This document shows, piece by piece, positions 1 to 64,000 of a stretch of 64,000 bases of DNA (within the stretch, counting starts at the first letter, position 1; each line of letters begins with the position of its first letter). Location: positions 62,001 to 126,000 of the forward strand of contig NZ_KZ319294.1 in NCBI RefSeq assembly GCF_002744755.1, read 5' to 3'. Source of the DNA: Leeuwenhoekiella nanhaiensis (GTDB lineage: Bacteria > Bacteroidota > Bacteroidia > Flavobacteriales > Flavobacteriaceae). Made by a program: the position numbers and the translations under genes. The notes beneath the pieces are model-generated. The model made no database searches, was not told the DNA's origin, and saw nothing but the letters and a program-made list of their open reading frames with translations.

Positions 1-959
1 TTATTTGTATATAATGCGCCAGTACCCAGACCCTGAGGGATGGTGGTCTTTTTTTCAAAAGTGTATTGCGCAATGGCATTAAGACCTATGTTACTTTCGA
101 GGGCTGAAGTAATCCACCAGTCGATCCCTTGCTCTTCGGCCAGTTGAATCCAGGTATCGCTGCCGCGAAAACCCCCTACCAGACTGGGTTTTAAGATGAT
201 GTACTGGGGTTTTATGTCCTGAAGTAATTCTTTCTGCCGGGCATAGCCAAAAACGCCGATTAACTCTTCATCAAGTGCGATAGGAAGCGGAGTTTGCTTA
301 CACAATTGAGCCATCGCCTGCTCCTGTCCCTGCCGTATGGGTTGCTCAATAGAATGCAGGTCAAGCGCGGCAAGACGGGTAAGTTTATCAAGTGCTTCTT
401 CAGGTTTGAAAGCTCCATTAGCATCTACCCGAAGCGTTATTTCTTCAGCGGAATAGCGTTTGCGGATGCCTTCCAGAAGTTTAATTTCGGTATCAAAATC
501 AATCGCACCTATTTTCATCTTGATGCAGTCAAAACCGGCTTCCAGCTTTTCGGCGATCTGCTCCTGCATAAACGAAGCTTCACCCATCCAGATCAGGCCG
601 TTAATTGCGATGCCTTTTTCGCCCTGCGTAAATGCCGAAGGAAATAATTCAAAGGGATTTTCAGCCTTTAAAGACCTGAAAGCCATTTCAATCCCAAACT
701 GAATACTGGGAAAACCTTCAAGGCTGTCATAAAGTTTTTGTTCCCCGAGATGAATGTTTTCACAAGCCCATTTCAATGTTTCCTCATAATCAGGCCGGTC
801 GTCTATGCTGAGTCCGCGAAGGATTCCGCATTCACCGTAGCCTACCCTCCCGGCTTCTTCGATTTTAATAAACCAGGTTTCCTTGGTATTAAGAACGCCC
901 CGCGAAGTACCGCTGGGGCGTTTAAATTCTAAAATGTGTTTTTTATAGGTCGCCTGCAC
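1..959 (-). CDS. menC: o-succinylbenzoate synthase MenC, 3' end cut by window edge
   Basis: Enolase-superfamily enzyme that dehydrates SHCHC to o-succinylbenzoate in cytoplasmic menaquinone synthesis. The minus-strand frame opens with a GTG at 957-959 (VQATYKKHILEFKRPSG) and is still open at base 1, so about 319 residues are visible and the extreme C-terminus is missing. Superfamily motifs are visible: IKMKIG with the first catalytic lysine, LRVDANGAF and LPIALDEELIG with metal-binding acids, and ILKPSLVGGF with the second lysine. No ATG lies near the start, so GTG is the probable initiator. It follows the MBL-fold gene by 11 bases and lies in one unit with menA, which supports a menaquinone role. 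Confidence 0.93.
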   Translation of the reverse strand, partial: MQATYKKHILEFKRPSGTSRGVLNTKETWFIKIEEAGRVGYGECGILRGLSIDDRPDYEETLKWACENIHLGEQKLYDSLEGFPSIQFGIEMAFRSLKAENPFELFPSAFTQGEKGIAINGLIWMGEASFMQEQIAEKLEAGFDCIKMKIGAIDFDTEIKLLEGIRKRYSAEEITLRVDANGAFKPEEALDKLTRLAALDLHSIEQPIRQGQEQAMAQLCKQTPLPIALDEELIGVFGYARQKELLQDIKPQYIILKPSLVGGFRGSDTWIQLAEEQGIDWWITSALESNIGLNAIAQYTFEKKTTIPQGLGTGALYTN

Positions 960-970
960 GCGCTTGTGAT

Positions 971-1651
971 TTAAAGAGTCATCGAATTGCCAATCTCTAA
1001 CAGCGTCAAATCTTTTTCGACTGCCTTGAAGGCCTTTTTAGCTTCCTCGTGATCGATCTCAATATAGCCAAAGGTATCGTAATGGCATCCTAAGATTTTA
1101 TCGCACTCGATAAAGTCGCTGGCGCGAACAGCGTCTGCAATTCCCATGGTGAAATTATCGCCTATGGGCAAAATCGCCAGATCGAGATCAAATTCCATCG
1201 GGATCAATTTCATATCCATCGTAAGTGCTGTATCTCCTGCCATATAAATTGTTTTTCCGGCCATCGAAAAAATAAAACCGCCGGGTTGGCCGCCATAGCT
1301 TCCGTCAGGAAATGAACTGGTATGAATGGCATTAACATATTTTACTTTCCCAAATGGAAATGCCCAGCTACCGCCGTGATTCATCGGGTGCACTTCAATG
1401 CCTTTCGCCTCGTAGTGATTGGCGATCTCAAAATTACTTACAATAGTAGCGCCGCTTTGTTTTGCAATGGCTTCGGCATCTAGAGTATGATCCTGATGCG
1501 CGTGGGTTAAAAATATATAATCGGGATTTAAGGTTTTGATATCCACTTTATCTTTGGCCAGGTCGTTTCCGGTGATAAAGGGGTCTGTGAGTATTCTTAC
1601 GTCTTCGGTTTCTATGGCAAAACAGTTTTGCCCGTAAAATGTGATTTTCAT
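971..1651 (-). CDS. UPF0173 metal-dependent hydrolase (MBL fold)
   Basis: Metallo-beta-lactamase-fold hydrolase of 226 residues, the usual length for UPF0173. The metal-binding motif THAHQDH is at residues 49-55 (H50, H52, D54, H55). GGSWAF, an AGDTAL segment near residue 140 and the late GCHYDTF histidine complete the expected metal set. ATG start at 1649-1651. The substrate of this family is not established. It sits between menA and menC with the same orientation, so co-transcription is likely, but nothing in the sequence ties it to quinone chemistry. Confidence 0.9.
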   Translation of the reverse strand: MKITFYGQNCFAIETEDVRILTDPFITGNDLAKDKVDIKTLNPDYIFLTHAHQDHTLDAEAIAKQSGATIVSNFEIANHYEAKGIEVHPMNHGGSWAFPFGKVKYVNAIHTSSFPDGSYGGQPGGFIFSMAGKTIYMAGDTALTMDMKLIPMEFDLDLAILPIGDNFTMGIADAVRASDFIECDKILGCHYDTFGYIEIDHEEAKKAFKAVEKDLTLLEIGNSMTL

Positions 1652-1756
1652 CTGTTTTAGTTTATTGTTATTATATCGTCAGATGCAATTCGCCAATTAA
1701 GACCCCTTGAAAACATCGGGATTTATAAATGGCTCATTTCATAATTCTTTTTTTAA

Positions 1757-1780
1757 TCTTTTAAATTTCGCCAAGCGAAA
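1757..1780 (-). terminator. weak hairpin after menA
   Basis: Perfect 6-bp stem TTTCGC/GCGAAA (1766-1771 and 1775-1780) with a 3-base loop. On the minus strand it is followed by a T/A-rich run. It lies 42 bases past the menA stop. The stem is short, so this could be a weak terminator or chance. Confidence 0.3.
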
Positions 1781-1821
1781 GCAGATCAAAAAATCCTGTA
1801 CGATAAGTTTTCGTTAAAATG

Positions 1822-2724
1822 CTAAAACAAAAACCCCAGAGCGAATAAAATCGAAAAGAAAAAGGTAGAAAGCGCAACTTTTTTAAGTTCGGGATCCAAT
1901 AGCGCCGGACTCACATTGCGCATCACGTAGACCAAATGCTTAATCAGAATAGCAAACACTAGCAAGGCAACTGAAGACCATTTCCAGGTATTGGTAAGGT
2001 AAAAGAACAGCAGAGCGGCTAAAAAGGCAATACCGATAAGCGCATAATGGTAAAATTTGACCTTTTTTTCGCCCATAATGACTGCCAGTGTATTTTTATT
2101 GACGCGTGCATCGCTTTGGCGGTCTCTCATATTGTTCAGGTTGAGCACCGCAACACTCAGCAGGCCAATAGTTGTGGCCGGTAGAAGAACCTCAAAATTC
2201 CACTCCTGAGTAAACATATAATAGGTACCTTTTACAGCCACAAGCCCAAAAAACACAAACACAAAAAAGTCACCCAAACCTCGATAACCGTAAGCCCCGC
2301 GACCAACCGTATATTTTACCGCAGCGATAATCGCCGAAAGTCCCAGAATAAAAAAAACTAGCGATTTCAGAAACTCGTCAGCCCCAAAAGCCGTATAGAT
2401 AAGCGCCAGACTCAAAAACGAAGTAACCAAAGCCGTAAAAATAATCCCCTTCTTGAGTTGTGCGGCTGTGAGGAGTCCGCTTTGCATCGCCCGTGCAGGC
2501 CCTATGCGCTCGTCATTATCAGTCCCCTTTACGCCATCGCCATAATCGTTAGCAAAATTAGACAGGATCTGAAAACCCAGAGTAGCCAGCAAAGCCAAAA
2601 CGCAAATATCCCAACGAAACGCCCCTGCATTATAGGCCAAAGCACTACCCACAATAATACCGGAGATCGACAAAGGCAGCGTACGCAAACGGGCGGCAGA
2701 GACCCAGGCTTTAACTCGTGTCAT
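1822..2724 (-). CDS. menA: 1,4-dihydroxy-2-naphthoate polyprenyltransferase MenA
   Basis: UbiA-family membrane prenyltransferase of 300 residues that attaches the isoprenoid tail to 1,4-dihydroxy-2-naphthoate, giving demethylmenaquinone. The aspartate-rich prenyl-diphosphate motif NFANDYGDGVKGTD lies at about residues 56-69. A second conserved segment (LNNMRDRQSDARVNKNTLAV) is near residue 195. About eight or nine hydrophobic segments are visible. A longer frame runs to 2808, but I chose the ATG at 2722-2724 because MTRVKAWVSAARLRTLP is the normal family N-terminus and a TAnnTTTG box lies just upstream, inside the longer frame. Confidence 0.93.
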   Translation of the reverse strand: MTRVKAWVSAARLRTLPLSISGIIVGSALAYNAGAFRWDICVLALLATLGFQILSNFANDYGDGVKGTDNDERIGPARAMQSGLLTAAQLKKGIIFTALVTSFLSLALIYTAFGADEFLKSLVFFILGLSAIIAAVKYTVGRGAYGYRGLGDFFVFVFFGLVAVKGTYYMFTQEWNFEVLLPATTIGLLSVAVLNLNNMRDRQSDARVNKNTLAVIMGEKKVKFYHYALIGIAFLAALLFFYLTNTWKWSSVALLVFAILIKHLVYVMRNVSPALLDPELKKVALSTFFFSILFALGFLF

Positions 2725-2740
2725 AAATCTAATTTGATTG

Positions 2741-2748
2741 CAAAAGTA
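2741..2748 (-). promoter_or_regulatory. candidate menA promoter (-7 box)
   Basis: The minus strand reads TACTTTTG, a perfect match to the Bacteroidota -7 consensus TAnnTTTG, 17 bases upstream of the chosen menA ATG. No clear TTG is seen at the -33 position. It also argues against the longer menA start. Confidence 0.45.
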
Positions 2749-2913
2749 AACTTTCTGTACGCTATTTAAAATCTGAAAAATGAAAGTGCCCAGGGGGCAA
2801 ACCCACAACGTATTACAGAAAGTTATGTATTGATTTCAAAGGGAGCCTCCTGGCATTGTTCCTTTTGGCGAAGCCAATCAAAGTGTCTTTCTCTAAAAAG
2901 CATTCCGAAAGCG

Positions 2914-2943
2914 TTGTAGCCCGTAAATAAATGCTTATTTTTC
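2914..2943 (+). promoter_or_regulatory. candidate promoter for the GH13 pair
   Basis: TTG (2914-2916), 19-base spacer, TATTTTTC (2936-2943). This matches the Bacteroidota TTG-N19-TAnnTTTG pattern with one mismatch in the -7 box. Transcription would start near 2950, which supports translation from the ATG at 2964 rather than at 2931. Confidence 0.4.
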
Positions 2944-2963
2944 GGTTACTCTTTACCAGAATT

Positions 2964-4631
2964 ATGCGAAAACTTTCTATTTATTTGATTTGCGGCTTTT
3001 GGCTTTGCATCAGCTGCAAAAATGAAACCGCTCCGGCAGAGCCCGAAGCACATTCAGAAACTGCCGATACCTTTGTTTGGGAAGCTGCCAACCTGTACTT
3101 TTTACTAACAGACCGTTTTCATAACGGCAATACTGCAAATGATTTAAACTTGAGTCGGGACGCAGAAACCGGAGTTTTACGAGGTTTTGAAGGTGGCGAT
3201 CTTGCCGGTATTACCCAAAAAATCGAAGAAGGCTATTTTACTGATTTAGGAATCAACGCGATCTGGTTTACGCCTGTTGTAGAGCAGATTCACGGCGCTG
3301 TTGATGAAGGAACCGGCAACACCTATGCCTATCACGGGTATTGGGCTAAAGACTGGACGGCACTCGACCCTAATTTTGGCACCTATGAAGAGCTGGAAAC
3401 CCTGATCAAAACCGCTCATGCTAAGGACATTCGCATCGTGATGGATGTGGTGTTGAATCATACCGGGCCGGTGACCGACGATGATCCGTTTTGGGGCGAG
3501 AGCTGGGCCATTCAAAAGCCCCAGTGCACCTATCAGGGTTATGAAACTACAGTTCCCTGCACGCTGGTGGCCAATTTACCCGACATCAAAACCGCAAGTA
3601 CCGAAGAAGTGGAATTACCCGAATTTTTGGTCGAAAAATGGAAAAAAGAAGGCCGTTACGAGACCGAAATTCAGGAACTGGAAAACTATTTTACTACAAA
3701 CAACCTTCCCCGCACGCCGCGAAACTACCTCATCAAATGGCTTACCGATTATGTGCGCGAACTAGGCATTGACGCCTTTCGGGTGGATACGGTAAAACAC
3801 GTGGACGAAAGTGCCTGGGCTGATCTCAGAACTCAGGCTGACCTGGCCTTTGCAGACTGGAAAGAGAAGAACCCCAACGAAGTTTTGGATGACAACACCT
3901 TTTTCATGCTCGGCGAGGTTTACGGCTATGGCATTGGCGGCGGTCGCGATTATAACTTTGGCGACAAGACGGTTGACTATTTTGCAAATGGGTTTGACAA
4001 CCTCATCAATTTTCAGTTTAAGTATGATGCCAAGGGCGATTATGAAACCATGTTTAAAGACTATGATTCGATACTGCATCACAGCTTAGAAGGTAAAAGC
4101 ATTTTAAATTATGCCACCTCACACGATGACGGTGATCCTTTTGATAAAGATCGAATCAAAGCTTACGAAACCGGCACCAAACTTCTGTTAACTCCGGGGC
4201 TTTCTCAGGTGTATTACGGGGACGAAATTGCCCGGCCTTTGATAATTGAAGGAGCTCAAGGAGATGCCAACCTCCGCGGAAACATGCCCTGGTCGCTTTT
4301 AGATTCGACCGAAACGAAACAGGTCCTGACGCACTGGCAAAGGTTGGGACGCTTCCGCAGGGATCATCCTGCTGTAGGCGCGGGTCGTCATGAGATGCTT
4401 CAGCAGGAGCCTTATGTTTTTTCCAGAACTTTTGACAAAGACGATCTTAAAGACACGGTGGTCATTGGCCTTGATTTGCCTAAAGGCGAAAAAAGCATTC
4501 CTGTCGCTAAGCTTTTCGCCGAAGGCTCAACCTTAAAAGACACCTATTCCAATACCGAAGTACCCGTTCAAAACGGGATGGTAAAACTCAACACTCCCGA
4601 AACGATTGTTTTACTTGAAAAAACAAAATGA
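2964..4631 (+). CDS. secreted MalS-like alpha-amylase (GH13), lipoprotein
   Basis: Endo-acting glycoside hydrolase for alpha-1,4-glucans, 555 residues from the chosen ATG. The N-terminus MRKLSIYLICGFWLCISC is a lipoprotein signal with the lipid-bearing Cys at residue 18. All GH13 catalytic sites are visible: DVVLNHTGP, FRVDTVKHV (nucleophile D275), MLGEVYG (acid/base E318) and SHDD (transition-state D388). Stretches such as VEQIHGAVDEGTGNTYAYHGYWAKDW and LPDIKTAST resemble periplasmic E. coli MalS, so I place it near subfamily GH13_19. It overlaps the next gene by ATGA. No SusC/SusD pair is beside it, so this is not a classical starch-utilisation locus. Confidence 0.88.
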   Translation: MRKLSIYLICGFWLCISCKNETAPAEPEAHSETADTFVWEAANLYFLLTDRFHNGNTANDLNLSRDAETGVLRGFEGGDLAGITQKIEEGYFTDLGINAIWFTPVVEQIHGAVDEGTGNTYAYHGYWAKDWTALDPNFGTYEELETLIKTAHAKDIRIVMDVVLNHTGPVTDDDPFWGESWAIQKPQCTYQGYETTVPCTLVANLPDIKTASTEEVELPEFLVEKWKKEGRYETEIQELENYFTTNNLPRTPRNYLIKWLTDYVRELGIDAFRVDTVKHVDESAWADLRTQADLAFADWKEKNPNEVLDDNTFFMLGEVYGYGIGGGRDYNFGDKTVDYFANGFDNLINFQFKYDAKGDYETMFKDYDSILHHSLEGKSILNYATSHDDGDPFDKDRIKAYETGTKLLLTPGLSQVYYGDEIARPLIIEGAQGDANLRGNMPWSLLDSTETKQVLTHWQRLGRFRRDHPAVGAGRHEMLQQEPYVFSRTFDKDDLKDTVVIGLDLPKGEKSIPVAKLFAEGSTLKDTYSNTEVPVQNGMVKLNTPETIVLLEKTK

Positions 4632-6379
4632 TGAAGAAAATTACACTGCTTTGCCTCGTACTGCTATCCCTTTACAGTTGTGCAGAGAAAAAGGAAAAAA
4701 CACCTATGCAAACCAATCAGGAAGACGAACTGGACAAAAAATGGTGGAAAGAAGCCATTGTTTATCAGATTTATCCCCGCAGTTTCCAGGATACCGATGG
4801 TGACGGCGTGGGTGACCTCAAAGGAATTATCGAGCGTCTGGACTATGTAAAAAGCCTGGGCGTTACGGCTGTGTGGCTCAATCCCATCTACAGTTCGCCC
4901 AACGACGACAATGGTTATGACGTAAGCGATTACCGGGACATCATGAGCGATTTTGGAACGATGGAAGATTTTGACACGATGCTTGCCGAAATGCACGCCC
5001 GCGACATCAAACTGGTAATGGATATTGTGGTTAATCACAGCAGTGACGAGCACCCGTGGTTTAAAGAAAGCCGCAGTTCGCGCGACAATCCCTATCGCGA
5101 TTATTACCATTGGTGGCCTGCCGAAAAAGGAGAGCCGCCCTACCGCTACAGTCTTTTTGATGCTGAAGGAAACGCCTGGAAATACGACGAGCAGACTGAT
5201 GCCTATTACCTGCACTACTTCTCTCAAAAACAGCCCGATCTCAACTGGGAAAACCCAAAAGTGCGTCAGGAAGTCTATGATATTATGAAGTTTTGGGCAG
5301 ATAAAGGGGTTGATGGTTTTAGATTGGATGCGTTTCAGTTTGCGGCCAAAGACACCACGTTTCCGAAGTTTCCCGATGGTTTTGAGAAAAACTTTATTCA
5401 GTATTACGCCGTGCAGGAGGGTTTGCACGATTACTTGAAGGAAATGAATGCGGAAGTCTTCAGCAAATACGATGTTATGAGTGTTGCTGAAGGTGCCGGG
5501 CGAACGCTGGAGGAAGCTCACGAACTCGTAGATGCAGACCGAAACGAGATCAATATGGCGTATGCTTTTGACGGGGTAGATATTCCGAAAGTGGATGGAT
5601 ACGAACTGGCAACCTTTAAAGAAACCTTTACCAAATGGGACAGCGCCTTCGCTAAAAAGGGATGGATTTCGATTTTTCTTTCCAATCACGATCAGGCGCG
5701 TATGGTAAGTCGTTATGCTAATGATAGTTTACCCTTCAGGGCTCCGTCTGCAAAAATGTTGAACACCTTTATCCTGAGTATGCGTGGTACGCCCTATTGC
5801 TATTTTGGAGACGAATTGGGGATGACCAATAATCCTAAATTGCAGGAGATTGAAGATTTTAAAGATATCGCTGCCATAAATGGGTATAAAAAAGCACAGA
5901 AGCAAGGCGAAGATATGGATGAGTATATGCGTAACCTGCGTTTTGGCTCGAGAGACCATGGTCGTACGCCTATGCAGTGGGATGATTCTCAAAACGCCGG
6001 CTTCACTACAGGTACGCCCTGGCTCCCTTTAAATCCGAATTATACCACCGTTAATGTTCAGGCGGAAGAAGAAAACCCGCAAAGTGTGCTGAATCATTTC
6101 AAAAAAATGACCGCATTACGCAAAAACAATGAAGTTTTGATTTACGGTGATTACGAACTCATACAAAAAGAACATAAACAGGTTTATGCCTACACCCGAA
6201 GTCTGGATAATCAAAATATGATGGTGCTGCTTAATTTTAGCGACACCGAGGCAGCTGTGGGCATTAATGATTTGCATACCTATGGCGATCCGCTGATCAA
6301 CAATTACGACAGCTTTGAAAAAACCGGAACCAGCGCCGTACTCAAACCTTATCAGGCTGTGATTTTGGCAAAGAATTAA
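4628..6379 (+). CDS. alpha-glucosidase (GH13, oligo-1,6-glucosidase type), lipoprotein
   Basis: Exo-acting alpha-glucosidase of 583 residues. Lipoprotein signal MMKKITLLCLVLLSLYSC, with Cys18. The GH13 barrel begins at WWKEAIVYQIYPRSF near residue 39. Visible catalytic sites are DIVVNHSSDEHPWF, GFRLDAF (nucleophile D234), VAEGAG (acid/base E288) and SNHDQ (D355). The QPDLNWENP segment is typical of GH13_31-like enzymes. Residue 235, just after the nucleophile, is Ala; Val is common there in isomaltose-preferring members and Ala or Thr in alpha-1,4-preferring ones. The start overlaps the preceding amylase stop (ATGA). The two enzymes probably act in sequence, amylase making oligosaccharides and this one releasing glucose. 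Confidence 0.9.
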   Translation: MMKKITLLCLVLLSLYSCAEKKEKTPMQTNQEDELDKKWWKEAIVYQIYPRSFQDTDGDGVGDLKGIIERLDYVKSLGVTAVWLNPIYSSPNDDNGYDVSDYRDIMSDFGTMEDFDTMLAEMHARDIKLVMDIVVNHSSDEHPWFKESRSSRDNPYRDYYHWWPAEKGEPPYRYSLFDAEGNAWKYDEQTDAYYLHYFSQKQPDLNWENPKVRQEVYDIMKFWADKGVDGFRLDAFQFAAKDTTFPKFPDGFEKNFIQYYAVQEGLHDYLKEMNAEVFSKYDVMSVAEGAGRTLEEAHELVDADRNEINMAYAFDGVDIPKVDGYELATFKETFTKWDSAFAKKGWISIFLSNHDQARMVSRYANDSLPFRAPSAKMLNTFILSMRGTPYCYFGDELGMTNNPKLQEIEDFKDIAAINGYKKAQKQGEDMDEYMRNLRFGSRDHGRTPMQWDDSQNAGFTTGTPWLPLNPNYTTVNVQAEEENPQSVLNHFKKMTALRKNNEVLIYGDYELIQKEHKQVYAYTRSLDNQNMMVLLNFSDTEAAVGINDLHTYGDPLINNYDSFEKTGTSAVLKPYQAVILAKN

Positions 6380-6467
6380 GGCTGAATTAACTACTATTTA
6401 AGACCTGCTCAAGAAGAATCTGTACGTGCCCGTTGTACCTTGTTAAACTAACAGGAAACAACGACTT

Positions 6468-7004
6468 ATGGATTCTTCTTATTTTTTCAGAAATGACGAT
6501 CTTATTCTGGAATCGGTGCTGGGTACCGTGCTCATTTTTATCCTTATAGTAATACTCACCCGCATTTTTGGGCTGAAAAGTTTCAGCAAAATGACCGGCT
6601 TTGATTTTGTGATTACCGTAGCCATTGGTAGTATTCTGGGGATGAGTATCAACTCAAGCAAACCTTCCATTTTACTGGGAGCGGTCATTCTTATTGCGCT
6701 CTTTAGCCTGAATTATTTAGTAACCCTGTTGCGTTTCAAATCTGAAAAAGCAGAAGATCTTATTGACAACGATCCCCTGCTCCTGATGGAAAATGGCGAG
6801 GTTATCTGGGATAATATGAAAGCCAGCAAGGTCACCGAAGCAGAACTTCAGTCAAAATTACGGGAAGCGAATGTCATTAGGCTTTCTGAAGTAAAAGCCG
6901 TAATTCTCGAAACCACCGGCGAAATCAGCGTTATGCATACCACAGACGAGACGCTGCAACTGGAGGACTATATTATGGGAGATGTAAAACGAAAACACGC
7001 TTAA
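6468..7004 (+). CDS. DUF421 (YetF/YcaP-like) membrane protein
   Basis: 178-residue protein with three hydrophobic segments (about residues 13-33, 43-60 and 66-85) followed by a soluble alpha/beta C-terminal domain. The segment GFDFVITVAIGSILGMSI and the C-terminal NGEVIWDNMKASKVTEAEL are typical of DUF421. The function is not settled; relatives are linked to envelope or stress phenotypes. It is 10 bases upstream of the CIA30 gene and 88 bases after the alpha-glucosidase. Confidence 0.85.
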   Translation: MDSSYFFRNDDLILESVLGTVLIFILIVILTRIFGLKSFSKMTGFDFVITVAIGSILGMSINSSKPSILLGAVILIALFSLNYLVTLLRFKSEKAEDLIDNDPLLLMENGEVIWDNMKASKVTEAELQSKLREANVIRLSEVKAVILETTGEISVMHTTDETLQLEDYIMGDVKRKHA

Positions 7005-7014
7005 AATCACGATT

Positions 7015-7542
7015 ATGAAATCAGTTGTTATCCTTATACTATTTGCTACTATGAACACCGTTATTTTCAACTTTTCAAACGAAAGCGATATTTCAAACTG
7101 GCGTGTCGTAAATGATACGGTTATGGGCGGTGTGTCTAATGCAGACTTTCAGCTCAACGAAGCCGGCAACGGTGAATTTACGGGTTATGTTTCGCTTGAA
7201 AATAACGGCGGATTCTCTTCGGTACAATATGCCTTCAACCCACTTAAGGTTTCTCCAGAAGACGTTATTGAAATACGCGTTAAAGGAGATGGTAAAACCT
7301 ACCAGTTTCGGGTTAAAGACCGTACCTCAACCCGTCACTCTTATATTTCAGAATTTACCACTACTGGAGCGTGGCAAACCCTGCGTATCCCTTTAAAGAA
7401 TATGTATCCGCAATTTCGTGGACAACGCCTGCGAAGACCCAATTTCGATAAAGATCAAATCGAGCAGATCACCTTTTTGATCGGAAATGGGAAAGCGCAG
7501 GATTTTAAGCTGCTTATTGAAAGCATTGCTATTGCAGACTAA
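7015..7542 (+). CDS. CIA30-family protein
   Basis: 175 residues, nearly all one CIA30 (NADH:ubiquinone oxidoreductase intermediate-associated protein 30) beta-sandwich domain. Typical blocks are ISNWRVVNDTVMGGVSNADF near residues 26-45, GGFSSVQY, and WQTLRIPLKNMYPQFRG. Bacterial members have no fixed role. The first ATG adds a short hydrophobic stretch; a second ATG at residue 13 (7051) would give a leaderless domain and is the main alternative. It is probably co-transcribed with the DUF421 gene. Confidence 0.85.
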   Translation: MKSVVILILFATMNTVIFNFSNESDISNWRVVNDTVMGGVSNADFQLNEAGNGEFTGYVSLENNGGFSSVQYAFNPLKVSPEDVIEIRVKGDGKTYQFRVKDRTSTRHSYISEFTTTGAWQTLRIPLKNMYPQFRGQRLRRPNFDKDQIEQITFLIGNGKAQDFKLLIESIAIAD

Positions 7543-7606
7543 TTTCTAAAGAAAACTTTAACGCGGTCTCTTACCATAGGTCAACTTCGTTTTCAGGAGC
7601 ACAGGG

Positions 7607-7614
7607 TACCTTTG
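7607..7614 (+). promoter_or_regulatory. candidate -7 box for the DJ-1/PfpI gene
   Basis: TACCTTTG is a perfect TAnnTTTG match 55 bases upstream of the ATG at 7669. The expected -33 TTG is only TTC, in context CTTCG near 7585. Confidence 0.4.
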
Positions 7615-7668
7615 TTTTGAATTAATAACGCAACAGGCAAATTTCATTTGCTTCTAAAATACACTATT

Positions 7669-8349
7669 ATGAAAAAAGTACTTTTTGTTTTAACAAGTCA
7701 CGATAAATTAGGAGACACCGGTAAAAAAACCGGTTTTTGGATTGAAGAATTCGCTGCTCCCTACTATTTTCTGCACGATAAAGATGTAGATATAACACTC
7801 GCATCTCCAAAAGGTGGTCAACCCCCTATTGACCCTTCAAGTGAAACAGAAGACGCGCAAACCGAAGCGACCAAACGTTTTAATAAAGACGAGGCGCTTC
7901 AACAAAAACTGTCTTCCACGTTAAAACTAGACAGCGTAGATCAGGAAGGTTTTGATGCTATTTTTTACCCAGGTGGTCACGGTCCGCTATGGGATCTTGC
8001 AGAAGACAAAGATTCTATAGCGCTTATCGAATCCTTTTACAACCACAACAAGCCTGTGAGTGCTGTATGCCACGCTCCTGCAGTGTTTAAGCACGTAAAA
8101 GACAAGGACGGAAACTATCTGGTAAAAGGTAAAAAAGTTACCGGTTTTACCAATAGTGAAGAGGAAGCGGTACAATTAACCGATGTCGTACCCTTTTTGG
8201 TTGAAGATATGCTGAAAGAACGCGGCGCATTGTATGCAAAAGGTGACGATTGGTCTGTATTCACTCAGGAAGATGGTCTTTTAATAACCGGACAAAACCC
8301 GGCTTCTTCAGAAAAAGTAGCTGAGATTTTATTAGCTAAAATTTCCTAG
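7669..8349 (+). CDS. DJ-1/PfpI-family type-1 glutamine amidotransferase-like protein
   Basis: 226-residue protein of the Hsp31-like branch, whose members act as glyoxalase III/deglycase or chaperone. The nucleophile elbow AVCHAPAVF contains C134-H135. The partner acid is in TGFWIEE (E26 or E27), and FYPGGHGPLWDL near residues 99-110 is the conserved glycine loop. The ATG at 7669 gives the normal MKKVLFVLTS N-terminus; an upstream start would add seven unrelated residues. The gene has its own promoter-like box and a strong terminator right after the stop. Confidence 0.9.
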   Translation: MKKVLFVLTSHDKLGDTGKKTGFWIEEFAAPYYFLHDKDVDITLASPKGGQPPIDPSSETEDAQTEATKRFNKDEALQQKLSSTLKLDSVDQEGFDAIFYPGGHGPLWDLAEDKDSIALIESFYNHNKPVSAVCHAPAVFKHVKDKDGNYLVKGKKVTGFTNSEEEAVQLTDVVPFLVEDMLKERGALYAKGDDWSVFTQEDGLLITGQNPASSEKVAEILLAKIS

Positions 8350-8370
8350 TAGCGGAAAAATACGATCTAA

Positions 8371-8396
8371 AAAAGGGCTTCGAATGAAGCCCTTTT
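8371..8396. terminator. rho-independent terminator, copy 1 of a duplicated one
   Basis: Stem AAAAGGGCTTC/GAAGCCCTTTT (8371-8381 and 8386-8396), GAAT loop, T run to 8397. A-rich on the left and T-rich on the right, so it can serve both strands. It is closely similar to the hairpin at 10899-10922 and, like it, is followed by the nitronate-monooxygenase C-terminus. Confidence 0.85.
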
Positions 8397-8409
8397 TACT
8401 TTTTAGAAT

Positions 8410-8541
8410 TTAGAGCAACATCATTTGCTTTTTCGCCTGCTCAAAATCGATGATTAATTCTTCGATTACCTCAGCTACGGGTTTGATATCGTGAATGAGG
8501 TGATCACCCGGGCTATTTGAAAATTGTTCTTCAGTATTCAT
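8410..8541 (-). pseudogene. internally deleted relic of the nitronate monooxygenase gene
   Basis: The minus-strand ATG at 8539-8541 opens a 43-codon frame ending KPVAEVIEELIIDFEQ...MMLL, identical over its last 29 residues to the C-terminus of the enzyme encoded at 10935-11873. Bases 8410-8499 match 10935-11024 with three differences, all synonymous third-position changes. At 8496-8505 the sequence switches to TGAGGTGATC, which matches the start of the same gene (11856-11865), then TATTTGAAAATTG, close to 11867-11878. This looks like loss of about 830 bases of gene interior at a TGAG microhomology. A tiny expressed protein cannot be excluded. Confidence 0.75.
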
Positions 8542-8750
8542 TTATAGAGCGACTTGTTGCAAAAGGAAATCAGACTGAATTTTCTGCAAAATAAAAAACG
8601 AGTAGTAAAATACCAGAATTGCAACCTGCTTCGATTTAAACCTTTATGTCCAAGCAGGATAGAACAGGTTACCGCTTTTAATCTCCTTCACTATTTTTAG
8701 ATACTTTTTAACGTAAGCGATATCGATTTCGTTTTTAAAAGATTTAATAG

Positions 8751-9974
8751 ATGAAAAAAATTACCCGTACCACATTTAAAATTTGCACGATACTTTTTGG
8801 CCTTCTGTTTTTAGCAGCTTGTGATTCCGATGACAGTCTGGCAATAATGCCTCAGGACGAAACGGTAGCACAGCTTAAGACCTTTTCTATAAAGCCGGGC
8901 GAAAACCGGGTGAAAATTGAAGGAACTGTACCGGGTGGCTCCAATATTCAGGAGGTTATGATTTACTGGAACGATGGAGCCAATTCACTACGTATTCCAG
9001 TCATTCCTGGAAACGAAGACCAATATTTTTCAGAATACATAAACAATCTTGAGGAACGCGTTTACAATTTTCAAATGCAAACCGCTGATGGATCAGGCTC
9101 GGGTTCTCCCATCGTGAAAGGAGCATCAGAAGTTTATGGTGCTAACTATAGAAAAAACTTATTGAACAGACCGGTAGGCAGTTCTAATCTTGCACAGAGC
9201 AAATTAGACATTCAATTTGACGGAATGGATTTTAGCACAGGACCCATAGGCATCGAACTTAATTACGAGAATACAGCCGGTGAAATGCAAAACGTTTTCT
9301 TTCCTATTAGTCAGGACCGGGTTATTATTGACGACTTTAAACGTAATACCAGCTACAGGTATCGCACCGTTTTTGTACCCTCCCCACTTGCCGTAGACAC
9401 TTTTTATGTTAATTATAATACGGTAACTCCGGTGGTAGAATTTCCTGTGCTTAAGAATGCTGCCGTTCCCTTTATCGCTACTTCCGTAAGTGGACGCTGG
9501 GGTGTTCTTGCTGACTGGACCACCACTGAACCTGTTTTAATACACCCAGGAGGACATGGAGGCTGGGACCAATGGAATGGTAATATATTTAATATGGAAT
9601 CGGGCTGGGGAGCTTCAGCAATCAACAATGGTAAGATTTATCAAAGCGTAGAAGCCCCGGCAGGAAATTATGCTCTTGAAATATCGGTGCGTGACAGTAA
9701 CCATAGCGAGACCGATGAAGGAGGGTCATATTTTGTGGTTTCCAAAGGTTTTGAACTCCCGGATGTAAGCGATGTAACCACTGCTCCAGAAGTTCTCGTT
9801 TTTGAACGCATTCATACCACAGCATACGTAGCAAATATGCCTGAAATATACCGCCTGGAATTTTCTTTAGATGAAATCACTGATATCACTATTGGTCAAA
9901 TTACGACGCAGTGGGGACAGACACCTGGGCGCTTCTGCAATATATTCTCATTTGAACTGATTCCTGCAGACTAG
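8751..9974 (+). CDS. DUF4998-type lipoprotein
   Basis: 407 residues. Lipoprotein signal ending FLAAC with lipidated Cys24, followed by DSDD, an acidic stretch like the surface-export signals of Flavobacteriia. Residues about 45-145 (PGENRVKIEGTVPGGSNIQEVMIYWNDGANSL, then YGANYRKNLLNRP) resemble DUF4998. The C-terminal half (ISQDRVIIDDF onward) looks like the DUF5013-like beta-sandwich often joined to it. Such proteins usually accompany SusC/SusD glycan systems, but none is adjacent. It is bracketed by terminators and sits inside a segment bounded by two copies of the nitronate-monooxygenase tail. Binding function is only inferred. Confidence 0.7.
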   Translation: MKKITRTTFKICTILFGLLFLAACDSDDSLAIMPQDETVAQLKTFSIKPGENRVKIEGTVPGGSNIQEVMIYWNDGANSLRIPVIPGNEDQYFSEYINNLEERVYNFQMQTADGSGSGSPIVKGASEVYGANYRKNLLNRPVGSSNLAQSKLDIQFDGMDFSTGPIGIELNYENTAGEMQNVFFPISQDRVIIDDFKRNTSYRYRTVFVPSPLAVDTFYVNYNTVTPVVEFPVLKNAAVPFIATSVSGRWGVLADWTTTEPVLIHPGGHGGWDQWNGNIFNMESGWGASAINNGKIYQSVEAPAGNYALEISVRDSNHSETDEGGSYFVVSKGFELPDVSDVTTAPEVLVFERIHTTAYVANMPEIYRLEFSLDEITDITIGQITTQWGQTPGRFCNIFSFELIPAD

Positions 9975-9999
9975 CATTTGCATTAGTTGTTTTATTGCT

Positions 10000-10049
10000 T
10001 CCGGACATTTCAGAATCTCACTTAGAGATAGGAAATGTCCGGATTTTTT
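10000..10049 (+). terminator. strong rho-independent terminator
   Basis: 12-bp perfect stem TCCGGACATTTC/GAAATGTCCGGA (10000-10011 and 10032-10043), with a nested ATCTC/GAGAT hairpin in the loop and a T6 tail. It lies 25 bases after the DUF4998 gene stop. Confidence 0.9.
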
Positions 10050-10281
10050 AGTTCAATACCTGTAAGAGCTGAATTCTGGGAAATATTTAACTCGTACTGT
10101 TAAAGAACTATTTATTCATACACATAAAATTGATAATCAAAAAATTACAGTTGAAAAACCCCGAAAACTACCGCTGCTTGCTTAACAGAACTTAACAGCT
10201 CCCGGTTTTTTTTAGCAATTCTTAAAAATTCCTCTTGATCAAATAGCGCTACTTTAGTCTCAACTTTTAAAATTCAAAAAG
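10050..10281. other. intergenic stretch before the 10282 lipoprotein gene
   Basis: A/T-rich, no open frame of note. It holds a short direct repeat (CTTAACAG near 10168 and 10177) between an AAAACCCCG and a CCCGGTTTTTTTT segment, which could form a poor hairpin. TACTTTAG near 10250 is an imperfect -7 box for the next gene. I see no RNA gene. Confidence 0.4.
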
Positions 10282-10878
10282 ATGAGAAAACTAATTTTAT
10301 ATACCGGAATAAGCCTTTCACTTGCATTTTTTACTGCCTGTGACCAAAACGAATCTAAAAAGGATTTGGCTGAAACTAAATCTGAAATCCCAGTTGAAAA
10401 ACCCGAGCCACCTGCAGAAGAACTTATTCCGGAAGGTTATGAACTTTACAAAAGCCCAAAAATGGATGGTCAGTGGAATCTGAGTTTCCTGCACCCGGAG
10501 CGAGCTTCAGTCGAAGCAGCGGGCAATGGATTAACCATAAAATATTCGGGTGAAGACAATTCCTTCTATGGCGGACTTACCGACGGTTTTATTATGAATA
10601 TGACCTGGATGAATACCGAAGAAGCGACCAGACATCTAAACACTAATAATGCCGAAGAAATGGGAAATTATACGGTTTATAGGTATAAAGCACCTAACAG
10701 TATTGGTTCTGCTCAGGTAGATCATATTTTAGTGCCCATTGAAGAATCGACTAAGGGCGAGGCTTCTTATGTTGACTTTGCTACCTCCGTTCGCGGTAAA
10801 TCTCAAGCAGAGTATAACGCAATGATTGTAGCTATTTTGGAATCTATGCAGTGGGAATCTGTAGCTACGGAACAATAA
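10282..10878 (+). CDS. lipoprotein of unknown function
   Basis: 198 residues with a clear lipoprotein signal (MRKLILYTGISLSLAFFTAC, Cys20), then a charged Glu/Lys/Pro linker to about residue 50. A compact domain follows: YKSPKMDGQWNLSFLHPE, LTIKYSGEDNSFYGGLTDGF, and a C-terminal ATSVRGKSQAEYNAMIVAILESMQW. The end resembles small PsbP/periplasmic sensor-like domains in which a helix finishes the fold, but I cannot assign a family. It stands alone and ends at a bidirectional terminator shared with the convergent nitronate monooxygenase gene. Confidence 0.75.
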   Translation: MRKLILYTGISLSLAFFTACDQNESKKDLAETKSEIPVEKPEPPAEELIPEGYELYKSPKMDGQWNLSFLHPERASVEAAGNGLTIKYSGEDNSFYGGLTDGFIMNMTWMNTEEATRHLNTNNAEEMGNYTVYRYKAPNSIGSAQVDHILVPIEESTKGEASYVDFATSVRGKSQAEYNAMIVAILESMQWESVATEQ

Positions 10879-10898
10879 TCCTGATAGATAAAAAGTAT

Positions 10899-10926
10899 AA
10901 AGGGCTTCGATGAAAGCCCTTTTTTA
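10899..10926. terminator. bidirectional terminator, copy 2 of a duplicated one
   Basis: Stem AAAGGGCTT/AAGCCCTTT (10899-10907 and 10914-10922), 6-base loop, T tail. It lies between the convergent 10282 and 10935 genes. Together with the coding bases after it, it is duplicated at 8371-8499. Confidence 0.85.
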
Positions 10927-10934
10927 TTTAGAAT

Positions 10935-11873
10935 TTAGAGCAACATCATTTGCTTTTTTGCCTGCTCAAAATCGATGATCAATTCTTCGATTACCTCAGC
11001 TACAGGTTTGATATCGTGAATGAGTGCGCTTACCTGGCCTATTTCGAGTTCGCCTTCTTCCAGATCGCCTTCAAACATGCCTTTTTTTGCCCGGGCTCTG
11101 CCCAATAAATTGCTCAGTTCCTCTTTTGTAGGAGCTTTGGTATACAGGGCTTTGACATCCTCGTAAAATTTGTTTTTCAGCAAACGCACCGGTGCGAGTT
11201 CTTTAAGTGTGAGTTCGGTATCCCCTTCTTTCGCCTGAACCACAAGATCTTTAAATGCCTGATGCCCGCTGCCTTCTACGGTAGCTACAAACCGACTTCC
11301 CATTTGTACGCCGTCTGCCCCGAGAACCATAGCTGCCAGCATTCCTCGGCCTGTCGCGATACCTCCGGCTGCAATTAACGGAATAGCTAATTGCTCCCTC
11401 ACCATAGGAATAAGCGTAAAGGTGGTGGTTTCTTCCCGGCCGTTATGTCCACCGGCTTCAAAGCCTTCGGCTACTACGGCATCTACCCCGGCTTCCTGAG
11501 CCTTCAAAGCAAACTTTACACTGCTTACCACGTGTACGACGGTAATTCCCTGTTCTTTGAGATGCGAGGTCCAGCTTTTAGGATTACCGGCACTGGTAAA
11601 CACAATTTTGACTCCCTCTTCAATAATGATTTGCATCAATTGATCAATATCAGGATACAACAGCGGTACATTAACCCCAAAAGGCTTATCGGTCGCAGCC
11701 TGACATTTCTGAATGTGCTGGCGTAAAATATCAGGATACATAGAACCTGCGCCAATGAGTCCCAGACCTCCGGCATTACTCACTGCCGAGGCAAGTTCCC
11801 AGCCGCTGTTCCAGACCATTCCGCCCTGAATAATGGGATATTTAATATTGAAAAGTGAGGTGATCGTATTCAA
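10935..11873 (-). CDS. nitronate monooxygenase / 2-nitropropane dioxygenase family
   Basis: FMN-dependent TIM-barrel oxidoreductase of 312 residues. Family blocks are IKYPIIQGGMVWNSG near residue 10, VVAEGFEAGGHNGREETTT with the conserved His near residue 145, and IAAGGIATGRGMLAAMVLGADGVQMGSRF, the phosphate-binding loop. It may oxidise nitronates or act like a FabK-type enoyl reductase; sequence alone does not decide. The start is TTG at 11871-11873, giving MNTITSLFNIKYP; no ATG is close. It follows mnmA by 9 bases on the same strand. A truncated second copy of its 3' end is at 8410. Confidence 0.85.
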   Translation of the reverse strand: MNTITSLFNIKYPIIQGGMVWNSGWELASAVSNAGGLGLIGAGSMYPDILRQHIQKCQAATDKPFGVNVPLLYPDIDQLMQIIIEEGVKIVFTSAGNPKSWTSHLKEQGITVVHVVSSVKFALKAQEAGVDAVVAEGFEAGGHNGREETTTFTLIPMVREQLAIPLIAAGGIATGRGMLAAMVLGADGVQMGSRFVATVEGSGHQAFKDLVVQAKEGDTELTLKELAPVRLLKNKFYEDVKALYTKAPTKEELSNLLGRARAKKGMFEGDLEEGELEIGQVSALIHDIKPVAEVIEELIIDFEQAKKQMMLL

Positions 11874-11882
11874 AATTGGACT

Positions 11883-13088
11883 TTAAGAAATTACACCGGA
11901 ACCCAGACATTCTGCACCATCATACCAGGCCACAAACTGTCCTTCACTAATAGCAGACTGCGGCTCTTCAAAAGAAACATACATTCCCTCTTCTACCTTA
12001 TGAAGCATCGCTTTTTGCAAAGGCTGTCTGTAGCGTATTCGCGCTTCCACTTCGCGAACTTCGCCGGCTTGAAGTGCCAGGTCTTCGCGAATGTAATGCA
12101 CCTCGTCTTCCTGAATAAACAACGCGCTGCGCAACAGACCGGGATGCTCCTTACCCTGACCGGTATAAATCACATTTTCTTCAACATCTGTATCCAATAC
12201 AAAAAGGGGCTCGGGTGTTCCTCCCACTGCAAGGCCCTTGCGCTGACCTTTTGTAAAATAATGAGCACCCTGATGTTTCCCTACAACTTTGCCATCGCTC
12301 AGTTTGTATTTGGGTTTTTGAGCCAGAGTTGCAACGTCGCTCAATGCCACAGCGGCACCTGCTTCCGTCTCGGTATGTAAGGCTTCAATTTTCTCACGTG
12401 CAGTTTCGGCAGTGATTTCTACAATCACCCCTTCTTTCGGTTTTAATTTTTGCTGAAGAAAATCGGGCAGGCGCACTTTTCCTATAAAGCACAATCCCTG
12501 AGAATCTTTCTTTTCCGCAGTGACTAAATTCTGCTCTTTGGCGATTTTACGCACTTCACTTTTCTGAAGATGACCGATTGGGAACAAGGTTTTGGCAAGT
12601 TGCTCCTGCGAAAGCTGGCACAAAAAATAAGACTGATCTTTGTTAGCATCTGCCCCTGCAAGCAATTGATAAACCGGTTTGCCATCGACTTCAACTTCCC
12701 CTTTTTGGCAATAATGGCCGGTAGCGACATAATCTGCACCCAGATCGAGCGCGATTTTCATAAACACATCAAATTTGATTTCGCGATTACAGAGTACATC
12801 CGGATTTGGAGTGCGTCCTTTTTCGTATTCCCGAAACATATAATCTACAATGCGCTCTTTATACTGCTCACTCAGGTCAACCGTTTGAAAGGGAATTCCA
12901 AGCTTTTCAGCAACAAGCATGGCATCGTTGCTATCATCAAGCCAGGGACATTCATCAGAAATCGTCACCGAATCATCGTGCCAGTTTTTCATAAAAAGAC
13001 CAATTACCCGGTATCCCGCCTCTTTCAGCAAATAGGCCGAAACACTACTGTCTACTCCTCCACTCAATCCTACAACCACTGTTTTCAT
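11883..13088 (-). CDS. mnmA: tRNA-specific 2-thiouridylase MnmA
   Basis: Cytoplasmic ATP-dependent enzyme that thiolates U34 of tRNA(Lys/Glu/Gln). 401 residues. The PP-loop SGGVDSS is at residues 9-15 and the MKNWHDD segment follows. The two catalytic cysteines are in [16 protein letters not shown] and [12 protein letters not shown]. The [10 protein letters not shown] and C-terminal beta-barrel blocks are present. There is a region of about 40 residues rich in Ala and Glu ([19 protein letters not shown]) that looks like a lineage insertion. ATG start, upstream of and probably co-transcribed with the nitronate monooxygenase gene. Confidence 0.96.
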
Positions 13089-13207
13089 AAGTCACTTTTA
13101 AATGTGAACAATTTTGTCGCTTTTAAAACGGCAAATTTACAAAACTATTCGCCGACTTTAATCCCGACACAATTCACTGACCTAAAAGGATTTAGTTATG
13201 TTAATTA

Positions 13208-13215
13208 TAATTTTG
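13208..13215 (+). promoter_or_regulatory. candidate -7 box upstream of the FAS1 gene
   Basis: TAATTTTG matches TAnnTTTG. It is 80 bases before the ATG, so the leader would be about 70 bases. No good TTG is found at -33. Confidence 0.3.
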
Positions 13216-13295
13216 TTTAACTTTTTTAACTTAATCTTAGACAAATTAAGAGTTGTCAGACCGTAGCTTTAACATATTAACAAATCAAATAAGCT

Positions 13296-15131
13296 ATGAA
13301 ACATTTAAAACAAACACTCCAAGCTCTCCTTTTTGTTGTGATTGCAGTGGGATTTACCTCCTGTAGTGATGACGACGATAATGGAAACATTATTGAACCT
13401 CAGCCGCAATCGATTGCAGAATTTGTTGCTGAAAATCCAAACTACTCTTCTCTGGCCGCCGCGCTAGAGCGCACTAACCTTACTGCTACCTTAGACGGAC
13501 AGGGCAGTTTTACCGTTTTTGCTCCTGATAATGATGCATTTGATGCCTATCTTAACGGAACTGCTCTTGCAGACGTGCCGGTTGCTGATCTGACAAATCT
13601 TTTACTCAATCACGTTTTAGGTGCGGTGAAAACAAGTGCTGATTTGACATCTGGTTATGAAAGTACATTGGCAACTTATTCCGATACTGAAGCTAACATA
13701 AATATGTATGTAAACGTAAATGCCGGAGTCGTTACCGTAAACGGGGCATCTACTGTGGTCTCTGCTGACAATGTATTTTCAAACGGTGTGGTTCACGCTG
13801 TTGATGCAGTTATTGACATTCCTTCGGTAGCTACTTTTGCAACTGCAGATCCTACATTCGATTCTCTTGAAGCAGCGCTTACTGCTGATGACTCCTTTAC
13901 CTATGCAGCCACACTGTCTGACATGGACGGAACATTTACTGTTTTTGCTCCAACGAATGCAGCATTCGCCGCGCTTTTGGAAGATTTAGGAGCGACCGGA
14001 CTTGGTGATCTGGATGCAGCCACTGTTGCCGCAGCGCTCAATCTTCACGTAATCGTCGGGGCTAATGTACGCGCAGCGGGATTAGAGACCGGAACTGTGG
14101 AAACTCTAGGCGGGGACATTGAAATTGATGCCGAAAATGCTACCATAACCGATGCTAACGGAAGAGTGATTAACATTGTTGTGACTGATGTACAGGCCGG
14201 TAATGGCGTAGTACACGCAATTGATGCAGTCATCCTGCCCGAATTACCTGAAGTATATCAATCAATTGCAGGTTTTGTTGCCGGCAATGAAGACTACAGT
14301 CTATTATTGGCCGCTTTAGAATACGCTGAGCTTGATGCAACGCTTGCGGGTGAAGGAACGTTCACCGTATTTGCCCCTAACGATGCCGCTTTTACCACTT
14401 TTCTTGATGGTGCAGCTTTAACTGACTTCACTCAGGAGCAGGTAGCGCAAATTCTACTGAATCACGTTTTAGGTGAAGTTAAAATGGAAGACGACCTCAG
14501 TACAGGTTATGAAACTACTTTAGCAACTTTTGGTGATACCGATGCCAACATCAATATGTATCTAAATTTCGAAGGCAGTACTACTATGATTAATGGTGGA
14601 TCTTCAGGAACAGGAGCAAATATCACCGGAACGGATTTTACCTTCAATAATGGTGTGGTACACACAGTTAATGCAGTAATTGAGCTGCCAACCGTTGTTA
14701 CATTTGCCACCGCAGATCCTACCTTCTCCAGTCTTGTTGCAGCCTTAACCCGTGAACCTGCTTTTGACTACGTTACCACGCTTTCTACAGCTAATGGTAC
14801 AAGTCCGGCTCCTTTCACCGTATTTGCTCCTACCAATGCTGCATTTACAAGTTTAGTAGCTGAATTAGAGGGTATAAATGCATTAGCAGATATTCCTACT
14901 GCAACTCTGGAAGCAGCACTCAATCTGCACGTAATCGCGGAAGCTAATGTACGTGCGGGAGATTTAATGACCGGTACAGTAACTACACTTGGCGGAGATG
15001 TTGACGTTGATGCGAGCGCAGCAACTATAACAGACGCTAATGGAAGAATAAGTAACATTATTGTAACTGACGTACAGGCCTCCAATGGTGTTATTCACGC
15101 TATTGACAAAGTAATTCTTCCGGAATTGTAA
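13296..15131 (+). CDS. four-domain fasciclin (FAS1) surface lipoprotein
   Basis: 611 residues: lipoprotein signal (Cys24), acidic SDDDDNG tether, then four FAS1 adhesion domains at about residues 37-165, 166-318, 319-460 and 461-611. Each carries the FAS1 H1 block (FTVFAPTNAAF or a variant) and an H2 block ending NGVVHAIDAVI. Domains 1 and 3 resemble each other and 2 and 4 resemble each other, so the protein looks like a duplicated two-domain unit. The SDDDD right after the Cys resembles the flavobacterial lipoprotein surface-export signal, suggesting display outside the outer membrane. The role is probably adhesion or matrix binding. Monocistronic, with a strong terminator. Confidence 0.92.
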   Translation: MKHLKQTLQALLFVVIAVGFTSCSDDDDNGNIIEPQPQSIAEFVAENPNYSSLAAALERTNLTATLDGQGSFTVFAPDNDAFDAYLNGTALADVPVADLTNLLLNHVLGAVKTSADLTSGYESTLATYSDTEANINMYVNVNAGVVTVNGASTVVSADNVFSNGVVHAVDAVIDIPSVATFATADPTFDSLEAALTADDSFTYAATLSDMDGTFTVFAPTNAAFAALLEDLGATGLGDLDAATVAAALNLHVIVGANVRAAGLETGTVETLGGDIEIDAENATITDANGRVINIVVTDVQAGNGVVHAIDAVILPELPEVYQSIAGFVAGNEDYSLLLAALEYAELDATLAGEGTFTVFAPNDAAFTTFLDGAALTDFTQEQVAQILLNHVLGEVKMEDDLSTGYETTLATFGDTDANINMYLNFEGSTTMINGGSSGTGANITGTDFTFNNGVVHTVNAVIELPTVVTFATADPTFSSLVAALTREPAFDYVTTLSTANGTSPAPFTVFAPTNAAFTSLVAELEGINALADIPTATLEAALNLHVIAEANVRAGDLMTGTVTTLGGDVDVDASAATITDANGRISNIIVTDVQASNGVIHAIDKVILPEL

Positions 15132-15153
15132 GAATTAAAATTCCCTAAAATGA

Positions 15154-15186
15154 AAAAGCCCTTCAGCACAAAACTGAAGGGCTTTT
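15154..15186. terminator. bidirectional terminator between FAS1 gene and yidC
   Basis: 13-bp perfect stem AAAAGCCCTTCAG/CTGAAGGGCTTTT with a 7-base loop, lying between two convergent genes. A-rich before and T-rich after, so it can serve both. Confidence 0.9.
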
Positions 15187-15210
15187 CTATTGAAGTTGGG
15201 ACAAAAAAGA

Positions 15211-17073
15211 TTATTTATTCTTTTGTTGCTTTTCAGCCTGCTCCATCATTTCAGAAAACTTCTTGCTGAAACGATTTTGCTTTTTCGGCTTGGCCTTAGC
15301 GGTCTCAATTTTGGCGTGAATGCGCTGCTCATCCAGGATAAAATTCTTGATCACAAGCATAATTCCGATCGTAATCAGGTTTGAAACGAAGTAGTACAAA
15401 CTCAATCCACTCGCGTAGTTGTTGAAGAAAAACAACATCATAATCGGCGACAGGTACATCAGGAATTTCATATTTGGCATACCCGGCTGACTCGTTTGCT
15501 GCATCGTCTGCCCCGTAGTCATCGTCATATAAATAAAGATGGCGATAGAAGCCAGAATTGGGAACAAACTCACGTGGTCTCCGTAAAACGGAATGCTAAA
15601 CGGCAAATCGGCAATCTTATCATAGCTCGAAAGGTCATCTGCCCACAGGAAGCTCTTCTGTCTTAATACAAATGCCGAAGGGAAAAAGGTAAATAAAGCA
15701 TAGAAAACCGGGATCTGAAGCAATCCGGGAATACATCCGCTTAACGGACTTGCACCGGCCTTGCTGTACAGCTTCATGGTTTCCTGCTGCTTTTTCATAG
15801 GGTTGTCTGCGTACTTCTCGTTGATCTCATTGATCTCGGGACGCAGTACTTTCATCTTGGCCTGAGACAGGTATTGCTTATACTGTACGGGCGAAAGCAA
15901 TAACTTGATCGAAACCGTCAATAAAATGATGGCGATTCCCGCAGGGAAATAGGCTACCAGAATATTAAAAAACGGGATAATCAGGTATTTGTTGATCCAC
16001 CCAAAAATACCCCAGCCCAAAGGCATCGCCTCATCCAGACCGCGGTCGTAGTTATTCAACACCTGATAATCGGTAGGGCCAAAATAGAAATTCATCGCGT
16101 TATTGAGCTCGCCGTTAACCGGTTTAAGCTGCATACTCGCCGCATATTTCTTGGTAAAAACGGTATCTACTTCTTCATCTTCAACCAAATTCTGAGACTT
16201 AAAGGTAACTTCATCAAAAGGCTGATCGGTCATTAAAATCGAACTGAAGAAATGCTGACGGAAATTAAACCAGTCTACATCGGTCTCGATCGCATCATCG
16301 TCCCCAGATTGGCTCAGTTTATCGTGATCACCGCCTTCATATTCGTAGGTAAGACGGGTATAGCGATTTTCATAGGTAATACTCTTCGCGTGACGGTAAC
16401 CTTTCAGTTCCCAATCGAGATTTAAAGGCTGCGAGGTATTCACTACATTTTGAAGGCCTACGGTTTTGATACCAAAGCCCATCATATAATCATCGGGTTT
16501 CAGGGTATACCGATATTCCAGATATTCAGAATCTGAAACTTTCAGCTTCATCGATAACACCTGGTTTTCACCTTCGGTGGTTAACTTGGGCTCAAAATAT
16601 AAGTTTTCACTATTCAGAGTTCGGTTATCGGTAGTGCTGAAATTCAGGTTAAAACGGGTGTTTCCGTCTTTAATGAGGTAAACCGGTACCGAGTCGTAGC
16701 TCTTGTAATTTTTCAGCTTTGCTTCTGTAATAAAACCGCCTTTATTACTCACTTTTAAAGCTAAAACCTCATTTTCGATTTCGGTAACTGCATCTGTTGC
16801 AGAAGGCAGCGTAGCTGAATAGGCAAAACTTCCTAAAGTCGCCTTGTAACGCTCCTGCGCCAGCGAGTCGTTTTGCGGTGTAGCATCGGCAACTGTAGAT
16901 TCGGTTGGTGTTAGTGCAGGATTGGTTTTAGCAGCTTCAACCTGCTCCTCTTTGGCTTTCTCAGCTTCCAGCTCTTCCGGAGAAGGCTGGTTTTGCCATA
17001 ACATAAACAATAAAATAGCTCCTATAAGCAGGAAGCCTATCATCGATTGTTTGTCAAATTTCTTTTCTTCCAT
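15211..17073 (-). CDS. yidC: membrane protein insertase YidC
   Basis: 620-residue inner-membrane insertase and chaperone. The N-terminal anchor (QSMIGFLLIGAILLFMLW) is at residues 9-26, followed by a low-complexity Glu/Lys linker and the large periplasmic beta-sandwich to about residue 350. The conserved five-TM core begins near FFNILVAYFPAGIAIILL and contains KLLLSPVQYKQYLSQAKMKVLRPEI and LSGCIPGLLQIPVFYALF. The C-terminus is basic (KAKPKKQNRFSKKF). The length matches Bacteroidota YidC. It lies 199 bases downstream of pyrG on the same strand, a common flavobacterial order. Confidence 0.97.
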   Translation of the reverse strand: MEEKKFDKQSMIGFLLIGAILLFMLWQNQPSPEELEAEKAKEEQVEAAKTNPALTPTESTVADATPQNDSLAQERYKATLGSFAYSATLPSATDAVTEIENEVLALKVSNKGGFITEAKLKNYKSYDSVPVYLIKDGNTRFNLNFSTTDNRTLNSENLYFEPKLTTEGENQVLSMKLKVSDSEYLEYRYTLKPDDYMMGFGIKTVGLQNVVNTSQPLNLDWELKGYRHAKSITYENRYTRLTYEYEGGDHDKLSQSGDDDAIETDVDWFNFRQHFFSSILMTDQPFDEVTFKSQNLVEDEEVDTVFTKKYAASMQLKPVNGELNNAMNFYFGPTDYQVLNNYDRGLDEAMPLGWGIFGWINKYLIIPFFNILVAYFPAGIAIILLTVSIKLLLSPVQYKQYLSQAKMKVLRPEINEINEKYADNPMKKQQETMKLYSKAGASPLSGCIPGLLQIPVFYALFTFFPSAFVLRQKSFLWADDLSSYDKIADLPFSIPFYGDHVSLFPILASIAIFIYMTMTTGQTMQQTSQPGMPNMKFLMYLSPIMMLFFFNNYASGLSLYYFVSNLITIGIMLVIKNFILDEQRIHAKIETAKAKPKKQNRFSKKFSEMMEQAEKQQKNK

Positions 17074-17272
17074 AAGTTATTGAGGCAATCACTGCCTTTT
17101 TTCAATTGTCATTATTCTAATTTCTTGCGGAAATTTTTCGCCCGCGAATATACGGTCTCTGTTGCTTTCAAGAATAAGCCCAGCAATTTGTTTTATGCCA
17201 CATTGGCGGAATTTTATCTCAAACCCGCCACGCTTAAGCTATTCTTTTTCAAAATGATATCTGCTTTTGAGA

Positions 17273-18919
<1,647 letters not shown>

Positions 18920-18923
18920 TTAA

Positions 18924-18944
18924 GCTCTTTTTAACATAAAGAGC
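18924..18944 (-). promoter_or_regulatory. hairpin in the pyrG leader
   Basis: Perfect inverted repeat GCTCTTT/AAAGAGC (18924-18930 and 18938-18944), 7-base loop, between the putative start of transcription and the pyrG ATG. No T run follows, so it is not a simple terminator. It may be a leader element or chance. Confidence 0.3.
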
Positions 18945-18958
18945 GCGTCTACGGGATG

Positions 18959-18966
18959 CAAAGGTA
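18959..18966 (-). promoter_or_regulatory. candidate pyrG promoter (-7 box)
   Basis: The minus strand reads TACCTTTG, a perfect TAnnTTTG match 58 bases upstream of the pyrG ATG. The -33 TTG is not clear. Confidence 0.4.
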
Positions 18967-19003
18967 TGGATTTATTGGCGAACCCTTTTAGCCCTTTTTG
19001 GTA

Positions 19004-19252
19004 TTATTTTTTGGGTTTTCTTTTCGGTTGGGGCGCAGGATATTGGCGCTTGATTTTATAGATCAATTCTTCAAGACCATTTACTTTAATCTCATACATC
19101 TGCTGCATCATCAGGCCGAGCTTGCCTTCGGGGAAGCCTTTCTGCTTAAACCAGGTGAAATAATATTCGGGCAGGTCTACCAGATACCGGTCTTTATATT
19201 TGCCAAAAGGCATTTTGTAATGCGCCAGTTCGATGAGTTTTTCGGGATCCAA
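19004..19252 (-). CDS. DUF3820 family small protein
   Basis: 82 residues. The segment MPFGKYKDRYLVDLPEYYFTWFKQKGFPEGKLG at about residues 14-46 is the DUF3820 signature. The C-terminus is very basic (KIKRQYPAPQPKRKPKK). The family role is unknown; the basic tail could bind nucleic acid. The start is TTG at 19250-19252, one base after the stop of the pentapeptide-repeat gene, so the two are surely co-transcribed. Confidence 0.85.
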   Translation of the reverse strand: MDPEKLIELAHYKMPFGKYKDRYLVDLPEYYFTWFKQKGFPEGKLGLMMQQMYEIKVNGLEELIYKIKRQYPAPQPKRKPKK

Positions 19253-19253
19253 A

Positions 19254-19820
19254 TCAGACGATTTTTATGTTGAAGGCCGAAAGCAAACCGGGGAGGCCTT
19301 CTTTGCCAAAAATAGCTCCGGTAATTTTATTGAGCTGCGGGTTAATCGTGTAGTTTTCTGCGGAAGAAAAATCGGTTCGCTCCAGTCGGGTATGATCAAA
19401 AGTAGCTCCGGAAAGGTCACAACCGGCAAGGGAAATGCCCGAAAGATCGGTTTCCGTAAAATCAGCCTCGAGCAATTTACAGGTATTGAAGCCAGAATTG
19501 GTCAAATCTACCTGATAAAAGCTGCTGAAATTAAGCGTACAGCGTGTACAGGTAATCTGAAACAAAATGGGTGCACAGGTCTCAAATGCAAGTCCCAGCA
19601 TTTTACATTCTAGAAACTCACATTCCTGAATCGCTGTTTTCAGGAGTTTCGCTCCGCTCAGATCACAGTTTTCAAATGTACAATTGGTAAAACTCAAACC
19701 CGAAAGATTGGTTTTGGCAAACACACAGTTTCTAAAGATGCATTCTTCAAAATCAGCTTCCAGTGGTTTTTCGGCGAAATTACGCCCTTCAAAAATTTGG
19801 TCTGTGATCAGTTCATTCAT
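19254..19820 (-). CDS. pentapeptide-repeat protein
   Basis: 188 residues forming a right-handed quadrilateral beta-helix. Repeats A(D/N)FxxC/L run from about residue 20 to 155 (ADFEECIFRNCVFAKTNLSG, then LEADFTETDLSGISLAGCDLSG). A non-repeat C-terminal piece (NPQLNKITGAIFGKEGLPGLL) is shared with Qnr/McbG-like and many uncharacterised members. Relatives protect DNA gyrase from quinolones, but most have no known target, so resistance should not be assumed. It lies between a MATE exporter gene (3 bases) and DUF3820 (1 base), in one operon. Confidence 0.88.
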   Translation of the reverse strand: MNELITDQIFEGRNFAEKPLEADFEECIFRNCVFAKTNLSGLSFTNCTFENCDLSGAKLLKTAIQECEFLECKMLGLAFETCAPILFQITCTRCTLNFSSFYQVDLTNSGFNTCKLLEADFTETDLSGISLAGCDLSGATFDHTRLERTDFSSAENYTINPQLNKITGAIFGKEGLPGLLSAFNIKIV

Positions 19821-19823
19821 CGT

Positions 19824-21191
19824 TTAGGAATTTTCAGCCTGTTTCAATCGGATCAGCTTTCGGCTTAAATAATCAAACCGAATATACAACAAGACTGCCG
19901 AAGCACTAAGCCCCGCCAGCAAGCCGTACCAAATGCCCTGACTCCCCGCCTGATCTTCCTGCCCAAAATACCACGCCACCGGAAAACCAACCAGCCAGTA
20001 GGCCAAAAAACAGATTCCCGTTGGGATATTTACATCCTGCAACCCGCGCAAAGCACCCAGAATCACCACCTGTAAGCCATCACTCAATTGAAACAATGCA
20101 GCCACAATCAGCAATTGCGCGGCAAGCACAATTACCTCCACATTATCCAGATAGAAAGTAGGCAGAATGTCTTTCAGCAAAATAAAGCCCAGCGCAAACA
20201 CGGCTTCAATGAGAAACACCTGCAGAAACAGCGAAAATGCGATGCGTCGCATATTCTTAAAATCGGCTTTACCTTTTTGATTTCCCACACGAATGGTCGC
20301 CGTAACGCCAAGCCCCACGGCAATCATAAAGGTCATCGCCGCGAGATTGAGGGCTATTTGATTGGCCGCCTGAGCATTTGTTCCCAAAAGCCCCGAAAGA
20401 AAAATACAGGAGGTAAAGAGTGAGACTTCAAAAAGCATCTGCATTGCGGTAGGAAAACCCAGGTCAAAAAGACGCTTAAAAATGGGCCATTGAAAAGCCT
20501 TTCTGCGCGTCCACACAAAATAGGGTTTGAATTTATCTTTCCTTTTTAAAATGTAATACAGCATCCACAGCATAAAAAAGCGGGAGATGAGGGTACCCCA
20601 GGCTGCACCTACCAGTTCGAGTCTTGGGAAAATCCAAAATCCGTAAATCAGAATAAAGTTGAACAGGACATTCACCACATTAGACACCAATGTAGCGTAC
20701 ATCGCGTAACGGGTGTTTGAGAGTCCGTCTGCAAATTGCTTAAACGCCTGAAAGGTCATCAACGGGATGAGCGAAAACGCCACAATATCCATATAGGGCA
20801 GGGCCAGCTCTACCACCTCTACCGGTTGATTGAGCATATACATGATGGGTTTGGCGAGGAGCAATAACAAAAATAATAAGACACCATTTAGGGTACACAT
20901 TACGATGCCATGGTGAAAGTAATTGCGACCCATAGCGGTATCCCCGGCACCGTCTGCTTCAGCAACCAATGGAGTAATCGCAAACGAAAAACCAATGCCC
21001 AGCGACAGCGCAATAAAAATAAGACTGTTGCCCAGCGACACCGCGGCCAACTGCGCGGCGCCCAGCCTGCCAACCATCAGATTATCAGCCAAAGCAACCA
21101 GAATATGGCCCAATTGTCCCAGCATCACGGGATAGGCGATCTTTAAATTTTGACGGAATTCCTGCGTGTAATTACTTAACAAAACTGCCAT
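19824..21191 (-). CDS. MATE-family multidrug/cation antiporter (NorM type)
   Basis: 455-residue inner-membrane exporter with about twelve hydrophobic segments in two similar halves. MLGQLGHILVALADNLMVGRLGAAQLAAVSLGNSL is the first-helix motif and QAANQIALNLAAMTFMIAVGLGVTATIRVGNQKG the second-half counterpart. It drives drug or metabolite efflux with H+ or Na+. A TATTTTTG box lies 14 bases upstream of the ATG. It heads the operon with the pentapeptide and DUF3820 genes. Confidence 0.93.
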   Translation of the reverse strand: MAVLLSNYTQEFRQNLKIAYPVMLGQLGHILVALADNLMVGRLGAAQLAAVSLGNSLIFIALSLGIGFSFAITPLVAEADGAGDTAMGRNYFHHGIVMCTLNGVLLFLLLLLAKPIMYMLNQPVEVVELALPYMDIVAFSLIPLMTFQAFKQFADGLSNTRYAMYATLVSNVVNVLFNFILIYGFWIFPRLELVGAAWGTLISRFFMLWMLYYILKRKDKFKPYFVWTRRKAFQWPIFKRLFDLGFPTAMQMLFEVSLFTSCIFLSGLLGTNAQAANQIALNLAAMTFMIAVGLGVTATIRVGNQKGKADFKNMRRIAFSLFLQVFLIEAVFALGFILLKDILPTFYLDNVEVIVLAAQLLIVAALFQLSDGLQVVILGALRGLQDVNIPTGICFLAYWLVGFPVAWYFGQEDQAGSQGIWYGLLAGLSASAVLLYIRFDYLSRKLIRLKQAENS

Positions 21192-21204
21192 TTTTTAGGA
21201 AGTG

Positions 21205-21212
21205 CAAAAATA
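21205..21212 (-). promoter_or_regulatory. candidate MATE operon promoter (-7 box)
   Basis: The minus strand reads TATTTTTG, matching TAnnTTTG, 14 bases upstream of the ATG. The leader would be very short. Confidence 0.4.
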
Positions 21213-21315
21213 CTTTTTAAGTTTAAGATAGCAGACGATGACAGACGCCAAGTTTGTTAATTTACAACGGCCTTAACAGCCGAAAAACAGCATTTCCCTT
21301 ACCTTTACAGGGTCT

Positions 21316-21870
21316 ATGAATACAAGCGACTTTTCCAACAAAATCATTCCGGAAGCTATTAAAAACGAAGCGCAAACCGCGCTTTCCTACTATCCGCAGT
21401 TGCGGAAAACTCCGATACGCTTTCAGTTTAAAAAGGACATTAAAAAGTCGACCATGCAGGCGCAGCCGGTATTCAAGTCCCTGCTAAAACCCCGTAAGCG
21501 ACGCGAATACGTGATTTTCATCAGTAAAAAAGTGAAAATTGAAGACGAGTCGTTTAAAATCACAAATATCCCTTCAGATGTTTTGATTGGGTGGATAGGC
21601 CACGAACTGGGGCATGTGATGGATTACCGGGATCGCAGTAGCCTGGGGCTCATTTGGTTTGGAATCAAATATTTGTATTTCCCGAAGTTTATACGAGAAG
21701 CGGAACGTGCGGCTGACACCTTTGCCGTGGCACACGGAATGGGCGAATACATTTTAAAAACCAAAGACTTTATACTGAATCACGCACACATTTCAGAACC
21801 CTACAAAGCCCGTATTAAACGCCTGTATCTTTCACCTGAGGAAATCATGAGGCTGATTAATGAGGGGTGA
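21316..21870 (+). CDS. putative zinc metallopeptidase-like protein (HELGH)
   Basis: 184 residues, no signal peptide. IGWIGHELGHVMDYRDRS holds an HExxH zinc motif (H96, E97, H100), and REAERAADTFAV about 30 residues on supplies a plausible third ligand (ExxxD around 130-134), an arrangement like M48-type gluzincins. The N-terminal half has a basic patch (KPRKRREYVIF). I do not recognise a named family, and peptidase activity is an inference from the motif. It is divergent from the MATE operon and convergent with the GH3 gene. Confidence 0.75.
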   Translation: MNTSDFSNKIIPEAIKNEAQTALSYYPQLRKTPIRFQFKKDIKKSTMQAQPVFKSLLKPRKRREYVIFISKKVKIEDESFKITNIPSDVLIGWIGHELGHVMDYRDRSSLGLIWFGIKYLYFPKFIREAERAADTFAVAHGMGEYILKTKDFILNHAHISEPYKARIKRLYLSPEEIMRLINEG

Positions 21871-21885
21871 TGGCAAGGGTAATTG

Positions 21886-21959
21886 TTATTGGTTATTGGT
21901 TAAAAGGTCTTATTTTTTGTTTCTTGTTTCTTGTTTCTTGTTTCTTGTTTCTAAGAAAC
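21886..21959. repeat. heptamer repeat tract: (TTATTGG)2 and (TTTCTTG)4
   Basis: Two perfect TTATTGG units at 21886-21899 are followed, after 20 bases, by four perfect TTTCTTG units at 21920-21947 with degenerate units on each side. The tract ends in an inverted repeat, GTTTCTAAGAAAC. It is in the gap between two convergent genes. The rest of the gap to 22095 is A/T-rich with no gene seen. Confidence 0.8.
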
Positions 21960-22095
21960 AAATTCAAGAACTCTGATTTCCAAATTCCGAGATTTCAAAT
22001 CCATTAGCCGCAAACAGAAAACCGTAAACCCTAAACCACTATTTAGAGATACCTCTCACTTCTCACATTTTACCTTTCACCGTTTACCAAAACCC

Positions 22096-23631
22096 CTAAC
22101 TCCCCGCGTACTCCTTTACAAAAGCTTCCCACTCAGCGAATTTCTCTTCGTTCATCACTTTTTCCATTTTCACCTGACCGCCTTTTTTCTTGTTGGCACC
22201 ACTCCATTCATAGAAAATTTCAGGTTTCACGGTGTTTACGATGACGCCTTTTAAGGCTTTGCTTCGGGCTACGCCGTAGTTTTTGTTGGCTTCCTGAAGG
22301 CTTTTATCTAAGGCATCGGCCAATTCTTCGTTTGAGGCTGAAGTTTCGGTACCTAAGTACCAATAGTGGTAAAACTCATCGTCTTCGGGATTTCGCTTTG
22401 CCGCAATCGTAAACTCAGGAATTTTAATATCAAATTGTTCCTCCAGCTCCTGTACAGCAGCTTCCATTTTATTTACCGAAAGTTGTGAACCCACGGTATT
22501 GAGGAAGAATTTGGTTCGCCCGGTAATCTTGATTTCGGCACGGGCTTTATCGGTAAACGCGATGGTGTCCCCTATCAAATATCTCCAGGCACCCGAAACG
22601 GTAGAAATGATTAAAATGTAATCTTTGTCCTCCTCAACATCGGCCAGTCCAATCACGGGCGCATCCTGCACGATGGAGCCGTCTTCGTTGATGTAATCAG
22701 GGTTCATCGGCACGAACTCAAAATAGATTCCGTTATCGGTCACCAGTTTCATCGCGTCAGTTTCAGGTCTTGCCTGAAAAGCGATAAAGCCTTCCGAAGC
22801 GAGATAGGTATCAATAACCGTGATGGGTTTACCCAGTAGCGCATTAAAACTCTTTTCGTAAGGTTGAAATGCAACACCACCCGAAGTATACACCTGCAGG
22901 TTCGGCCAGATCTCGTGAATATTTTTCAAATTGTGATGCTCAATCACTTTCTCGAGCATCAGCTCAATCCAGCTGGGAATACCGCTCAGCGCACCGATAT
23001 CCCATTCTTCAGCTTTCTCGGCAATATGCTGCACACGCTCGTCCCAATCTTCGATTTTAGCAATGTCTTCACCGGGCTTGTAGTAGCCTCTAAACCAAAA
23101 CGGAATATTACTGGCGCTAATACCGCTGATCTCCCCTTCTTCGTGACCGTCTCGTTTCTGAAGATCGGTCGAACTTCCCAACATCATGATTTCTTTCTCA
23201 AAAAAATCGGCTTCCAGATCAAAATGGGCAAGTGCACCTACCTGCTTAATACCGGCGGTACGAATGGCATCAATCATTTCATCGGTTACCGGAATACGCT
23301 TGCTGCTTTTACCGGTCGTTCCGCTACTCAACGCAAAATAATGCGGCAACCCAGGCCAGGTCACGTCTTCTTCCCCTTCGTGCATTTTAGACCACCACTC
23401 CTCATTGATGCTGTTGTAATCAAAAAACGGAACTTCCTCAGCAAAAGTCTTGCCCGGATTCTCGGATTCTAGGATGGCTTCAAAGCCGTAGTACTTACCA
23501 AACTGCGTGTTTTTGGCTTTTTTAAGCAGTTTTTCTAAAACTTCCTGCTGCTCTTCAATTGGGTTTGATTCCGGTATAACCTTGTCAGAAATATCAATAA
23601 TTCCTTTTATGAGTGCGCCTAAGATTGCCAT
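22096..23631 (-). CDS. GH3 auxin-responsive-promoter family acyl-adenylating enzyme
   Basis: 511-residue member of the ANL-related GH3 family, which in plants joins amino acids to acyl acids through an adenylate. The ATP-binding loop SSGTTGKSSK is at residues 102-111. YTSGGVAFQPYEKSF, IDTYLASEGFIAFQ and YILIISTVSGAWRYLIGDTIAFTDKARAEIKITGR are core family blocks. The bacterial substrate is unknown. ATG start. The C-terminal KKGGQVKMEKVMNEEKFAEWEAFVKEY is normal for bacterial members. Confidence 0.88.
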   Translation of the reverse strand: MAILGALIKGIIDISDKVIPESNPIEEQQEVLEKLLKKAKNTQFGKYYGFEAILESENPGKTFAEEVPFFDYNSINEEWWSKMHEGEEDVTWPGLPHYFALSSGTTGKSSKRIPVTDEMIDAIRTAGIKQVGALAHFDLEADFFEKEIMMLGSSTDLQKRDGHEEGEISGISASNIPFWFRGYYKPGEDIAKIEDWDERVQHIAEKAEEWDIGALSGIPSWIELMLEKVIEHHNLKNIHEIWPNLQVYTSGGVAFQPYEKSFNALLGKPITVIDTYLASEGFIAFQARPETDAMKLVTDNGIYFEFVPMNPDYINEDGSIVQDAPVIGLADVEEDKDYILIISTVSGAWRYLIGDTIAFTDKARAEIKITGRTKFFLNTVGSQLSVNKMEAAVQELEEQFDIKIPEFTIAAKRNPEDDEFYHYWYLGTETSASNEELADALDKSLQEANKNYGVARSKALKGVIVNTVKPEIFYEWSGANKKKGGQVKMEKVMNEEKFAEWEAFVKEYAGS

Positions 23632-23654
23632 AAATACTACATTTTGGTTGTATT

Positions 23655-23690
23655 CAAAATTAAACGACCCCGTGAGAACGAGGTCGTTAG
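23655..23690 (-). terminator. hairpin with T-rich tail upstream of the GH3 gene
   Basis: 11-bp stem with one mismatch (AACGACCCCGT, 23663-23673; ACGAGGTCGTT, 23678-23688). On the minus strand it is followed by TTTAATTTTG. It could end the transcript of the 23849 gene. The same tail also reads as a -7 box (TAATTTTG, 23655-23662) for the GH3 gene, so the role is ambiguous. Confidence 0.45.
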
Positions 23691-23733
23691 TTATAAGAAG
23701 TTTAACAAGAGTAATCTATTGGCATTATATTAC

Positions 23734-23834
23734 TTGGGCGTGCCCCTTCGGGTCGGGCTATTCGCTGCAATCTGCCTTTGTCGTCAGGTAAACCTTCCGC
23801 AAAGTCAGGATTTCCGCTACTATCCCTCACGCGG
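23734..23834. repeat. structured intergenic repeat or RNA-like element
   Basis: About 100 bases with nested pairing: outer GCGTG/CACGC (23738-23742 and 23828-23832), a CCC-CTTC-GGG hairpin just inside, and a central CCTTTG/CAAAG stem enclosing AGGTAAACCT. Read on the minus strand (GCGTGAGGGATAGTAGCGGAAATCC, then GATTGCAGCGAATAGCCCGACC) it resembles an interspersed element I recall from intergenic regions of many Flavobacteriia. That resemblance is from memory and was not checked. It begins 15 bases past the 23849 gene stop. Confidence 0.55.
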
Positions 23835-23848
23835 TGTCGCGTTTCAGG

Positions 23849-24205
23849 CTACAAAAGAACTACATCAATCGCTTTAGTATCCAAAAACTTTTCAAAGCGG
23901 GATGCAAAAAAGAGATTTGATTTCTTTACACGAAGCGAATAGGGATGAATAAATTCCAATATATAATTCCCGGATTTCAAAACCTCAACAGTTCCAATAC
24001 GTTTGGCTCTTTTATTCAAAACATAAGACTGAACAGGCCATTTAGCTTTTCTGGAATTCAAGACGCCTGCGCCCTCTATTTCCTTAAGTTTTATTTCAAA
24101 TTCATTTAGCTCGACACCCCAACCTCCTAAACAAAGGATTTTGTACTTACCTGCTTCCAGATAAATTTGCCTGTCTTTACTCAAGATATTTACGGGCCCA
24201 ATCAA
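23849..24205 (-). CDS. hypothetical protein, 118 residues
   Basis: Frame from a TTG at 24203-24205 (no nearby ATG) to a TAG at 23849. The composition looks protein-like, with alternating beta strands (YKILCLGGWGVELNEFEIKLKEIEGAG, RIGTVEVLKSGNYILEFIHPYSLRVKKSN). No signal peptide, no motif I recognise. It may be a real small beta-rich protein or a decayed gene. A structured repeat follows its stop. Confidence 0.4.
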   Translation of the reverse strand: MIGPVNILSKDRQIYLEAGKYKILCLGGWGVELNEFEIKLKEIEGAGVLNSRKAKWPVQSYVLNKRAKRIGTVEVLKSGNYILEFIHPYSLRVKKSNLFFASRFEKFLDTKAIDVVLL

Positions 24206-24316
24206 TGAATAAATGATTAAAATGTGTTCTTAAGAATTGCCTGTTTAGCTGTTGTCCTTTTTATTTTGAATTTAAAATTTTGAACATTGAATTGAAAGCC
24301 TAAATAAAAATAAATT

Positions 24317-24913
24317 TTACCCTCTCCTGCGCTCCAGTAAAATCATCATCATTAAGCCCAGCATAATGCGCTCGCTGTCACCTTCGTCCATTGGGCCTTC
24401 TTTGGTGACCTGAAATTTGCGTCCAAAAAAGGAAGGCTGCTTTTTGAGTCGGGCGATTTTAGCTCCGTTTTTATCGGTTACTTTATACGCCGGATTAAAG
24501 AAATACCCGGTAAGCATTCCCGCAACCGGCACTTCGCCAAACAGCGAATCGGCTACTTTTACCCATCCGTTTTCTTCTTCAATAGTATATTCCGGAGTAC
24601 CATTATCATCTACAATCTGGTATTTGGCTTTCCAGATAGAGCGCCAGCCCTTACGCACGATCTTGCCAAACTCGTTTTCGTTTGCATCGTAAAACGCATA
24701 AGCAGCCGAAAAATCGAGCCAGCGGTCTGCCTTAATGGTGTAATTGAGTTGATTTTGAGAGGTATCGGCATAAATTTTTATTTCCTCTTTCAGCTTAAAC
24801 ATCTTCTGACGGATGTAACCCACGGTATGCCCAAAGGCATCTGTAGCGGTAAAGTCATTAGAAAATGTGCTGATGCGAAACACAAAATCAATCGGAAATT
24901 GGAGGTTTTTCAT
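24317..24913 (-). CDS. LURP-one/scramblase-like (tubby-fold) protein
   Basis: 198 residues, most of one tubby-like beta-barrel as in LURP-one-related and phospholipid-scramblase-like proteins: FSNDFTATDAFGHTVGYIRQKMFKLKEEIKIYAD near the start, KADRWLDFSAAYAFYDANENEFGKI in the middle, and YKVTDKNGAKIARLKKQPSFFGRKF near the C-terminus. A hydrophobic helix (IMLGLMMMILLE) closes the chain, typical of the fold. The biochemical role is unknown. ATG start, 20 bases downstream of the M28 peptidase gene and probably in its operon. Confidence 0.78.
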   Translation of the reverse strand: MKNLQFPIDFVFRISTFSNDFTATDAFGHTVGYIRQKMFKLKEEIKIYADTSQNQLNYTIKADRWLDFSAAYAFYDANENEFGKIVRKGWRSIWKAKYQIVDDNGTPEYTIEEENGWVKVADSLFGEVPVAGMLTGYFFNPAYKVTDKNGAKIARLKKQPSFFGRKFQVTKEGPMDEGDSERIMLGLMMMILLERRRG

Positions 24914-24933
24914 AGAAAGGTTAGGAATAGTTT

Positions 24934-26349
24934 TTAGTCTTTTAGTTCTGCTTCATTAGTTATTGGCGCAGGTTTTACGCCGTAGGTATCCATCAGATAC
25001 ACGAGGCTGGTCATTGTCGCCGCACCCAATTCGAGTTCGCGTTTGTTAACCGCATCAAAGGTATCGTTACTGGCGTGGTGATGGTCAAAATAGCGTTGCG
25101 AATCGGGACGCAAACCAGCAAGAACGGTTCCGTTGCCTTTTAACGGACCAATATCTGCACCGCTTCCACCCAATTCAAAATAGTGAATCAAATAGGGTTT
25201 AAACAACGGGATCCAGCTTTGGATTTGCTCAAAATTGGCTGCATCAGCATCAAATGAAAATCCGCGTGGTGTAAAACCTCCTGCGTCACTTTCCAATGCG
25301 AAAACGTGACGTTCGCCTTTTTCTGTGGCGACCTCAGCGTATTTATTACCCCCGCGTAAACCGTTTTCTTCGTTCATAAACAGTACCACGCGAATGCTGT
25401 GTTTGGGTTTGTAATTAGCCGCTTTCATCAGGCGTAAGACTTCCATACTTTGAACGACCCCGGCACCATCATCGTGGCTGCCGTCTCCCAGATCCCAGCT
25501 GTCCAGATGCCCGCCTACAACCATAATTTCGTCGGGTTTTTCGCTTCCGGTAATCTCACCTATCACGTTAAACGAAGGCACATCTTCATAATTCTGGCAA
25601 TTCATTTTTAAGTAGAACCGGGTGTCTTTATCCTTTTTCAGCATTTTACTCAACAGAGCAGCGCCGTTGGTACTGATTGCCGCTGCGGGAATACGCTGCT
25701 CATTAGGCAGATCACCGTATGACATTGCGCCGGTGTGCGGCAGATCGTCCATTCTCAAATTCATCGAACGCACGATCACACCTACCGCGCCGTATTTGGC
25801 AGCTTCACGAGCCCCCGAATACCGCTGATCGACACAACCTCCATAGGCAGAAAACGTTTGAATCAAATCGGCCTGCATAGGGCGGTTGTAAAAAACGATT
25901 TTACCTTTAATCTGATCTTCCCCATACTTGGCGAGATCGTCGAGCCCCTGAACTTCAATGACGGGAGCCGTGATGCCGTCTGCAGCAGTTGCAATCGAAC
26001 CGCCTAATGCACAAACCGGCACATCGATGTTTCCGTCAGGGCCGTCTATCCAGGCTTTTTCGGGAGCGCCGCGTTCCCATTTGGGCACCATAACCGGCTG
26101 TAGCCAGACTTTATCAAGACCAATAGCCTCGAGCTCGGCCTTAGCCCATTGTACGGCTTTTTCTGCACCAGCGCTACCACTCAGGCGCGCACCAATGTCG
26201 TTAGACAGGGCATCGAGCCATTGATAACTTTGCCCGTTTAATAGCGAAAGATCATAAAAATTGCGAAGTTGGAGGGAATCTTTTGTCGTTTGCGCCTGTA
26301 CCTGCGTCAGACCACAAAACACTACAAGGAATAAAGCTAGTTTTTTCAA
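24934..26349 (-). CDS. secreted M28-family zinc aminopeptidase/carboxypeptidase
   Basis: 471 residues with a type-I signal peptide (LALFLVVFCGLTQVQA). A protease-associated domain is inserted at about 130-250 (APVIEVQGLDDLAKYGEDQIKGKIVFYN), followed by the M28 catalytic core. Zinc-ligand motifs are VVGGHLDSWDLGDGSHDDGAG (His, Asp), MNEENGLRGG (catalytic Glu and ligand Glu), ALESDAGG (Asp) and FDHHHASNDTFD (His). It cleaves peptides in the periplasm or outside the cell. The start appears to be TTG at 26347-26349, giving MKKLALF; the Lys-rich N-region fits a signal peptide. Confidence 0.92.
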   Translation of the reverse strand: MKKLALFLVVFCGLTQVQAQTTKDSLQLRNFYDLSLLNGQSYQWLDALSNDIGARLSGSAGAEKAVQWAKAELEAIGLDKVWLQPVMVPKWERGAPEKAWIDGPDGNIDVPVCALGGSIATAADGITAPVIEVQGLDDLAKYGEDQIKGKIVFYNRPMQADLIQTFSAYGGCVDQRYSGAREAAKYGAVGVIVRSMNLRMDDLPHTGAMSYGDLPNEQRIPAAAISTNGAALLSKMLKKDKDTRFYLKMNCQNYEDVPSFNVIGEITGSEKPDEIMVVGGHLDSWDLGDGSHDDGAGVVQSMEVLRLMKAANYKPKHSIRVVLFMNEENGLRGGNKYAEVATEKGERHVFALESDAGGFTPRGFSFDADAANFEQIQSWIPLFKPYLIHYFELGGSGADIGPLKGNGTVLAGLRPDSQRYFDHHHASNDTFDAVNKRELELGAATMTSLVYLMDTYGVKPAPITNEAELKD

Positions 26350-26414
26350 AATTCTGTTTTTTTAACTGTGGAATTCTAAAAGTACTATTCTCTGCGCGTA
26401 AACGGGTGAACGAA

Positions 26415-26440
26415 TTCAAAATTTAATGTTCAAAATTTAA
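26415..26440. repeat. 12-bp direct repeat TTCAAAATTTAA x2
   Basis: Two perfect copies (26415-26426 and 26429-26440) separated by TG, upstream of the M28 gene. Low-complexity A/T sequence; a similar run occurs near 24270. Function unknown. Confidence 0.5.
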
Positions 26441-26481
26441 ATATCGCCTCCAGCGTTTATCCCGCTATAGTGCTAGTTGGA

Positions 26482-26549
26482 AGTTGGCAGTCGCAGTATG
26501 CAGTCTTTATAAATACAGAATTGCCTACTGCCGGCTGCTACTGCCAACT
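26482..26549. repeat. long imperfect hairpin after PPK2
   Basis: Perfect 10-bp ends AGTTGGCAGT/ACTGCCAACT (26482-26491 and 26540-26549), with further pairing inside (GCAG/CTGC and GCAGT/ACTGC), giving a 23-bp imperfect stem. Composed of degenerate TTGGCAG-like heptamers. No T run, so more like an intergenic repeat than a classical terminator. It lies 24 bases past the PPK2 stop. Confidence 0.6.
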
Positions 26550-26572
26550 CATTTAGTATTTCTACTTTAAAC

Positions 26573-27442
26573 CTACTCCTCCCCTTCCAGTTCCTTTCGA
26601 TACTGATCGATGTTGGCTTTGGTTTTTTCGTCGAGTTCGGGCTCTTTAATATCTGTATATTCTGAAAGTTTTTCGAGAAGAATTTTAGCTAAAATGAGAC
26701 GGGCGGTAGGCTTGTCGTCTGCCGGAATGATGTACCAGGGCGCATGAAATTTGGAGGTATTGTTAATCGCCTCTTCGTAGCAACGCTGGTAATCGTCCCA
26801 AAGTTTGCGCTCTTTCAAATCACCGGGAGAGAATTTCCAGTTTTTATTGGGTTTGTCGAGACGGCGCAGCAGGCGGTTTTTCTGTTCTTCTTTGGAAAGA
26901 TTCAGGAAAAACTTGAAGATGATGGTTCCGTTTTCGGCAATGTGTTGCTCAAAATTATTGATTTGTCGAAACCGCTCTTCCCAAAATGCCGCATCAATAT
27001 CAGCGATGCTGTCGATCCCCGGAATGTTTTCGCCCAAAATATACTCGGGATGTACACGGGTCACCAAAACATTCTCGTAGTGGGTACGATTGAAAATACC
27101 GAATTTTCCACGTGCCGGTAGCGCCACATAATGCCGCCACAGGTAATCGTGACCCAACTCAAGCGGTGTGGGCACCTTAAAACTGTGAACCACCAGGCCG
27201 CGCGGATTGAGGTTTTTAAACACTTCGCGAATGAGACTATCTTTCCCGGCCGTATCCATCCCCTGAATGCAAATGAGCACGGCATATTTACCGTGAGCAT
27301 ACATCGCATTTTGAATTTCGGCAATGGCTTTACTCACCTCATCGAGTTCGTCTTCAAGCTTGCTTTTTTTGCCGAAATCTTCGTGGGTTTTATAATCTGT
27401 GAGTTTAATGGACCGGGTTACCTGATAATCTGCTGCTTTCAT
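26573..27442 (-). CDS. polyphosphate kinase 2 family protein
   Basis: 289-residue PPK2 kinase that uses polyphosphate to phosphorylate nucleotides. Walker A GMDTAGKDS is at residues 61-69. FKVPTPLELGHDYLWRHYVALPARGKFGIFNRTHYENVLVTRVHPE spans the lid and Walker-B region at about residues 95-133. LSKEEQKNRLLRRLDKPNKNWKFSPGDLKER is also typical. The subclass (NDP or NMP kinase) cannot be fixed by eye. ATG start, 11 bases downstream of the NtrC-type regulator gene, which may control it. Confidence 0.93.
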   Translation of the reverse strand: MKAADYQVTRSIKLTDYKTHEDFGKKSKLEDELDEVSKAIAEIQNAMYAHGKYAVLICIQGMDTAGKDSLIREVFKNLNPRGLVVHSFKVPTPLELGHDYLWRHYVALPARGKFGIFNRTHYENVLVTRVHPEYILGENIPGIDSIADIDAAFWEERFRQINNFEQHIAENGTIIFKFFLNLSKEEQKNRLLRRLDKPNKNWKFSPGDLKERKLWDDYQRCYEEAINNTSKFHAPWYIIPADDKPTARLILAKILLEKLSEYTDIKEPELDEKTKANIDQYRKELEGEE

Positions 27443-27453
27443 AATCGATTAAT

Positions 27454-28617
27454 TTATTTACTCGCAAAAAGTTTTACGTCTTCTTCGGAAACTTCTGTTC
27501 CACCTAAAATAATAAGGCGTTCTACCACATTGCGCAACTCGCGAATATTCCCCGTCCAGTCATATTCCTGAAGCTTTTTGATCGCATTAGGCGTGAAATT
27601 TTTAACGGCTGTACCCTGCTCCTGAGCCACTTTGTTGGAGAAATGGTCTACCAGCAAGGGGATGTCATCGCGACGCTCATTAAGAGCCGGCACCGGAATA
27701 AGAATTACCGCCAGACGGTGGTATAAATCTTCGCGAAATTTACCTTCTTCAATCTCTTTTTTCAGGTTTTTATTGGTTGCAGCCAGTACGCGCACATCAA
27801 CCTTAATGTCTTTATCGCTACCCACGCGTGAAACCTTATTTTCCTGCAGGGCGCGCAATACTTTCGCCTGCGCCGAAAGACTCATATCCCCTATCTCATC
27901 CAGGAAAATGGTGCCACCGTTTGCGGCTTCAAACTTCCCGGCGCGGTCTTTATTAGCCGAAGTAAAAGCACCTTTTACGTGACCAAACAATTCACTTTCG
28001 ATTAATTCCGAAGGGATCGCAGCACAGTTCACCTCAACCATGGGTCCGTTTGCGCGCTCGCTTTTTTCGTGCAACCAGTGAGCAACCAGTTCTTTACCGG
28101 TCCCGTTTGAGCCGGTGATGAGCACGCGGGCTTCGGTAGGAGCCACTTTTTCAATTATTTCCTTGATTTTGACAATGGCCTCACTCTCACCAATCATCTC
28201 GTATTGCTTGCTTACCTTCTTCTTGAGTCGGGTATTTTCTACCACCAGACTCTTTCGGTCTAAAGCATTGCGCACGGTATTCAGCAGGCGGTTAAGATCG
28301 GGCGGCTTGGAGATGTAATCAAAAGCTCCCAGACGCATGGTGTTTACCGCGGTATCGAGATCGCCGTGACCCGAAATCATAACCACCGGAATTTCGGGTT
28401 TGATCTTACGGGTTGCTTCCAGCACTTCGACGCCGTCCATTTTAGGCATTTTGATATCACAAAGCACCAGATCGTAATCGTTATCCTTGATTTTTTCCAT
28501 GCCCTCGAGACCATCTTCGGCTTCTTCAACCTGATAGTTTTTATTTTCTTCAGATAGAATTTTATTGAGAACCCGGCGGATTGCGGCTTCATCTTCAATG
28601 ATTAAAATCTTTGACAT
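27454..28617 (-). CDS. NtrC-type sigma-54 response regulator lacking a DNA-binding domain
   Basis: 387 residues. Receiver domain at about 1-120 (phospho-acceptor D54 in LVLCDIKMPKMDG, K104 in SKPP). AAA+ sigma-54 interaction domain at about 140-375, with Walker A GSNGTGKE (169-176), the sigma-54 loop reading GAFTSA (216-221) instead of GAFTGA, Walker B GTIFLDEIGD, and WTGNIRELRNVVERLI. The chain stops at VSEEDVKLFASK, where a Fis-type helix-turn-helix would normally follow. No sensor kinase gene is adjacent. It precedes PPK2 by 11 bases and follows the DUF6268 gene by 2 bases. Confidence 0.93.
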   Translation of the reverse strand: MSKILIIEDEAAIRRVLNKILSEENKNYQVEEAEDGLEGMEKIKDNDYDLVLCDIKMPKMDGVEVLEATRKIKPEIPVVMISGHGDLDTAVNTMRLGAFDYISKPPDLNRLLNTVRNALDRKSLVVENTRLKKKVSKQYEMIGESEAIVKIKEIIEKVAPTEARVLITGSNGTGKELVAHWLHEKSERANGPMVEVNCAAIPSELIESELFGHVKGAFTSANKDRAGKFEAANGGTIFLDEIGDMSLSAQAKVLRALQENKVSRVGSDKDIKVDVRVLAATNKNLKKEIEEGKFREDLYHRLAVILIPVPALNERRDDIPLLVDHFSNKVAQEQGTAVKNFTPNAIKKLQEYDWTGNIRELRNVVERLIILGGTEVSEEDVKLFASK

Positions 28618-28619
28618 GT

Positions 28620-29507
28620 CTAAAATTTAAATTTGACGCCCGACCTAAAATAAAAAGTATTGGCGCTGTTAATGGTGTAAATATCTTCACGCGTATTATC
28701 CCGAAGCCTGAAATCATTGCTGATCGAATAGCTTCCGTAAGCGTAATATAGCAAATGCTTTGTAAAATAATGCTCGTAACCGAGACCTCCTAACACCACG
28801 GTCATGGAGATGTTTTCGGCGGTACGCCCGTTAATCACCATATTGTTTTGAATGTTGGCAAAAAAGTTATCAAGCGTTAAAAAGGCTTGCAATGCATCTT
28901 TGTGGTCGTCGTTTAAATAATGACGCATGTTAGTTTTCGGAACACCCAAAGTATACGTCCAGTTGGGGTGAAACTCCCGGTAGTAATTAACAATGGGAAG
29001 TGGGAAATTACGCCCCGGTGTACTGGAGTAATCCAGACCAAAAATCCAACGATAAGGCTTGCCCACTTCGGCATCTTTCATATCGTTAATAGCATAAACT
29101 GAAGCCGTATAAATCCAGTCGTCAGCTACCAGACTCCCTTCGAGATTCGAATTGATACGGGTACCGGCTTTAACGCCCACGCGCCAGTTTTCATTCAGTT
29201 TCCAGGTGTAGCCCAGATACCCCTCAATGCGATGTAAGGTTCCCACTTCCTGCAAATTGAAACCTGAAGGCACGGGATCGTTAATATCGATACTGGTGTT
29301 GCGGTACTCAAAGCCGGCAACCAGAATTTTGTTCAAATCTTTATCTAGCGGAATGGGCACCTGTAGCAAAGCCCTAAATCGACCTACATTGTTATCAGAT
29401 TGTCTAAACGGGATGTGCATATATTCCACACGGGCAATATCTGTGGTTTGCGCGTGGTTGGTATAGCTTATTCCGAAAAGACATAATAACAAGAGGTATT
29501 TATTCAT
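28620..29507 (-). CDS. DUF6268 outer-membrane beta-barrel protein
   Basis: 295 residues from the ATG at 29505-29507. Signal peptide MNKYLLLLCLFGISYTNHAQ, then alternating beta strands ending in the aromatic FYFRSGVKFKF, typical of an outer-membrane barrel. Repeated blocks such as LLQVPIPLDKDLNKILVAGFEYRN and WRVGVKAGTRINSNLEG fit DUF6268. Function unknown. A longer frame upstream is unlikely because it overlaps the MscS gene; the chosen ATG overlaps the MscS stop by 8 bases (ATGAATAA), which suggests translational coupling. Confidence 0.8.
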   Translation of the reverse strand: MNKYLLLLCLFGISYTNHAQTTDIARVEYMHIPFRQSDNNVGRFRALLQVPIPLDKDLNKILVAGFEYRNTSIDINDPVPSGFNLQEVGTLHRIEGYLGYTWKLNENWRVGVKAGTRINSNLEGSLVADDWIYTASVYAINDMKDAEVGKPYRWIFGLDYSSTPGRNFPLPIVNYYREFHPNWTYTLGVPKTNMRHYLNDDHKDALQAFLTLDNFFANIQNNMVINGRTAENISMTVVLGGLGYEHYFTKHLLYYAYGSYSISNDFRLRDNTREDIYTINSANTFYFRSGVKFKF

Positions 29508-30435
29508 CTGATTTAGGTTGTATTGGGGTTGTGGGATAAAAATGCACATCGCGTTGTGGGAACGGAATGGTAACCTTATTAGCCCTGAATTGTTCATCAA
29601 TGCGAAAGCGCAATTCACTCTTGATACGCGGATCAGAAAAACTGTCGTTGATGAAAAAGTAAATCCCGAAGTTCAAGGAAGAATCTGCAAAGTCTTCAAA
29701 AAGCACAAAAGGCTTAGGGCTTTTGAGAATGCCATTTTGCTTGGCTGCACATTCTAAAAGTATTTTACGTACCAAAGCTGTGTCGCTGCCATAAGCCACT
29801 CCCACTTTTACAGCTTCGCGGGTGGTGCGGTGGTTTTGGGTGTAATTATATACGATATCACTGATGAAATGATGGTTGGGAACAATGATCACTTTATCAT
29901 CGCGGGTAAGGGCACGAGTGGTGCGCAGCTTGATCTCAAAAATGCGGCCTACTTTGCCGTCTATCTCTACCACATCGCCCACGGCAAGGGACTTATCTAC
30001 CATTATAAATATTCCGCCAATGATGTCTGTAAATAAATCCTGTAAGGCAAGACCCAGACCTACAAACAACGCGGCTGATGCAGTAAGTAAAACGGTTATA
30101 TCTACTCCCGAAGCACTTAATGTGAAAAGCACGACTGCGATATAAACAATGTATCTTATGAACTTGAAAATGCTCTTGAATTTGAGTTCATTTTCGGTAT
30201 CCATCTTTCGGGTGATGAGACTGCGAATGAGTCTTAAGACCACAGTAGCTACGATAAAGGCAATAATCACCAGTAAAAGGTGACCTATGGTCAGATTGAT
30301 TGGGTTTTGTTCGGTACCCAAATGAAAACCAAAATTCAGGAAGTCTTTAATGGTTTCCCAAATATCTTCCTGAATGACGTCTTTTACTTTCTCAGCACCT
30401 TCCTTAACCGTTTCCTTTACATTTTCCTGAATCAT
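29500..30435 (-). CDS. MscS-family mechanosensitive channel
   Basis: 311-residue inner-membrane channel that opens on osmotic downshock. A charged helical N-terminus (VKETVKEGAEKVKDVIQED) precedes three TM segments at about residues 48-150. The pore helix is ASAALFVGLGLALQDLFTDIIGGIFIMVD. The cytoplasmic vestibule follows, with VGDVVEIDGKVGRIFEIKLRTTRALTRDDKVIIVPNHHF as the beta domain. Small single-domain MscS type. It overlaps the DUF6268 gene by 8 bases and follows the ABC-2 permease by 6 bases. Confidence 0.93.
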   Translation of the reverse strand: MIQENVKETVKEGAEKVKDVIQEDIWETIKDFLNFGFHLGTEQNPINLTIGHLLLVIIAFIVATVVLRLIRSLITRKMDTENELKFKSIFKFIRYIVYIAVVLFTLSASGVDITVLLTASAALFVGLGLALQDLFTDIIGGIFIMVDKSLAVGDVVEIDGKVGRIFEIKLRTTRALTRDDKVIIVPNHHFISDIVYNYTQNHRTTREAVKVGVAYGSDTALVRKILLECAAKQNGILKSPKPFVLFEDFADSSLNFGIYFFINDSFSDPRIKSELRFRIDEQFRANKVTIPFPQRDVHFYPTTPIQPKSDE

Positions 30436-30441
30436 AGCTTG

Positions 30442-31731
30442 CTAGTACTTAATCCATTTTAAAATTTCCTTGTAAGTAGGCTTTTTGCCATACATCAATA
30501 TTCCCACGCGGTAGATTTTTGAGCCAAACCATACGGTGAACAGGAACGAGGCTACCAATATGCTTACCGACAATGCCAACTGCCACCAGGGCACGCCAAA
30601 AGGAATACGCATCAACATGACAATGGGCGAGGTAAGCGGAATCATGGAAAATGCCGTAGCTATAGAACCGTCGGGATTTTCAATTACTGCAAAAAAGCCC
30701 ACGTAAATAGCCAGCATAAGCGGCATAATTACCGGAAGCATAAATTGCTGGGTATCGGTCTCGCTGTCTACTGCAGCACCTATGGCAGCATATATCGAGC
30801 TGTAGAGGAAATAGCCTCCAATAAAATAAATCAAAAAGAAAAAGGCCAGCTTGAGCAGTGGTAAATTGAGTATATCTAATACCACAAGTTCTATTTTATC
30901 CATTTTGGTGACCGCCATATTGCCCACCGCCGACTGATTTTCTAACGGATTTAAATTGAGATAGAGGGCTAAAAACAGCAATAAACCACCACCTATAAGC
31001 AGCCAGATCAAAAATTGCGTGATTCCGGCAAGCGTGGTCCCAATGATTTTACCCATCATCAGTTTAAAAGGTTTTACAGAAGAAATGATCACTTCAATAA
31101 TACGATTCGTTTTTTCCTCAATCACAGACCGCATTACCATGTTTCCGTAGATGATGATAAACATCATAAGCAGATAGCCTGCTCCGCCACCGGCTCCGGC
31201 TTTAATCCAGCTTGAAATTTTTGAGGTACGTTCTCCTTTAAAATCTTCAATGCTTATTGATACCGTAGTCTGAGACTCATCAATCAAATCGAGATCAACC
31301 CCACGATCCAGAAGTTTTTCGTTAGTCAGTTTGGTTTGAATTTGTTCTTCAATACCCTCTAAGACCGAAATGGCCGGGGCTTCGTTTCCATAAAACCGTA
31401 CTCCCGAAGTATTATTCTTTATATTCTGCGGAATGTATAGCAACCCGAAATAATTCTTATCCTCTACTTCACTTTTCGCCAGTTCAATGCCTGCAGGCGA
31501 AAGATCCAGAAAATCAATATCTGCTGTACTTTCAAATTCTTTATAAAACAATCCGCTTTCATCAACCACAACGATGGTTTGTCTGCCTGCCTGATTGAGG
31601 CTGGTGAGATAGGTGATTAACATAATCATACCCACTACAATCAACGGACTCAAAAAGGTCATGATGATAAACGAGCGATTGCTTACCCGCGCTTTGTACT
31701 CTCTCTTTATTATTAAACCTAAAGCTCCCAT
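30442..31731 (-). CDS. ABC-2 type exporter permease (NatB-like)
   Basis: 429 residues with an N-terminal TM (residues 21-45), a large extracytoplasmic domain (about 50-170), and about five C-terminal TM helices. MVMRSVIEEKTNRIIEVIISSVKPFKLMMGKIIG near residue 215 is the conserved ABC-2/NatB block, and IGAAVDSETDTQQFMLPVIMPLML is another. It forms the membrane half of an exporter with the ATPase encoded immediately upstream; the two genes share one base (TAATG). The substrate is unknown; Na+ export is only the namesake. Confidence 0.9.
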   Translation of the reverse strand: MGALGLIIKREYKARVSNRSFIIMTFLSPLIVVGMIMLITYLTSLNQAGRQTIVVVDESGLFYKEFESTADIDFLDLSPAGIELAKSEVEDKNYFGLLYIPQNIKNNTSGVRFYGNEAPAISVLEGIEEQIQTKLTNEKLLDRGVDLDLIDESQTTVSISIEDFKGERTSKISSWIKAGAGGGAGYLLMMFIIIYGNMVMRSVIEEKTNRIIEVIISSVKPFKLMMGKIIGTTLAGITQFLIWLLIGGGLLLFLALYLNLNPLENQSAVGNMAVTKMDKIELVVLDILNLPLLKLAFFFLIYFIGGYFLYSSIYAAIGAAVDSETDTQQFMLPVIMPLMLAIYVGFFAVIENPDGSIATAFSMIPLTSPIVMLMRIPFGVPWWQLALSVSILVASFLFTVWFGSKIYRVGILMYGKKPTYKEILKWIKY

Positions 31732-32687
31732 TAATTTGCGTTTATGGTTTGAATAAAAATATCATCTACTGTGGGGATCACCTCCACAAAATGATTGATG
31801 AGCCCTTTAGACGTAAGGTAATTCAGTAAATCATTTGGTGTGTGATGCTCAGGGATTTTTACTTTGATTTTCAGGTCGTTTTCATTTATGGTTTTAAAAT
31901 GCGCCGGGGTTATTTCCCAGGACTCAGACAATCCACTCATCACGTCTGTATGCAAGAGATTCTTACTTTCAAGGGTGTCATTAAGCGTTTCAATACCTAT
32001 CTCGTAGGTATTGGTGCGAAATGCCCTCTTGATATCAATAAGTTTACCATCTAGCACTTTATTGCTTTTATGCATCAGCGCAATATGATCACACATTTGC
32101 TCTACAGATTCCATTCTGTGAGTCGAAAAAAGAATAGTTGCTCCATCATTTCGAAGCTGAAGAATTTCATCTTTAATCAGGCTGGCATTAATAGGGTCAA
32201 AACCACTGAAAGGTTCGTCAAAAATGAGCAGTTTAGGACGGTGCAGTACGGTAACAATAAACTGAACCTTTTGAGCCTGCCCTTTTGATAATTCCTGAAT
32301 TTTTCGGTTCCACCAGTCCATCATGCCGAGACGCTCAAACCAGTATTTGCTGCGTTTTTTAGCTTCATCAAGGCTTAAACCTTTAAGTCGGGCCAGATAA
32401 ATAACCTGCTCACCTACTTTCATCGATTTATACAGACCACGTTCTTCGGGCATATAACCGATGTTCATAATGTGTTTAGGATCAAGCGGCTCACCATCTA
32501 AAAAAACCTTACCCGAATCGGGCATTGTGATTTGATTGATGATGCGTATAAGCGTAGTCTTACCGGCACCATTGGGTCCTAAAAGTCCAAAAATACTGCC
32601 CTTAGGAATAGCTATGGAAAGATCATTAAGGGCTGTATATGTACCGTATTGTTTCTTTATATGCTCAGCAACAAGAAGGTCTGTCAT
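31731..32687 (-). CDS. ABC transporter ATP-binding protein (NatA-like)
   Basis: 318 residues. Walker A GPNGAGKTT is at about residues 38-46, the signature reads LSKGQAQKVQF in place of the usual LSGGQ, Walker B is LLIFDEPFSGFDP and the switch His lies in LFSTHRMESVE. A C-terminal DUF4162-like domain (about 225-318) is typical of NatA/CcmA-like drug and lipid exporters. It pairs with the permease encoded just downstream. Confidence 0.93.
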   Translation of the reverse strand: MTDLLVAEHIKKQYGTYTALNDLSIAIPKGSIFGLLGPNGAGKTTLIRIINQITMPDSGKVFLDGEPLDPKHIMNIGYMPEERGLYKSMKVGEQVIYLARLKGLSLDEAKKRSKYWFERLGMMDWWNRKIQELSKGQAQKVQFIVTVLHRPKLLIFDEPFSGFDPINASLIKDEILQLRNDGATILFSTHRMESVEQMCDHIALMHKSNKVLDGKLIDIKRAFRTNTYEIGIETLNDTLESKNLLHTDVMSGLSESWEITPAHFKTINENDLKIKVKIPEHHTPNDLLNYLTSKGLINHFVEVIPTVDDIFIQTINAN

Positions 32688-32939
32688 CTATACGTGAAAT
32701 CAAAATAAGATAAAGGGAAGGGCAAAAAATAATAACCCAAAATCAATTTGGCTGCTCATCCCATAATGCTTTCAAAGATATTGAAAAGCTAACAGCCTAA
32801 AGGCTAGTTAAGAATTATTTATAACGCAGATTTCTGAAGCGCCAATGTCAAAAAAAGCTTGGGCTATTATCTATTTGAGCTATTCAAAACCGTGTTTTAA
32901 ATCCTGTTAGACCGCTGATTGAATAATCGAATAGCCCTA

Positions 32940-32976
32940 AAACAAAAACCCACCCTTAACGTAAATCAAGGATGGG
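32940..32976 (-). terminator. dnaJ terminator
   Basis: On the minus strand, stem CCCATCCTT/AAGGGTGGG (one G-T wobble) with a 10-base loop is followed by TTTTTGTTT. It lies 91 bases after the dnaJ stop. Confidence 0.75.
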
Positions 32977-33003
32977 AAAAAAATTGCTATGAAAAAGAAA
33001 AAT

Positions 33004-33026
33004 ATCACTAACTAGTGATTAGTGAT
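33004..33026. repeat. TAGTGAT palindrome cluster
   Basis: ATCACTA (33004-33010), AC, TAGTGAT (33013-33019), then TAGTGAT again (33020-33026). Between dnaJ and its terminator. It could be a binding site, an RNA hairpin in the 3' UTR, or chance. Confidence 0.45.
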
Positions 33027-33066
33027 GGTTCAAATATACACATTTTTCTTAATAAGGTCTTAAATT

Positions 33067-34188
33067 CTAAGAAAACATGTCTTTAACTTTTTCAAAAAAG
33101 GATTTATCCTCGCGTTGCGGCTGTGGTGAAAAGCGCTCATCGTCAAGCATAGTCTCAAAAAACTCGCGCTGTTCTTTATTGAGATTTTTTGGTGTCCAAA
33201 CATTTACGTGAACCAATAAATCACCTTTACCGTATCCATTTATGGAAGGTATACCTTTACTGCGCAGACGTAATATCTTTCCGCTCTGCGTGCCTTCTTC
33301 AATTTTAATACGCACCTTGCCACCTACGGTATCTATCTCTTTGCTGGTTCCTAAAATAGCTTCCGGAACACTGATGTATAAGTCGTAGTGCAAATTATCA
33401 CCTTCGCGGCTAAGCGTCTCGTGTTCTGCCTCTTCAATAACTACCAGTAAATCTCCCGGAATACCATTATTACCCGGCGCTTCGTTACCCTTACCGGTTA
33501 CTTTAAGCTGCATGCCATCAACAACACCTGCCGGAATTTTGATAGAAACGGTTTCTTCTTCCGTCTTCATTCCCTGAGCATCAGCATCTGCAGGTTTAGA
33601 TTCTATAATCTGGCCACTACCTCCACAGGTTGTACAGGGCGAAGCTGTTTGCATACGACCCAAAATAGTATTGGTTACCCGGGTAACCTGACCGCTACCG
33701 TTACAGGTAGTACATGTTTTAAATTTGGTTCCAGAGGCTTGCTTCTTACGCTTAACCTTGATCTTTTTCTCTGCTCCGTTTGCGATTTCTTCTAAAGTAA
33801 GTTTTACACGAATACGCAGGTTGCTTCCTTTGGTTCTGCGCTGACCGCCGAAGCCACCGCCAAAACCACCGAAGCCACCCCCGCCGCCAAAGGCGCTACC
33901 GAAAATGTCACCAAACTGGCTGAATATGTCATCCATATTCATACCGCCGCCGCCGAAGCCGCCGCCTTCAAATGCCTGATGACCGTACTGATCGTAGCGT
34001 GCGCGTTTGTTTTCATCCCCAAGAATTTCGTAGGCCTCTGCAGCTTTCTTGAACATATCTTCGGCCTTCTCATCTCCCGGATTTTTATCTGGGTGGTATT
34101 GGATGGCTTTTTTGCGATATGCTTTTTTGATCTCTGCCGCAGTGGCATTCTTGCTAATTCCCAGTATGTCGTAATAATCTTCTTTCAT
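33067..34188 (-). CDS. dnaJ: chaperone DnaJ with reduced zinc finger
   Basis: 373-residue Hsp40 co-chaperone of DnaK. J domain with HPD at 32-34, Gly/Phe-rich region at about 73-116, C-terminal substrate-binding domains from about residue 120. The zinc region shows only two CxxCxGxG motifs (C159/C162 and C185/C188), where E. coli DnaJ has four; the outer pair is missing and replaced by ESKPADADAQG. That leaves one zinc site instead of two. I recall the same pattern in other flavobacterial DnaJs, so it is probably lineage-typical. ATG start, 44 bases after grpE. Confidence 0.96.
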   Translation of the reverse strand: MKEDYYDILGISKNATAAEIKKAYRKKAIQYHPDKNPGDEKAEDMFKKAAEAYEILGDENKRARYDQYGHQAFEGGGFGGGGMNMDDIFSQFGDIFGSAFGGGGGFGGFGGGFGGQRRTKGSNLRIRVKLTLEEIANGAEKKIKVKRKKQASGTKFKTCTTCNGSGQVTRVTNTILGRMQTASPCTTCGGSGQIIESKPADADAQGMKTEEETVSIKIPAGVVDGMQLKVTGKGNEAPGNNGIPGDLLVVIEEAEHETLSREGDNLHYDLYISVPEAILGTSKEIDTVGGKVRIKIEEGTQSGKILRLRSKGIPSINGYGKGDLLVHVNVWTPKNLNKEQREFFETMLDDERFSPQPQREDKSFFEKVKDMFS

Positions 34189-34232
34189 CCCTCTTTCTTC
34201 TTAAACACGTTAATCAATTCTTCTATCACCTC

Positions 34233-34799
34233 TTACTGCCCTACGACAACTTTTGGATATCGAATAATTTTATCTCCCAGTTGATAACCCTTTTCAACCA
34301 CGTCAACAATTTTACCTTTAAGACTGTCTTTTGGAGCCGGAATTTGAGTAATAGCTTCATGCAATTCGGCATCAAAGGCATCACCCTGTTTTACTTCCAT
34401 CTCTTTCAAGCCCTTAGACTTAAGCGTCTCCCGAAGTTTGTTGCTGATTAAGTCAACACCTTTCTTTAGGTTTTTATCTTTTGCTTTTTCAATCTCAACA
34501 GAAGCACGGTCAAAATCATCAAGTACCGGAAGCATGGCCTGCATTACTTCCTGCCCGGCAGTTTTAAACATTTCAATACGTTCTTTACCGGTGCGGCGTT
34601 TGTAATTTTCAAACTCTGCAAAAAGACGTAAAAATTTGTCTTTTTCTTTTTCCAGTTCTTCTTTGTAGCGCTTTAATTCATCAGCCTCACTTTCCTGCTC
34701 ATCAGCCTCTGAATGAGCCTGTTGCTCTTCTGCCTGAGTGTCTACGACTTCATTTTCGTCGTGCTCATTTATAGTTTGTTCTTTATTCTCTGAACTCAT
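34233..34799 (-). CDS. grpE: nucleotide exchange factor GrpE
   Basis: 188-residue DnaK exchange factor. An acidic, disordered N-terminus (residues 1-45) leads into a long coiled coil (ELKRYKEELEKEKDKFLRLFAEFENYKRRTGKER). The C-terminal beta domain has LPVLDDFDRA and VEKGYQLGDKIIRYPKVVVG. I chose the ATG at 34797-34799 (MSSENKEQ) because a good promoter overlaps the longer frame that begins at 34850. It heads the grpE-dnaJ operon. Confidence 0.96.
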   Translation of the reverse strand: MSSENKEQTINEHDENEVVDTQAEEQQAHSEADEQESEADELKRYKEELEKEKDKFLRLFAEFENYKRRTGKERIEMFKTAGQEVMQAMLPVLDDFDRASVEIEKAKDKNLKKGVDLISNKLRETLKSKGLKEMEVKQGDAFDAELHEAITQIPAPKDSLKGKIVDVVEKGYQLGDKIIRYPKVVVGQ

Positions 34800-34835
34800 G
34801 GTAAATTCTTTTTCTTCTGATTTGACATTAAGAGG

Positions 34836-34867
34836 CAAAAGTACTGCCATTAATACAAAAATGTCAA
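34836..34867 (-). promoter_or_regulatory. grpE-dnaJ promoter
   Basis: The minus strand reads TTG (34865-34867), 21-base spacer, TACTTTTG (34836-34843). Both boxes fit the Bacteroidota TTG-N17-23-TAnnTTTG pattern. The predicted start is near 34829, 30 bases before the grpE ATG. Confidence 0.65.
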
Positions 34868-34961
34868 AATGTCACGACATATATTTTATAGATTATTTAA
34901 GAAGAACTACACGCGATTCTGTTAATTTTACCGCTTAATTAACACTTAAAAAAACATCATA

Positions 34962-35633
34962 ATGAAAATTAAATTTCTAAGTCTTTTTACTATGGCTGTG
35001 CTCTTTACAGCTCTGGCATCTTGTAAAAATGAGGCTAAAAACGAAACAGAAGCTGCTGAGGCAGAAGCTGCTGCTGAAGTTTCTACAGAAGCCTCAAAAT
35101 ACATGGTTGACAAAAACGAATCTGAGATCGCATGGGAAGGTGCAAAACCTACCGGAACTCACACGGGTACTGTAAAATTAGAATCAGGTGTTATACGTCT
35201 TGAAGACAGCGTATTGAGCGGAAGCTTTTTAATCGACATGACTTCAATTCTGGTAACAGATCTTGAAGGAGACCAAAAAACAAGTCTTGAAGATCACTTA
35301 AAAGGTACTGTTGAAGGTAAAGAAGGAGATTTCTTTAATGTACAGAAATTCCCAACTGCTGCTTTTGAAATCACCGGAGTTACTGAAAAAGACGGTAAAA
35401 AAATGATGTCTGGTAACCTTACTCTTAAAGAAACCAAGAAAAACATTGAATTTCCAGTTATGTACGAAGTTGCCGGTAACACGATGACTTTAAAGTCTGA
35501 GCCTTTCACGATTGACCGTACCGAATGGGGTGTAAACTACGGATCTAAGTCTGTATTTGACAACCTTGGTGATAAATTCATCAACGACGATATCCAATTA
35601 GAATTTACTATTGTTGCGACTCAGCAAATGTAA
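34962..35633 (+). CDS. YceI-family lipoprotein
   Basis: 223 residues. Lipoprotein signal ending FTALASC (Cys21), Ala/Glu-rich tether to about residue 45, then a YceI lipocalin-like barrel: YMVDKNESEIAWEGAKPTGTHTGTV, LEDHLKGTVEGKEGDFFNVQKFPTAAFEITGV, and FTIDRTEWGVNYGSKSVFDNLGDKFINDDIQLEFTIVA. Such barrels bind polyisoprenoid or other long lipids in the envelope. Monocistronic, with its own terminator. Confidence 0.93.
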   Translation: MKIKFLSLFTMAVLFTALASCKNEAKNETEAAEAEAAAEVSTEASKYMVDKNESEIAWEGAKPTGTHTGTVKLESGVIRLEDSVLSGSFLIDMTSILVTDLEGDQKTSLEDHLKGTVEGKEGDFFNVQKFPTAAFEITGVTEKDGKKMMSGNLTLKETKKNIEFPVMYEVAGNTMTLKSEPFTIDRTEWGVNYGSKSVFDNLGDKFINDDIQLEFTIVATQQM

Positions 35634-35655
35634 GAGCTAAGAAAAATGAATTTTG

Positions 35656-35684
35656 AAAGCTGCCTCTACAGGCAGCTTTTTTTT
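35656..35684. terminator. terminator after the YceI gene
   Basis: 10-bp stem AAAGCTGCCT/AGGCAGCTTT, 4-base loop, T8 tail. It lies just before the stop of the convergent epimerase gene. Confidence 0.9.
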
Positions 35685-35686
35685 GT

Positions 35687-36589
35687 TTAGGCCAGCAGGT
35701 CTTTTAGCGCCTCGTGCAACTGGGTGAATTTAAAGTCATAAACCGATTCAATCCTGGCACTGGAGACCTTTTGACTTTCTAATACGATAGCGGCCATCTC
35801 ACCCAAGAGCAGCTTAAGTGCAAAGCGCGGAACATTAGGAAGGATAAGCGGCTTGTTTAAAATCTGAGCAGCCTCTTTGGTCAAGGTTTTGTTTGTAACC
35901 GGATTTGGCGCAACGGCATTATAAACTCCTTCTAAATTTTGTTGAATTACTATCTTGAAGATCCCTGCAAGATCGGCAACGTGAATCCAGGATTGCCATT
36001 GCTCGCCATCCCCCAGTGGTGCACCCACATACATTTTTATAGGTTGTATTAATTTTTCAAGTGCGCCTCCCTGCTCGGCAAGCACTACACCTACCCGCAC
36101 TTTAGCAACTTTTAGTCCCAAATCTTTAAAACGATCAGCTGCTTCTTCCCAGACTTTGACAACCTTCCCCAGAAAGCCGGGATTATATTCAGGATAGGAT
36201 TCTGTATAAATTTCAGTTTTGGAGGAAGGATAAGCCCCTATTGCACTCGCAGAAATGAAATGGGTTACGCTGTGTTCATTTTCCTTTAGCGCCTTTCGTA
36301 ACAAATCTGCGGTTTCGGTTCGGCTTTTTATAATCGCTTCTTTATATTCATCGGTCCAACGCTCTGCAATACTCGCACCTGCTAAATGCACTATAGTCGT
36401 GACACCTTCCAGGCACGCAACATCAATCTCCTTAGTTTTGGCATCCCAAAAGAAACCCTTGTAATTGGGTTGCTCTTCAATTTTGTTACGACTGGTGGTT
36501 AGGTAGTGTACATCAATATTTGCCTCATGTAATTGCGCTGTTAAATGCTGGCCTATGAGACCGGTTGCACCGGTAATCAAAACTTTCAT
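35687..36589 (-). CDS. TIGR01777-family NAD(P)-dependent epimerase-like protein
   Basis: 300-residue extended short-chain dehydrogenase fold (YfcH/SULA type). N-terminal Rossmann motif GATGLIGQHL at residues 7-16, IVHLAGASIAERW near 65-80, and the C-terminal DUF1731 segment (NKPLILPNVPRFALKLLLGEMAAIVLESQKVSSARI). The usual SDR YxxxK is not obvious, as in the rest of this family. Substrate unknown. ATG start; convergent with the YceI gene. Confidence 0.9.
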   Translation of the reverse strand: MKVLITGATGLIGQHLTAQLHEANIDVHYLTTSRNKIEEQPNYKGFFWDAKTKEIDVACLEGVTTIVHLAGASIAERWTDEYKEAIIKSRTETADLLRKALKENEHSVTHFISASAIGAYPSSKTEIYTESYPEYNPGFLGKVVKVWEEAADRFKDLGLKVAKVRVGVVLAEQGGALEKLIQPIKMYVGAPLGDGEQWQSWIHVADLAGIFKIVIQQNLEGVYNAVAPNPVTNKTLTKEAAQILNKPLILPNVPRFALKLLLGEMAAIVLESQKVSSARIESVYDFKFTQLHEALKDLLA

Positions 36590-36725
36590 ATCCTATTTTT
36601 CATACAAGTTAACACATAGATACTTACTGCAATTCCTTTTTTATACAGCTTTAACAGCCTGGTAAATCCTGTTTCGTTTATCACAGATTGATGTAACTTG
36701 CACATCCTATACTTTTTGATTTGTT

Positions 36726-38354
36726 ATGAAAAATCTGCTTCTGGCTTTTCTTTCCGGAATAGTGCTGGCGCTGGGCTGGCCTACTTATGGTCTCCCCGTG
36801 CTTTTGTTTTTTGGATTCATACCCCTGCTTTGGGCTACCGAAGAAATCCTGAATTCTGAAGTGTCAAAATCTACATTGAAAATTTTTGGCCTTGCCTATC
36901 TCGCTTTTTTCATTTTCAACATCATAACAACCTGGTGGCTCTATAATTCTACCGCTTTTGGGATGTGGTTTGCGGTTTTAGCCAATGCTTTGCTTATGAG
37001 CTTTGTGTGGCTGTTTTACATACGTATACGGAGGCGTTTTTCGCTTAGCCTTAGTCTGGTCTTTCTCCCAGCGATGTGGATGCTTTACGAGTTTATGCAC
37101 CTCAACTGGGAATTTGCCTGGCCGTGGCTTAATTTGGGTAACGGTTTTGCTACCTACCCCAGATGGATTCAATGGTATGAGTACACCGGTACTTTTGGAG
37201 GAACGCTTTGGGTTTGGACTTTAAATGGCATTTTATTTACTGCACTTTTCCGCTTTGCAAAAACCAAAAATCGAAAAAAGCTTTTTAATCAAATTATCAT
37301 AGCTGTTTTGGTAACCTTCATTCCCATTGGGATAAGTCAGGCTCTTTTTTACACGTATGTTGAGGATGAAAATCCTGTAGAGGTGGTATTACTTCAACCG
37401 AATATTGATCCGTATACCGAAAAGTACAACACCACAAATGAGCGTATTGCTAATTTGCTGTTCAGCCTCTCTGATTCTACCATTACACAAAACACCGATT
37501 TCCTGATCGCTCCAGAAACGGTGCTGGCCGAAGGTGCAGGCGTAAATCTTCGAGATTTTGAATACAGCCCGGAGCGATCACGTGCTGCCGAATATGTATC
37601 CCAATATCCAAACCTCAACTATCTGGCAGGCATTCAGTTTTTTCGACTTTATGAAAGCGAGAAAGACATTTTGCCTACGACCAACTTTATGGGTTATAAC
37701 CGAATAGGAAATCCCATCTATGCAGACTTTTTCAATTCAGCCTTTATGCTGAATCGTTCCGATTCCACACAAATCTATCACAAGAGCAAGCTGGTTGTAG
37801 GGGTTGAGAACTTTCCGTATCCAAACATCCTCAAACCTATTTTAGGTGACATGATGATTGATCTGGGCGGAACGGTATCTATGAAAACCACTCAGAAAAA
37901 CCGGGGTATATTTAAAGGAATTGATGGTGTTAGTGTGGGACCGGTTATTTGTTATGAATCGGTTTTTGGCGAATTTGTAACCGGTTATGTAGAAGAAGGC
38001 GCGCAGTTTCTGGCGATTATAACCAATGATGCCTGGTGGGGCGATACGCAGGGACACAAACAGCATTTGAGCTATGCCCGTTTACGCGCCATTGAAACCC
38101 GTCGCAGTATCGCCCGAAGTGCCAACACCGGAATTTCGGCTTTTATTGATCAAAAAGGAATAATTACCAATACCCTGGGTTATGAATTGCAGGGAAGCCT
38201 GAAAGGGACAATCAATACCAACGATAAAATAACGTTCTATGTGCGTTATGGTGATTATCTAGCACGTCTTGCAGGGCTCGTTGCACTGATTATTTTCGTA
38301 TGGTCTTTTTTCAGGAAGTCGAAAACATCCTTTACTGACCACGGTAGTAAATAA
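36726..38354 (+). CDS. lnt: apolipoprotein N-acyltransferase
   Basis: 542-residue inner-membrane enzyme that adds the third acyl chain to lipoproteins, consistent with the many lipoproteins encoded here. About six N-terminal TM segments span residues 1-210, then a nitrilase-like periplasmic domain. The catalytic triad is visible: E264 in LIAPETVLAEG, K353 in YHKSKLVVG and C409 in VICYESVFG. A last TM segment (LAGLVALIIFVWSFF) is near the C-terminus. ATG start. Its 3' end overlaps the convergent priming transferase gene by 23 bases. Confidence 0.95.
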   Translation: MKNLLLAFLSGIVLALGWPTYGLPVLLFFGFIPLLWATEEILNSEVSKSTLKIFGLAYLAFFIFNIITTWWLYNSTAFGMWFAVLANALLMSFVWLFYIRIRRRFSLSLSLVFLPAMWMLYEFMHLNWEFAWPWLNLGNGFATYPRWIQWYEYTGTFGGTLWVWTLNGILFTALFRFAKTKNRKKLFNQIIIAVLVTFIPIGISQALFYTYVEDENPVEVVLLQPNIDPYTEKYNTTNERIANLLFSLSDSTITQNTDFLIAPETVLAEGAGVNLRDFEYSPERSRAAEYVSQYPNLNYLAGIQFFRLYESEKDILPTTNFMGYNRIGNPIYADFFNSAFMLNRSDSTQIYHKSKLVVGVENFPYPNILKPILGDMMIDLGGTVSMKTTQKNRGIFKGIDGVSVGPVICYESVFGEFVTGYVEEGAQFLAIITNDAWWGDTQGHKQHLSYARLRAIETRRSIARSANTGISAFIDQKGIITNTLGYELQGSLKGTINTNDKITFYVRYGDYLARLAGLVALIIFVWSFFRKSKTSFTDHGSK

Positions 38355-39720
38355 CCGTGCTTATGGTTTTAAGCAGAATATTCAGGTCGAGAAAGAACGA
38401 CCGGTGCTTGATGTAGTACAGGTCGTACTGCAATTTTTCGAGGGTGTCATCTACAGACTCCGCATAACGCCCGCGCACCTGTGCCCAACCGGTTAAACCC
38501 GGTTTAACCACGTGTCGTATTTCGTAAAACGGAATCTCTTCCGAAAGCTTTTTGACAAATACCGGGCGTTCAGGCCTTGGACCAATCAAGCTCATATCCC
38601 CTTTCAGAATATTAATACACTGAGGTATCTCGTCAAGGCGCGTGTTTCTAAGAATTTTCCCAAAAGGCGTAATACGTCTGTCTTTCTTTTGAGCATACTG
38701 AGCTCCATCAGCCTCGGCATCAACCACCATCGTGCGAAATTTAAGAATTTCAAAAACTTTACCATTCATCCCTACCCGCTTCTGGCGGTAAATGAGTGGA
38801 CCAGGGTTTGCGATTAAGTTTCCCAAAACAATTAGAGGAAGTAAAACCAGAGTCAGGGCAAGAACCACCACGGCAAAAAAAGCATTGAAAAATCCGCTGA
38901 TAAACAGATAAAACCGGTTTTTATTACTTCGGCTAAACGGAAAATATTTGTAAAAATCCCGCTCTACGTGTTGTACCGGCACCCGATGGGTAATTTCTTC
39001 ATAAACCTGAGTGTACTCGCGAATGGGGAAACCCTCTTCGAGCAGTTTGATCAATTGGTTATAAAGCTCAACACTTACACCTTTAGAGGTACTGGAAACG
39101 ACTATCTCAGAAACCGAATACCGCTTAATGGATTTAATGAGTTCACCCACTTCAATTGATTTCAATCTCCGATCGAAGCCAGATGCTTTAATATTGTCTG
39201 TATTTACAAAGCCTATCACGCGGTAATTTGGATCTGCCTTATGTAAATTCTCAGCTATTAAATTGATGTCAAAACTGTTTCCTACCAGAAGAATGCGTTT
39301 ATTGAATCGTGGTGCAGAAACCAGGCTAATGTAGGCATATCTCCAGATTAAAAGGCCAGTTACCATGGCCATAAAGAAGAATACGATTTGAAGCCTGTTT
39401 TCAGGTAAAACCGGAGAGAAAAATGGAGTAAGAATAAAGAATAAGACCGTAGAGCTTATTGCCAGAACGCCACTCTTTAGCGTGCTCTGAAAAGACGCCG
39501 CCTTTTGCAAATCGTACAATTCAAATATGGCTGCGAAAATAAAGTAATAGCCTATAAGCAATAAAGCCCACGTCCAGCGTGTAGTAGAAAGGTAAAAATA
39601 GTCGAATTCAAAAAATCCTGATACCAATGCCAGCATCAAAAAAATGAATACGACATCAAACAAGCGCAGCAGAACCTTACGCTCTGAGATTTCAAAATGG
39701 ATTTTAGGGATCCAATTCAT
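38332..39720 (-). CDS. priming polyprenyl-phosphate sugar phosphotransferase (WcaJ/WbaP type)
   Basis: 462 residues. Four N-terminal TM segments (about 13-115), a Rossmann-like CoA_binding_3 domain (about 130-235), a fifth TM (FFNAFFAVVVLALTLVLLPLIVLG) and the catalytic sugar-transferase domain (RQKRVGMNGKVFEILKFRTM, then RLDEIPQCINILKGDMSLIGPRPERP). It links the first sugar-1-phosphate to undecaprenyl phosphate and so starts repeat-unit assembly on the inner membrane. Last gene of the long minus-strand polysaccharide cluster; ATG start, 31 bases after the preceding GT4 gene. Confidence 0.94.
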   Translation of the reverse strand: MNWIPKIHFEISERKVLLRLFDVVFIFLMLALVSGFFEFDYFYLSTTRWTWALLLIGYYFIFAAIFELYDLQKAASFQSTLKSGVLAISSTVLFFILTPFFSPVLPENRLQIVFFFMAMVTGLLIWRYAYISLVSAPRFNKRILLVGNSFDINLIAENLHKADPNYRVIGFVNTDNIKASGFDRRLKSIEVGELIKSIKRYSVSEIVVSSTSKGVSVELYNQLIKLLEEGFPIREYTQVYEEITHRVPVQHVERDFYKYFPFSRSNKNRFYLFISGFFNAFFAVVVLALTLVLLPLIVLGNLIANPGPLIYRQKRVGMNGKVFEILKFRTMVVDAEADGAQYAQKKDRRITPFGKILRNTRLDEIPQCINILKGDMSLIGPRPERPVFVKKLSEEIPFYEIRHVVKPGLTGWAQVRGRYAESVDDTLEKLQYDLYYIKHRSFFLDLNILLKTISTVIYYRGQ

Positions 39721-39751
39721 TTAGGGAGACTTTGGGCAAATATAACTTATT

Positions 39752-40768
39752 TCAATTCAAAAGTTTAAGCCACTCCTGCTTTACTCGCGTCCAATCGTAA
39801 CCTTCAGCCTCTAATCGGGCTCTTCTGATTACTTCTCCCTTTTTTTCCTGGTCTTTCAGTACTTTTTCAACAAGTATTATAAGTCCGGTCAGATCATCAT
39901 CTTCATATAGAAAACCGGTCTCATCGTGTTTAATTAAAAACGGAATCCCGCCTACCCGGGTTGATACCACAGGCAGACCTAGCGCCATCGCCTCAATCAC
40001 ACTCACAGGAGTGTTATCATAATGTGTAGTATTTAAAAAGATATTAAAGTCTGTAGATCGCGAGATCCATTCTTTTTTGGAAAGTTTACCGGTAAATGTC
40101 ACGGGTAGTTTATGCTTTAATGCATATTCCCGACAATCATTCAAACTTCCGTCTTTATCAGGCCCTACCATAGTCAAACGGGTTCCGGGATACTGCAGCA
40201 TAAGCTTCTCAACTAACTTTAAAGCCAACATAGGATTGTAAATCTCAGCAAACGAGCGTACCCAAAGTATTCTCGGCTCTCCATAGTTTCGGTTACTTTG
40301 GAATGGGTAAGCTGCAATATCAATACTGTTTGGAATTACCCCGATATTATGAAAGCCGGCCTTTTCAAAAGCTCTTTTCAAGTAGAATGAGGGCGCAATG
40401 TTACGGTAGCTTTTTCCAAATACAAAACGGGATGCCTTAGAGCTTTTAGAAAGCCGCTTGGGCAAATCGCCTCCATGAAGAATAGGAATGTATTTTAAGT
40501 CGAAAAAAACACACAATTGCGATGCAGCGTAGGCAAACCAGAAATACTGCGTGCTGTAGGTGTCTAAAAGCACATAATCTACCTGCTTACGATACGTAAA
40601 TATCATTTGGACCATCTGGGCAAAGCGCAGGAGCTTAGACTTTTTTGTCCCGGCATAAAACAAGTTGTATCCCTCCTGCTCCAGCAGCGGTCCCAGCGTG
40701 TCAATGTTTGTAGGGGTAAAACCCTTATGCGCTAATTTGTTTCCCAGGTAGAGTATTCTTCTTTTCAT
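39752..40768 (-). CDS. GT4 glycosyltransferase
   Basis: 338 residues, GT-B fold. The N-terminal part begins KRRILYLGNKLAHKGFTPTNIDTLG; the C-terminal domain carries TPVSVIEAMALGLPVVSTRVGGIPFLI, the GT4 donor-site Glu motif, at about residues 255-281. The start is the ATG at 40766-40768; a TTG two codons earlier is possible. It overlaps the O-antigen ligase-like gene by 44 bases. Donor and linkage unknown. Confidence 0.88.
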   Translation of the reverse strand: MKRRILYLGNKLAHKGFTPTNIDTLGPLLEQEGYNLFYAGTKKSKLLRFAQMVQMIFTYRKQVDYVLLDTYSTQYFWFAYAASQLCVFFDLKYIPILHGGDLPKRLSKSSKASRFVFGKSYRNIAPSFYLKRAFEKAGFHNIGVIPNSIDIAAYPFQSNRNYGEPRILWVRSFAEIYNPMLALKLVEKLMLQYPGTRLTMVGPDKDGSLNDCREYALKHKLPVTFTGKLSKKEWISRSTDFNIFLNTTHYDNTPVSVIEAMALGLPVVSTRVGGIPFLIKHDETGFLYEDDDLTGLIILVEKVLKDQEKKGEVIRRARLEAEGYDWTRVKQEWLKLLN

Positions 40769-42092
40769 GTACAACGTTTAGCAGGGAAAGTGCGTAGATA
40801 AAGGCTGGTGCAGCCACACGCATGGAAGAGTGATTTATGGTCAAAAACCAAAAACCTAAAAACGAATAAAACAGATAATTTTTTCGGTTACCGATACGGT
40901 AAAAAAGCGGTGTAACAATCAAAATAATTAACGCGATAAGTCCAAAAACGCCGTGCTCAGACAACAACCTGCTGATTTCATTATGGGAAGCTGCAAGTAT
41001 ATCTAATTTTTCTTCCCGGTATTCTTTGGTTTTACCGACACCGATCCCCATTATTGGGTTGTTGACAAAAAAGGTCAATTCGGAAGTTATAAGTTCCTGC
41101 CTGCCCGTAGAGAGATCCTCTTTAATACGACCCGCAGCATCTTTATTGGCATAGCGTAAATCAATGAGCCCCATTGTACGTGCAGAAGAGATCAGCCAGG
41201 TCATTGCGATTGCCCCGCCTATCACCATCAGGTAAAAAGAAATTGCGCTTTTTTTTCGTGCCGGAACGCCCTGGAAATAGATTACTATAAAAGCTATGCT
41301 TATCAATGCTGCAGTGAGCACCCCTCCACGAGAAAAGGTTATAATTGCCCTATAGGTTAAAAACATCAGCAAGCCCAAATTGAGAAAGAACAGGAGCTTA
41401 TTCTTACTGTTTACAAAAATTTGCACCACCAGTGCAAACATACCAATTCCCAAAGCGGTTGCTACCTGATTGGGACCATAACCTCCGGACAATGCGAAAT
41501 TTGACTGTGTGCCATTTAAAACTTCACGCGTGTCCGGAGTGTAAAAGAATAAATAAATTCCCAGGGAAAGCACCGGCATTAAGAGGCACCAGACCAGATA
41601 ATGCAATTGCATTTTTGAAATACGCCGATCGTAACAATACAAAGCTGCAATCCCAAGACAGAACGGTCCGCTTAAATTAAAGATGATTGCCTTACGTACA
41701 TTGGTGTCAAAATTAAGTGTTGAAGCTGCGTAAATGACTCCCGGAATCAGGAGCAACAAATACAACCAATACGGTGCAGATTTACGGGAGGTTCCGGTGA
41801 AAAACAAGCCTAACAGAATAAAACAAATAACCGAATATTTACCGGCTTCCCAGGGGATGATGCTGCCCCCGGTCATCCTGAAAAACACCTCCCCGGCAGT
41901 CATATAGGCAGCAGCGAGAAGCGCCTGATTTTGTTTGTTCCCCGATTGAAAAACCCAGAGCACAAAAAAAACAATGGAGCCTAAAAAATAGAAAAGGCCT
42001 AAAAACCGAAACAAATAAATAGCAAAACCGATCCCGATGTGCAATGCCACGAGCTGTAGGTATAATTTGTTATGGTTTTTAAATAATTTCAA
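40725..42092 (-). CDS. O-antigen ligase/polymerase-like membrane protein
   Basis: 455 residues with about eleven TM segments. The Wzy/WaaL-type periplasmic loop lies at about residues 315-375: GRQELITSELTFFVNNPIMGIGVG, then AASHNEISRLLSEHGVFGLI. It either polymerises repeat units or ligates the finished glycan to a carrier; the family does not separate these by sequence alone. TTG start at 42090-42092, overlapping the previous stop by TTGA. No Wzx flippase gene is recognised nearby. Confidence 0.82.
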   Translation of the reverse strand: MKLFKNHNKLYLQLVALHIGIGFAIYLFRFLGLFYFLGSIVFFVLWVFQSGNKQNQALLAAAYMTAGEVFFRMTGGSIIPWEAGKYSVICFILLGLFFTGTSRKSAPYWLYLLLLIPGVIYAASTLNFDTNVRKAIIFNLSGPFCLGIAALYCYDRRISKMQLHYLVWCLLMPVLSLGIYLFFYTPDTREVLNGTQSNFALSGGYGPNQVATALGIGMFALVVQIFVNSKNKLLFFLNLGLLMFLTYRAIITFSRGGVLTAALISIAFIVIYFQGVPARKKSAISFYLMVIGGAIAMTWLISSARTMGLIDLRYANKDAAGRIKEDLSTGRQELITSELTFFVNNPIMGIGVGKTKEYREEKLDILAASHNEISRLLSEHGVFGLIALIILIVTPLFYRIGNRKNYLFYSFLGFWFLTINHSSMRVAAPAFIYALSLLNVVHEKKNTLPGKQISA

Positions 42093-43459
42093 TAAACTCT
42101 TAGAATATGTTTGCCCTCTTGAAAATAAATTTTCTTCTCAGGATATTCCGTCTTAAGTCTTTGCTTTGGAATCGTGTCGCTCAGATACCACGAATCAAAA
42201 ATAATAAGATCGGGTCTTAAGTATTTATAATGCTTGTTACCCTCTATAAGTATTGAGCCTTCTTCAACTTTAGAAACTTCCTTCTGGAGGTAATTTATTT
42301 CTCCTAAATAACTCCTATTTTCAACAGAATAGCCATGGTAAGACTCTCTAATAGAAAAACATAATGATAAAATCAAAAAACTGAGAATTGTGACCTTTAA
42401 AAATGAAATCTTCCATTTAAGAAAAAAATCGATAATCCCAAAAAGAATCAATAAACTTCCAGGCCCCAAGAAACGATAGTCAAACGTTTTAATTTTCAAT
42501 AAGTATCCTATTATTAAAAGGCTAAAAAAATAACATATTCCAACAAGTAAAAAGTATTGAGATGAATATCTGGTCTCTTGACTTAAGTTTACAGACGGCC
42601 TAATATACAACCAGGCTAAGACTGAAACGCTCATTGTGAGTAACATTAAAAAAACATTAAAATAGGGTGCTATAAAAACTAATTCGCCAAGCATACCCTT
42701 TGCAAAGTCAATCATTATTGAAAAGGGTTCGTGAAATTTCGAAGGTCGGGAAATTCCGGTTAAATTTCCTGTTCGTATGAAATTAATCGACAGATACGTA
42801 ACTTCAAAAAAAACAGTAGTACTAAATACAACTAAAAGCCTTATAGTTCTTGATTTCAACCCGTTCTCTAAAAATGATTTTAATAATAATCCTAAAAGCA
42901 AGAAACAGGTAAAGACGCCAATATACCTAAATAAGAAAGGAAGTATTGCTGCAAGGGCTAAATGAATACAAGCAACCCATGATGTCTCATTTTGTGTGAA
43001 ATTGTAGAGACTCCAACTCAGATAAATCAGCGAAAATGTAAAAGGAACTTCTGAATAGGTAGAGCTAAAAAGAAATAAATAAGAAGCAAAGCCAAAACAC
43101 GCAATGAATAGAAAACTTTTTCTTTTGTATATGCTTTTTAATAAAAAAGCACATGCCAAGAGCATAAGTGCATTAACCAGTTTAGATGCCCAAAAAACGT
43201 TAGCTGTTGTAATAAAGGAAACAAATGCAATAAGCAAAGGATAACCAGCTGGCCAAATTGAAAAATAGGACTTTTCCAACCCTAAAATTGGATTACTGCC
43301 CGTGTATAGGCCTTCGCCATTAATAAGAGCTTGTGCAGCAGACAAATACTCCGCCGAATCAGGTGAAATTCTACCATCATGGTGAAAGTATGACTTCAAA
43401 AACAAATGCAGAATAAGTACACTAATAATTAGCAGGTTAATTAAATGCACTTTTTTCAT
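42089..43459 (-). CDS. GT-C-like multi-TM membrane protein (ArnT/PMT-related)
   Basis: 456 residues from the ATG at 43457-43459 (a GTG six codons earlier is possible). About ten TM segments; the first extracytoplasmic loop has GRISPDSAEYLSAAQALINGEG, a position where GT-C glycosyltransferases carry a catalytic acid. It may transfer a sugar from a polyprenyl carrier outside the membrane. Visibly more A/T-rich than the flanking GT4 genes, suggesting separate acquisition. It overlaps the next gene by 4 bases. Confidence 0.65.
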   Translation of the reverse strand: MKKVHLINLLIISVLILHLFLKSYFHHDGRISPDSAEYLSAAQALINGEGLYTGSNPILGLEKSYFSIWPAGYPLLIAFVSFITTANVFWASKLVNALMLLACAFLLKSIYKRKSFLFIACFGFASYLFLFSSTYSEVPFTFSLIYLSWSLYNFTQNETSWVACIHLALAAILPFLFRYIGVFTCFLLLGLLLKSFLENGLKSRTIRLLVVFSTTVFFEVTYLSINFIRTGNLTGISRPSKFHEPFSIMIDFAKGMLGELVFIAPYFNVFLMLLTMSVSVLAWLYIRPSVNLSQETRYSSQYFLLVGICYFFSLLIIGYLLKIKTFDYRFLGPGSLLILFGIIDFFLKWKISFLKVTILSFLILSLCFSIRESYHGYSVENRSYLGEINYLQKEVSKVEEGSILIEGNKHYKYLRPDLIIFDSWYLSDTIPKQRLKTEYPEKKIYFQEGKHILRVY

Positions 43460-43480
43460 ACCTATCTTATCAAGCACTCT

Positions 43481-44551
43481 TTACTTAAATCGATTTAAAA
43501 CTTGCAGTAATTCATTTAGTACGGCTTCTTCACCGTAGTGCTGTTTTACTTTCTCTTTAAACTTTTCAGCACAGGTCTTAATCTTAGAACTTTTAAAATC
43601 AATACTTAAAACAGCTTCTACCAGAGCCTCTTTATTCTTAGCAGGAACCAACCTCCCAAAATCCCCTAGTACTGCTCTGCACTGCCCCACATCTGTGGCG
43701 ATTACCGGTATTCCTGCCTGGCCGTATTCGAGTAGGGCCAAAGGTAAGCCTTCCGAATCTGAAGATAGAACGCCTATATCAAAATGCGGTAAAATGGCAG
43801 ACATTTTTAAGTAGGTCCCGTGATAAAAAACGCTTTTTGAGAAGGGCTCTGCTTCTATACGCTCAACAAGAGATTTTGCATTAAGACTATCGGGTACAGA
43901 TCCAAAAAGGTGTAAGGTGTAAGCCGAATCCTGTTCTAAAACCAGTTTAAAAGCATCTAAAAGCAGATGATGATTTTTTTGAGGCCTTAAATTGGCCACA
44001 CAAACCACGCGTTTTCCCTTAGCTCCGGAAATCTTAAAGTCTGCATCAAAGGGCAAAGCTTCAGCTATAAAATTTTTAATGTAAAAGGTCTTTTTAACCT
44101 TCAGCCTTTCTTTTGACCAAAGAGTTAGTTTTTCATTGACTGCAAAAACAGCATCAAAAAACCGACTGAATCGCTTCAATACAACAGTCTTTCGCTCGGT
44201 TAAAAACTCACTTTTCCCATAGTGATCGTGCCAGATCAGCTTAAGACCGGGAGTCACTAGCTTAACCATAACACCTATAAAATAGCTGCTACCGTGTGCC
44301 TGAATGATTTCGATTTGATGCTCTGTAATAAAACGCTTCAGCCACAAAAGGGCTGAAATATCCAATCGACGCTTTCGCTTCAGATACAAATACGGAACTT
44401 CGGGATCGATCAATTCCTTTAAATCGCCTTCATTCCGCGTGACACAAAGGGCGGAAACTGCTATGCGCTGATGCAGGGCATTCGCATAATTTACCGCCAT
44501 ACGTTCAGCGCCGCCAATTTCCAAACTATCTATAAGTTGCAAGACCCGCAC
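43481..44551 (-). CDS. GT4 glycosyltransferase
   Basis: 356 residues from a GTG at 44549-44551, giving the family-typical (M)RVLQLIDSLEIGGAERMAVNYANAL. A TTG ten codons earlier would overlap the previous gene, while the GTG falls one base after its TAG. The C-terminal domain has VANLRPQKNHHLLLDAF and SSDSEGLPLALLEYGQAGIPVIATDVG, the donor-binding Glu motif. The SLxxGGAER N-terminus is common in capsule and LPS GT4 enzymes. Confidence 0.88.
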   Translation of the reverse strand: MRVLQLIDSLEIGGAERMAVNYANALHQRIAVSALCVTRNEGDLKELIDPEVPYLYLKRKRRLDISALLWLKRFITEHQIEIIQAHGSSYFIGVMVKLVTPGLKLIWHDHYGKSEFLTERKTVVLKRFSRFFDAVFAVNEKLTLWSKERLKVKKTFYIKNFIAEALPFDADFKISGAKGKRVVCVANLRPQKNHHLLLDAFKLVLEQDSAYTLHLFGSVPDSLNAKSLVERIEAEPFSKSVFYHGTYLKMSAILPHFDIGVLSSDSEGLPLALLEYGQAGIPVIATDVGQCRAVLGDFGRLVPAKNKEALVEAVLSIDFKSSKIKTCAEKFKEKVKQHYGEEAVLNELLQVLNRFK

Positions 44552-44552
44552 G

Positions 44553-45662
44553 CTAAAGCAGTTTTTTGATTTCAGCGTCAAAGCGCTCTAGTGTATAGTT
44601 TCGAGACCAGGTTGCCGCTTCAGCAGCCATAATTTTAAGCTTAGCTTTATCAAGTAAATGTTCCTGAACCTTTTGGACATCGCTATCTAAATCAACCTGT
44701 AAAAGCACGCCGCGTTTTCCGGAATCCAGCATCCAGGGCACACAGGAAACCGGAGTAGCGATAGGAATCACTCCCCACCACATCGCTTCAGCCACCACTT
44801 TGGGCCAGCCCTCGCTTTTTGAAGGTAAAATCAAAAAGTGACTCTTGGCATAGGCTTCTTTGACCGCTTCTGAAGGTTGATTTCCGTGTAAAAACAATTG
44901 GCGTTCCATTCCTAATTCCTTAGCCGTTTCATTCAACTTTTCGCGTTCCGGGCCTTCGCCATACACGTGTAATTCTGAAGGAAATCCACGTTTGATTAAT
45001 TCGGCTACCAATGCTAAAGCGTACACCGGTTGCTTACCAGGCGAAAGGCTTCCTACAAAAAGGAAACGCAGGGGTAAATCATACTTGCGTTTTGGGATTT
45101 CAACTTTATCTTTTTCACTATAAGAAGCCGTAAAAAAGGCTTTTACATTGGGTGTCTGATTGAGCCATTCCCCATAAACCAGAACCTGCATATTTTTGGT
45201 CAAATAGGTATTACTCAATATCCATTTCTGAAAGCGATAGCTCCATGGCTGCCTTGCTCCGGGTTTCCAGTTGCCCGCGTATTTTGCTGTTTTGGGTTTA
45301 TGCGGAAAGAAAATCTGAACCAATGCCCCCAGCAAACCCATATTCCCGGGACAACGCAAATGGATGTGATCTGCTGATAACATTTCAAAAAAAATAGTCA
45401 TTAGGATTTTAGGAGTATACACAATAGCTTTTAATCCACTTAAAAAACGATCAATCGAAATAGGATTGACAGAAACTAAGCGAATATCCTGTCTCTTAAA
45501 TGAGGACTTCAATAGCGGCTTATCATATTTAGAAGGGCAAACAATTACAACACCCTCGAAGTACTTGAACCAAAAATCCATTTCACGTACGTACGGAGAA
45601 TAAGCCATATAAGTGCCGTCTTTCTTTAAGACTGGAGCAGAGGATATCACTAAAATATTCAT
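44553..45662 (-). CDS. GT4 glycosyltransferase
   Basis: 369 residues. The C-terminal GT4 domain has FLFVGSLSPGKQPVYALALVAEL near residue 200 and PSKSEGWPKVVAEAMWWGVIPIATPVS near residue 285 (Glu motif). The N-terminal acceptor domain starts MNILVISSAPVLKKDGTY. ATG at 45660-45662 overlaps the acetyltransferase stop (ATGA). Confidence 0.87.
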   Translation of the reverse strand: MNILVISSAPVLKKDGTYMAYSPYVREMDFWFKYFEGVVIVCPSKYDKPLLKSSFKRQDIRLVSVNPISIDRFLSGLKAIVYTPKILMTIFFEMLSADHIHLRCPGNMGLLGALVQIFFPHKPKTAKYAGNWKPGARQPWSYRFQKWILSNTYLTKNMQVLVYGEWLNQTPNVKAFFTASYSEKDKVEIPKRKYDLPLRFLFVGSLSPGKQPVYALALVAELIKRGFPSELHVYGEGPEREKLNETAKELGMERQLFLHGNQPSEAVKEAYAKSHFLILPSKSEGWPKVVAEAMWWGVIPIATPVSCVPWMLDSGKRGVLLQVDLDSDVQKVQEHLLDKAKLKIMAAEAATWSRNYTLERFDAEIKKLL

Positions 45663-46201
45663 CAAATATATTCTGAAGAATTTTTACTACTTACCACCTG
45701 AGCGGGAACACCCAAAACGGTTTGATTTTCAAGAACGCTTCTATTTACTAATGAATTAGCCCCTATAACACAATTATCTCCTATTACTATTTTACCTACA
45801 ATTGTGGAATTACAACCGACGTAAACATTGTCTCCCAAAGTTGGCACTCCCCTCTCAACACCCCGACCACTTATGCCTATTGTAACTCCCTGAGAAATAT
45901 TACAATTATTACCTATACAGCAATTAGGATGAATAAAAATATTTCCAAAATGACCGATATAAAAAGATCTTCCTATAATTACAGATGCAGGCAAAGAAAT
46001 ACCTGTAGTAACTTCAATTAGTTTCTGCCAAATCAAACAAATACCTAATAATAAATGTCTCACCCCAAATATTTTAACTTCATTATATACGAATGATGCT
46101 ACTCTAAATTGAATAATAGCCCAGAAAGCCTGAGTCAAAAACACTATCCCTATAAAGTTTCCTCCGTACCGTTTATATTTTCTGTAATCTGACCTTATCA
46201 T
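45662..46201 (-). CDS. serine acetyltransferase-like hexapeptide acetyltransferase
   Basis: 179 residues with a left-handed beta-helix of hexapeptide repeats from about residue 65: ASVIIGRSFYIGHFGNIFIHPNCCIGNNCNISQGVTIG, then GDNVYVGCNSTIVGKIVIGDNCVIGANSLV. CysE-like, but the short N-terminus and the cluster context point to O-acetylation of a sugar rather than cysteine synthesis. A/T-rich. Four-base overlaps (ATGA) with both neighbouring genes. Confidence 0.82.
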   Translation of the reverse strand: MIRSDYRKYKRYGGNFIGIVFLTQAFWAIIQFRVASFVYNEVKIFGVRHLLLGICLIWQKLIEVTTGISLPASVIIGRSFYIGHFGNIFIHPNCCIGNNCNISQGVTIGISGRGVERGVPTLGDNVYVGCNSTIVGKIVIGDNCVIGANSLVNRSVLENQTVLGVPAQVVSSKNSSEYI

Positions 46202-47190
46202 TCAATTTTAGGTTTATTATATAACAAAATCCACCAACCTACTACCCTGCCGGTTGCTTCGTTAAACGCCCCTTTTTTGTTAGAAGCTGTCAGTACATTG
46301 CTATACCGGATCATGGTAAGCAGCAAAGCCGTGGCATTCCATTTAAAACGGGCTTTAAGACTGGGGTTGGTATATTTTACGCGCCACACATACCAGCCGT
46401 TGCGGATCACCATTTTACCGTATTTGTAGAGATTCGGTCTTCCGGCGGGGTCGTGATGATGCTCCAGACAAGCAGCAGTACACATTACGTTTTTCCCATA
46501 TTTTAATGCACGCAGGCAATAATCTGCGTCTTCATAAAGTCCGTACCCGTCAAAATACAGACTGAATTTTTCAGCATCAATCACCTTACGGCGAAAATTC
46601 ATAGACATCCCGATCAATAAATCCACCTCGTAATTTTTTCCGGTTAAGGGATAGCCGTAGGTTCTGCCGTGAGAAAAGTCGGGCATAATTCCCGGAAGAT
46701 CAGGAGATTGCAGGCCCAGCTTATTCCGCAGATAAAAACGCTGCGACTCACTGCGTTCAAAGCCTTCCAATACATAGACTTTATCTGTTGAGTATTTTCG
46801 ATCTGAAGGTTTCCAAAGGTTTTCATTAGTCGCTACTCCACCAACACCCACGATATCGGGATCAGATTTAAAAGCCTCGAGCACCGCCTCAAAATAATCG
46901 GGTTCTAAAACAACATCATCATCCAGAAAGCAAACTATTTCGGCTTGAGGATTTAGCTTCTCAATCCCAAAGTTTCGCTGACGGGTGAGTCCGCGATCTT
47001 TATCCTCAACTTTATAGTAGCTTAGGTTTTTAAAGTTTTGCTGCGAAAGACTCTCGCGGGTTTTATCATCCCGGGAACCATCGATGATTAAAATTTCATC
47101 CGGATAAAGACTTTGCAAAGCTACAGAAGCCAAAAGCCTGTTTAAGGCTTCGGCACGCTGGTAGGTACAGACAATAAGTGAAAACATCAT
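46198..47190 (-). CDS. GT2 glycosyltransferase
   Basis: 330 residues from the ATG at 47188-47190, which overlaps the upstream stop by ATGA; an earlier start is unlikely. GT-A fold: FSLIVCTYQRAEALNRLLASVALQSL at the N-terminus, CFLDDDVVLEPDYFE (DxD) near 88-102, and YEDADYCLRALKYGKNV near 230. The C-terminal helix pair is like those of rhamnosyl-type GT2 enzymes. Specificity unknown. Confidence 0.87.
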   Translation of the reverse strand: MMFSLIVCTYQRAEALNRLLASVALQSLYPDEILIIDGSRDDKTRESLSQQNFKNLSYYKVEDKDRGLTRQRNFGIEKLNPQAEIVCFLDDDVVLEPDYFEAVLEAFKSDPDIVGVGGVATNENLWKPSDRKYSTDKVYVLEGFERSESQRFYLRNKLGLQSPDLPGIMPDFSHGRTYGYPLTGKNYEVDLLIGMSMNFRRKVIDAEKFSLYFDGYGLYEDADYCLRALKYGKNVMCTAACLEHHHDPAGRPNLYKYGKMVIRNGWYVWRVKYTNPSLKARFKWNATALLLTMIRYSNVLTASNKKGAFNEATGRVVGWWILLYNKPKIE

Positions 47191-48728
47191 TTTGAATTCA
47201 ACAATTTTTTGGCCCAAAATAAACTCACCTTCCATCGCTTTTGCATCAACCGAATATAGGAAAACGGATTTTTAATCTGCTGCAGCCGGTAAAATTTAAG
47301 AAACAACAGGGTTTTATAACCCTGAACCTGGGCAGGTGTTGCGTGTTTGAGTATAGAAGCCAAAACCGTTGGTACTGGTTTGGGTCCAGGATTTTCGTTA
47401 TCCCAGGGCTTTTCAACCGGTTTTCTAAAACCACCCGAAGGAGCCTTTAAATGAATCAGTTTTAAAAATGGATTGTATAATATATCAACGCCGGTTTTGC
47501 GCAATTGCATCCCAAAATCGGCATCTTCACCAAAACCGTGTTCCAGCGCCAAATCAAAACGTATGTTTTCTAAAGCCGAGGCCTTTACAAAACTGCAACC
47601 GGAACCAAAAGCCGGCCACTGAAACACCGTCTTTTCGACTTCTGTTTCGCCTTCCTGAAGACAGCTCACCGTAAAAGCCTGAGGATCTTCAGTCTGAATG
47701 AACGCATCAGCCTTTTGTAAAAAATCACTCGGAATTCGCAAATCATCATCAGCCAAAAAAACCCAGTCTGCCTCAACCTGATCTAGAGCCAGATTGCGCG
47801 CGTTGCAGGCTCCGGTTTGATGGGTAAAGGTATGTCTGATTTGGAATGGCCAGCTTTGGCTTTGTAAATAATCGAGTTCTGAAACCGAAGCTGTATCCGG
47901 ATTTTGCTCAATAAGGATTAGGCTTTTGGGTAACAGAAGCTGTTCTGCAAGATCTATAAGGGTTTGTTTCAAAACCTCTTTGCGGCCCAGCGTGGGGATA
48001 ATAAGATCAAACTGGATCACCGGCTTCACGTTCTTTAGATCTGAAGGGCTCACTTCAAAGTGAGGGATATCTCTTTGCGGAATAGATTTAATCAGAAAGG
48101 ATTTCGCAAGCTGAAACAGATTGAGCTTTTTACGATACAACAAAAGTTGCAGGGCAAACAGGATCAGCCATTTCTTCCCCATTAGGGTCGCAATTGCGGT
48201 GTAGGTTGCTTTCGTATTTTTTGAGAAGGAAAGGATACTTTTTGAGGAACTCCAGATCAGTCGCGGCTCACTATATACCCGTAAGCCTTTCGACATCCCG
48301 GTTTTTGCCAAAATGCACAGAAACAAATCGAAATTTGAATGTACAGGAATGTATTCCTTAAAGTGCACTAGTTTTTTACAGCTAATTAAACCCACCGTAC
48401 TGCTCATCAGCCAGGTGGGATATTTTACGCCTGGCTGAATTCTAAAAAAAACACTCTGATCTACAAATCCCATTTCTTCAGCAATTACCAAAGGTTGATT
48501 TGCAGCATAACTCCACATTTCAGATTCCCTTGAAAAATTTTCGATGAATTCGAGATTCAGGCTGGATTCTATCTCTTCGTGAAACCATAGCAGAATCTCA
48601 TCCGGAAAGGTTTCGGCCAAAAGAAAACAAGCGGCACTCACCGCTTGATTTTTAAATTCGAGTTCCAGAGGCTGCCCGTCCTTTAAGACAGCGACAGGCT
48701 TTTTACCGTTATGTTTTAAGAAAATCAA
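47187..48728 (-). CDS. GT2 glycosyltransferase with N-terminal extension
   Basis: 513 residues. The C-terminal ~280 residues are a normal GT2 domain (FDLIIPTLGRKEVLKQTLIDL; VFLADDDLRIPSDF; GFGEDADFGMQLRKTG). The first ~230 residues (MIFLKHNGKKPVAVLKDGQPLELE; GVKYPTWLMSSTVGLISCKKL) look like a degenerate or unusual second glycosyltransferase-like domain without an obvious DxD. TTG start at 48726-48728, overlapping the upstream stop by TTGA. Confidence 0.8.
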   Translation of the reverse strand: MIFLKHNGKKPVAVLKDGQPLELEFKNQAVSAACFLLAETFPDEILLWFHEEIESSLNLEFIENFSRESEMWSYAANQPLVIAEEMGFVDQSVFFRIQPGVKYPTWLMSSTVGLISCKKLVHFKEYIPVHSNFDLFLCILAKTGMSKGLRVYSEPRLIWSSSKSILSFSKNTKATYTAIATLMGKKWLILFALQLLLYRKKLNLFQLAKSFLIKSIPQRDIPHFEVSPSDLKNVKPVIQFDLIIPTLGRKEVLKQTLIDLAEQLLLPKSLILIEQNPDTASVSELDYLQSQSWPFQIRHTFTHQTGACNARNLALDQVEADWVFLADDDLRIPSDFLQKADAFIQTEDPQAFTVSCLQEGETEVEKTVFQWPAFGSGCSFVKASALENIRFDLALEHGFGEDADFGMQLRKTGVDILYNPFLKLIHLKAPSGGFRKPVEKPWDNENPGPKPVPTVLASILKHATPAQVQGYKTLLFLKFYRLQQIKNPFSYIRLMQKRWKVSLFWAKKLLNSK

Positions 48729-49864
48729 GCTTTTACGACACCTTTATAAAACTCCAGGTTCTGCTTAACCACAACTGCCGTTGCAAAATGTCCCACAACC
48801 TGTTTGCGGGCACGGGCTCCCATTTTACTTCTTAATTCCTCGTCATCAAGTAATTTTAGAACGGCATCGGCGTATTTCTCATGATTTTTGGGATCAACGG
48901 TATAGCCGGTTTCACCATCTAGCATCACCTCGTTTGCCCAACCAATATCAGATGTTACCAGCGCTTTTTCCATTGCCATGGCTTCAACCCAGGTCATGGG
49001 TAAGGCTTCTGCAAAACTGGGCAAGACAACCACCGCAGCTTTGGCGATTTCTTCCTGTACCAACTCATAAGCCAGTAATCCCTTAAACTCGATGCGTTTG
49101 TGAAATTCAGGTTTTACCAATTCTATAAAAAGTTCCTGAGTGGATCTGCCTGTAAAAAAGTCTCTGACATCATTCCCCGCAAGAATCAGAAGGGCTTCGG
49201 GATTCTGTTCGAAAACGATGTTACAAATTTCGGCCAGTTCCAAAACACCTTTTTTCCGGATTATACTTCCGTAATACAATATACGATTGGGAAGCTCGGG
49301 AATTTGAATCGGTTTAAACTGAGCTACATCAATCGAATTGGGAATCACCTGTATTTCCTTCTTCAGTTCAAAAATTTCCTTTGTCAGTTTTGCTGTAAAA
49401 GCGCTTACCGCAAGAAGGTGATCGGCATTTTTAAGCGCCTGCTTTTCAAACCAGCGGTTTTTGGGTTTTTGCTTTCGATTATCCAAATGGCAAAAATAAC
49501 CGTCGCTTCCGTTACAACGAATGACCAGAGGACATTTAAAACGCATCAAAGCAGTGATCCCGGTCCAGTCCGGCGCCTCCAGAACATCTATTTTATGTAA
49601 TAGAATCTCCCGATTGACGTAGCGCTGTAAAAACCTGCGGTGCAAATACCAGCCTGCGAATTTATACTTCCGCTTTGCGATGCTGTGAATTTGGACTCCC
49701 TGATCTTCAAATTCCCTGTCTTCGGCCTGACTGTACACAAAAACCGTAACGCGTTCCCCGGCCTCAATCAGACTTGATGCCAGATTTTTGATACTGGTTC
49801 CCAGACCGCCACTTCGGTTTAAATAAGGATGAGGATACTCAGGAGTTAAAAAAGCGATGTGCAT
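48725..49864 (-). CDS. GT4 glycosyltransferase
   Basis: 379 residues with full GT4 architecture. N-terminal MHIAFLTPEYPHPYLNRSGGLGTSIKNLA is the starch-synthase-like G-G-x-G loop. The linker region carries NRILYYGSIIRKKGVLELAEI, and the C-terminal motif is PSFAEALPMTWVEAMAMEKALVTSDIG. ATG start, one base overlap with the upstream stop. Confidence 0.9.
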   Translation of the reverse strand: MHIAFLTPEYPHPYLNRSGGLGTSIKNLASSLIEAGERVTVFVYSQAEDREFEDQGVQIHSIAKRKYKFAGWYLHRRFLQRYVNREILLHKIDVLEAPDWTGITALMRFKCPLVIRCNGSDGYFCHLDNRKQKPKNRWFEKQALKNADHLLAVSAFTAKLTKEIFELKKEIQVIPNSIDVAQFKPIQIPELPNRILYYGSIIRKKGVLELAEICNIVFEQNPEALLILAGNDVRDFFTGRSTQELFIELVKPEFHKRIEFKGLLAYELVQEEIAKAAVVVLPSFAEALPMTWVEAMAMEKALVTSDIGWANEVMLDGETGYTVDPKNHEKYADAVLKLLDDEELRSKMGARARKQVVGHFATAVVVKQNLEFYKGVVKA

Positions 49865-50955
49865 CAGTCCAGTAAATTTATATGTTCAGCGACCATACGG
49901 TCTAGCGTATATTCCTTTTCAATTAAAACCGATGTGTCTTCAGTTATTTTTCGATCCCCAAGTACTACTTCTTCAATAATGGCTGCAAGGGCCTTTTTAT
50001 CTTTTGGTTCAACTAAAAATCCATTCATACTCTCTTTGATAATCTCGGGATTACCCCCAACTGTGGTGGTAATCACCGGTACATTTGCAGATAAACTCTC
50101 GAGGATCGAAAGGCTGAAGCATTCCATATAGGTAGGTTGAATGAGATACTCATAATAGGCCAGAATCTTCGGAATCTCTGAAGAACTACCTTTAAATGTC
50201 AACAACTGATCAACCTCTTTATCTTTTGCCTGTTGCTTTAGGCCTTCTTCAAGCGGACCTTCGCCATAAATGGTGATGTGGAGTTTGTTTTGCAAATCGG
50301 GTTTCAACAGCGCCAAAGCATCTATCAAATCCTGCAAGCCTTTAGATTCCCGCAGGTGAGAAACCACAACAAATTTAACCTTGCCTTGCTGATTAAGATT
50401 GTGGTTTTCTCTTTTTCTAAAGACCGAAGTATCAATACCGTTGTAAATCACTCCGGTTTTACGGGCTACCACTTTGCCCAGATCTTTCACAATATGCCGG
50501 GCCGTATAGCTGCTTACTCCTATAAACCAATCTGTAGCCTTATGATGTAAATAGCCTTTAAGACGGTTTTTCAACTGCTTTTTAAGCGGAAAACCATTTA
50601 AAGGACGTGGATTGTGATCTACGGCAATTAAGTTTTTGATCCTTCCGGCGTGTTTGGCTTTTTTGTAAAAAGGTGTACATAACTCGGTAAAATGCGTAAC
50701 CAGAGTGGTATAGGTTTTTTCATTTTCCTGAAGGTAATTGAGAAAAAAGGCTTCGACACTTGAATTTCCTTCCGCAGAAAAAACAGTAACACCCTCGTAA
50801 AATGTTTTATCCAAAACATCCGGAAAAAACCATTCTACCTCATAACCTTTGGCTTTCGCCGCGGCATCATAAGCCACAAAAAAACGATCCATACCTCCTA
50901 TTCGATCCTCGCGCAACACGTAATTACAAACTACAGCTAATCTTTTGGTGCTCAT
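49864..50955 (-). CDS. GT4 glycosyltransferase
   Basis: 363 residues from the ATG at 50953-50955, which overlaps the upstream stop (ATGA). N-terminal STKRLAVVCNYVLREDRIGGMDRFFV; C-terminal VKFVVVSHLRESKGLQDLIDALALL and YMECFSLSILESLSANVPVITTTVGG with the donor-binding Glu. A longer frame to 50982 adds nine residues inside the upstream gene and is less likely. Confidence 0.88.
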   Translation of the reverse strand: MSTKRLAVVCNYVLREDRIGGMDRFFVAYDAAAKAKGYEVEWFFPDVLDKTFYEGVTVFSAEGNSSVEAFFLNYLQENEKTYTTLVTHFTELCTPFYKKAKHAGRIKNLIAVDHNPRPLNGFPLKKQLKNRLKGYLHHKATDWFIGVSSYTARHIVKDLGKVVARKTGVIYNGIDTSVFRKRENHNLNQQGKVKFVVVSHLRESKGLQDLIDALALLKPDLQNKLHITIYGEGPLEEGLKQQAKDKEVDQLLTFKGSSSEIPKILAYYEYLIQPTYMECFSLSILESLSANVPVITTTVGGNPEIIKESMNGFLVEPKDKKALAAIIEEVVLGDRKITEDTSVLIEKEYTLDRMVAEHINLLD

Positions 50956-52358
50956 AAGGTGTTTTTTAAAGCCTGTACACAAGCCTGAGTGGTTTCGTCA
51001 AGAGGTTTACCCACCTGCATATCGATAAGCTTCCTGCGATTTTCCAGATCCAGATTGGGATTACGCAGGTATGCGTTTACAGCAGTATACAATTCTTCTG
51101 CATTTTTAGCGATTTTGACCGCACCACTTTTAACCACATTATCATAATGCTCATACTGCAAGAACCGCTGATCGTTGTAAAGTCCATTAGCACCGTTACC
51201 AAAGGCCGTATTGACGACCGGCTTTTCAAACAACATAAAGTCGAGGCTCATGGTTGAAAGCATATTGACGTTCAGATCGCAAAACTTAAGAATGGCTTTA
51301 AGCATGCTCAGGTCTTCGCGTGTAGGTACCCGTTGAGACCAGGGCTCGGGATGCCCTTCCCGGGTGAGCTCCCATTTGGGGTGATTCCATTTGATTTCGG
51401 GATATTTGGTTTTCGTTTCTGCGAAACGCCGCTCATCTTCTGCCGGTGAGGTTCGCACCAAAAGTTGGCACGAATCGATTGCTCCAGAACGGATGCCTTC
51501 AGCCAAAGTCGCGATTACCAGCGGATCGTTAGAGCCAATCGTGGCATCGGCACAGCTGTAGCACAGGATTTTTTCATCCGGATTCAGGCCAAAGGTTTCG
51601 TAGAACTCTGTTTTTGGAATATCAAATTGAGATAGCACATAGGGCTCAAATTGCGGAGTCCCCACTATAGAAACCGCTTGCGGATTGGTATAGGGATAAA
51701 ACCGAAGTAATTCGCTTTTCATCAAATCGCTCCAGACCAAAAAGTAGTCAAAAGTTGAAGCCATCCTCCCTTTTGAAGCCAGGTTGTCCCAACTGAAAAT
51801 AAACGAGGCGGTAGGAATCTGTAGCTTTTTTGCCCAAAAAACCAGAGTAGCAATAAAGGGTGGTCGCTGATGCGTAAAGAACAAAATATCCGGTTTATGC
51901 TCCTTTAAAATTTTACCATATTGAGCTACAGTCGCGTCTCCAGCAAAGCTTTGCTCCTGCAACTTTTCATACCCAAGGATATTCTTTTCGCTGTGAAAAA
52001 CCGAACTTACAGCATAAACCGTACGAACCAAAAAACCATGCGGACTCCAGCTTCTGGCTTTGTTCATCTCGTAATTATCTGCAATTCCCGGATTGGATTT
52101 GTGTTTTTGTAAGTGTGCTACTTCTTTAAGCTTGCGCCACAACCAGTTTTTTTTGGTTTCGGTAAAAACCGGAAGGGCTACGATAGTAAATTTTGCCGCA
52201 TCCAGTTCGGGAAAGGTGGTAAATGGCAAACCTGAAAAAATGATAACTTTTTTAAAACCGGCAGCCGCCTCATCGAGAAATGTACTTAAAACGAAATTGC
52301 GAAAGCCAACGCCATCTGTAATTACAATTCCTAAGGTCTTTCGAGATTCTAAATTCAA
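50952..52358 (-). CDS. unclassified GT-B-like protein next to neuC
   Basis: 468 residues with no family I can name. It looks like a two-domain GT-B protein: an N-terminal Rossmann-like part (LGIVITDGVGFRNFVLSTFLDEAAAGFKKVIIFSG), a middle TASFIFSWDNLASKGRMASTFDYFLVWSDLMKSELLRFYP reminiscent of CDP-glycerol- or sialyl-type transferases, and a C-terminal MSTMSLDFMLFEKPVVNTAFG like a nucleotide-sugar binding motif. Two HP dipeptides occur (WNHPKWE, GHPEPW), a motif also found in several bacterial sialyltransferase families. TTG start at 52356-52358. It lies 51 bases downstream of neuC. Confidence 0.5.
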   Translation of the reverse strand: MNLESRKTLGIVITDGVGFRNFVLSTFLDEAAAGFKKVIIFSGLPFTTFPELDAAKFTIVALPVFTETKKNWLWRKLKEVAHLQKHKSNPGIADNYEMNKARSWSPHGFLVRTVYAVSSVFHSEKNILGYEKLQEQSFAGDATVAQYGKILKEHKPDILFFTHQRPPFIATLVFWAKKLQIPTASFIFSWDNLASKGRMASTFDYFLVWSDLMKSELLRFYPYTNPQAVSIVGTPQFEPYVLSQFDIPKTEFYETFGLNPDEKILCYSCADATIGSNDPLVIATLAEGIRSGAIDSCQLLVRTSPAEDERRFAETKTKYPEIKWNHPKWELTREGHPEPWSQRVPTREDLSMLKAILKFCDLNVNMLSTMSLDFMLFEKPVVNTAFGNGANGLYNDQRFLQYEHYDNVVKSGAVKIAKNAEELYTAVNAYLRNPNLDLENRRKLIDMQVGKPLDETTQACVQALKNTL

Positions 52359-52409
52359 GTTTTTAGATTCAAAGTTAGAAGTTTAAAATGCATATTTGGT
52401 ATTTCTATA

Positions 52410-53531
52410 TTAAAGATCCCTAAACTGCTTCTGATGATCTATTTGCCAAAAAGCTTCGGTTCTTAGCGCTTCCAGAAATCCGGAGGCAGCTGTTTTGGTA
52501 CTTTTTGCTCCTTTTGGTTTAACCTTTAGTTCTTTCGCAGAGGCGATACCTTTTAAAATAGCTGCTTTAGAATTATCCACGTGAATGATGCTGTCGGTCA
52601 GTAAGTCCCGGTTTTCCTGGCGCCTGCCCACATTTACTGTAGGAATACCCAGATAAGGGGCCTCGTGAATACCGGCACTACTGTTTCCTATTAAAAAAGC
52701 CGCATTTTTGAGCAAGGTAATGAAATACTCAAACCGCAAGGACGGAAAAAGCCTAAATCGCGGATGCTCTTCAAATTGGCGATACGTCTTCAAAATAGCG
52801 GAAGAACCCAGGTCATTATTGGGATAGATCACCACATAGTTTTGATCATCTTCCAATAGCGCCTGTACAAAATCACCTGCGTGCGTGGCAGTTTCCTGAT
52901 GCGCGGTGGTTACCGAATGAAATAAGACTACAGCATAGCTTTCAAACGGAATGTCGTAATAGGCTTTTGCAGTTTTGAGATTGGGTAAGGTATCACTGAA
53001 TAGCACATCTAAATCAGCCGAACCGATGTTAAAAATACTGCTCTCGAGTTCGCCCATTTGTAGCAAACGTTTGGCTGCCGTCTCGTGAGATACAAAATGA
53101 ATATGGCTCAATTTACTTACCGAATGCCGAATGAGTTCATCAACCGTGCCCGAAAGTTCGCCTCCTTCAATATGACCTACCAAAATATTATTCAATGAAC
53201 CCACAATTGCACCGGCCAGGGCTTCGACCCGGTCGCCGTGAACAATAATTAAATCAGGCTCAACTGTTTTGACAAAGGCTGAAAAACCTTCGATAGTCTT
53301 AGCCAGGGTAAGATCCATTGTGGCTTCTGAGGTATGATTGGGAAAGCGGTGTATGTTATGCAAACCGGCCTTTTCGATCTCAATAACGGTTAGTCCATAT
53401 TGCTCAAGCAGGTGCATACCGGTAGCAAAAATGCAATACTCAAAATCGGATGCATCGCTTACCGCCTGAATCAGGGATTTTAACTTCCCGAAATCTGCCC
53501 GTGTACCGCTTAGGAAGGCAATTTTTCTCAA
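52410..53531 (-). CDS. neuC: UDP-N-acetylglucosamine 2-epimerase, hydrolysing (NeuC)
   Basis: 373 residues, GT-B-like fold. It converts UDP-GlcNAc to ManNAc plus UDP, the first step of sialic acid synthesis. Motifs: [21 protein letters not shown] at the N-terminus, DLIIVHGDRVEALAGA and GHIEGGELSGTVDELIRHSVSKLSHIHFVS, and C-terminal FLIGNSSAGIHEAPYLGIPTVNVGRRQENR. The SGTRADFGK start is characteristic of the hydrolysing NeuC/LegG group rather than WecB. TTG start overlapping the upstream stop (TTGA). In one transcript with neuB. Confidence 0.92.
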   Translation of the reverse strand: MRKIAFLSGTRADFGKLKSLIQAVSDASDFEYCIFATGMHLLEQYGLTVIEIEKAGLHNIHRFPNHTSEATMDLTLAKTIEGFSAFVKTVEPDLIIVHGDRVEALAGAIVGSLNNILVGHIEGGELSGTVDELIRHSVSKLSHIHFVSHETAAKRLLQMGELESSIFNIGSADLDVLFSDTLPNLKTAKAYYDIPFESYAVVLFHSVTTAHQETATHAGDFVQALLEDDQNYVVIYPNNDLGSSAILKTYRQFEEHPRFRLFPSLRFEYFITLLKNAAFLIGNSSAGIHEAPYLGIPTVNVGRRQENRDLLTDSIIHVDNSKAAILKGIASAKELKVKPKGAKSTKTAASGFLEALRTEAFWQIDHQKQFRDL

Positions 53532-54454
53532 AACGTCCTGGATTTTAAAAGGAACTTTTCAGGAAAAAAACGGTATTCGGGAAAAGGCTCATTAAGCATT
53601 TCGACTTCCAAATTTGGATTAAAAACCACAGAGCAACCGCTTAAAATCGAGGCCGTTTTGATCAGTTTATCGCACCTGGCAAGAATGAGGCAATCAATTA
53701 GTGCTTCGCGGTTAACCTCGCGATGATTCTTTGCTGTAATGTGAATGGGTTTCCCGTTTTTAGAACGATTGATCGTTCTGCATAAAATCTGGCTTTTTCC
53801 GAGTTCAAAGGTTATATAATCGATGAAATTATGATCATCACTAGCCAGAAAAAATTGAATGTTTTGAGATTCATTTTCAAGCTCGGAAAGCAAGACCTCT
53901 TTTACCAGTTCATAAGAAACAGCAGGAGCCTCAGTAATTTTGTCTGTACCCCTATAGTGTACGCCTATCATACGCTTTGCTGTAAACTCAATTGCAGTGT
54001 AATTTTGTACAAATTCGGTAACTTCGGTATCCAATTCCAGATAGGTATTGAGCAGATAATTGGCTCGTTCCAAAGTTAAAGCCGAATTGTAATTCCAGGC
54101 CCTGTTCAAATCCAGATCTTTAAAAGACCGCATAACCGCATAATGCAGGAAGAATGGCTTTTGAGAATCATTTTTAAATTTTACGAATTCTGAAAAGCTT
54201 TTTGATCCTATTCTTTTCGACGGATTTCTAAAAATCACAAAAGGTTTTAAGCCCTCGGAGTCGCAATATTCAAGAATTTCAAGCAACCAAATAAAGTTTG
54301 CTCCAAAACCCATCTTGGAGAACACCTCAACGGCAAATATGCCTTTAGATTTATTTTTAAGGATAAGCTGTTGATTGCGCTGTAGGCGAAGATTAAAATA
54401 GTAATCTATCTCCCTTTGATATGCGGTATTCAGCCATCGTTTTATCGAACTCAT
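53528..54454 (-). CDS. NodZ/O-fucosyltransferase-like protein (putative fucosyltransferase)
   Basis: 308 residues. [16 protein letters not shown] near residue 167 matches the HxRxTD donor loop of NodZ/FUT8-type alpha-1,6-fucosyltransferases. [32 protein letters not shown] near 255-287 matches the C-terminal block of the same superfamily. I infer GDP-fucose or a related donor. The first ~120 residues are diverged. ATG start overlapping the neuB stop (ATGA); neuC follows with TTGA overlap. Confidence 0.68.
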
Positions 54455-55491
54455 TGAATATCGCTAAACTTGAGTTGAGCGTCTTCCGCAATAGCTCTTG
54501 CTGCTTTTTTACCCAGAATATCTTCAAACTGTTCAGCTAAAATTTCGCCCGTTCCCGGACGCTTTACCCAAATATTCGCTTCACTAAAAACCTCCCCTTT
54601 TTTAATGGACGCGATGGTACAAACGGTTGCAAATGCAAAATCTATGGTGACCTGTTCCTCCTTTGCCGGAGTTTTTTCGCCCCCGCGCATAAGCCAGATT
54701 TCCTTACTTGACCTGATGAGTTCGGCGCAGGCTTCTTCATCCATACTGCAAACGATATCCGGTCCGGTACGCTGCATATGATCGGTAAAATGCCGCTCTA
54801 AAATAGACGCTCCCAAAGCTACTGCTCCTAAACAGGCATTATTATTCAAGGTATGATCTGATAAGCCAAAAGGCACATCGGGAAAGGCCTGATGCAGTTG
54901 AGTCATCGCGCCCAAACGCACTAAATGAGTCGGGGTTGGATATAAATTGGTGGTGTGCAGCAAAGCGAAAGGTGTACCCGCATCCTTAAAAATCTGTACG
55001 GCTTTAGAAACACTTTCAAGTGTATTCATCCCGGTGCTGAGAATAACCGGTTTACCAAAACCTGCGATGTGCTTAAGCAGGGGATAATTATTGCATTCAC
55101 CCGAACCGATTTTATAGGCCGAAACATTCATAGCCTGAAGCCGGTTTGCGGCAGCGCGGGAAAAGGGTGTAGAGATAAATAGCATTCCCTTTTCTTCTAC
55201 GTACTTTTTAAGCGCAATCTCATCGGCTTCATCAAGCGCGCAACGCTTCATTATCTCATAAATAGAAACAGTTGCATTCCCCGGAATCACTTTCTTTGCC
55301 GCACTGCTCATTTCATCTTCTACAATATGCGTTTGGTGTTTAACCACTTCCGCTCCTGCCCGGTGCGCAGCATCAACCAGTTCTTTAGCGACCTGTAACG
55401 AACCTTCGTGATTGATGCCTATTTCGGCAATGACAAGTGGCGGGTAATCTGGTCCTATTTTGCGGTTTTCGATTTGGATGTATGGGTTCAA
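54451..55491 (-). CDS. neuB: N-acetylneuraminate synthase NeuB
   Basis: 346 residues. It condenses ManNAc with phosphoenolpyruvate to give Neu5Ac. TIM-barrel domain to about residue 275 ([102 protein letters not shown]), then an antifreeze-like SAF domain. The whole chain parallels meningococcal NeuB as I recall it, which favours Neu5Ac over legionaminic or pseudaminic acid. The start is TTG at 55489-55491; an in-frame TAA lies only four codons upstream, so no ATG is available. A (TTAATTG)6 tract begins 10 bases upstream. Confidence 0.94.
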
Positions 55492-55500
55492 GGGGATTTG

Positions 55501-55542
55501 TTAATTGTTAATTGTTAATTGTTAATTGTTAATTGTTAATTG
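55501..55542. repeat. perfect heptamer tandem repeat (TTAATTG)6
   Basis: Six exact copies of TTAATTG, starting 10 bases upstream of the neuB start codon (minus strand CAATTAA x6). It lies in the 5' region that would set translation or transcription initiation of neuB. Copy number could vary by slippage without changing any reading frame. Confidence 0.95.
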
Positions 55543-55566
55543 AAATTAAAAAAACATATCGAGAAT

Positions 55567-55722
55567 GTCACTTCGAGTGTTTGATTGAGGCTACAAGCCG
55601 AAAGCAAATGTATCGAGAAGCGTCGAGAACTAAAAAAATTCGAATAAAGAAGACTTCTCGATACAAATTAAGTTTCGCTATCGCTACACTTAATTCACTC
55701 GAAGTGACAAGGTCGAAGTGAC
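55567..55722. repeat. palindromic element A (142-bp cloverleaf plus partial half-site)
   Basis: The outer 13-bp perfect inverted repeat GTCACTTCGAGTG/CACTCGAAGTGAC (55567-55579 and 55696-55708) encloses three arms. Arm 1, 55580-55608, has TTTG/CAAA and GGCT/AGCC. Arm 2 has a perfect 12-bp stem TGTATCGAGAAG/CTTCTCGATACA (55609-55620 and 55654-55665) with a 33-base loop. Arm 3, 55666-55695, has AATTAAGT/ACTTAATT. A further GTCGAAGTGAC half-site follows to 55722. It lies just past the stop of the GIY-YIG gene and is repeated in the same orientation at 56041. Confidence 0.9.
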
Positions 55723-55733
55723 AACCAGTGACA

Positions 55734-56024
55734 TTATTTAAATCGCTTTTTAGCCAAATTAGGTAGTTTTTGATATTTCCCACTTATCAAGGCTTCCTTC
55801 TTTACCTGCGGCCAATTTTTAATCTTCTTCTCAAACTCGATTGCTATATCGGGCTCTGTAAATTCACAATAATAAACCAATTCAATCGGCCTTCTGCTGT
55901 ACGTATAGGAATTTTTATACCTCCCGGATTTATGTTGTTCAATCCGATCCCAAAGATTAGAAGTTATACCAGTATAGTAGGTTTTATCCCGGCACTTTAG
56001 AATATAAACACTATAAATTTCCAA
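55734..56024 (-). CDS. GIY-YIG nuclease, small single-domain (URI/UPF0213 type)
   Basis: 96 residues, essentially only a GIY-YIG domain: SVYILK at 5-10 (GIY strand), YYTGIT at 16-21 (YIG strand), catalytic Arg in LWDRIEQHK (R27) with H31, and metal-binding Glu in AIEFEKKIKNW (E65). The C-terminus is basic (KLPNLAKKRFK). The start is TTG at 56022-56024; an in-frame stop lies two codons upstream. It interrupts the neuA-neuB order and is flanked on both sides by 142-bp palindromic repeats, so I infer a mobile-element role rather than glycan synthesis. It is not a UvrC fragment. Confidence 0.88.
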   Translation of the reverse strand: MEIYSVYILKCRDKTYYTGITSNLWDRIEQHKSGRYKNSYTYSRRPIELVYYCEFTEPDIAIEFEKKIKNWPQVKKEALISGKYQKLPNLAKKRFK

Positions 56025-56040
56025 GAATTAAGATTTGTTT

Positions 56041-56196
56041 GTCACTTCGAGTGTTTGGTTGAGGCCAAAATCCGAAAGCAAATGTATCGAGAAGCATCTT
56101 GAACTAAAAGCATTCTAACTTCTAAGACTTCTCGATACGCCTGAAGCTCCGCTTAAGCTGTGCTTCAGCCACTCGAAGTGACAAAGTCGAAGTGAC
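56041..56196. repeat. palindromic element B (142-bp cloverleaf plus partial half-site)
   Basis: Same length and orientation as element A. Outer 13-bp inverted repeat at 56041-56053 and 56170-56182, arm 2 stem GTATCGAGAAG/CTTCTCGATAC (56084-56094 and 56128-56138) with a 33-base loop, arm 3 stem CTGAAGC/GCTTCAG inside 56139-56169, trailing GTCGAAGTGAC half-site to 56196. Arm 3 differs in sequence from element A yet still pairs. It lies between the neuA stop and the GIY-YIG start. Confidence 0.9.
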
Positions 56197-56197
56197 A

Positions 56198-56857
56198 CTA
56201 TTTAAAGTGATTCAAATACAACTCAGCCTTCTTAAAGTCGGCTTCCGTATCAATATCGATTTCGGCAAAAGGATGGTCAACAATCAGGGGATAGTTTTTT
56301 TCTCCTAGAAGTTTCCTTTGATTTAGTAAGGCTGTTTTGAAAATATAAAGCAACCCGTTTTCATAATACAAAGGCTCTAGATCCTGACTACGCTGACCCA
56401 TTTTATAATTGTAAGGTATAAATTGATGATTAGAAATGGTTCCCAATTTATGTTCATTTCGGGAAACGGTCATCAGGCTGTCGCAATCCTCTCGCTCAAA
56501 AACTGCAATAGCCTCTTTGAGAAGCCCTTTTGGTCTCAATGGATTTGTGGGCTGCAGTAAAATAACCGCATTGTATTTTTTTTGCAAGTGATCTACTGCA
56601 TGTTTCAAAGCTGTTACAACAGGCTCTTCATTACCCGCTAACGCATCGGGTCTTTTAATCACCTGAACTTCATTTTGAGCGGCAAAATCCAAAACAGCAG
56701 CGTCGTTTGAAGTGATTACTATATCGCTCAAACCATTTTTCAAAGCATATGTAATGCTATGGCCAAGGAGCGGTTTATCTCCTAATTGCCGCATATTTTT
56801 TCCAGGAAGTCTTTGCGAACCGGCACGTGCGGGGATTAAAACTAAGTAGTTTTTCAT
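56198..56857 (-). CDS. neuA: CMP-N-acetylneuraminate cytidylyltransferase NeuA
   Basis: 219 residues. It activates Neu5Ac with CTP. Nucleotide-binding PARAGSQRLPGKNMRQLGDKPLLGHSI is at residues 8-34, followed by VITSNDAAVLDFA, VILLQPTNPLRP, YENGLLYIFK and HPFAEIDIDTEADF (metal-binding acids). No C-terminal esterase domain. ATG start overlapping the upstream GT2 stop (ATGA). The stop codon is followed within two bases by the half-site that ends palindromic element B. Confidence 0.94.
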   Translation of the reverse strand: MKNYLVLIPARAGSQRLPGKNMRQLGDKPLLGHSITYALKNGLSDIVITSNDAAVLDFAAQNEVQVIKRPDALAGNEEPVVTALKHAVDHLQKKYNAVILLQPTNPLRPKGLLKEAIAVFEREDCDSLMTVSRNEHKLGTISNHQFIPYNYKMGQRSQDLEPLYYENGLLYIFKTALLNQRKLLGEKNYPLIVDHPFAEIDIDTEADFKKAELYLNHFK

Positions 56858-57867
56858 TTAAATAGCTTTTGACCTTTACCAGTAACCATCAAACTCGAAA
56901 GCCCTAAGCTCACTTTACTCCAGTTCTTAAGTGTCTCAAAATTTAGAGATCCTAATTTTAACAGCGCTTTTAAAATGGATTTTGTTGTTTTTGAATCCTT
57001 ATGAACCAGCGGTATCATATTTCGTAATTCAGCGGTATAAAACCTCCTGAGCGAGGGAGACAACCTGCCTTCCGACCGCAACATTTTAATGAACGAAATC
57101 AGAGCACGAACTCGGGATTGCGTAATTTTAAAATTGCCCTGCTTATATATTTTCTCTGAAATACTCGCACTGTGCTTAAGGTATGTGGTTAAATAGTCAT
57201 TAATGACTAGCATTTCTGGATTGTTTAACAATACACGTTGAAAAAAATCGCGATCCTGCCCACCCAAGAGTTGTTCATCAAAAACTAAATTATGTTTATC
57301 CAAAAAGGATTTGGCATACATCGGGTCTGGCAAATACCAGGATATTTTACGAGTGATAAAGTCCTCGAGCAAATTTGACGTTAAATGGGTACGCTGTTCA
57401 AAAACTTCCGTTTGATCTTTCACATAATAGATTTTCGTTTTTGACAAAACGATATCCGTTTTCGCATCAAAAGCAGAAAGCTTCTTCTGAATAAAATCCG
57501 GCTCCATCAAATCATCAGAATCAAACCAATTGACTAATTTTCCTTTAGCATGTTCAAAACCAAAATTACGACAGGCATTAGCTCCTTTGGGTCTGTTATC
57601 AGGACGAATCAACACTTTGAATCGGGAATCTTCTTCTTCAAACTCCTTCAATATATTCACGGATTTATCTGTACTGTGATCGTCAACAAGTAAACACTCC
57701 CAATTGCGATAAGTTTGAGCCTTTATCGAATTGAGTGTATCCTTTAGATGAGCTTCCCGGTTGTAAACAGGAATAATTACGGAGACTCTATGCTTAATTT
57801 GAATTCGATTTAGGTTTCCAAAAAATAGGCGCCTGAGACAATGATAAATAGGCTTTAAGTCTTTCAT
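56854..57867 (-). CDS. GT2 glycosyltransferase
   Basis: 337 residues, GT-A fold: VSVIIPVYNREAHLKDTLNSIKAQTYRNWECLLVDDHSTDKS near 29-70, NWFDSDDLMEPDF (DxD) near 113, and GGQDRDFFQRVLL near 200. The only ATG is at 57865-57867, so the gene overlaps its upstream neighbour by 74 bases, more than elsewhere in the cluster. Four-base overlap with neuA downstream, so it is closely tied to the sialic acid genes. Confidence 0.88.
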   Translation of the reverse strand: MKDLKPIYHCLRRLFFGNLNRIQIKHRVSVIIPVYNREAHLKDTLNSIKAQTYRNWECLLVDDHSTDKSVNILKEFEEEDSRFKVLIRPDNRPKGANACRNFGFEHAKGKLVNWFDSDDLMEPDFIQKKLSAFDAKTDIVLSKTKIYYVKDQTEVFEQRTHLTSNLLEDFITRKISWYLPDPMYAKSFLDKHNLVFDEQLLGGQDRDFFQRVLLNNPEMLVINDYLTTYLKHSASISEKIYKQGNFKITQSRVRALISFIKMLRSEGRLSPSLRRFYTAELRNMIPLVHKDSKTTKSILKALLKLGSLNFETLKNWSKVSLGLSSLMVTGKGQKLFK

Positions 57868-58720
57868 TAGAAAATCTTAAGTCCAGCTTTTGTCGATGTT
57901 GTCTATTCTGAATGAGCGCTAAGCCCGCCTTGCCTATACTCATCAGAATATCGAAATCTCCTTTTAAAAATTTCAGCCTTAATTGTTCTTTTATGGAATA
58001 TATAATCTTAATCCAGGCTTTTTGTTTTGGGTAAAAGATCAAATAGTTACTCCAAGCAGCCTGTAATGCCCGTTGGGTCCTTAAGCTGGTTTCTTCAGCG
58101 CTCTTTTTTCGATTCTTAAGTGATACCCGATGATGAACGAGCACTTTCGGAAAATAGAACAGCATTTGTTCTGCCCTGAATAATTTCATTGCGGCAAAGT
58201 CCTCTTCTCCATAGAAATGATACCATTCCGGATAAGACTTTATAAAGTTATCCCAGGCACTTTTACGCATCAGGTGAGCACCTCCCAAAAAATTACTTAC
58301 CTGGTAGGTATTCTCAGAAGTTTTTTGACTCGGCGGCTTTTGCAGACCCCAAAAAAGCCTAAACGATAATACAGCACAATTGGGATTCTCCTGCATAAAC
58401 GACATTGCTTTTTCTAATTCTTCAGGATTTAAAAAGTGCGCGTCATCATCAAGGGAAAGCACGTATTCTGTGGGAGCGGCTTGCATCAATTGATTTCGGT
58501 TGGCTATCAAGCCCTTATTTACTGTATTCTGAAATATATTAATCTCCGGATATTCACTCGAGATGTATTCAAAAGTGCCGTCGGTAGATGCATCATCCCA
58601 AATGTAAATCCCCTCTGGACTAATAACATCTTGCAAGGTATTTACTGTAAAGACCAACTCCCTTTTACGGTTGTAAGTTGTAATTATAATGCTTACGTCT
58701 CGGGAATCAAGCAGAGGCAT
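57794..58720 (-). CDS. GT2 glycosyltransferase
   Basis: 308 residues: VSIIITTYNRKRELVFTVNTLQ near 9-30, YVLSLDDDAHFLNPEELEKAM (DxD) near 88, NFLGGAHLMRKSAW near 145 and FYGEEDFAAMKLFR near 170. An ordinary single-domain GT2. ATG start; the first 14 bases overlap the preceding gene. Confidence 0.88.
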   Translation of the reverse strand: MPLLDSRDVSIIITTYNRKRELVFTVNTLQDVISPEGIYIWDDASTDGTFEYISSEYPEINIFQNTVNKGLIANRNQLMQAAPTEYVLSLDDDAHFLNPEELEKAMSFMQENPNCAVLSFRLFWGLQKPPSQKTSENTYQVSNFLGGAHLMRKSAWDNFIKSYPEWYHFYGEEDFAAMKLFRAEQMLFYFPKVLVHHRVSLKNRKKSAEETSLRTQRALQAAWSNYLIFYPKQKAWIKIIYSIKEQLRLKFLKGDFDILMSIGKAGLALIQNRQHRQKLDLRFSNERLKAYLSLSQAPIFWKPKSNSN

Positions 58721-59960
58721 TAAGGAGATTTTGAATTTTTTTATTGAGATACGCTGATGAAAAATAGTCCTGTAAATCGGTCCGGTTTAAACGCCAGGAT
58801 TCTGCCTTTGTACTTTTCCATTTGAGGTAGAGCTCAGAAAGAATCCCGGCGATCTGTTTGGAATCGTCTGCTTCACTTTGCCAGGTGTAATCTTCTCCGA
58901 GCAGCCTACGCGTTTCACTTTTTTTCGGACTTAAAGCTAAAATAGGCTTATCTACCATCACACAATGAGCCATCTTGGCCGGTAAAAACGGGCTAAAGTC
59001 GGTATCACTTGCCTCAATGATAAGGTTTACCGAAGCAGCCTGCTGTAATGCTAGAGATTCCGCATAAGAAACACCCGGATGAAAAATAAACTGTGGAGCA
59101 AGCTCATATGCATTCATCAATTCTCTATAATTACTGGAAGGCCCCACTAAATACAAATAGCTCTCCTGTCTCGCTTCTTCCTGACTTTCTAAAAAAAGTT
59201 GAAATCCTTTTAATAACCCTTCAGGTGATCTACCTCCTATTAAATTTCCGGTATGAACAATATTAAATGCATCTTCCTTAAAAAATGAAGGTAGTGAAAC
59301 CCCGGAAATTAGGTTATCATATTGATGTGGAATGACTACAGATTTTTCTTTAAACTCTGGATAAAATCCTGCCATATGATCTGCTAAAAGACGTGATGGA
59401 AAGCCTGCAAATTTGCAATGGACAGCTACTTTTTTAAAAAAATGATCTTTCTGTTTTGCCCCTTTAGGAACAAAGGTATAAGGCCAGGGATAATTTTGAA
59501 AGGGATAGGGATCATGTACATAAGCCAACCATTTTAGATGCCAAACGGGCAGTTTTAAAACAGCATGATGAGGTCGAAAACTTTCTCCTTTGCTCAAGGT
59601 TATGACCAAATCAAAATCTCTAATATTAAGGTTTCTAATCCTTCTTACAAGAGATTTACTGTCATTGAAAAATGCAAAACTAAATCCAAAGCTATTTTCT
59701 AAAAATACTGACCAGTCCACACCCAGATTACGCTGTACAGTACGTTGAATTCCACCAAATATATAGTATAGATTGCTTTTTCTTTGTTCTGCTAAAATAC
59801 AGGTAGCTCCTTCTATTTGAATCTCTCGCTGGGTATAGTGAATGACTGTTACTGCATAATCTGAAGCAACAAGACTTTTAATAAAAGCCACATTAGCCTT
59901 AGAGCCGCTGCTGTCTGCAGTGTTAATGGAATCTGTGACTATGAGTATACTTTTCAGCAC
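58707..59960 (-). CDS. divergent GT4-like glycosyltransferase
   Basis: 417 residues, GT-B type. The N-terminal SILIVTDSINTADSSGSKANVAFIKSL is a typical acceptor-domain start; FNIVHTGNLIGGRSPEGLLKGFQLFL near residue 230 begins the donor domain; FSPFLPAKMAHCVMVDKPILALSP near 320 replaces the usual Glu motif in a diverged form. GTG start at 59958-59960, overlapping the upstream stop by 7 bases. Confidence 0.78.
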   Translation of the reverse strand: MLKSILIVTDSINTADSSGSKANVAFIKSLVASDYAVTVIHYTQREIQIEGATCILAEQRKSNLYYIFGGIQRTVQRNLGVDWSVFLENSFGFSFAFFNDSKSLVRRIRNLNIRDFDLVITLSKGESFRPHHAVLKLPVWHLKWLAYVHDPYPFQNYPWPYTFVPKGAKQKDHFFKKVAVHCKFAGFPSRLLADHMAGFYPEFKEKSVVIPHQYDNLISGVSLPSFFKEDAFNIVHTGNLIGGRSPEGLLKGFQLFLESQEEARQESYLYLVGPSSNYRELMNAYELAPQFIFHPGVSYAESLALQQAASVNLIIEASDTDFSPFLPAKMAHCVMVDKPILALSPKKSETRRLLGEDYTWQSEADDSKQIAGILSELYLKWKSTKAESWRLNRTDLQDYFSSAYLNKKIQNLLNASA

Positions 59961-60907
59961 TTTTTACTACTTTTTTTACTCTTAAGAATAAGTGAAATTA
60001 CTGGTTTAAGATTGTATATAGATTTTAACCTTAATTTATTGTAAAAATTTAGATTCATTTTTTTCAATACATATTTGTATAACGATTTTTCATTATAAAT
60101 TGCTGCTTTCCAAACAAAAAATTTTGCCAATTTATAATCATCGAGATTGAGTATTGTAAGATTATCTACGGTTTTGTAATATGCATCTAGGAGGCCTTTT
60201 AAATAAACTGGAGAGCCAGAATTAAAGGCACCAGTATTACTATTTAGGTGTTTTCGATTATAATAAAGTATTGCTGAGATAGCACATCCTTTTCTTCCTT
60301 TAGCTATCAATCGAGCATAAAACTCTAATTCTTCCGCATATGGTAATTCTTCATCAAAACGTTCATACTTTAGAGCTGTCTTATTCCACATTACGCTACA
60401 ACTTGCAAGCGGTATTTTATTATCTAAGACTTCTATAAGCCTAGTTTTATCAATATTACAAATACCTTCAGGTTGCAATTCTACACTTTTGAATCCCTTA
60501 AAACCACCAGTAAATGGCTGTATTTTATAATGTATAAAATCAAGGTCTAAATCTTTAAAGACACTAATACAAACCTCTAGATTTCTGGGACCGACAATAT
60601 CGTCATCATCTACGAAAAGAATGTAAATACCTTTCAAATTTTCAGCTAAATCTAAGCCATAGTTTCGCGTAGCCGAAAGTCCTTGAGGATATTGCTTTGG
60701 CTTTTTAAAGTAGAAAAATCGGGAATCGCTTTCTATAAAAGCACTGACAACTACTTCTGTGTCGTCGGTTGAATTATCATCAGTTATTAAACATTCGAAA
60801 TTGGCATAGGTTTGATTTGCTATAGACTCTAAAGTCTCAAGGATTAAATGAGCCCGATTAAATGTGGCTAATAGGATGGTAACTTTGGGATAATTACTAG
60901 ACTTCAA
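59954..60907 (-). CDS. GT2 glycosyltransferase
   Basis: 317 residues: VTILLATFNRAHLILETLESIANQTY near 9-34, LFVDDDDIVGPRNLE (DxD) near 96, and LPYAEELEFYARLIAKGRKG near 195. Notably A/T-rich, with Lys-, Asn- and Ile-heavy codon use unlike the flanking GT4 genes. TTG start at 60905-60907, one base downstream of the previous gene. Confidence 0.86.
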   Translation of the reverse strand: MKSSNYPKVTILLATFNRAHLILETLESIANQTYANFECLITDDNSTDDTEVVVSAFIESDSRFFYFKKPKQYPQGLSATRNYGLDLAENLKGIYILFVDDDDIVGPRNLEVCISVFKDLDLDFIHYKIQPFTGGFKGFKSVELQPEGICNIDKTRLIEVLDNKIPLASCSVMWNKTALKYERFDEELPYAEELEFYARLIAKGRKGCAISAILYYNRKHLNSNTGAFNSGSPVYLKGLLDAYYKTVDNLTILNLDDYKLAKFFVWKAAIYNEKSLYKYVLKKMNLNFYNKLRLKSIYNLKPVISLILKSKKSSKKC

Positions 60908-60908
60908 A

Positions 60909-61880
60909 CTAATAACTTAATTTCAAAATTTGACGCCAATGCGATAGCCCGAGAAGTCTCAATGCTAAGAACGAAGCTTTGATGGTTCCAAAATTCATTT
61001 GCTTCACATAAGCTTTGAACAGATTATAGCGTTTTATGCGAATTACTTTTAAAACCTCTTTTTTAGTAAAGGGGTGCTTAGAATTCTTAAGTTGTTCAAA
61101 AAATACAAGTCCGGCTTTAAGCTGTCCCCTATTTATAGATCTTGTTGGCCAAATGTAGGATAGTACTGTTTCATCGGAATATTGAATTCGATCGTATTCA
61201 AACAACTTAAACATACGCAACATACTCTGTTGTGCGCTTCCAATCTGTTTCTGATTCTGAACTTTTGAAATTTGATTGGTATGTACCCGATAAATTAATA
61301 AAGGTTCTTCTAGATTGGCTAACTGTATTCCGCTCGCTGCCAGACGTGTAAACAAATCATAGTCTTCGGCCGGCTCTTTTGCAATATTGTATTTATGTGC
61401 CTTGAAAATTTCAGCCCTGCCTAGTATACTGGGGTGAATAAGAGAACTGCCTAATAGCAAATTTGCTTGTATTGCTTCTGGTTCGCAGGGATAATTGAAC
61501 TTAAGATTACTCCCTTTTACTATTGCATCCGTCCCACACATCGCTATATGCTGATTTTTCTCTAAAAAAAGCAATTGCTTTTCAAAACGCTGCGGTAAAC
61601 TTACATCGTCTGCATCCATACGAGCGATATACTTACCTCTTGCCTGATCAATACCCCAATTTAAACTTTCTGTATATCCGGAATTCAATTTCTTTTTATG
61701 CAGGATAATACGGGGATCTTGAAAACTTTCAATAATTTGAAAGCTATTATCTGTTGAACAATCATCGATGATCAAAAGCTCAAAATCGGATTCGGTCTGA
61801 TCAAGAATGCTCTGTATACTTTCACCTATAAAAGATGCAGCATTATATACGGGCAGTAAAACGCTAATTTTAGGAGCCAA
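60909..61880 (-). CDS. GT2 glycosyltransferase
   Basis: 323 residues: ISVLLPVYNAASFIGESIQSILDQTESDFELLIIDDCSTDNS near 5-46, YIARMDADDVSLPQRFEKQL (DxD) near 84, and EPAEDYDLFTRLAASG near 170. Close to the common EpsE/WcaA-like GT2 type. TTG start at 61878-61880, overlapping the FkbM stop by 11 bases. Confidence 0.88.
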   Translation of the reverse strand: MAPKISVLLPVYNAASFIGESIQSILDQTESDFELLIIDDCSTDNSFQIIESFQDPRIILHKKKLNSGYTESLNWGIDQARGKYIARMDADDVSLPQRFEKQLLFLEKNQHIAMCGTDAIVKGSNLKFNYPCEPEAIQANLLLGSSLIHPSILGRAEIFKAHKYNIAKEPAEDYDLFTRLAASGIQLANLEEPLLIYRVHTNQISKVQNQKQIGSAQQSMLRMFKLFEYDRIQYSDETVLSYIWPTRSINRGQLKAGLVFFEQLKNSKHPFTKKEVLKVIRIKRYNLFKAYVKQMNFGTIKASFLALRLLGLSHWRQILKLSY

Positions 61881-62706
61881 AATTCATCAGTTTAGTGTTG
61901 ATTCCTAGAGTTAACTCTCCCTGCTCTAAAATACTAAAGCCCCGTTTTCGAAGTATCTGATAGATTGAAGTACGTATATTAAACTCATCGTGTATCTCAA
62001 TCACCAGCACTCTGGTCTTATCTAAAAAATCCTGACTTGCCTGATTATCAAAAATAAAACGTTCTGCACCCTCAATGTCTATTTTTAAAATATCGAAGAA
62101 TCCTCCATTTTCAGTCAATAGTTCCTCAAGTGTAATACCCATAATAGTTCCATTGGCACTTTCCTGAGTTGTTCTTGCCCAATCTGCACCATCACGCATA
62201 GATTTTCCAATGGCAAAACGCTTTCCTCTTTCTGCACTTAAAGCATTCTGTAAAGGTTTGATTGTATCTAAACCGGAAATGTTTTTCAGTAGCATTTTGA
62301 AGTTTTCGGGCTCTGGTTCTAAAGCATAAATGAGGCTATTGGGGAAACGCGCTGTAAAAAAACGCGAAGTTAGGCCAATGTTAGCGCCAGCATCAACAAT
62401 CCTCACAGTCTCAAAAGTTTTGAAGTTGAGCTCAAGGGCAGAACAGGCCATTTCATATTCCCCTTCAAAAATCACTTGACGTAAAACGTCATAATCGCTA
62501 CTGGGTCGATTCCTGATAAAAATGGGATTGAGATATTTCTTTAGTTCAAGCCAATAAATCTTTTTGTTTTCTTCTTGTTTTGCTCGTCTTATGAATGAAC
62601 TTCGACTTACATCATATAACAAACGCTTTTGAGGAGTGCTTTTTAATAAGGCACTATACACTAATCGAAGTTTCTTTTCTAAGAAAAAGCTTTTTACTAA
62701 ACCCAA
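61870..62706 (-). CDS. FkbM-family SAM-dependent methyltransferase
   Basis: 278 residues. SAM-binding VRIVDAGANIGLTSRFFTARFP near 97-118, followed by YALEPEPENFKMLLKNI, and DILKIDIEGAERFIFD near 205, the FkbM hallmark. It probably O-methylates a sugar of the glycan. The N-terminal ~90 residues are less conserved. TTG start at 62704-62706; no ATG precedes the domain. Confidence 0.88.
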   Translation of the reverse strand: MGLVKSFFLEKKLRLVYSALLKSTPQKRLLYDVSRSSFIRRAKQEENKKIYWLELKKYLNPIFIRNRPSSDYDVLRQVIFEGEYEMACSALELNFKTFETVRIVDAGANIGLTSRFFTARFPNSLIYALEPEPENFKMLLKNISGLDTIKPLQNALSAERGKRFAIGKSMRDGADWARTTQESANGTIMGITLEELLTENGGFFDILKIDIEGAERFIFDNQASQDFLDKTRVLVIEIHDEFNIRTSIYQILRKRGFSILEQGELTLGINTKLMNFGS

Positions 62707-62716
62707 AATTGATTTA

Positions 62717-63646
62717 TTATTTTTTTGTCAGATTGGCTTTTATTTTAACAATTCTTCTCTTACAATAGGCCAAGGTACTTTTATAATAATTAGCAACCAG
62801 GTACTTTTTATCTCTTTGCTCAATAGCACAAAGTAAAAAATCTAAAAGTCTATTTTCTTCTAAATAATCTGGCAGAGGTTCTATAAATATTGGTTCAGAA
62901 AGTATTTTTGCATATCGGTGAGGATCTGAATTTACTTTAATAATTTCTCGAATGCAGTCTTCATCAGACTCAAATTCTGATCTATCTATAAACCTTTTAG
63001 GGTTAAACACCTTACTTACAAGAGGATCACCCCAATAGATTGGAATGCTATTAGACAGAAATGCATCAACAATTTTTTCCGTTAAATAACCAGGAAAGCG
63101 TTCATTCTCAAAAGAAAGAACAAACCTATAATTCTTAATAAAATCAATTTTATTAAGAATTGGGCCTCCTATAGTATTCAGATATCTACCACCAGAATCA
63201 ACGGTTAGAAGACAATTTAATTTTTTAAAAAAATTAATTCGCTCATAAGATCTTGGGTTCGATACCACCATAGCGCAAAATTTCCTAGAATCGTATAAAC
63301 GTAATGATTCTTCGAATCCTGGAGACTTAAGTTGGCCTAACAGGTTTGACTCTAAAATTCGCGTGGCAAAATACGGCAGCCTATACTGACGCTTATTTCT
63401 CCTAAATTCAAACGAAATACTATAATCTGTTTCTAAAAAATTAGTCTTTCGATTTTCAGATGTAAAGAATATTCTTAAACATTTAAATTTCAAAAACTGA
63501 TTCCCAAAGCAAGAATAGATGAGAACTTCCGGATCATCAGATAGTATTAATTCATACTTTTTATTGAGCAGACGATAAAGATAATTTTCCCTGACAATAA
63601 AACCAGGCCAAAAATCTGAAAACTGAATTTTAAGGATGGGTTTCAA
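62717..63646 (-). CDS. GT10 fucosyltransferase
   Basis: 309 residues. NYRFVLSFENERFPGYLTEKIVDAFLSNSIPIYWGDPLVSKVFNPKRFID at about 172-221 is the GT10 alpha-1,3/1,4-fucosyltransferase signature, which binds GDP-fucose. The N-terminal acceptor half is diverged, as usual for the family. A/T-rich. TTG start at 63644-63646, two bases after the upstream stop. No GDP-fucose synthesis genes are in the window. Confidence 0.88.
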   Translation of the reverse strand: MKPILKIQFSDFWPGFIVRENYLYRLLNKKYELILSDDPEVLIYSCFGNQFLKFKCLRIFFTSENRKTNFLETDYSISFEFRRNKRQYRLPYFATRILESNLLGQLKSPGFEESLRLYDSRKFCAMVVSNPRSYERINFFKKLNCLLTVDSGGRYLNTIGGPILNKIDFIKNYRFVLSFENERFPGYLTEKIVDAFLSNSIPIYWGDPLVSKVFNPKRFIDRSEFESDEDCIREIIKVNSDPHRYAKILSEPIFIEPLPDYLEENRLLDFLLCAIEQRDKKYLVANYYKSTLAYCKRRIVKIKANLTKK

Positions 63647-63648
63647 TT

Positions 63649-64000
63649 CTAATTAACGAAAAGCTTTTTTAAAATTTCAATAGTGGTTTTTCGACTATAA
63701 CTGTTACTTAAGAGTTGAGGTTTTAATAGTATGGCTTTCAAAATCTCTCTTCGGTCCGCATTATTAAATAAAAGACTGCGTAATTTTTTATTATAACTAT
63801 GGTTGAATTGATTTAGATCACCATTTTTCTCTAAAATCCAATTTTGCAATTCTATTTCAGCCTCTTTTCGAATTTTAAAATAAAAATTCCAATTCCAGTA
63901 GTCAGGCCTTTGAAATTGAAATAACATTTTTCTGGTTTTAGGGCTCATTGAATGAAAATTCTCAAGAACCATCCTCACTCCTCTATCAAAATTTCTCTGC
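63649..64000 (-). CDS. partial CDS at right edge, function unknown
   Basis: Open frame ending at a TAA at 63649-63651 and still open at base 64000, so only the C-terminal ~117 residues are seen (FDRGVRMVLENFHSMSPKTRKML at the edge). Rich in Lys, Asn, Phe and Leu, probably alpha-helical, with no recognisable motif. From its position two bases upstream of the GT10 gene it is likely another polysaccharide gene; the helical tail could be the end of a glycosyltransferase. A GTG at 63976-63978 could be a start, but the frame continues past it. Confidence 0.6.
   Translation of the reverse strand, partial: QRNFDRGVRMVLENFHSMSPKTRKMLFQFQRPDYWNWNFYFKIRKEAEIELQNWILEKNGDLNQFNHSYNKKLRSLLFNNADRREILKAILLKPQLLSNSYSRKTTIEILKKLFVN

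Follow-up and report, generated by a model that had tools for sequence, protein, structure and literature searches.

Between a neuA-like gene and neuB in Leeuwenhoekiella nanhaiensis, a small GIY-YIG nuclease gene is enclosed by two copies of a palindrome. The question raised by this locus, which lies in the 64,000 nucleotides of DNA analysed here (the whole stretch is called the window), is whether gene and palindromes belong together and travel together, or are neighbours for some other reason.

A nuclease gene between two palindromic elements

The nuclease gene occupies positions 55734..56024 on the minus strand, uses a TTG start and encodes a protein of 96 aa with a PF01541 domain. An earlier note on this DNA described such a gene between two 142-bp elements of like orientation, and this description was borne out, the left element being located at 55567..55708 and the right one at 56041..56182 (no strand is assigned to the palindromic features). 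The two elements are 80% identical. With the edges included, the direct repeat measures 158 bp, also at 80% identity, and ends in an extra half-palindrome, TCGAAGTGACA, found at 55713..55723 beside the left element and at 56187..56197 beside the right element, the repeat ending at 56197. Downstream of the cassette lies neuB (54451..55491, minus strand, PF03102). Upstream lies a gene for a neuA-like cytidylyltransferase (56198..56857, minus strand, PF02348 or CTP_transf_3), which is taken as NeuA. Between neuB and the left palindrome, at 55498-55542, there is a perfect tandem array of the 7-bp sequence TTGTTAA in 6.4 copies.

Each element carries the perfect 13-bp outer inverted repeat that had been noticed before, and in the right copy this repeat extends to 16 bp. 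When folded as single-stranded DNA, the elements reach z -7.3 and -7.2, with 0 of 200 dinucleotide shuffles folding as well. The four-way structure proposed in the earlier note stands insofar as there is an outer stem with three arms, but its 'cloverleaf' is better described as an inverted pair of units of about 55 bp, because single-end copies are present in the genome and the units fold alone. The own genome contains 11 element matches, of which only the two in the window adjoin a GIY-YIG match; whole copies are found besides single-end copies (query 1-54, 82-142 and 1-53), the one-end-only matches being located at C2:430944, C8:131878 and C8:131945. In the window, the units have TGTCACTTCGAGTG at the start, TGTATCGAGAAG at the end and a hairpin arm within, and each of them folds by itself. 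Judged from this layout, each 142-bp element is most plausibly two TGTC-tagged REP-like units in inverted orientation, their tags pointing outward. The units of the left element would span 55566-55620 and 55654-55709 (reverse) with a spacer between them, and those of the right element, placed by register, 56040-56094 and 56128-56183. This inverted pair is presumably comparable to REPINs.

Two other identities of the element were rejected: an Rfam search returned no known RNA family up to E 1, and for a terminator role no terminator-like sites were called. Palindromes of the window's family are also found in other arrangements. At G000:C14:71559-72771 (L011), three tandem copies are spaced by approximately 500-570 bp with TATTTCG arrays between them and no GIY-YIG gene, the contig end falling within the third copy. 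At G000:C12:1-300 (L012), a near-identical palindrome end opens contig C12, adjoining an exopolysaccharide-type locus.

The 96-aa protein matches PF01541 with 56.6 bits (cut-off 22.6) over residues 4-73. This is its sole Pfam match, and the same search revealed no transposase domain. Neither a separate DNA-binding domain nor a NUMOD is present within the 96 aa, given the domain match at 4-73 and the compact model. The catalytic residues R27 and E65, which had been reported as kept, are invariant across alignments of 16 and 48 rows. The predicted structure is compact (mean pLDDT 89). A search with this predicted fold retrieves the UPF0213 structures 1zg2 first (E 3.8e-6) and 1ywl (E 1.8e-3), with Slx1 chains following after UPF0213 (E 1.2e-3 to 1.9e-2); by sequence, the UPF0213 structures are matched at 5.5e-21 (1zg2) and 1.3e-15 (1ywl). 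Slx1 is a nuclease that cleaves branched DNA (PMC6902002, available part), and ANKLE1, another GIY-YIG nuclease, cuts a cruciform junction (PMC10287932, available part). Bacterial stand-alone GIY-YIG domains have been grouped with Slx1, and the string 'palindrom' does not occur in the available part of that source (PMC1564403). In a codon comparison of six related cassettes, dN/dS ranges from 0.04 to 0.18 in 15 pairs, so the cassette protein is under purifying selection.

Pairing of the gene with its flanking repeats

Whether such a gene generally stands between repeats was examined with a motif-free comparison of upstream and downstream flanks, in which other genes and swapped flanks served as controls; site counts were compared with a uniform expectation. 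Searching named genomes with a profile built from 16 proteins gave 506 confirmed candidates, of which the best 80 loci were taken; 74 had full 300-bp flanks and were kept, while 6 were dropped because of short flanks. At E<1e-5, 60 of these 74 best-scoring loci share an upstream/downstream repeat, compared to 5 of 314 control genes (4 of 94 when only control genes with gaps of at least 80 bp on both sides are considered). At E<1e-3, the numbers are 65/74 for the loci and 18/314 for the controls (12/94 with gaps).

A phylum-wide sample gave a similar picture. The profile matches in 178 of 296 genomes, with up to 13 matches per genome. From these, 90 loci were assembled, 30 as returned by the tool and 60 picked from the listed matches with their flanks unseen beforehand; a few genomes supply two loci, and 2 of the 90 were dropped. 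The flank repeat is present at E<1e-5 in 65 of the remaining 88 loci and in none of 31 control genes; leaving out five loci that had already been seen, 60 of 83 are positive. A tag (C/T)GTCA occurs in both flanks of 65 of the 88 loci, compared to 25.0 expected from shuffled flanks and 5 of 31 controls. The enrichment of palindromes near GIY-YIG genes, on which the earlier note had let its reading depend, is thus found in both samples. At E<1e-5, the flank repeat is absent in 14/74 and 23/83 loci.

Pooling both samples gives 162 loci, three of them counted twice, of which 124 are positive (100 direct and 24 inverted); this total is one below the sum of the samples due to a borderline case. Own pairs of flanks contain direct copies with a length of at least 100 bp and an identity of at least 85% in 30/162 cases, swapped pairs in 0/965. 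Swapped flanks do match at times (57/361 for the named-genome loci, 43/965 for the pooled set), as some palindrome types are common to several loci. Other repeats flank the gene on both sides at three further loci of the own genome (L001, L002 and L004); at L006 this is seen by eye only. At L001 (1430-1960), the small GIY-YIG gene lies between genes read as trpB and trpA, and its flanks hold inverted TCATTTCCG-CGGAAATCT palindromes of a CGTC-like type. The pairing of a small GIY-YIG gene with a flanking repeat is general.

The pairing also extends beyond the group to which the earlier note had assigned such repeats: they do occur in Flavobacteriia, but the association of gene and repeat is far wider and reaches Alphaproteobacteria. 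The alphaproteobacterial evidence comes from a set of 26 loci fetched after tblastn against a plasmid collection (from 14/33, 3/36 and 9/20 records). The flank repeat is found at E<1e-5 in 14 of the 26, compared to 1 of 38 controls. Of the 16 loci retrieved with the L040 and Novosphingobium proteins (L175-L188, L202, L205), 13 are positive; L177 and L182 miss, each showing palindromes by eye on a single flank, and so does L186 with E 0.006. Of the other 10 loci (L194-L201, L203, L204), which include YazA, 1 is positive. Repeats of the CGTC/CCTC kind, e.g., CGTCATCCTCGGGCTTGACCCGAGGATCCA, bracket the gene in Azospirillum, Shinella (three loci), Rhizobium sp. CIAT894, Neorhizobium, Novosphingobium, Sphingobium (two), Sinorhizobium (two) and Aeromonas (one side CGTT). 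Overall, the flanks of the plasmid set carry CGTC, CCTC and TGTC tags, and most alphaproteobacterial flanking repeats are CGTC-type REPs. In Bacillus and Radiobacillus, the housekeeping relative yazA has a tRNA methyltransferase gene on one side and rsmI on the other, with no flank repeats at these two loci.

Besides being paired with a repeat, the enzymes are paired with particular repeat types, as palindrome type matches protein clade. The protein tree comprises 112 sequences, 96 of them labelled (the 16 unlabelled or tied rows were left out of the type count); along it, palindrome type changes 5 times, compared to a mean of 34.8 after shuffling, with 0 of 200 shuffles as low. The tree is built on 95 columns and 55 of its 109 inner branches are open, and the four motifs used for typing were drawn up after inspection of the sequences. 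Paralogs in the own genome differ in their palindromes (TCGAGTG at L022, TCGAGC-GTCGAGA at L043), and G004 and G010 each have two palindrome types at two paralogs. Since the types differ between paralogs within one genome, they do not merely follow the host.

Palindrome abundance was compared with gene presence among 31 genomes, i.e., the own genome and 30 relatives. A relative of the window gene, defined by at least 60% identity, is present in 8 of them. These 8 genomes have 108 exact GTCACTTCGAGTG sites, and 30 of them are no farther than 500 bp from a subfamily gene, compared to 0.037 expected under uniform placement, and all 9 subfamily genes have such a site within 500 bp; the other 78 sites stand away from the gene. 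The site counts and the gene controls rule out chance proximity of palindrome and gene. Gene-bearing genomes have 5-21 sites each, and 15 of the 23 genomes lacking the gene have none. The number of 13-mer copies tracks the subfamily gene, over all genomes (8 vs 23, p 2.5e-5) as well as in the genus alone (7 vs 6, p 0.013), kinship being ignored in both comparisons. Exceptions are G006 and G011, which have the 13-mer 10 and 17 times, respectively, and in which no subfamily gene was found; tblastn of the window protein against a fetched subset of their element loci gave nothing at E 1. At G011:C1:3602635-3603489 (fetched as L090), there are three consecutive GIY-YIG matches at 327-bp spacing.

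Mobility of the cassette and its explanation

The cassette is mobile. In five of the 8 gene-bearing genomes, the gene lies within a largely colinear operon of the sialic-acid type, at junctions that differ between genomes. The palindrome-gene-palindrome cassette is inserted at neuA|neuB in G000 and G004, at both neuB|neuC and the junction of neuC with a 468-aa gene (neuC|468) in G005, and at neuC|468 in G002 and G010, the stretch of G010 having no visible neuA. The neuA|neuB junction of G002 is empty, measuring 16 bp with no palindrome, and that of G005 holds a single diverged palindrome and no gene. Where neuC|468 is unfilled, it measures approximately 50 bp in G000; in G004 it spans approximately 136 bp and contains a simple tandem repeat. 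The cassette is located among unrelated genes in G007, G012 and G018, so that the window's subfamily alone occupies at least 6 distinct insertion sites. In G010 and in one cassette of G005, the stop codon of the gene directly abuts the palindrome (TAATGTCACTTCGAGTG).

A comparable case is found in Azospirillum lipoferum 4B, in which a GIY-YIG gene between two palindrome pairs separates sufB from sufC. In three Azospirillum relatives (92-94% identity) the sufB|sufC junction is short and both the gene and the CGTC palindromes are absent, and in Azospirillum sp. B510 it holds a different GC-rich hairpin. Mobility follows from the cassette being present at other junctions or elsewhere in related species, with empty sites alongside. 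No target-site duplication is readable at the neu or suf junctions. A fixed ancestral gene order, which in the earlier note would have spoken against a mobile element, is ruled out by the varying cassette positions and the empty neuA|neuB junction of G002. Its reading of a mobile unit of palindrome plus nuclease is supported by these positions and by the enrichment near the gene, and the unit indeed differs from a normal IS in having neither a transposase domain nor a readable target-site duplication.

Altogether, the locus is probably (at about 70%) a mobile or selfish unit composed of an Slx1-like GIY-YIG gene and two cognate palindrome copies, resembling the RAYT/REP arrangement with an unrelated enzyme. 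In such a unit, the palindrome would extrude as a hairpin or cruciform, either while DNA is being replicated or under negative supercoiling. The nuclease would recognize the extruded structure together with its sequence and cut at its base, after which repair or recombination could place a copy of the palindrome alone, or of the whole palindrome-gene-palindrome segment, at another site. Solo palindromes would then be non-autonomous copies left behind. We infer that the nuclease cuts its palindrome, and likewise where the cut falls and by which route copies arise. A GIY-YIG nuclease is not known to transpose DNA by itself.

An alternative that is unlikely, yet survives better than the others, is that the nuclease only homes, i.e., that a selfish nuclease gene inserts into resident palindromes spread by other means and duplicates its target. 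It is kept alive by loci whose flanks consist of host sequence such as tRNA parts and terminator hairpins. At L004 (1358-1845), the GIY-YIG gene is bracketed by a 55-bp duplication (98%) that comprises the 3′ end of tRNA-Phe and a terminator hairpin, and at L041 the flanks share a 104-bp stretch of 92% identity that includes a terminator and part of tRNA-Val. Both loci belong to a common branch of the protein tree with very long ends. At L006, a duplicated tRNA-Ala(GGC) 5′ half is visible by eye only (best piece E 0.28). These flanks suggest hairpin DNA as the shared target. Homing would also suit the excess of palindromes away from the gene over those adjacent to it (78/108). It does not suit the empty sites, as neuA|neuB of G002 and sufB|sufC of the three Azospirillum relatives lack such a palindrome, nor the finding that presence of the cognate gene predicts palindrome abundance.

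Further details were observed at two of these loci. L041 (1350-1877) has a second copy of the tRNA part, the terminator and the first bases of the GIY-YIG gene beside the intact gene. At L006 (1355-1740), a frame-broken GIY-YIG gene is located at tRNA-Ala(GGC), its start codon abutting a copy of the anticodon arm, and upstream there is a partial copy of the tRNA 5′ part into which a further hairpin is inserted.

Secondly, the palindromes may be moved by another enzyme, such as a RAYT, an IS200-like or other transposase, with the nuclease gene carried as a passenger between two of them. The association of GTAG REPs with RAYTs (PMC2817692, PMC3733652; available parts) offers a precedent, but this explanation is improbable here. 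The sole Y1 transposase found in the own genome, tried as a candidate partner, lies more than 500 bp from any palindrome of the four types; CGTC repeats are reported as not associated with transposase genes (PMC3733652, available part); and the clade-specific pairing would be left unexplained. Thirdly, the nuclease could be a domesticated caretaker, kept by the host to resolve palindrome cruciforms, the linkage being regulatory or protective. Purifying selection on the gene, the predicted Slx1-like fold and vertically kept relatives such as YazA beside rsmI in Bacillus and Radiobacillus agree with this. It is nevertheless very improbable, as cassette positions change, genomes hold up to 13 matches in a patchy distribution (178/296) and the relatives with conserved gene order are ones that have no flank repeats. 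Lastly, chance or a single locus inherited by shared ancestry would fit the one site common to G000 and G004, the other common to G002, G005 and G010, and the frequency of REPs in intergenic space, but the six or more insertion sites of the window's subfamily and the gene controls contradict it and leave it hardly any probability.

Relation to known mobile and repeat systems

The unit of nuclease gene and palindromes shares features with several described systems. Free-standing GIY-YIG homing endonucleases have the same catalytic domain and likewise are encoded by intergenic genes with filled and empty sites. The window protein differs from them in being, at 96 aa, too short for an additional DNA-binding domain, and its gene is flanked by repeats and has no single conserved target gene. 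UPF0213/YazA and Slx1 share fold and sequence family with the window protein; yazA, unlike the window gene, is found in conserved gene order without flank repeats (two loci), and eukaryotic Slx1, unlike the window protein, has a C-terminal RING finger (PMC1564403, available part). A classical insertion sequence differs by its transposase domain and by a readable target-site duplication, neither of which the cassette has.

The repeats themselves are closest to the CGTC REP superfamily. According to the available part of the 2013 description (PMC3733652), these palindromic repeats occur in at least 5 phyla, carry the tag CGTC, TGTC or CCTC, consist of an 8-9-bp stem, a 4-5-base loop and a CCA tail, occur predominantly as HH dimers, and 'lack a dedicated transposase', their mover being left open; GIY-YIG does not occur in its text. 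The window carries the tag TGTC, and the plasmid-set flanks CGTC, CCTC or TGTC. Several alphaproteobacterial flanks fit the stem-loop-tail description by eye, and inverted pairs are likewise present, with tags outward in the window, Azospirillum and Shinella. The window units differ in having an expanded hairpin arm in place of the 4-5-base loop and no CCA tail. Within the open-licence literature (bioRxiv preprints fall outside this scope), no paper linking GIY-YIG proteins to REP palindromes was found. Small Slx1-like GIY-YIG nucleases may well, at somewhat better than even odds, be the missing enzymes by which, in bacteria of different phyla, REPs of the CGTC/TGTC superfamily are mobilized. 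With a concrete enzyme candidate, the mover of CGTC-type repeats becomes directly testable. Moreover, if true, a function would be given to many small proteins annotated as 'GIY-YIG nuclease family', in view of the profile match in 178/296 genomes.

The most instructive comparison is with RAYT/REP units (REPtrons). The case for RAYTs rests on flanking REPs, coevolution and REP abundance following the gene (PMC2817692, available part). Here as there, a small enzyme gene stands between two REPs. The coevolution of enzyme and REP types finds its analogue in the tracking of protein clade by palindrome type. REP abundance follows the cognate gene in both systems, here with the orphans G006 and G011, and many REPs stand without a gene. 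The differences concern the enzyme, a Y1/HUH transposase there and a GIY-YIG nuclease here; the tag, GTAG there and TGTC (window) or CGTC/CCTC (Alphaproteobacteria) here; and the flanks, which often are long direct duplications here and inverted REPs there (PMC2817692, available part). If the preferred reading is true, the nuclease unit is a second REP system, in which an enzyme and a chemistry unrelated to those of RAYTs are at work and a structure-specific nuclease spreads hairpin DNA. The bargain between repeat and enzyme would then have arisen also with an unrelated nuclease.
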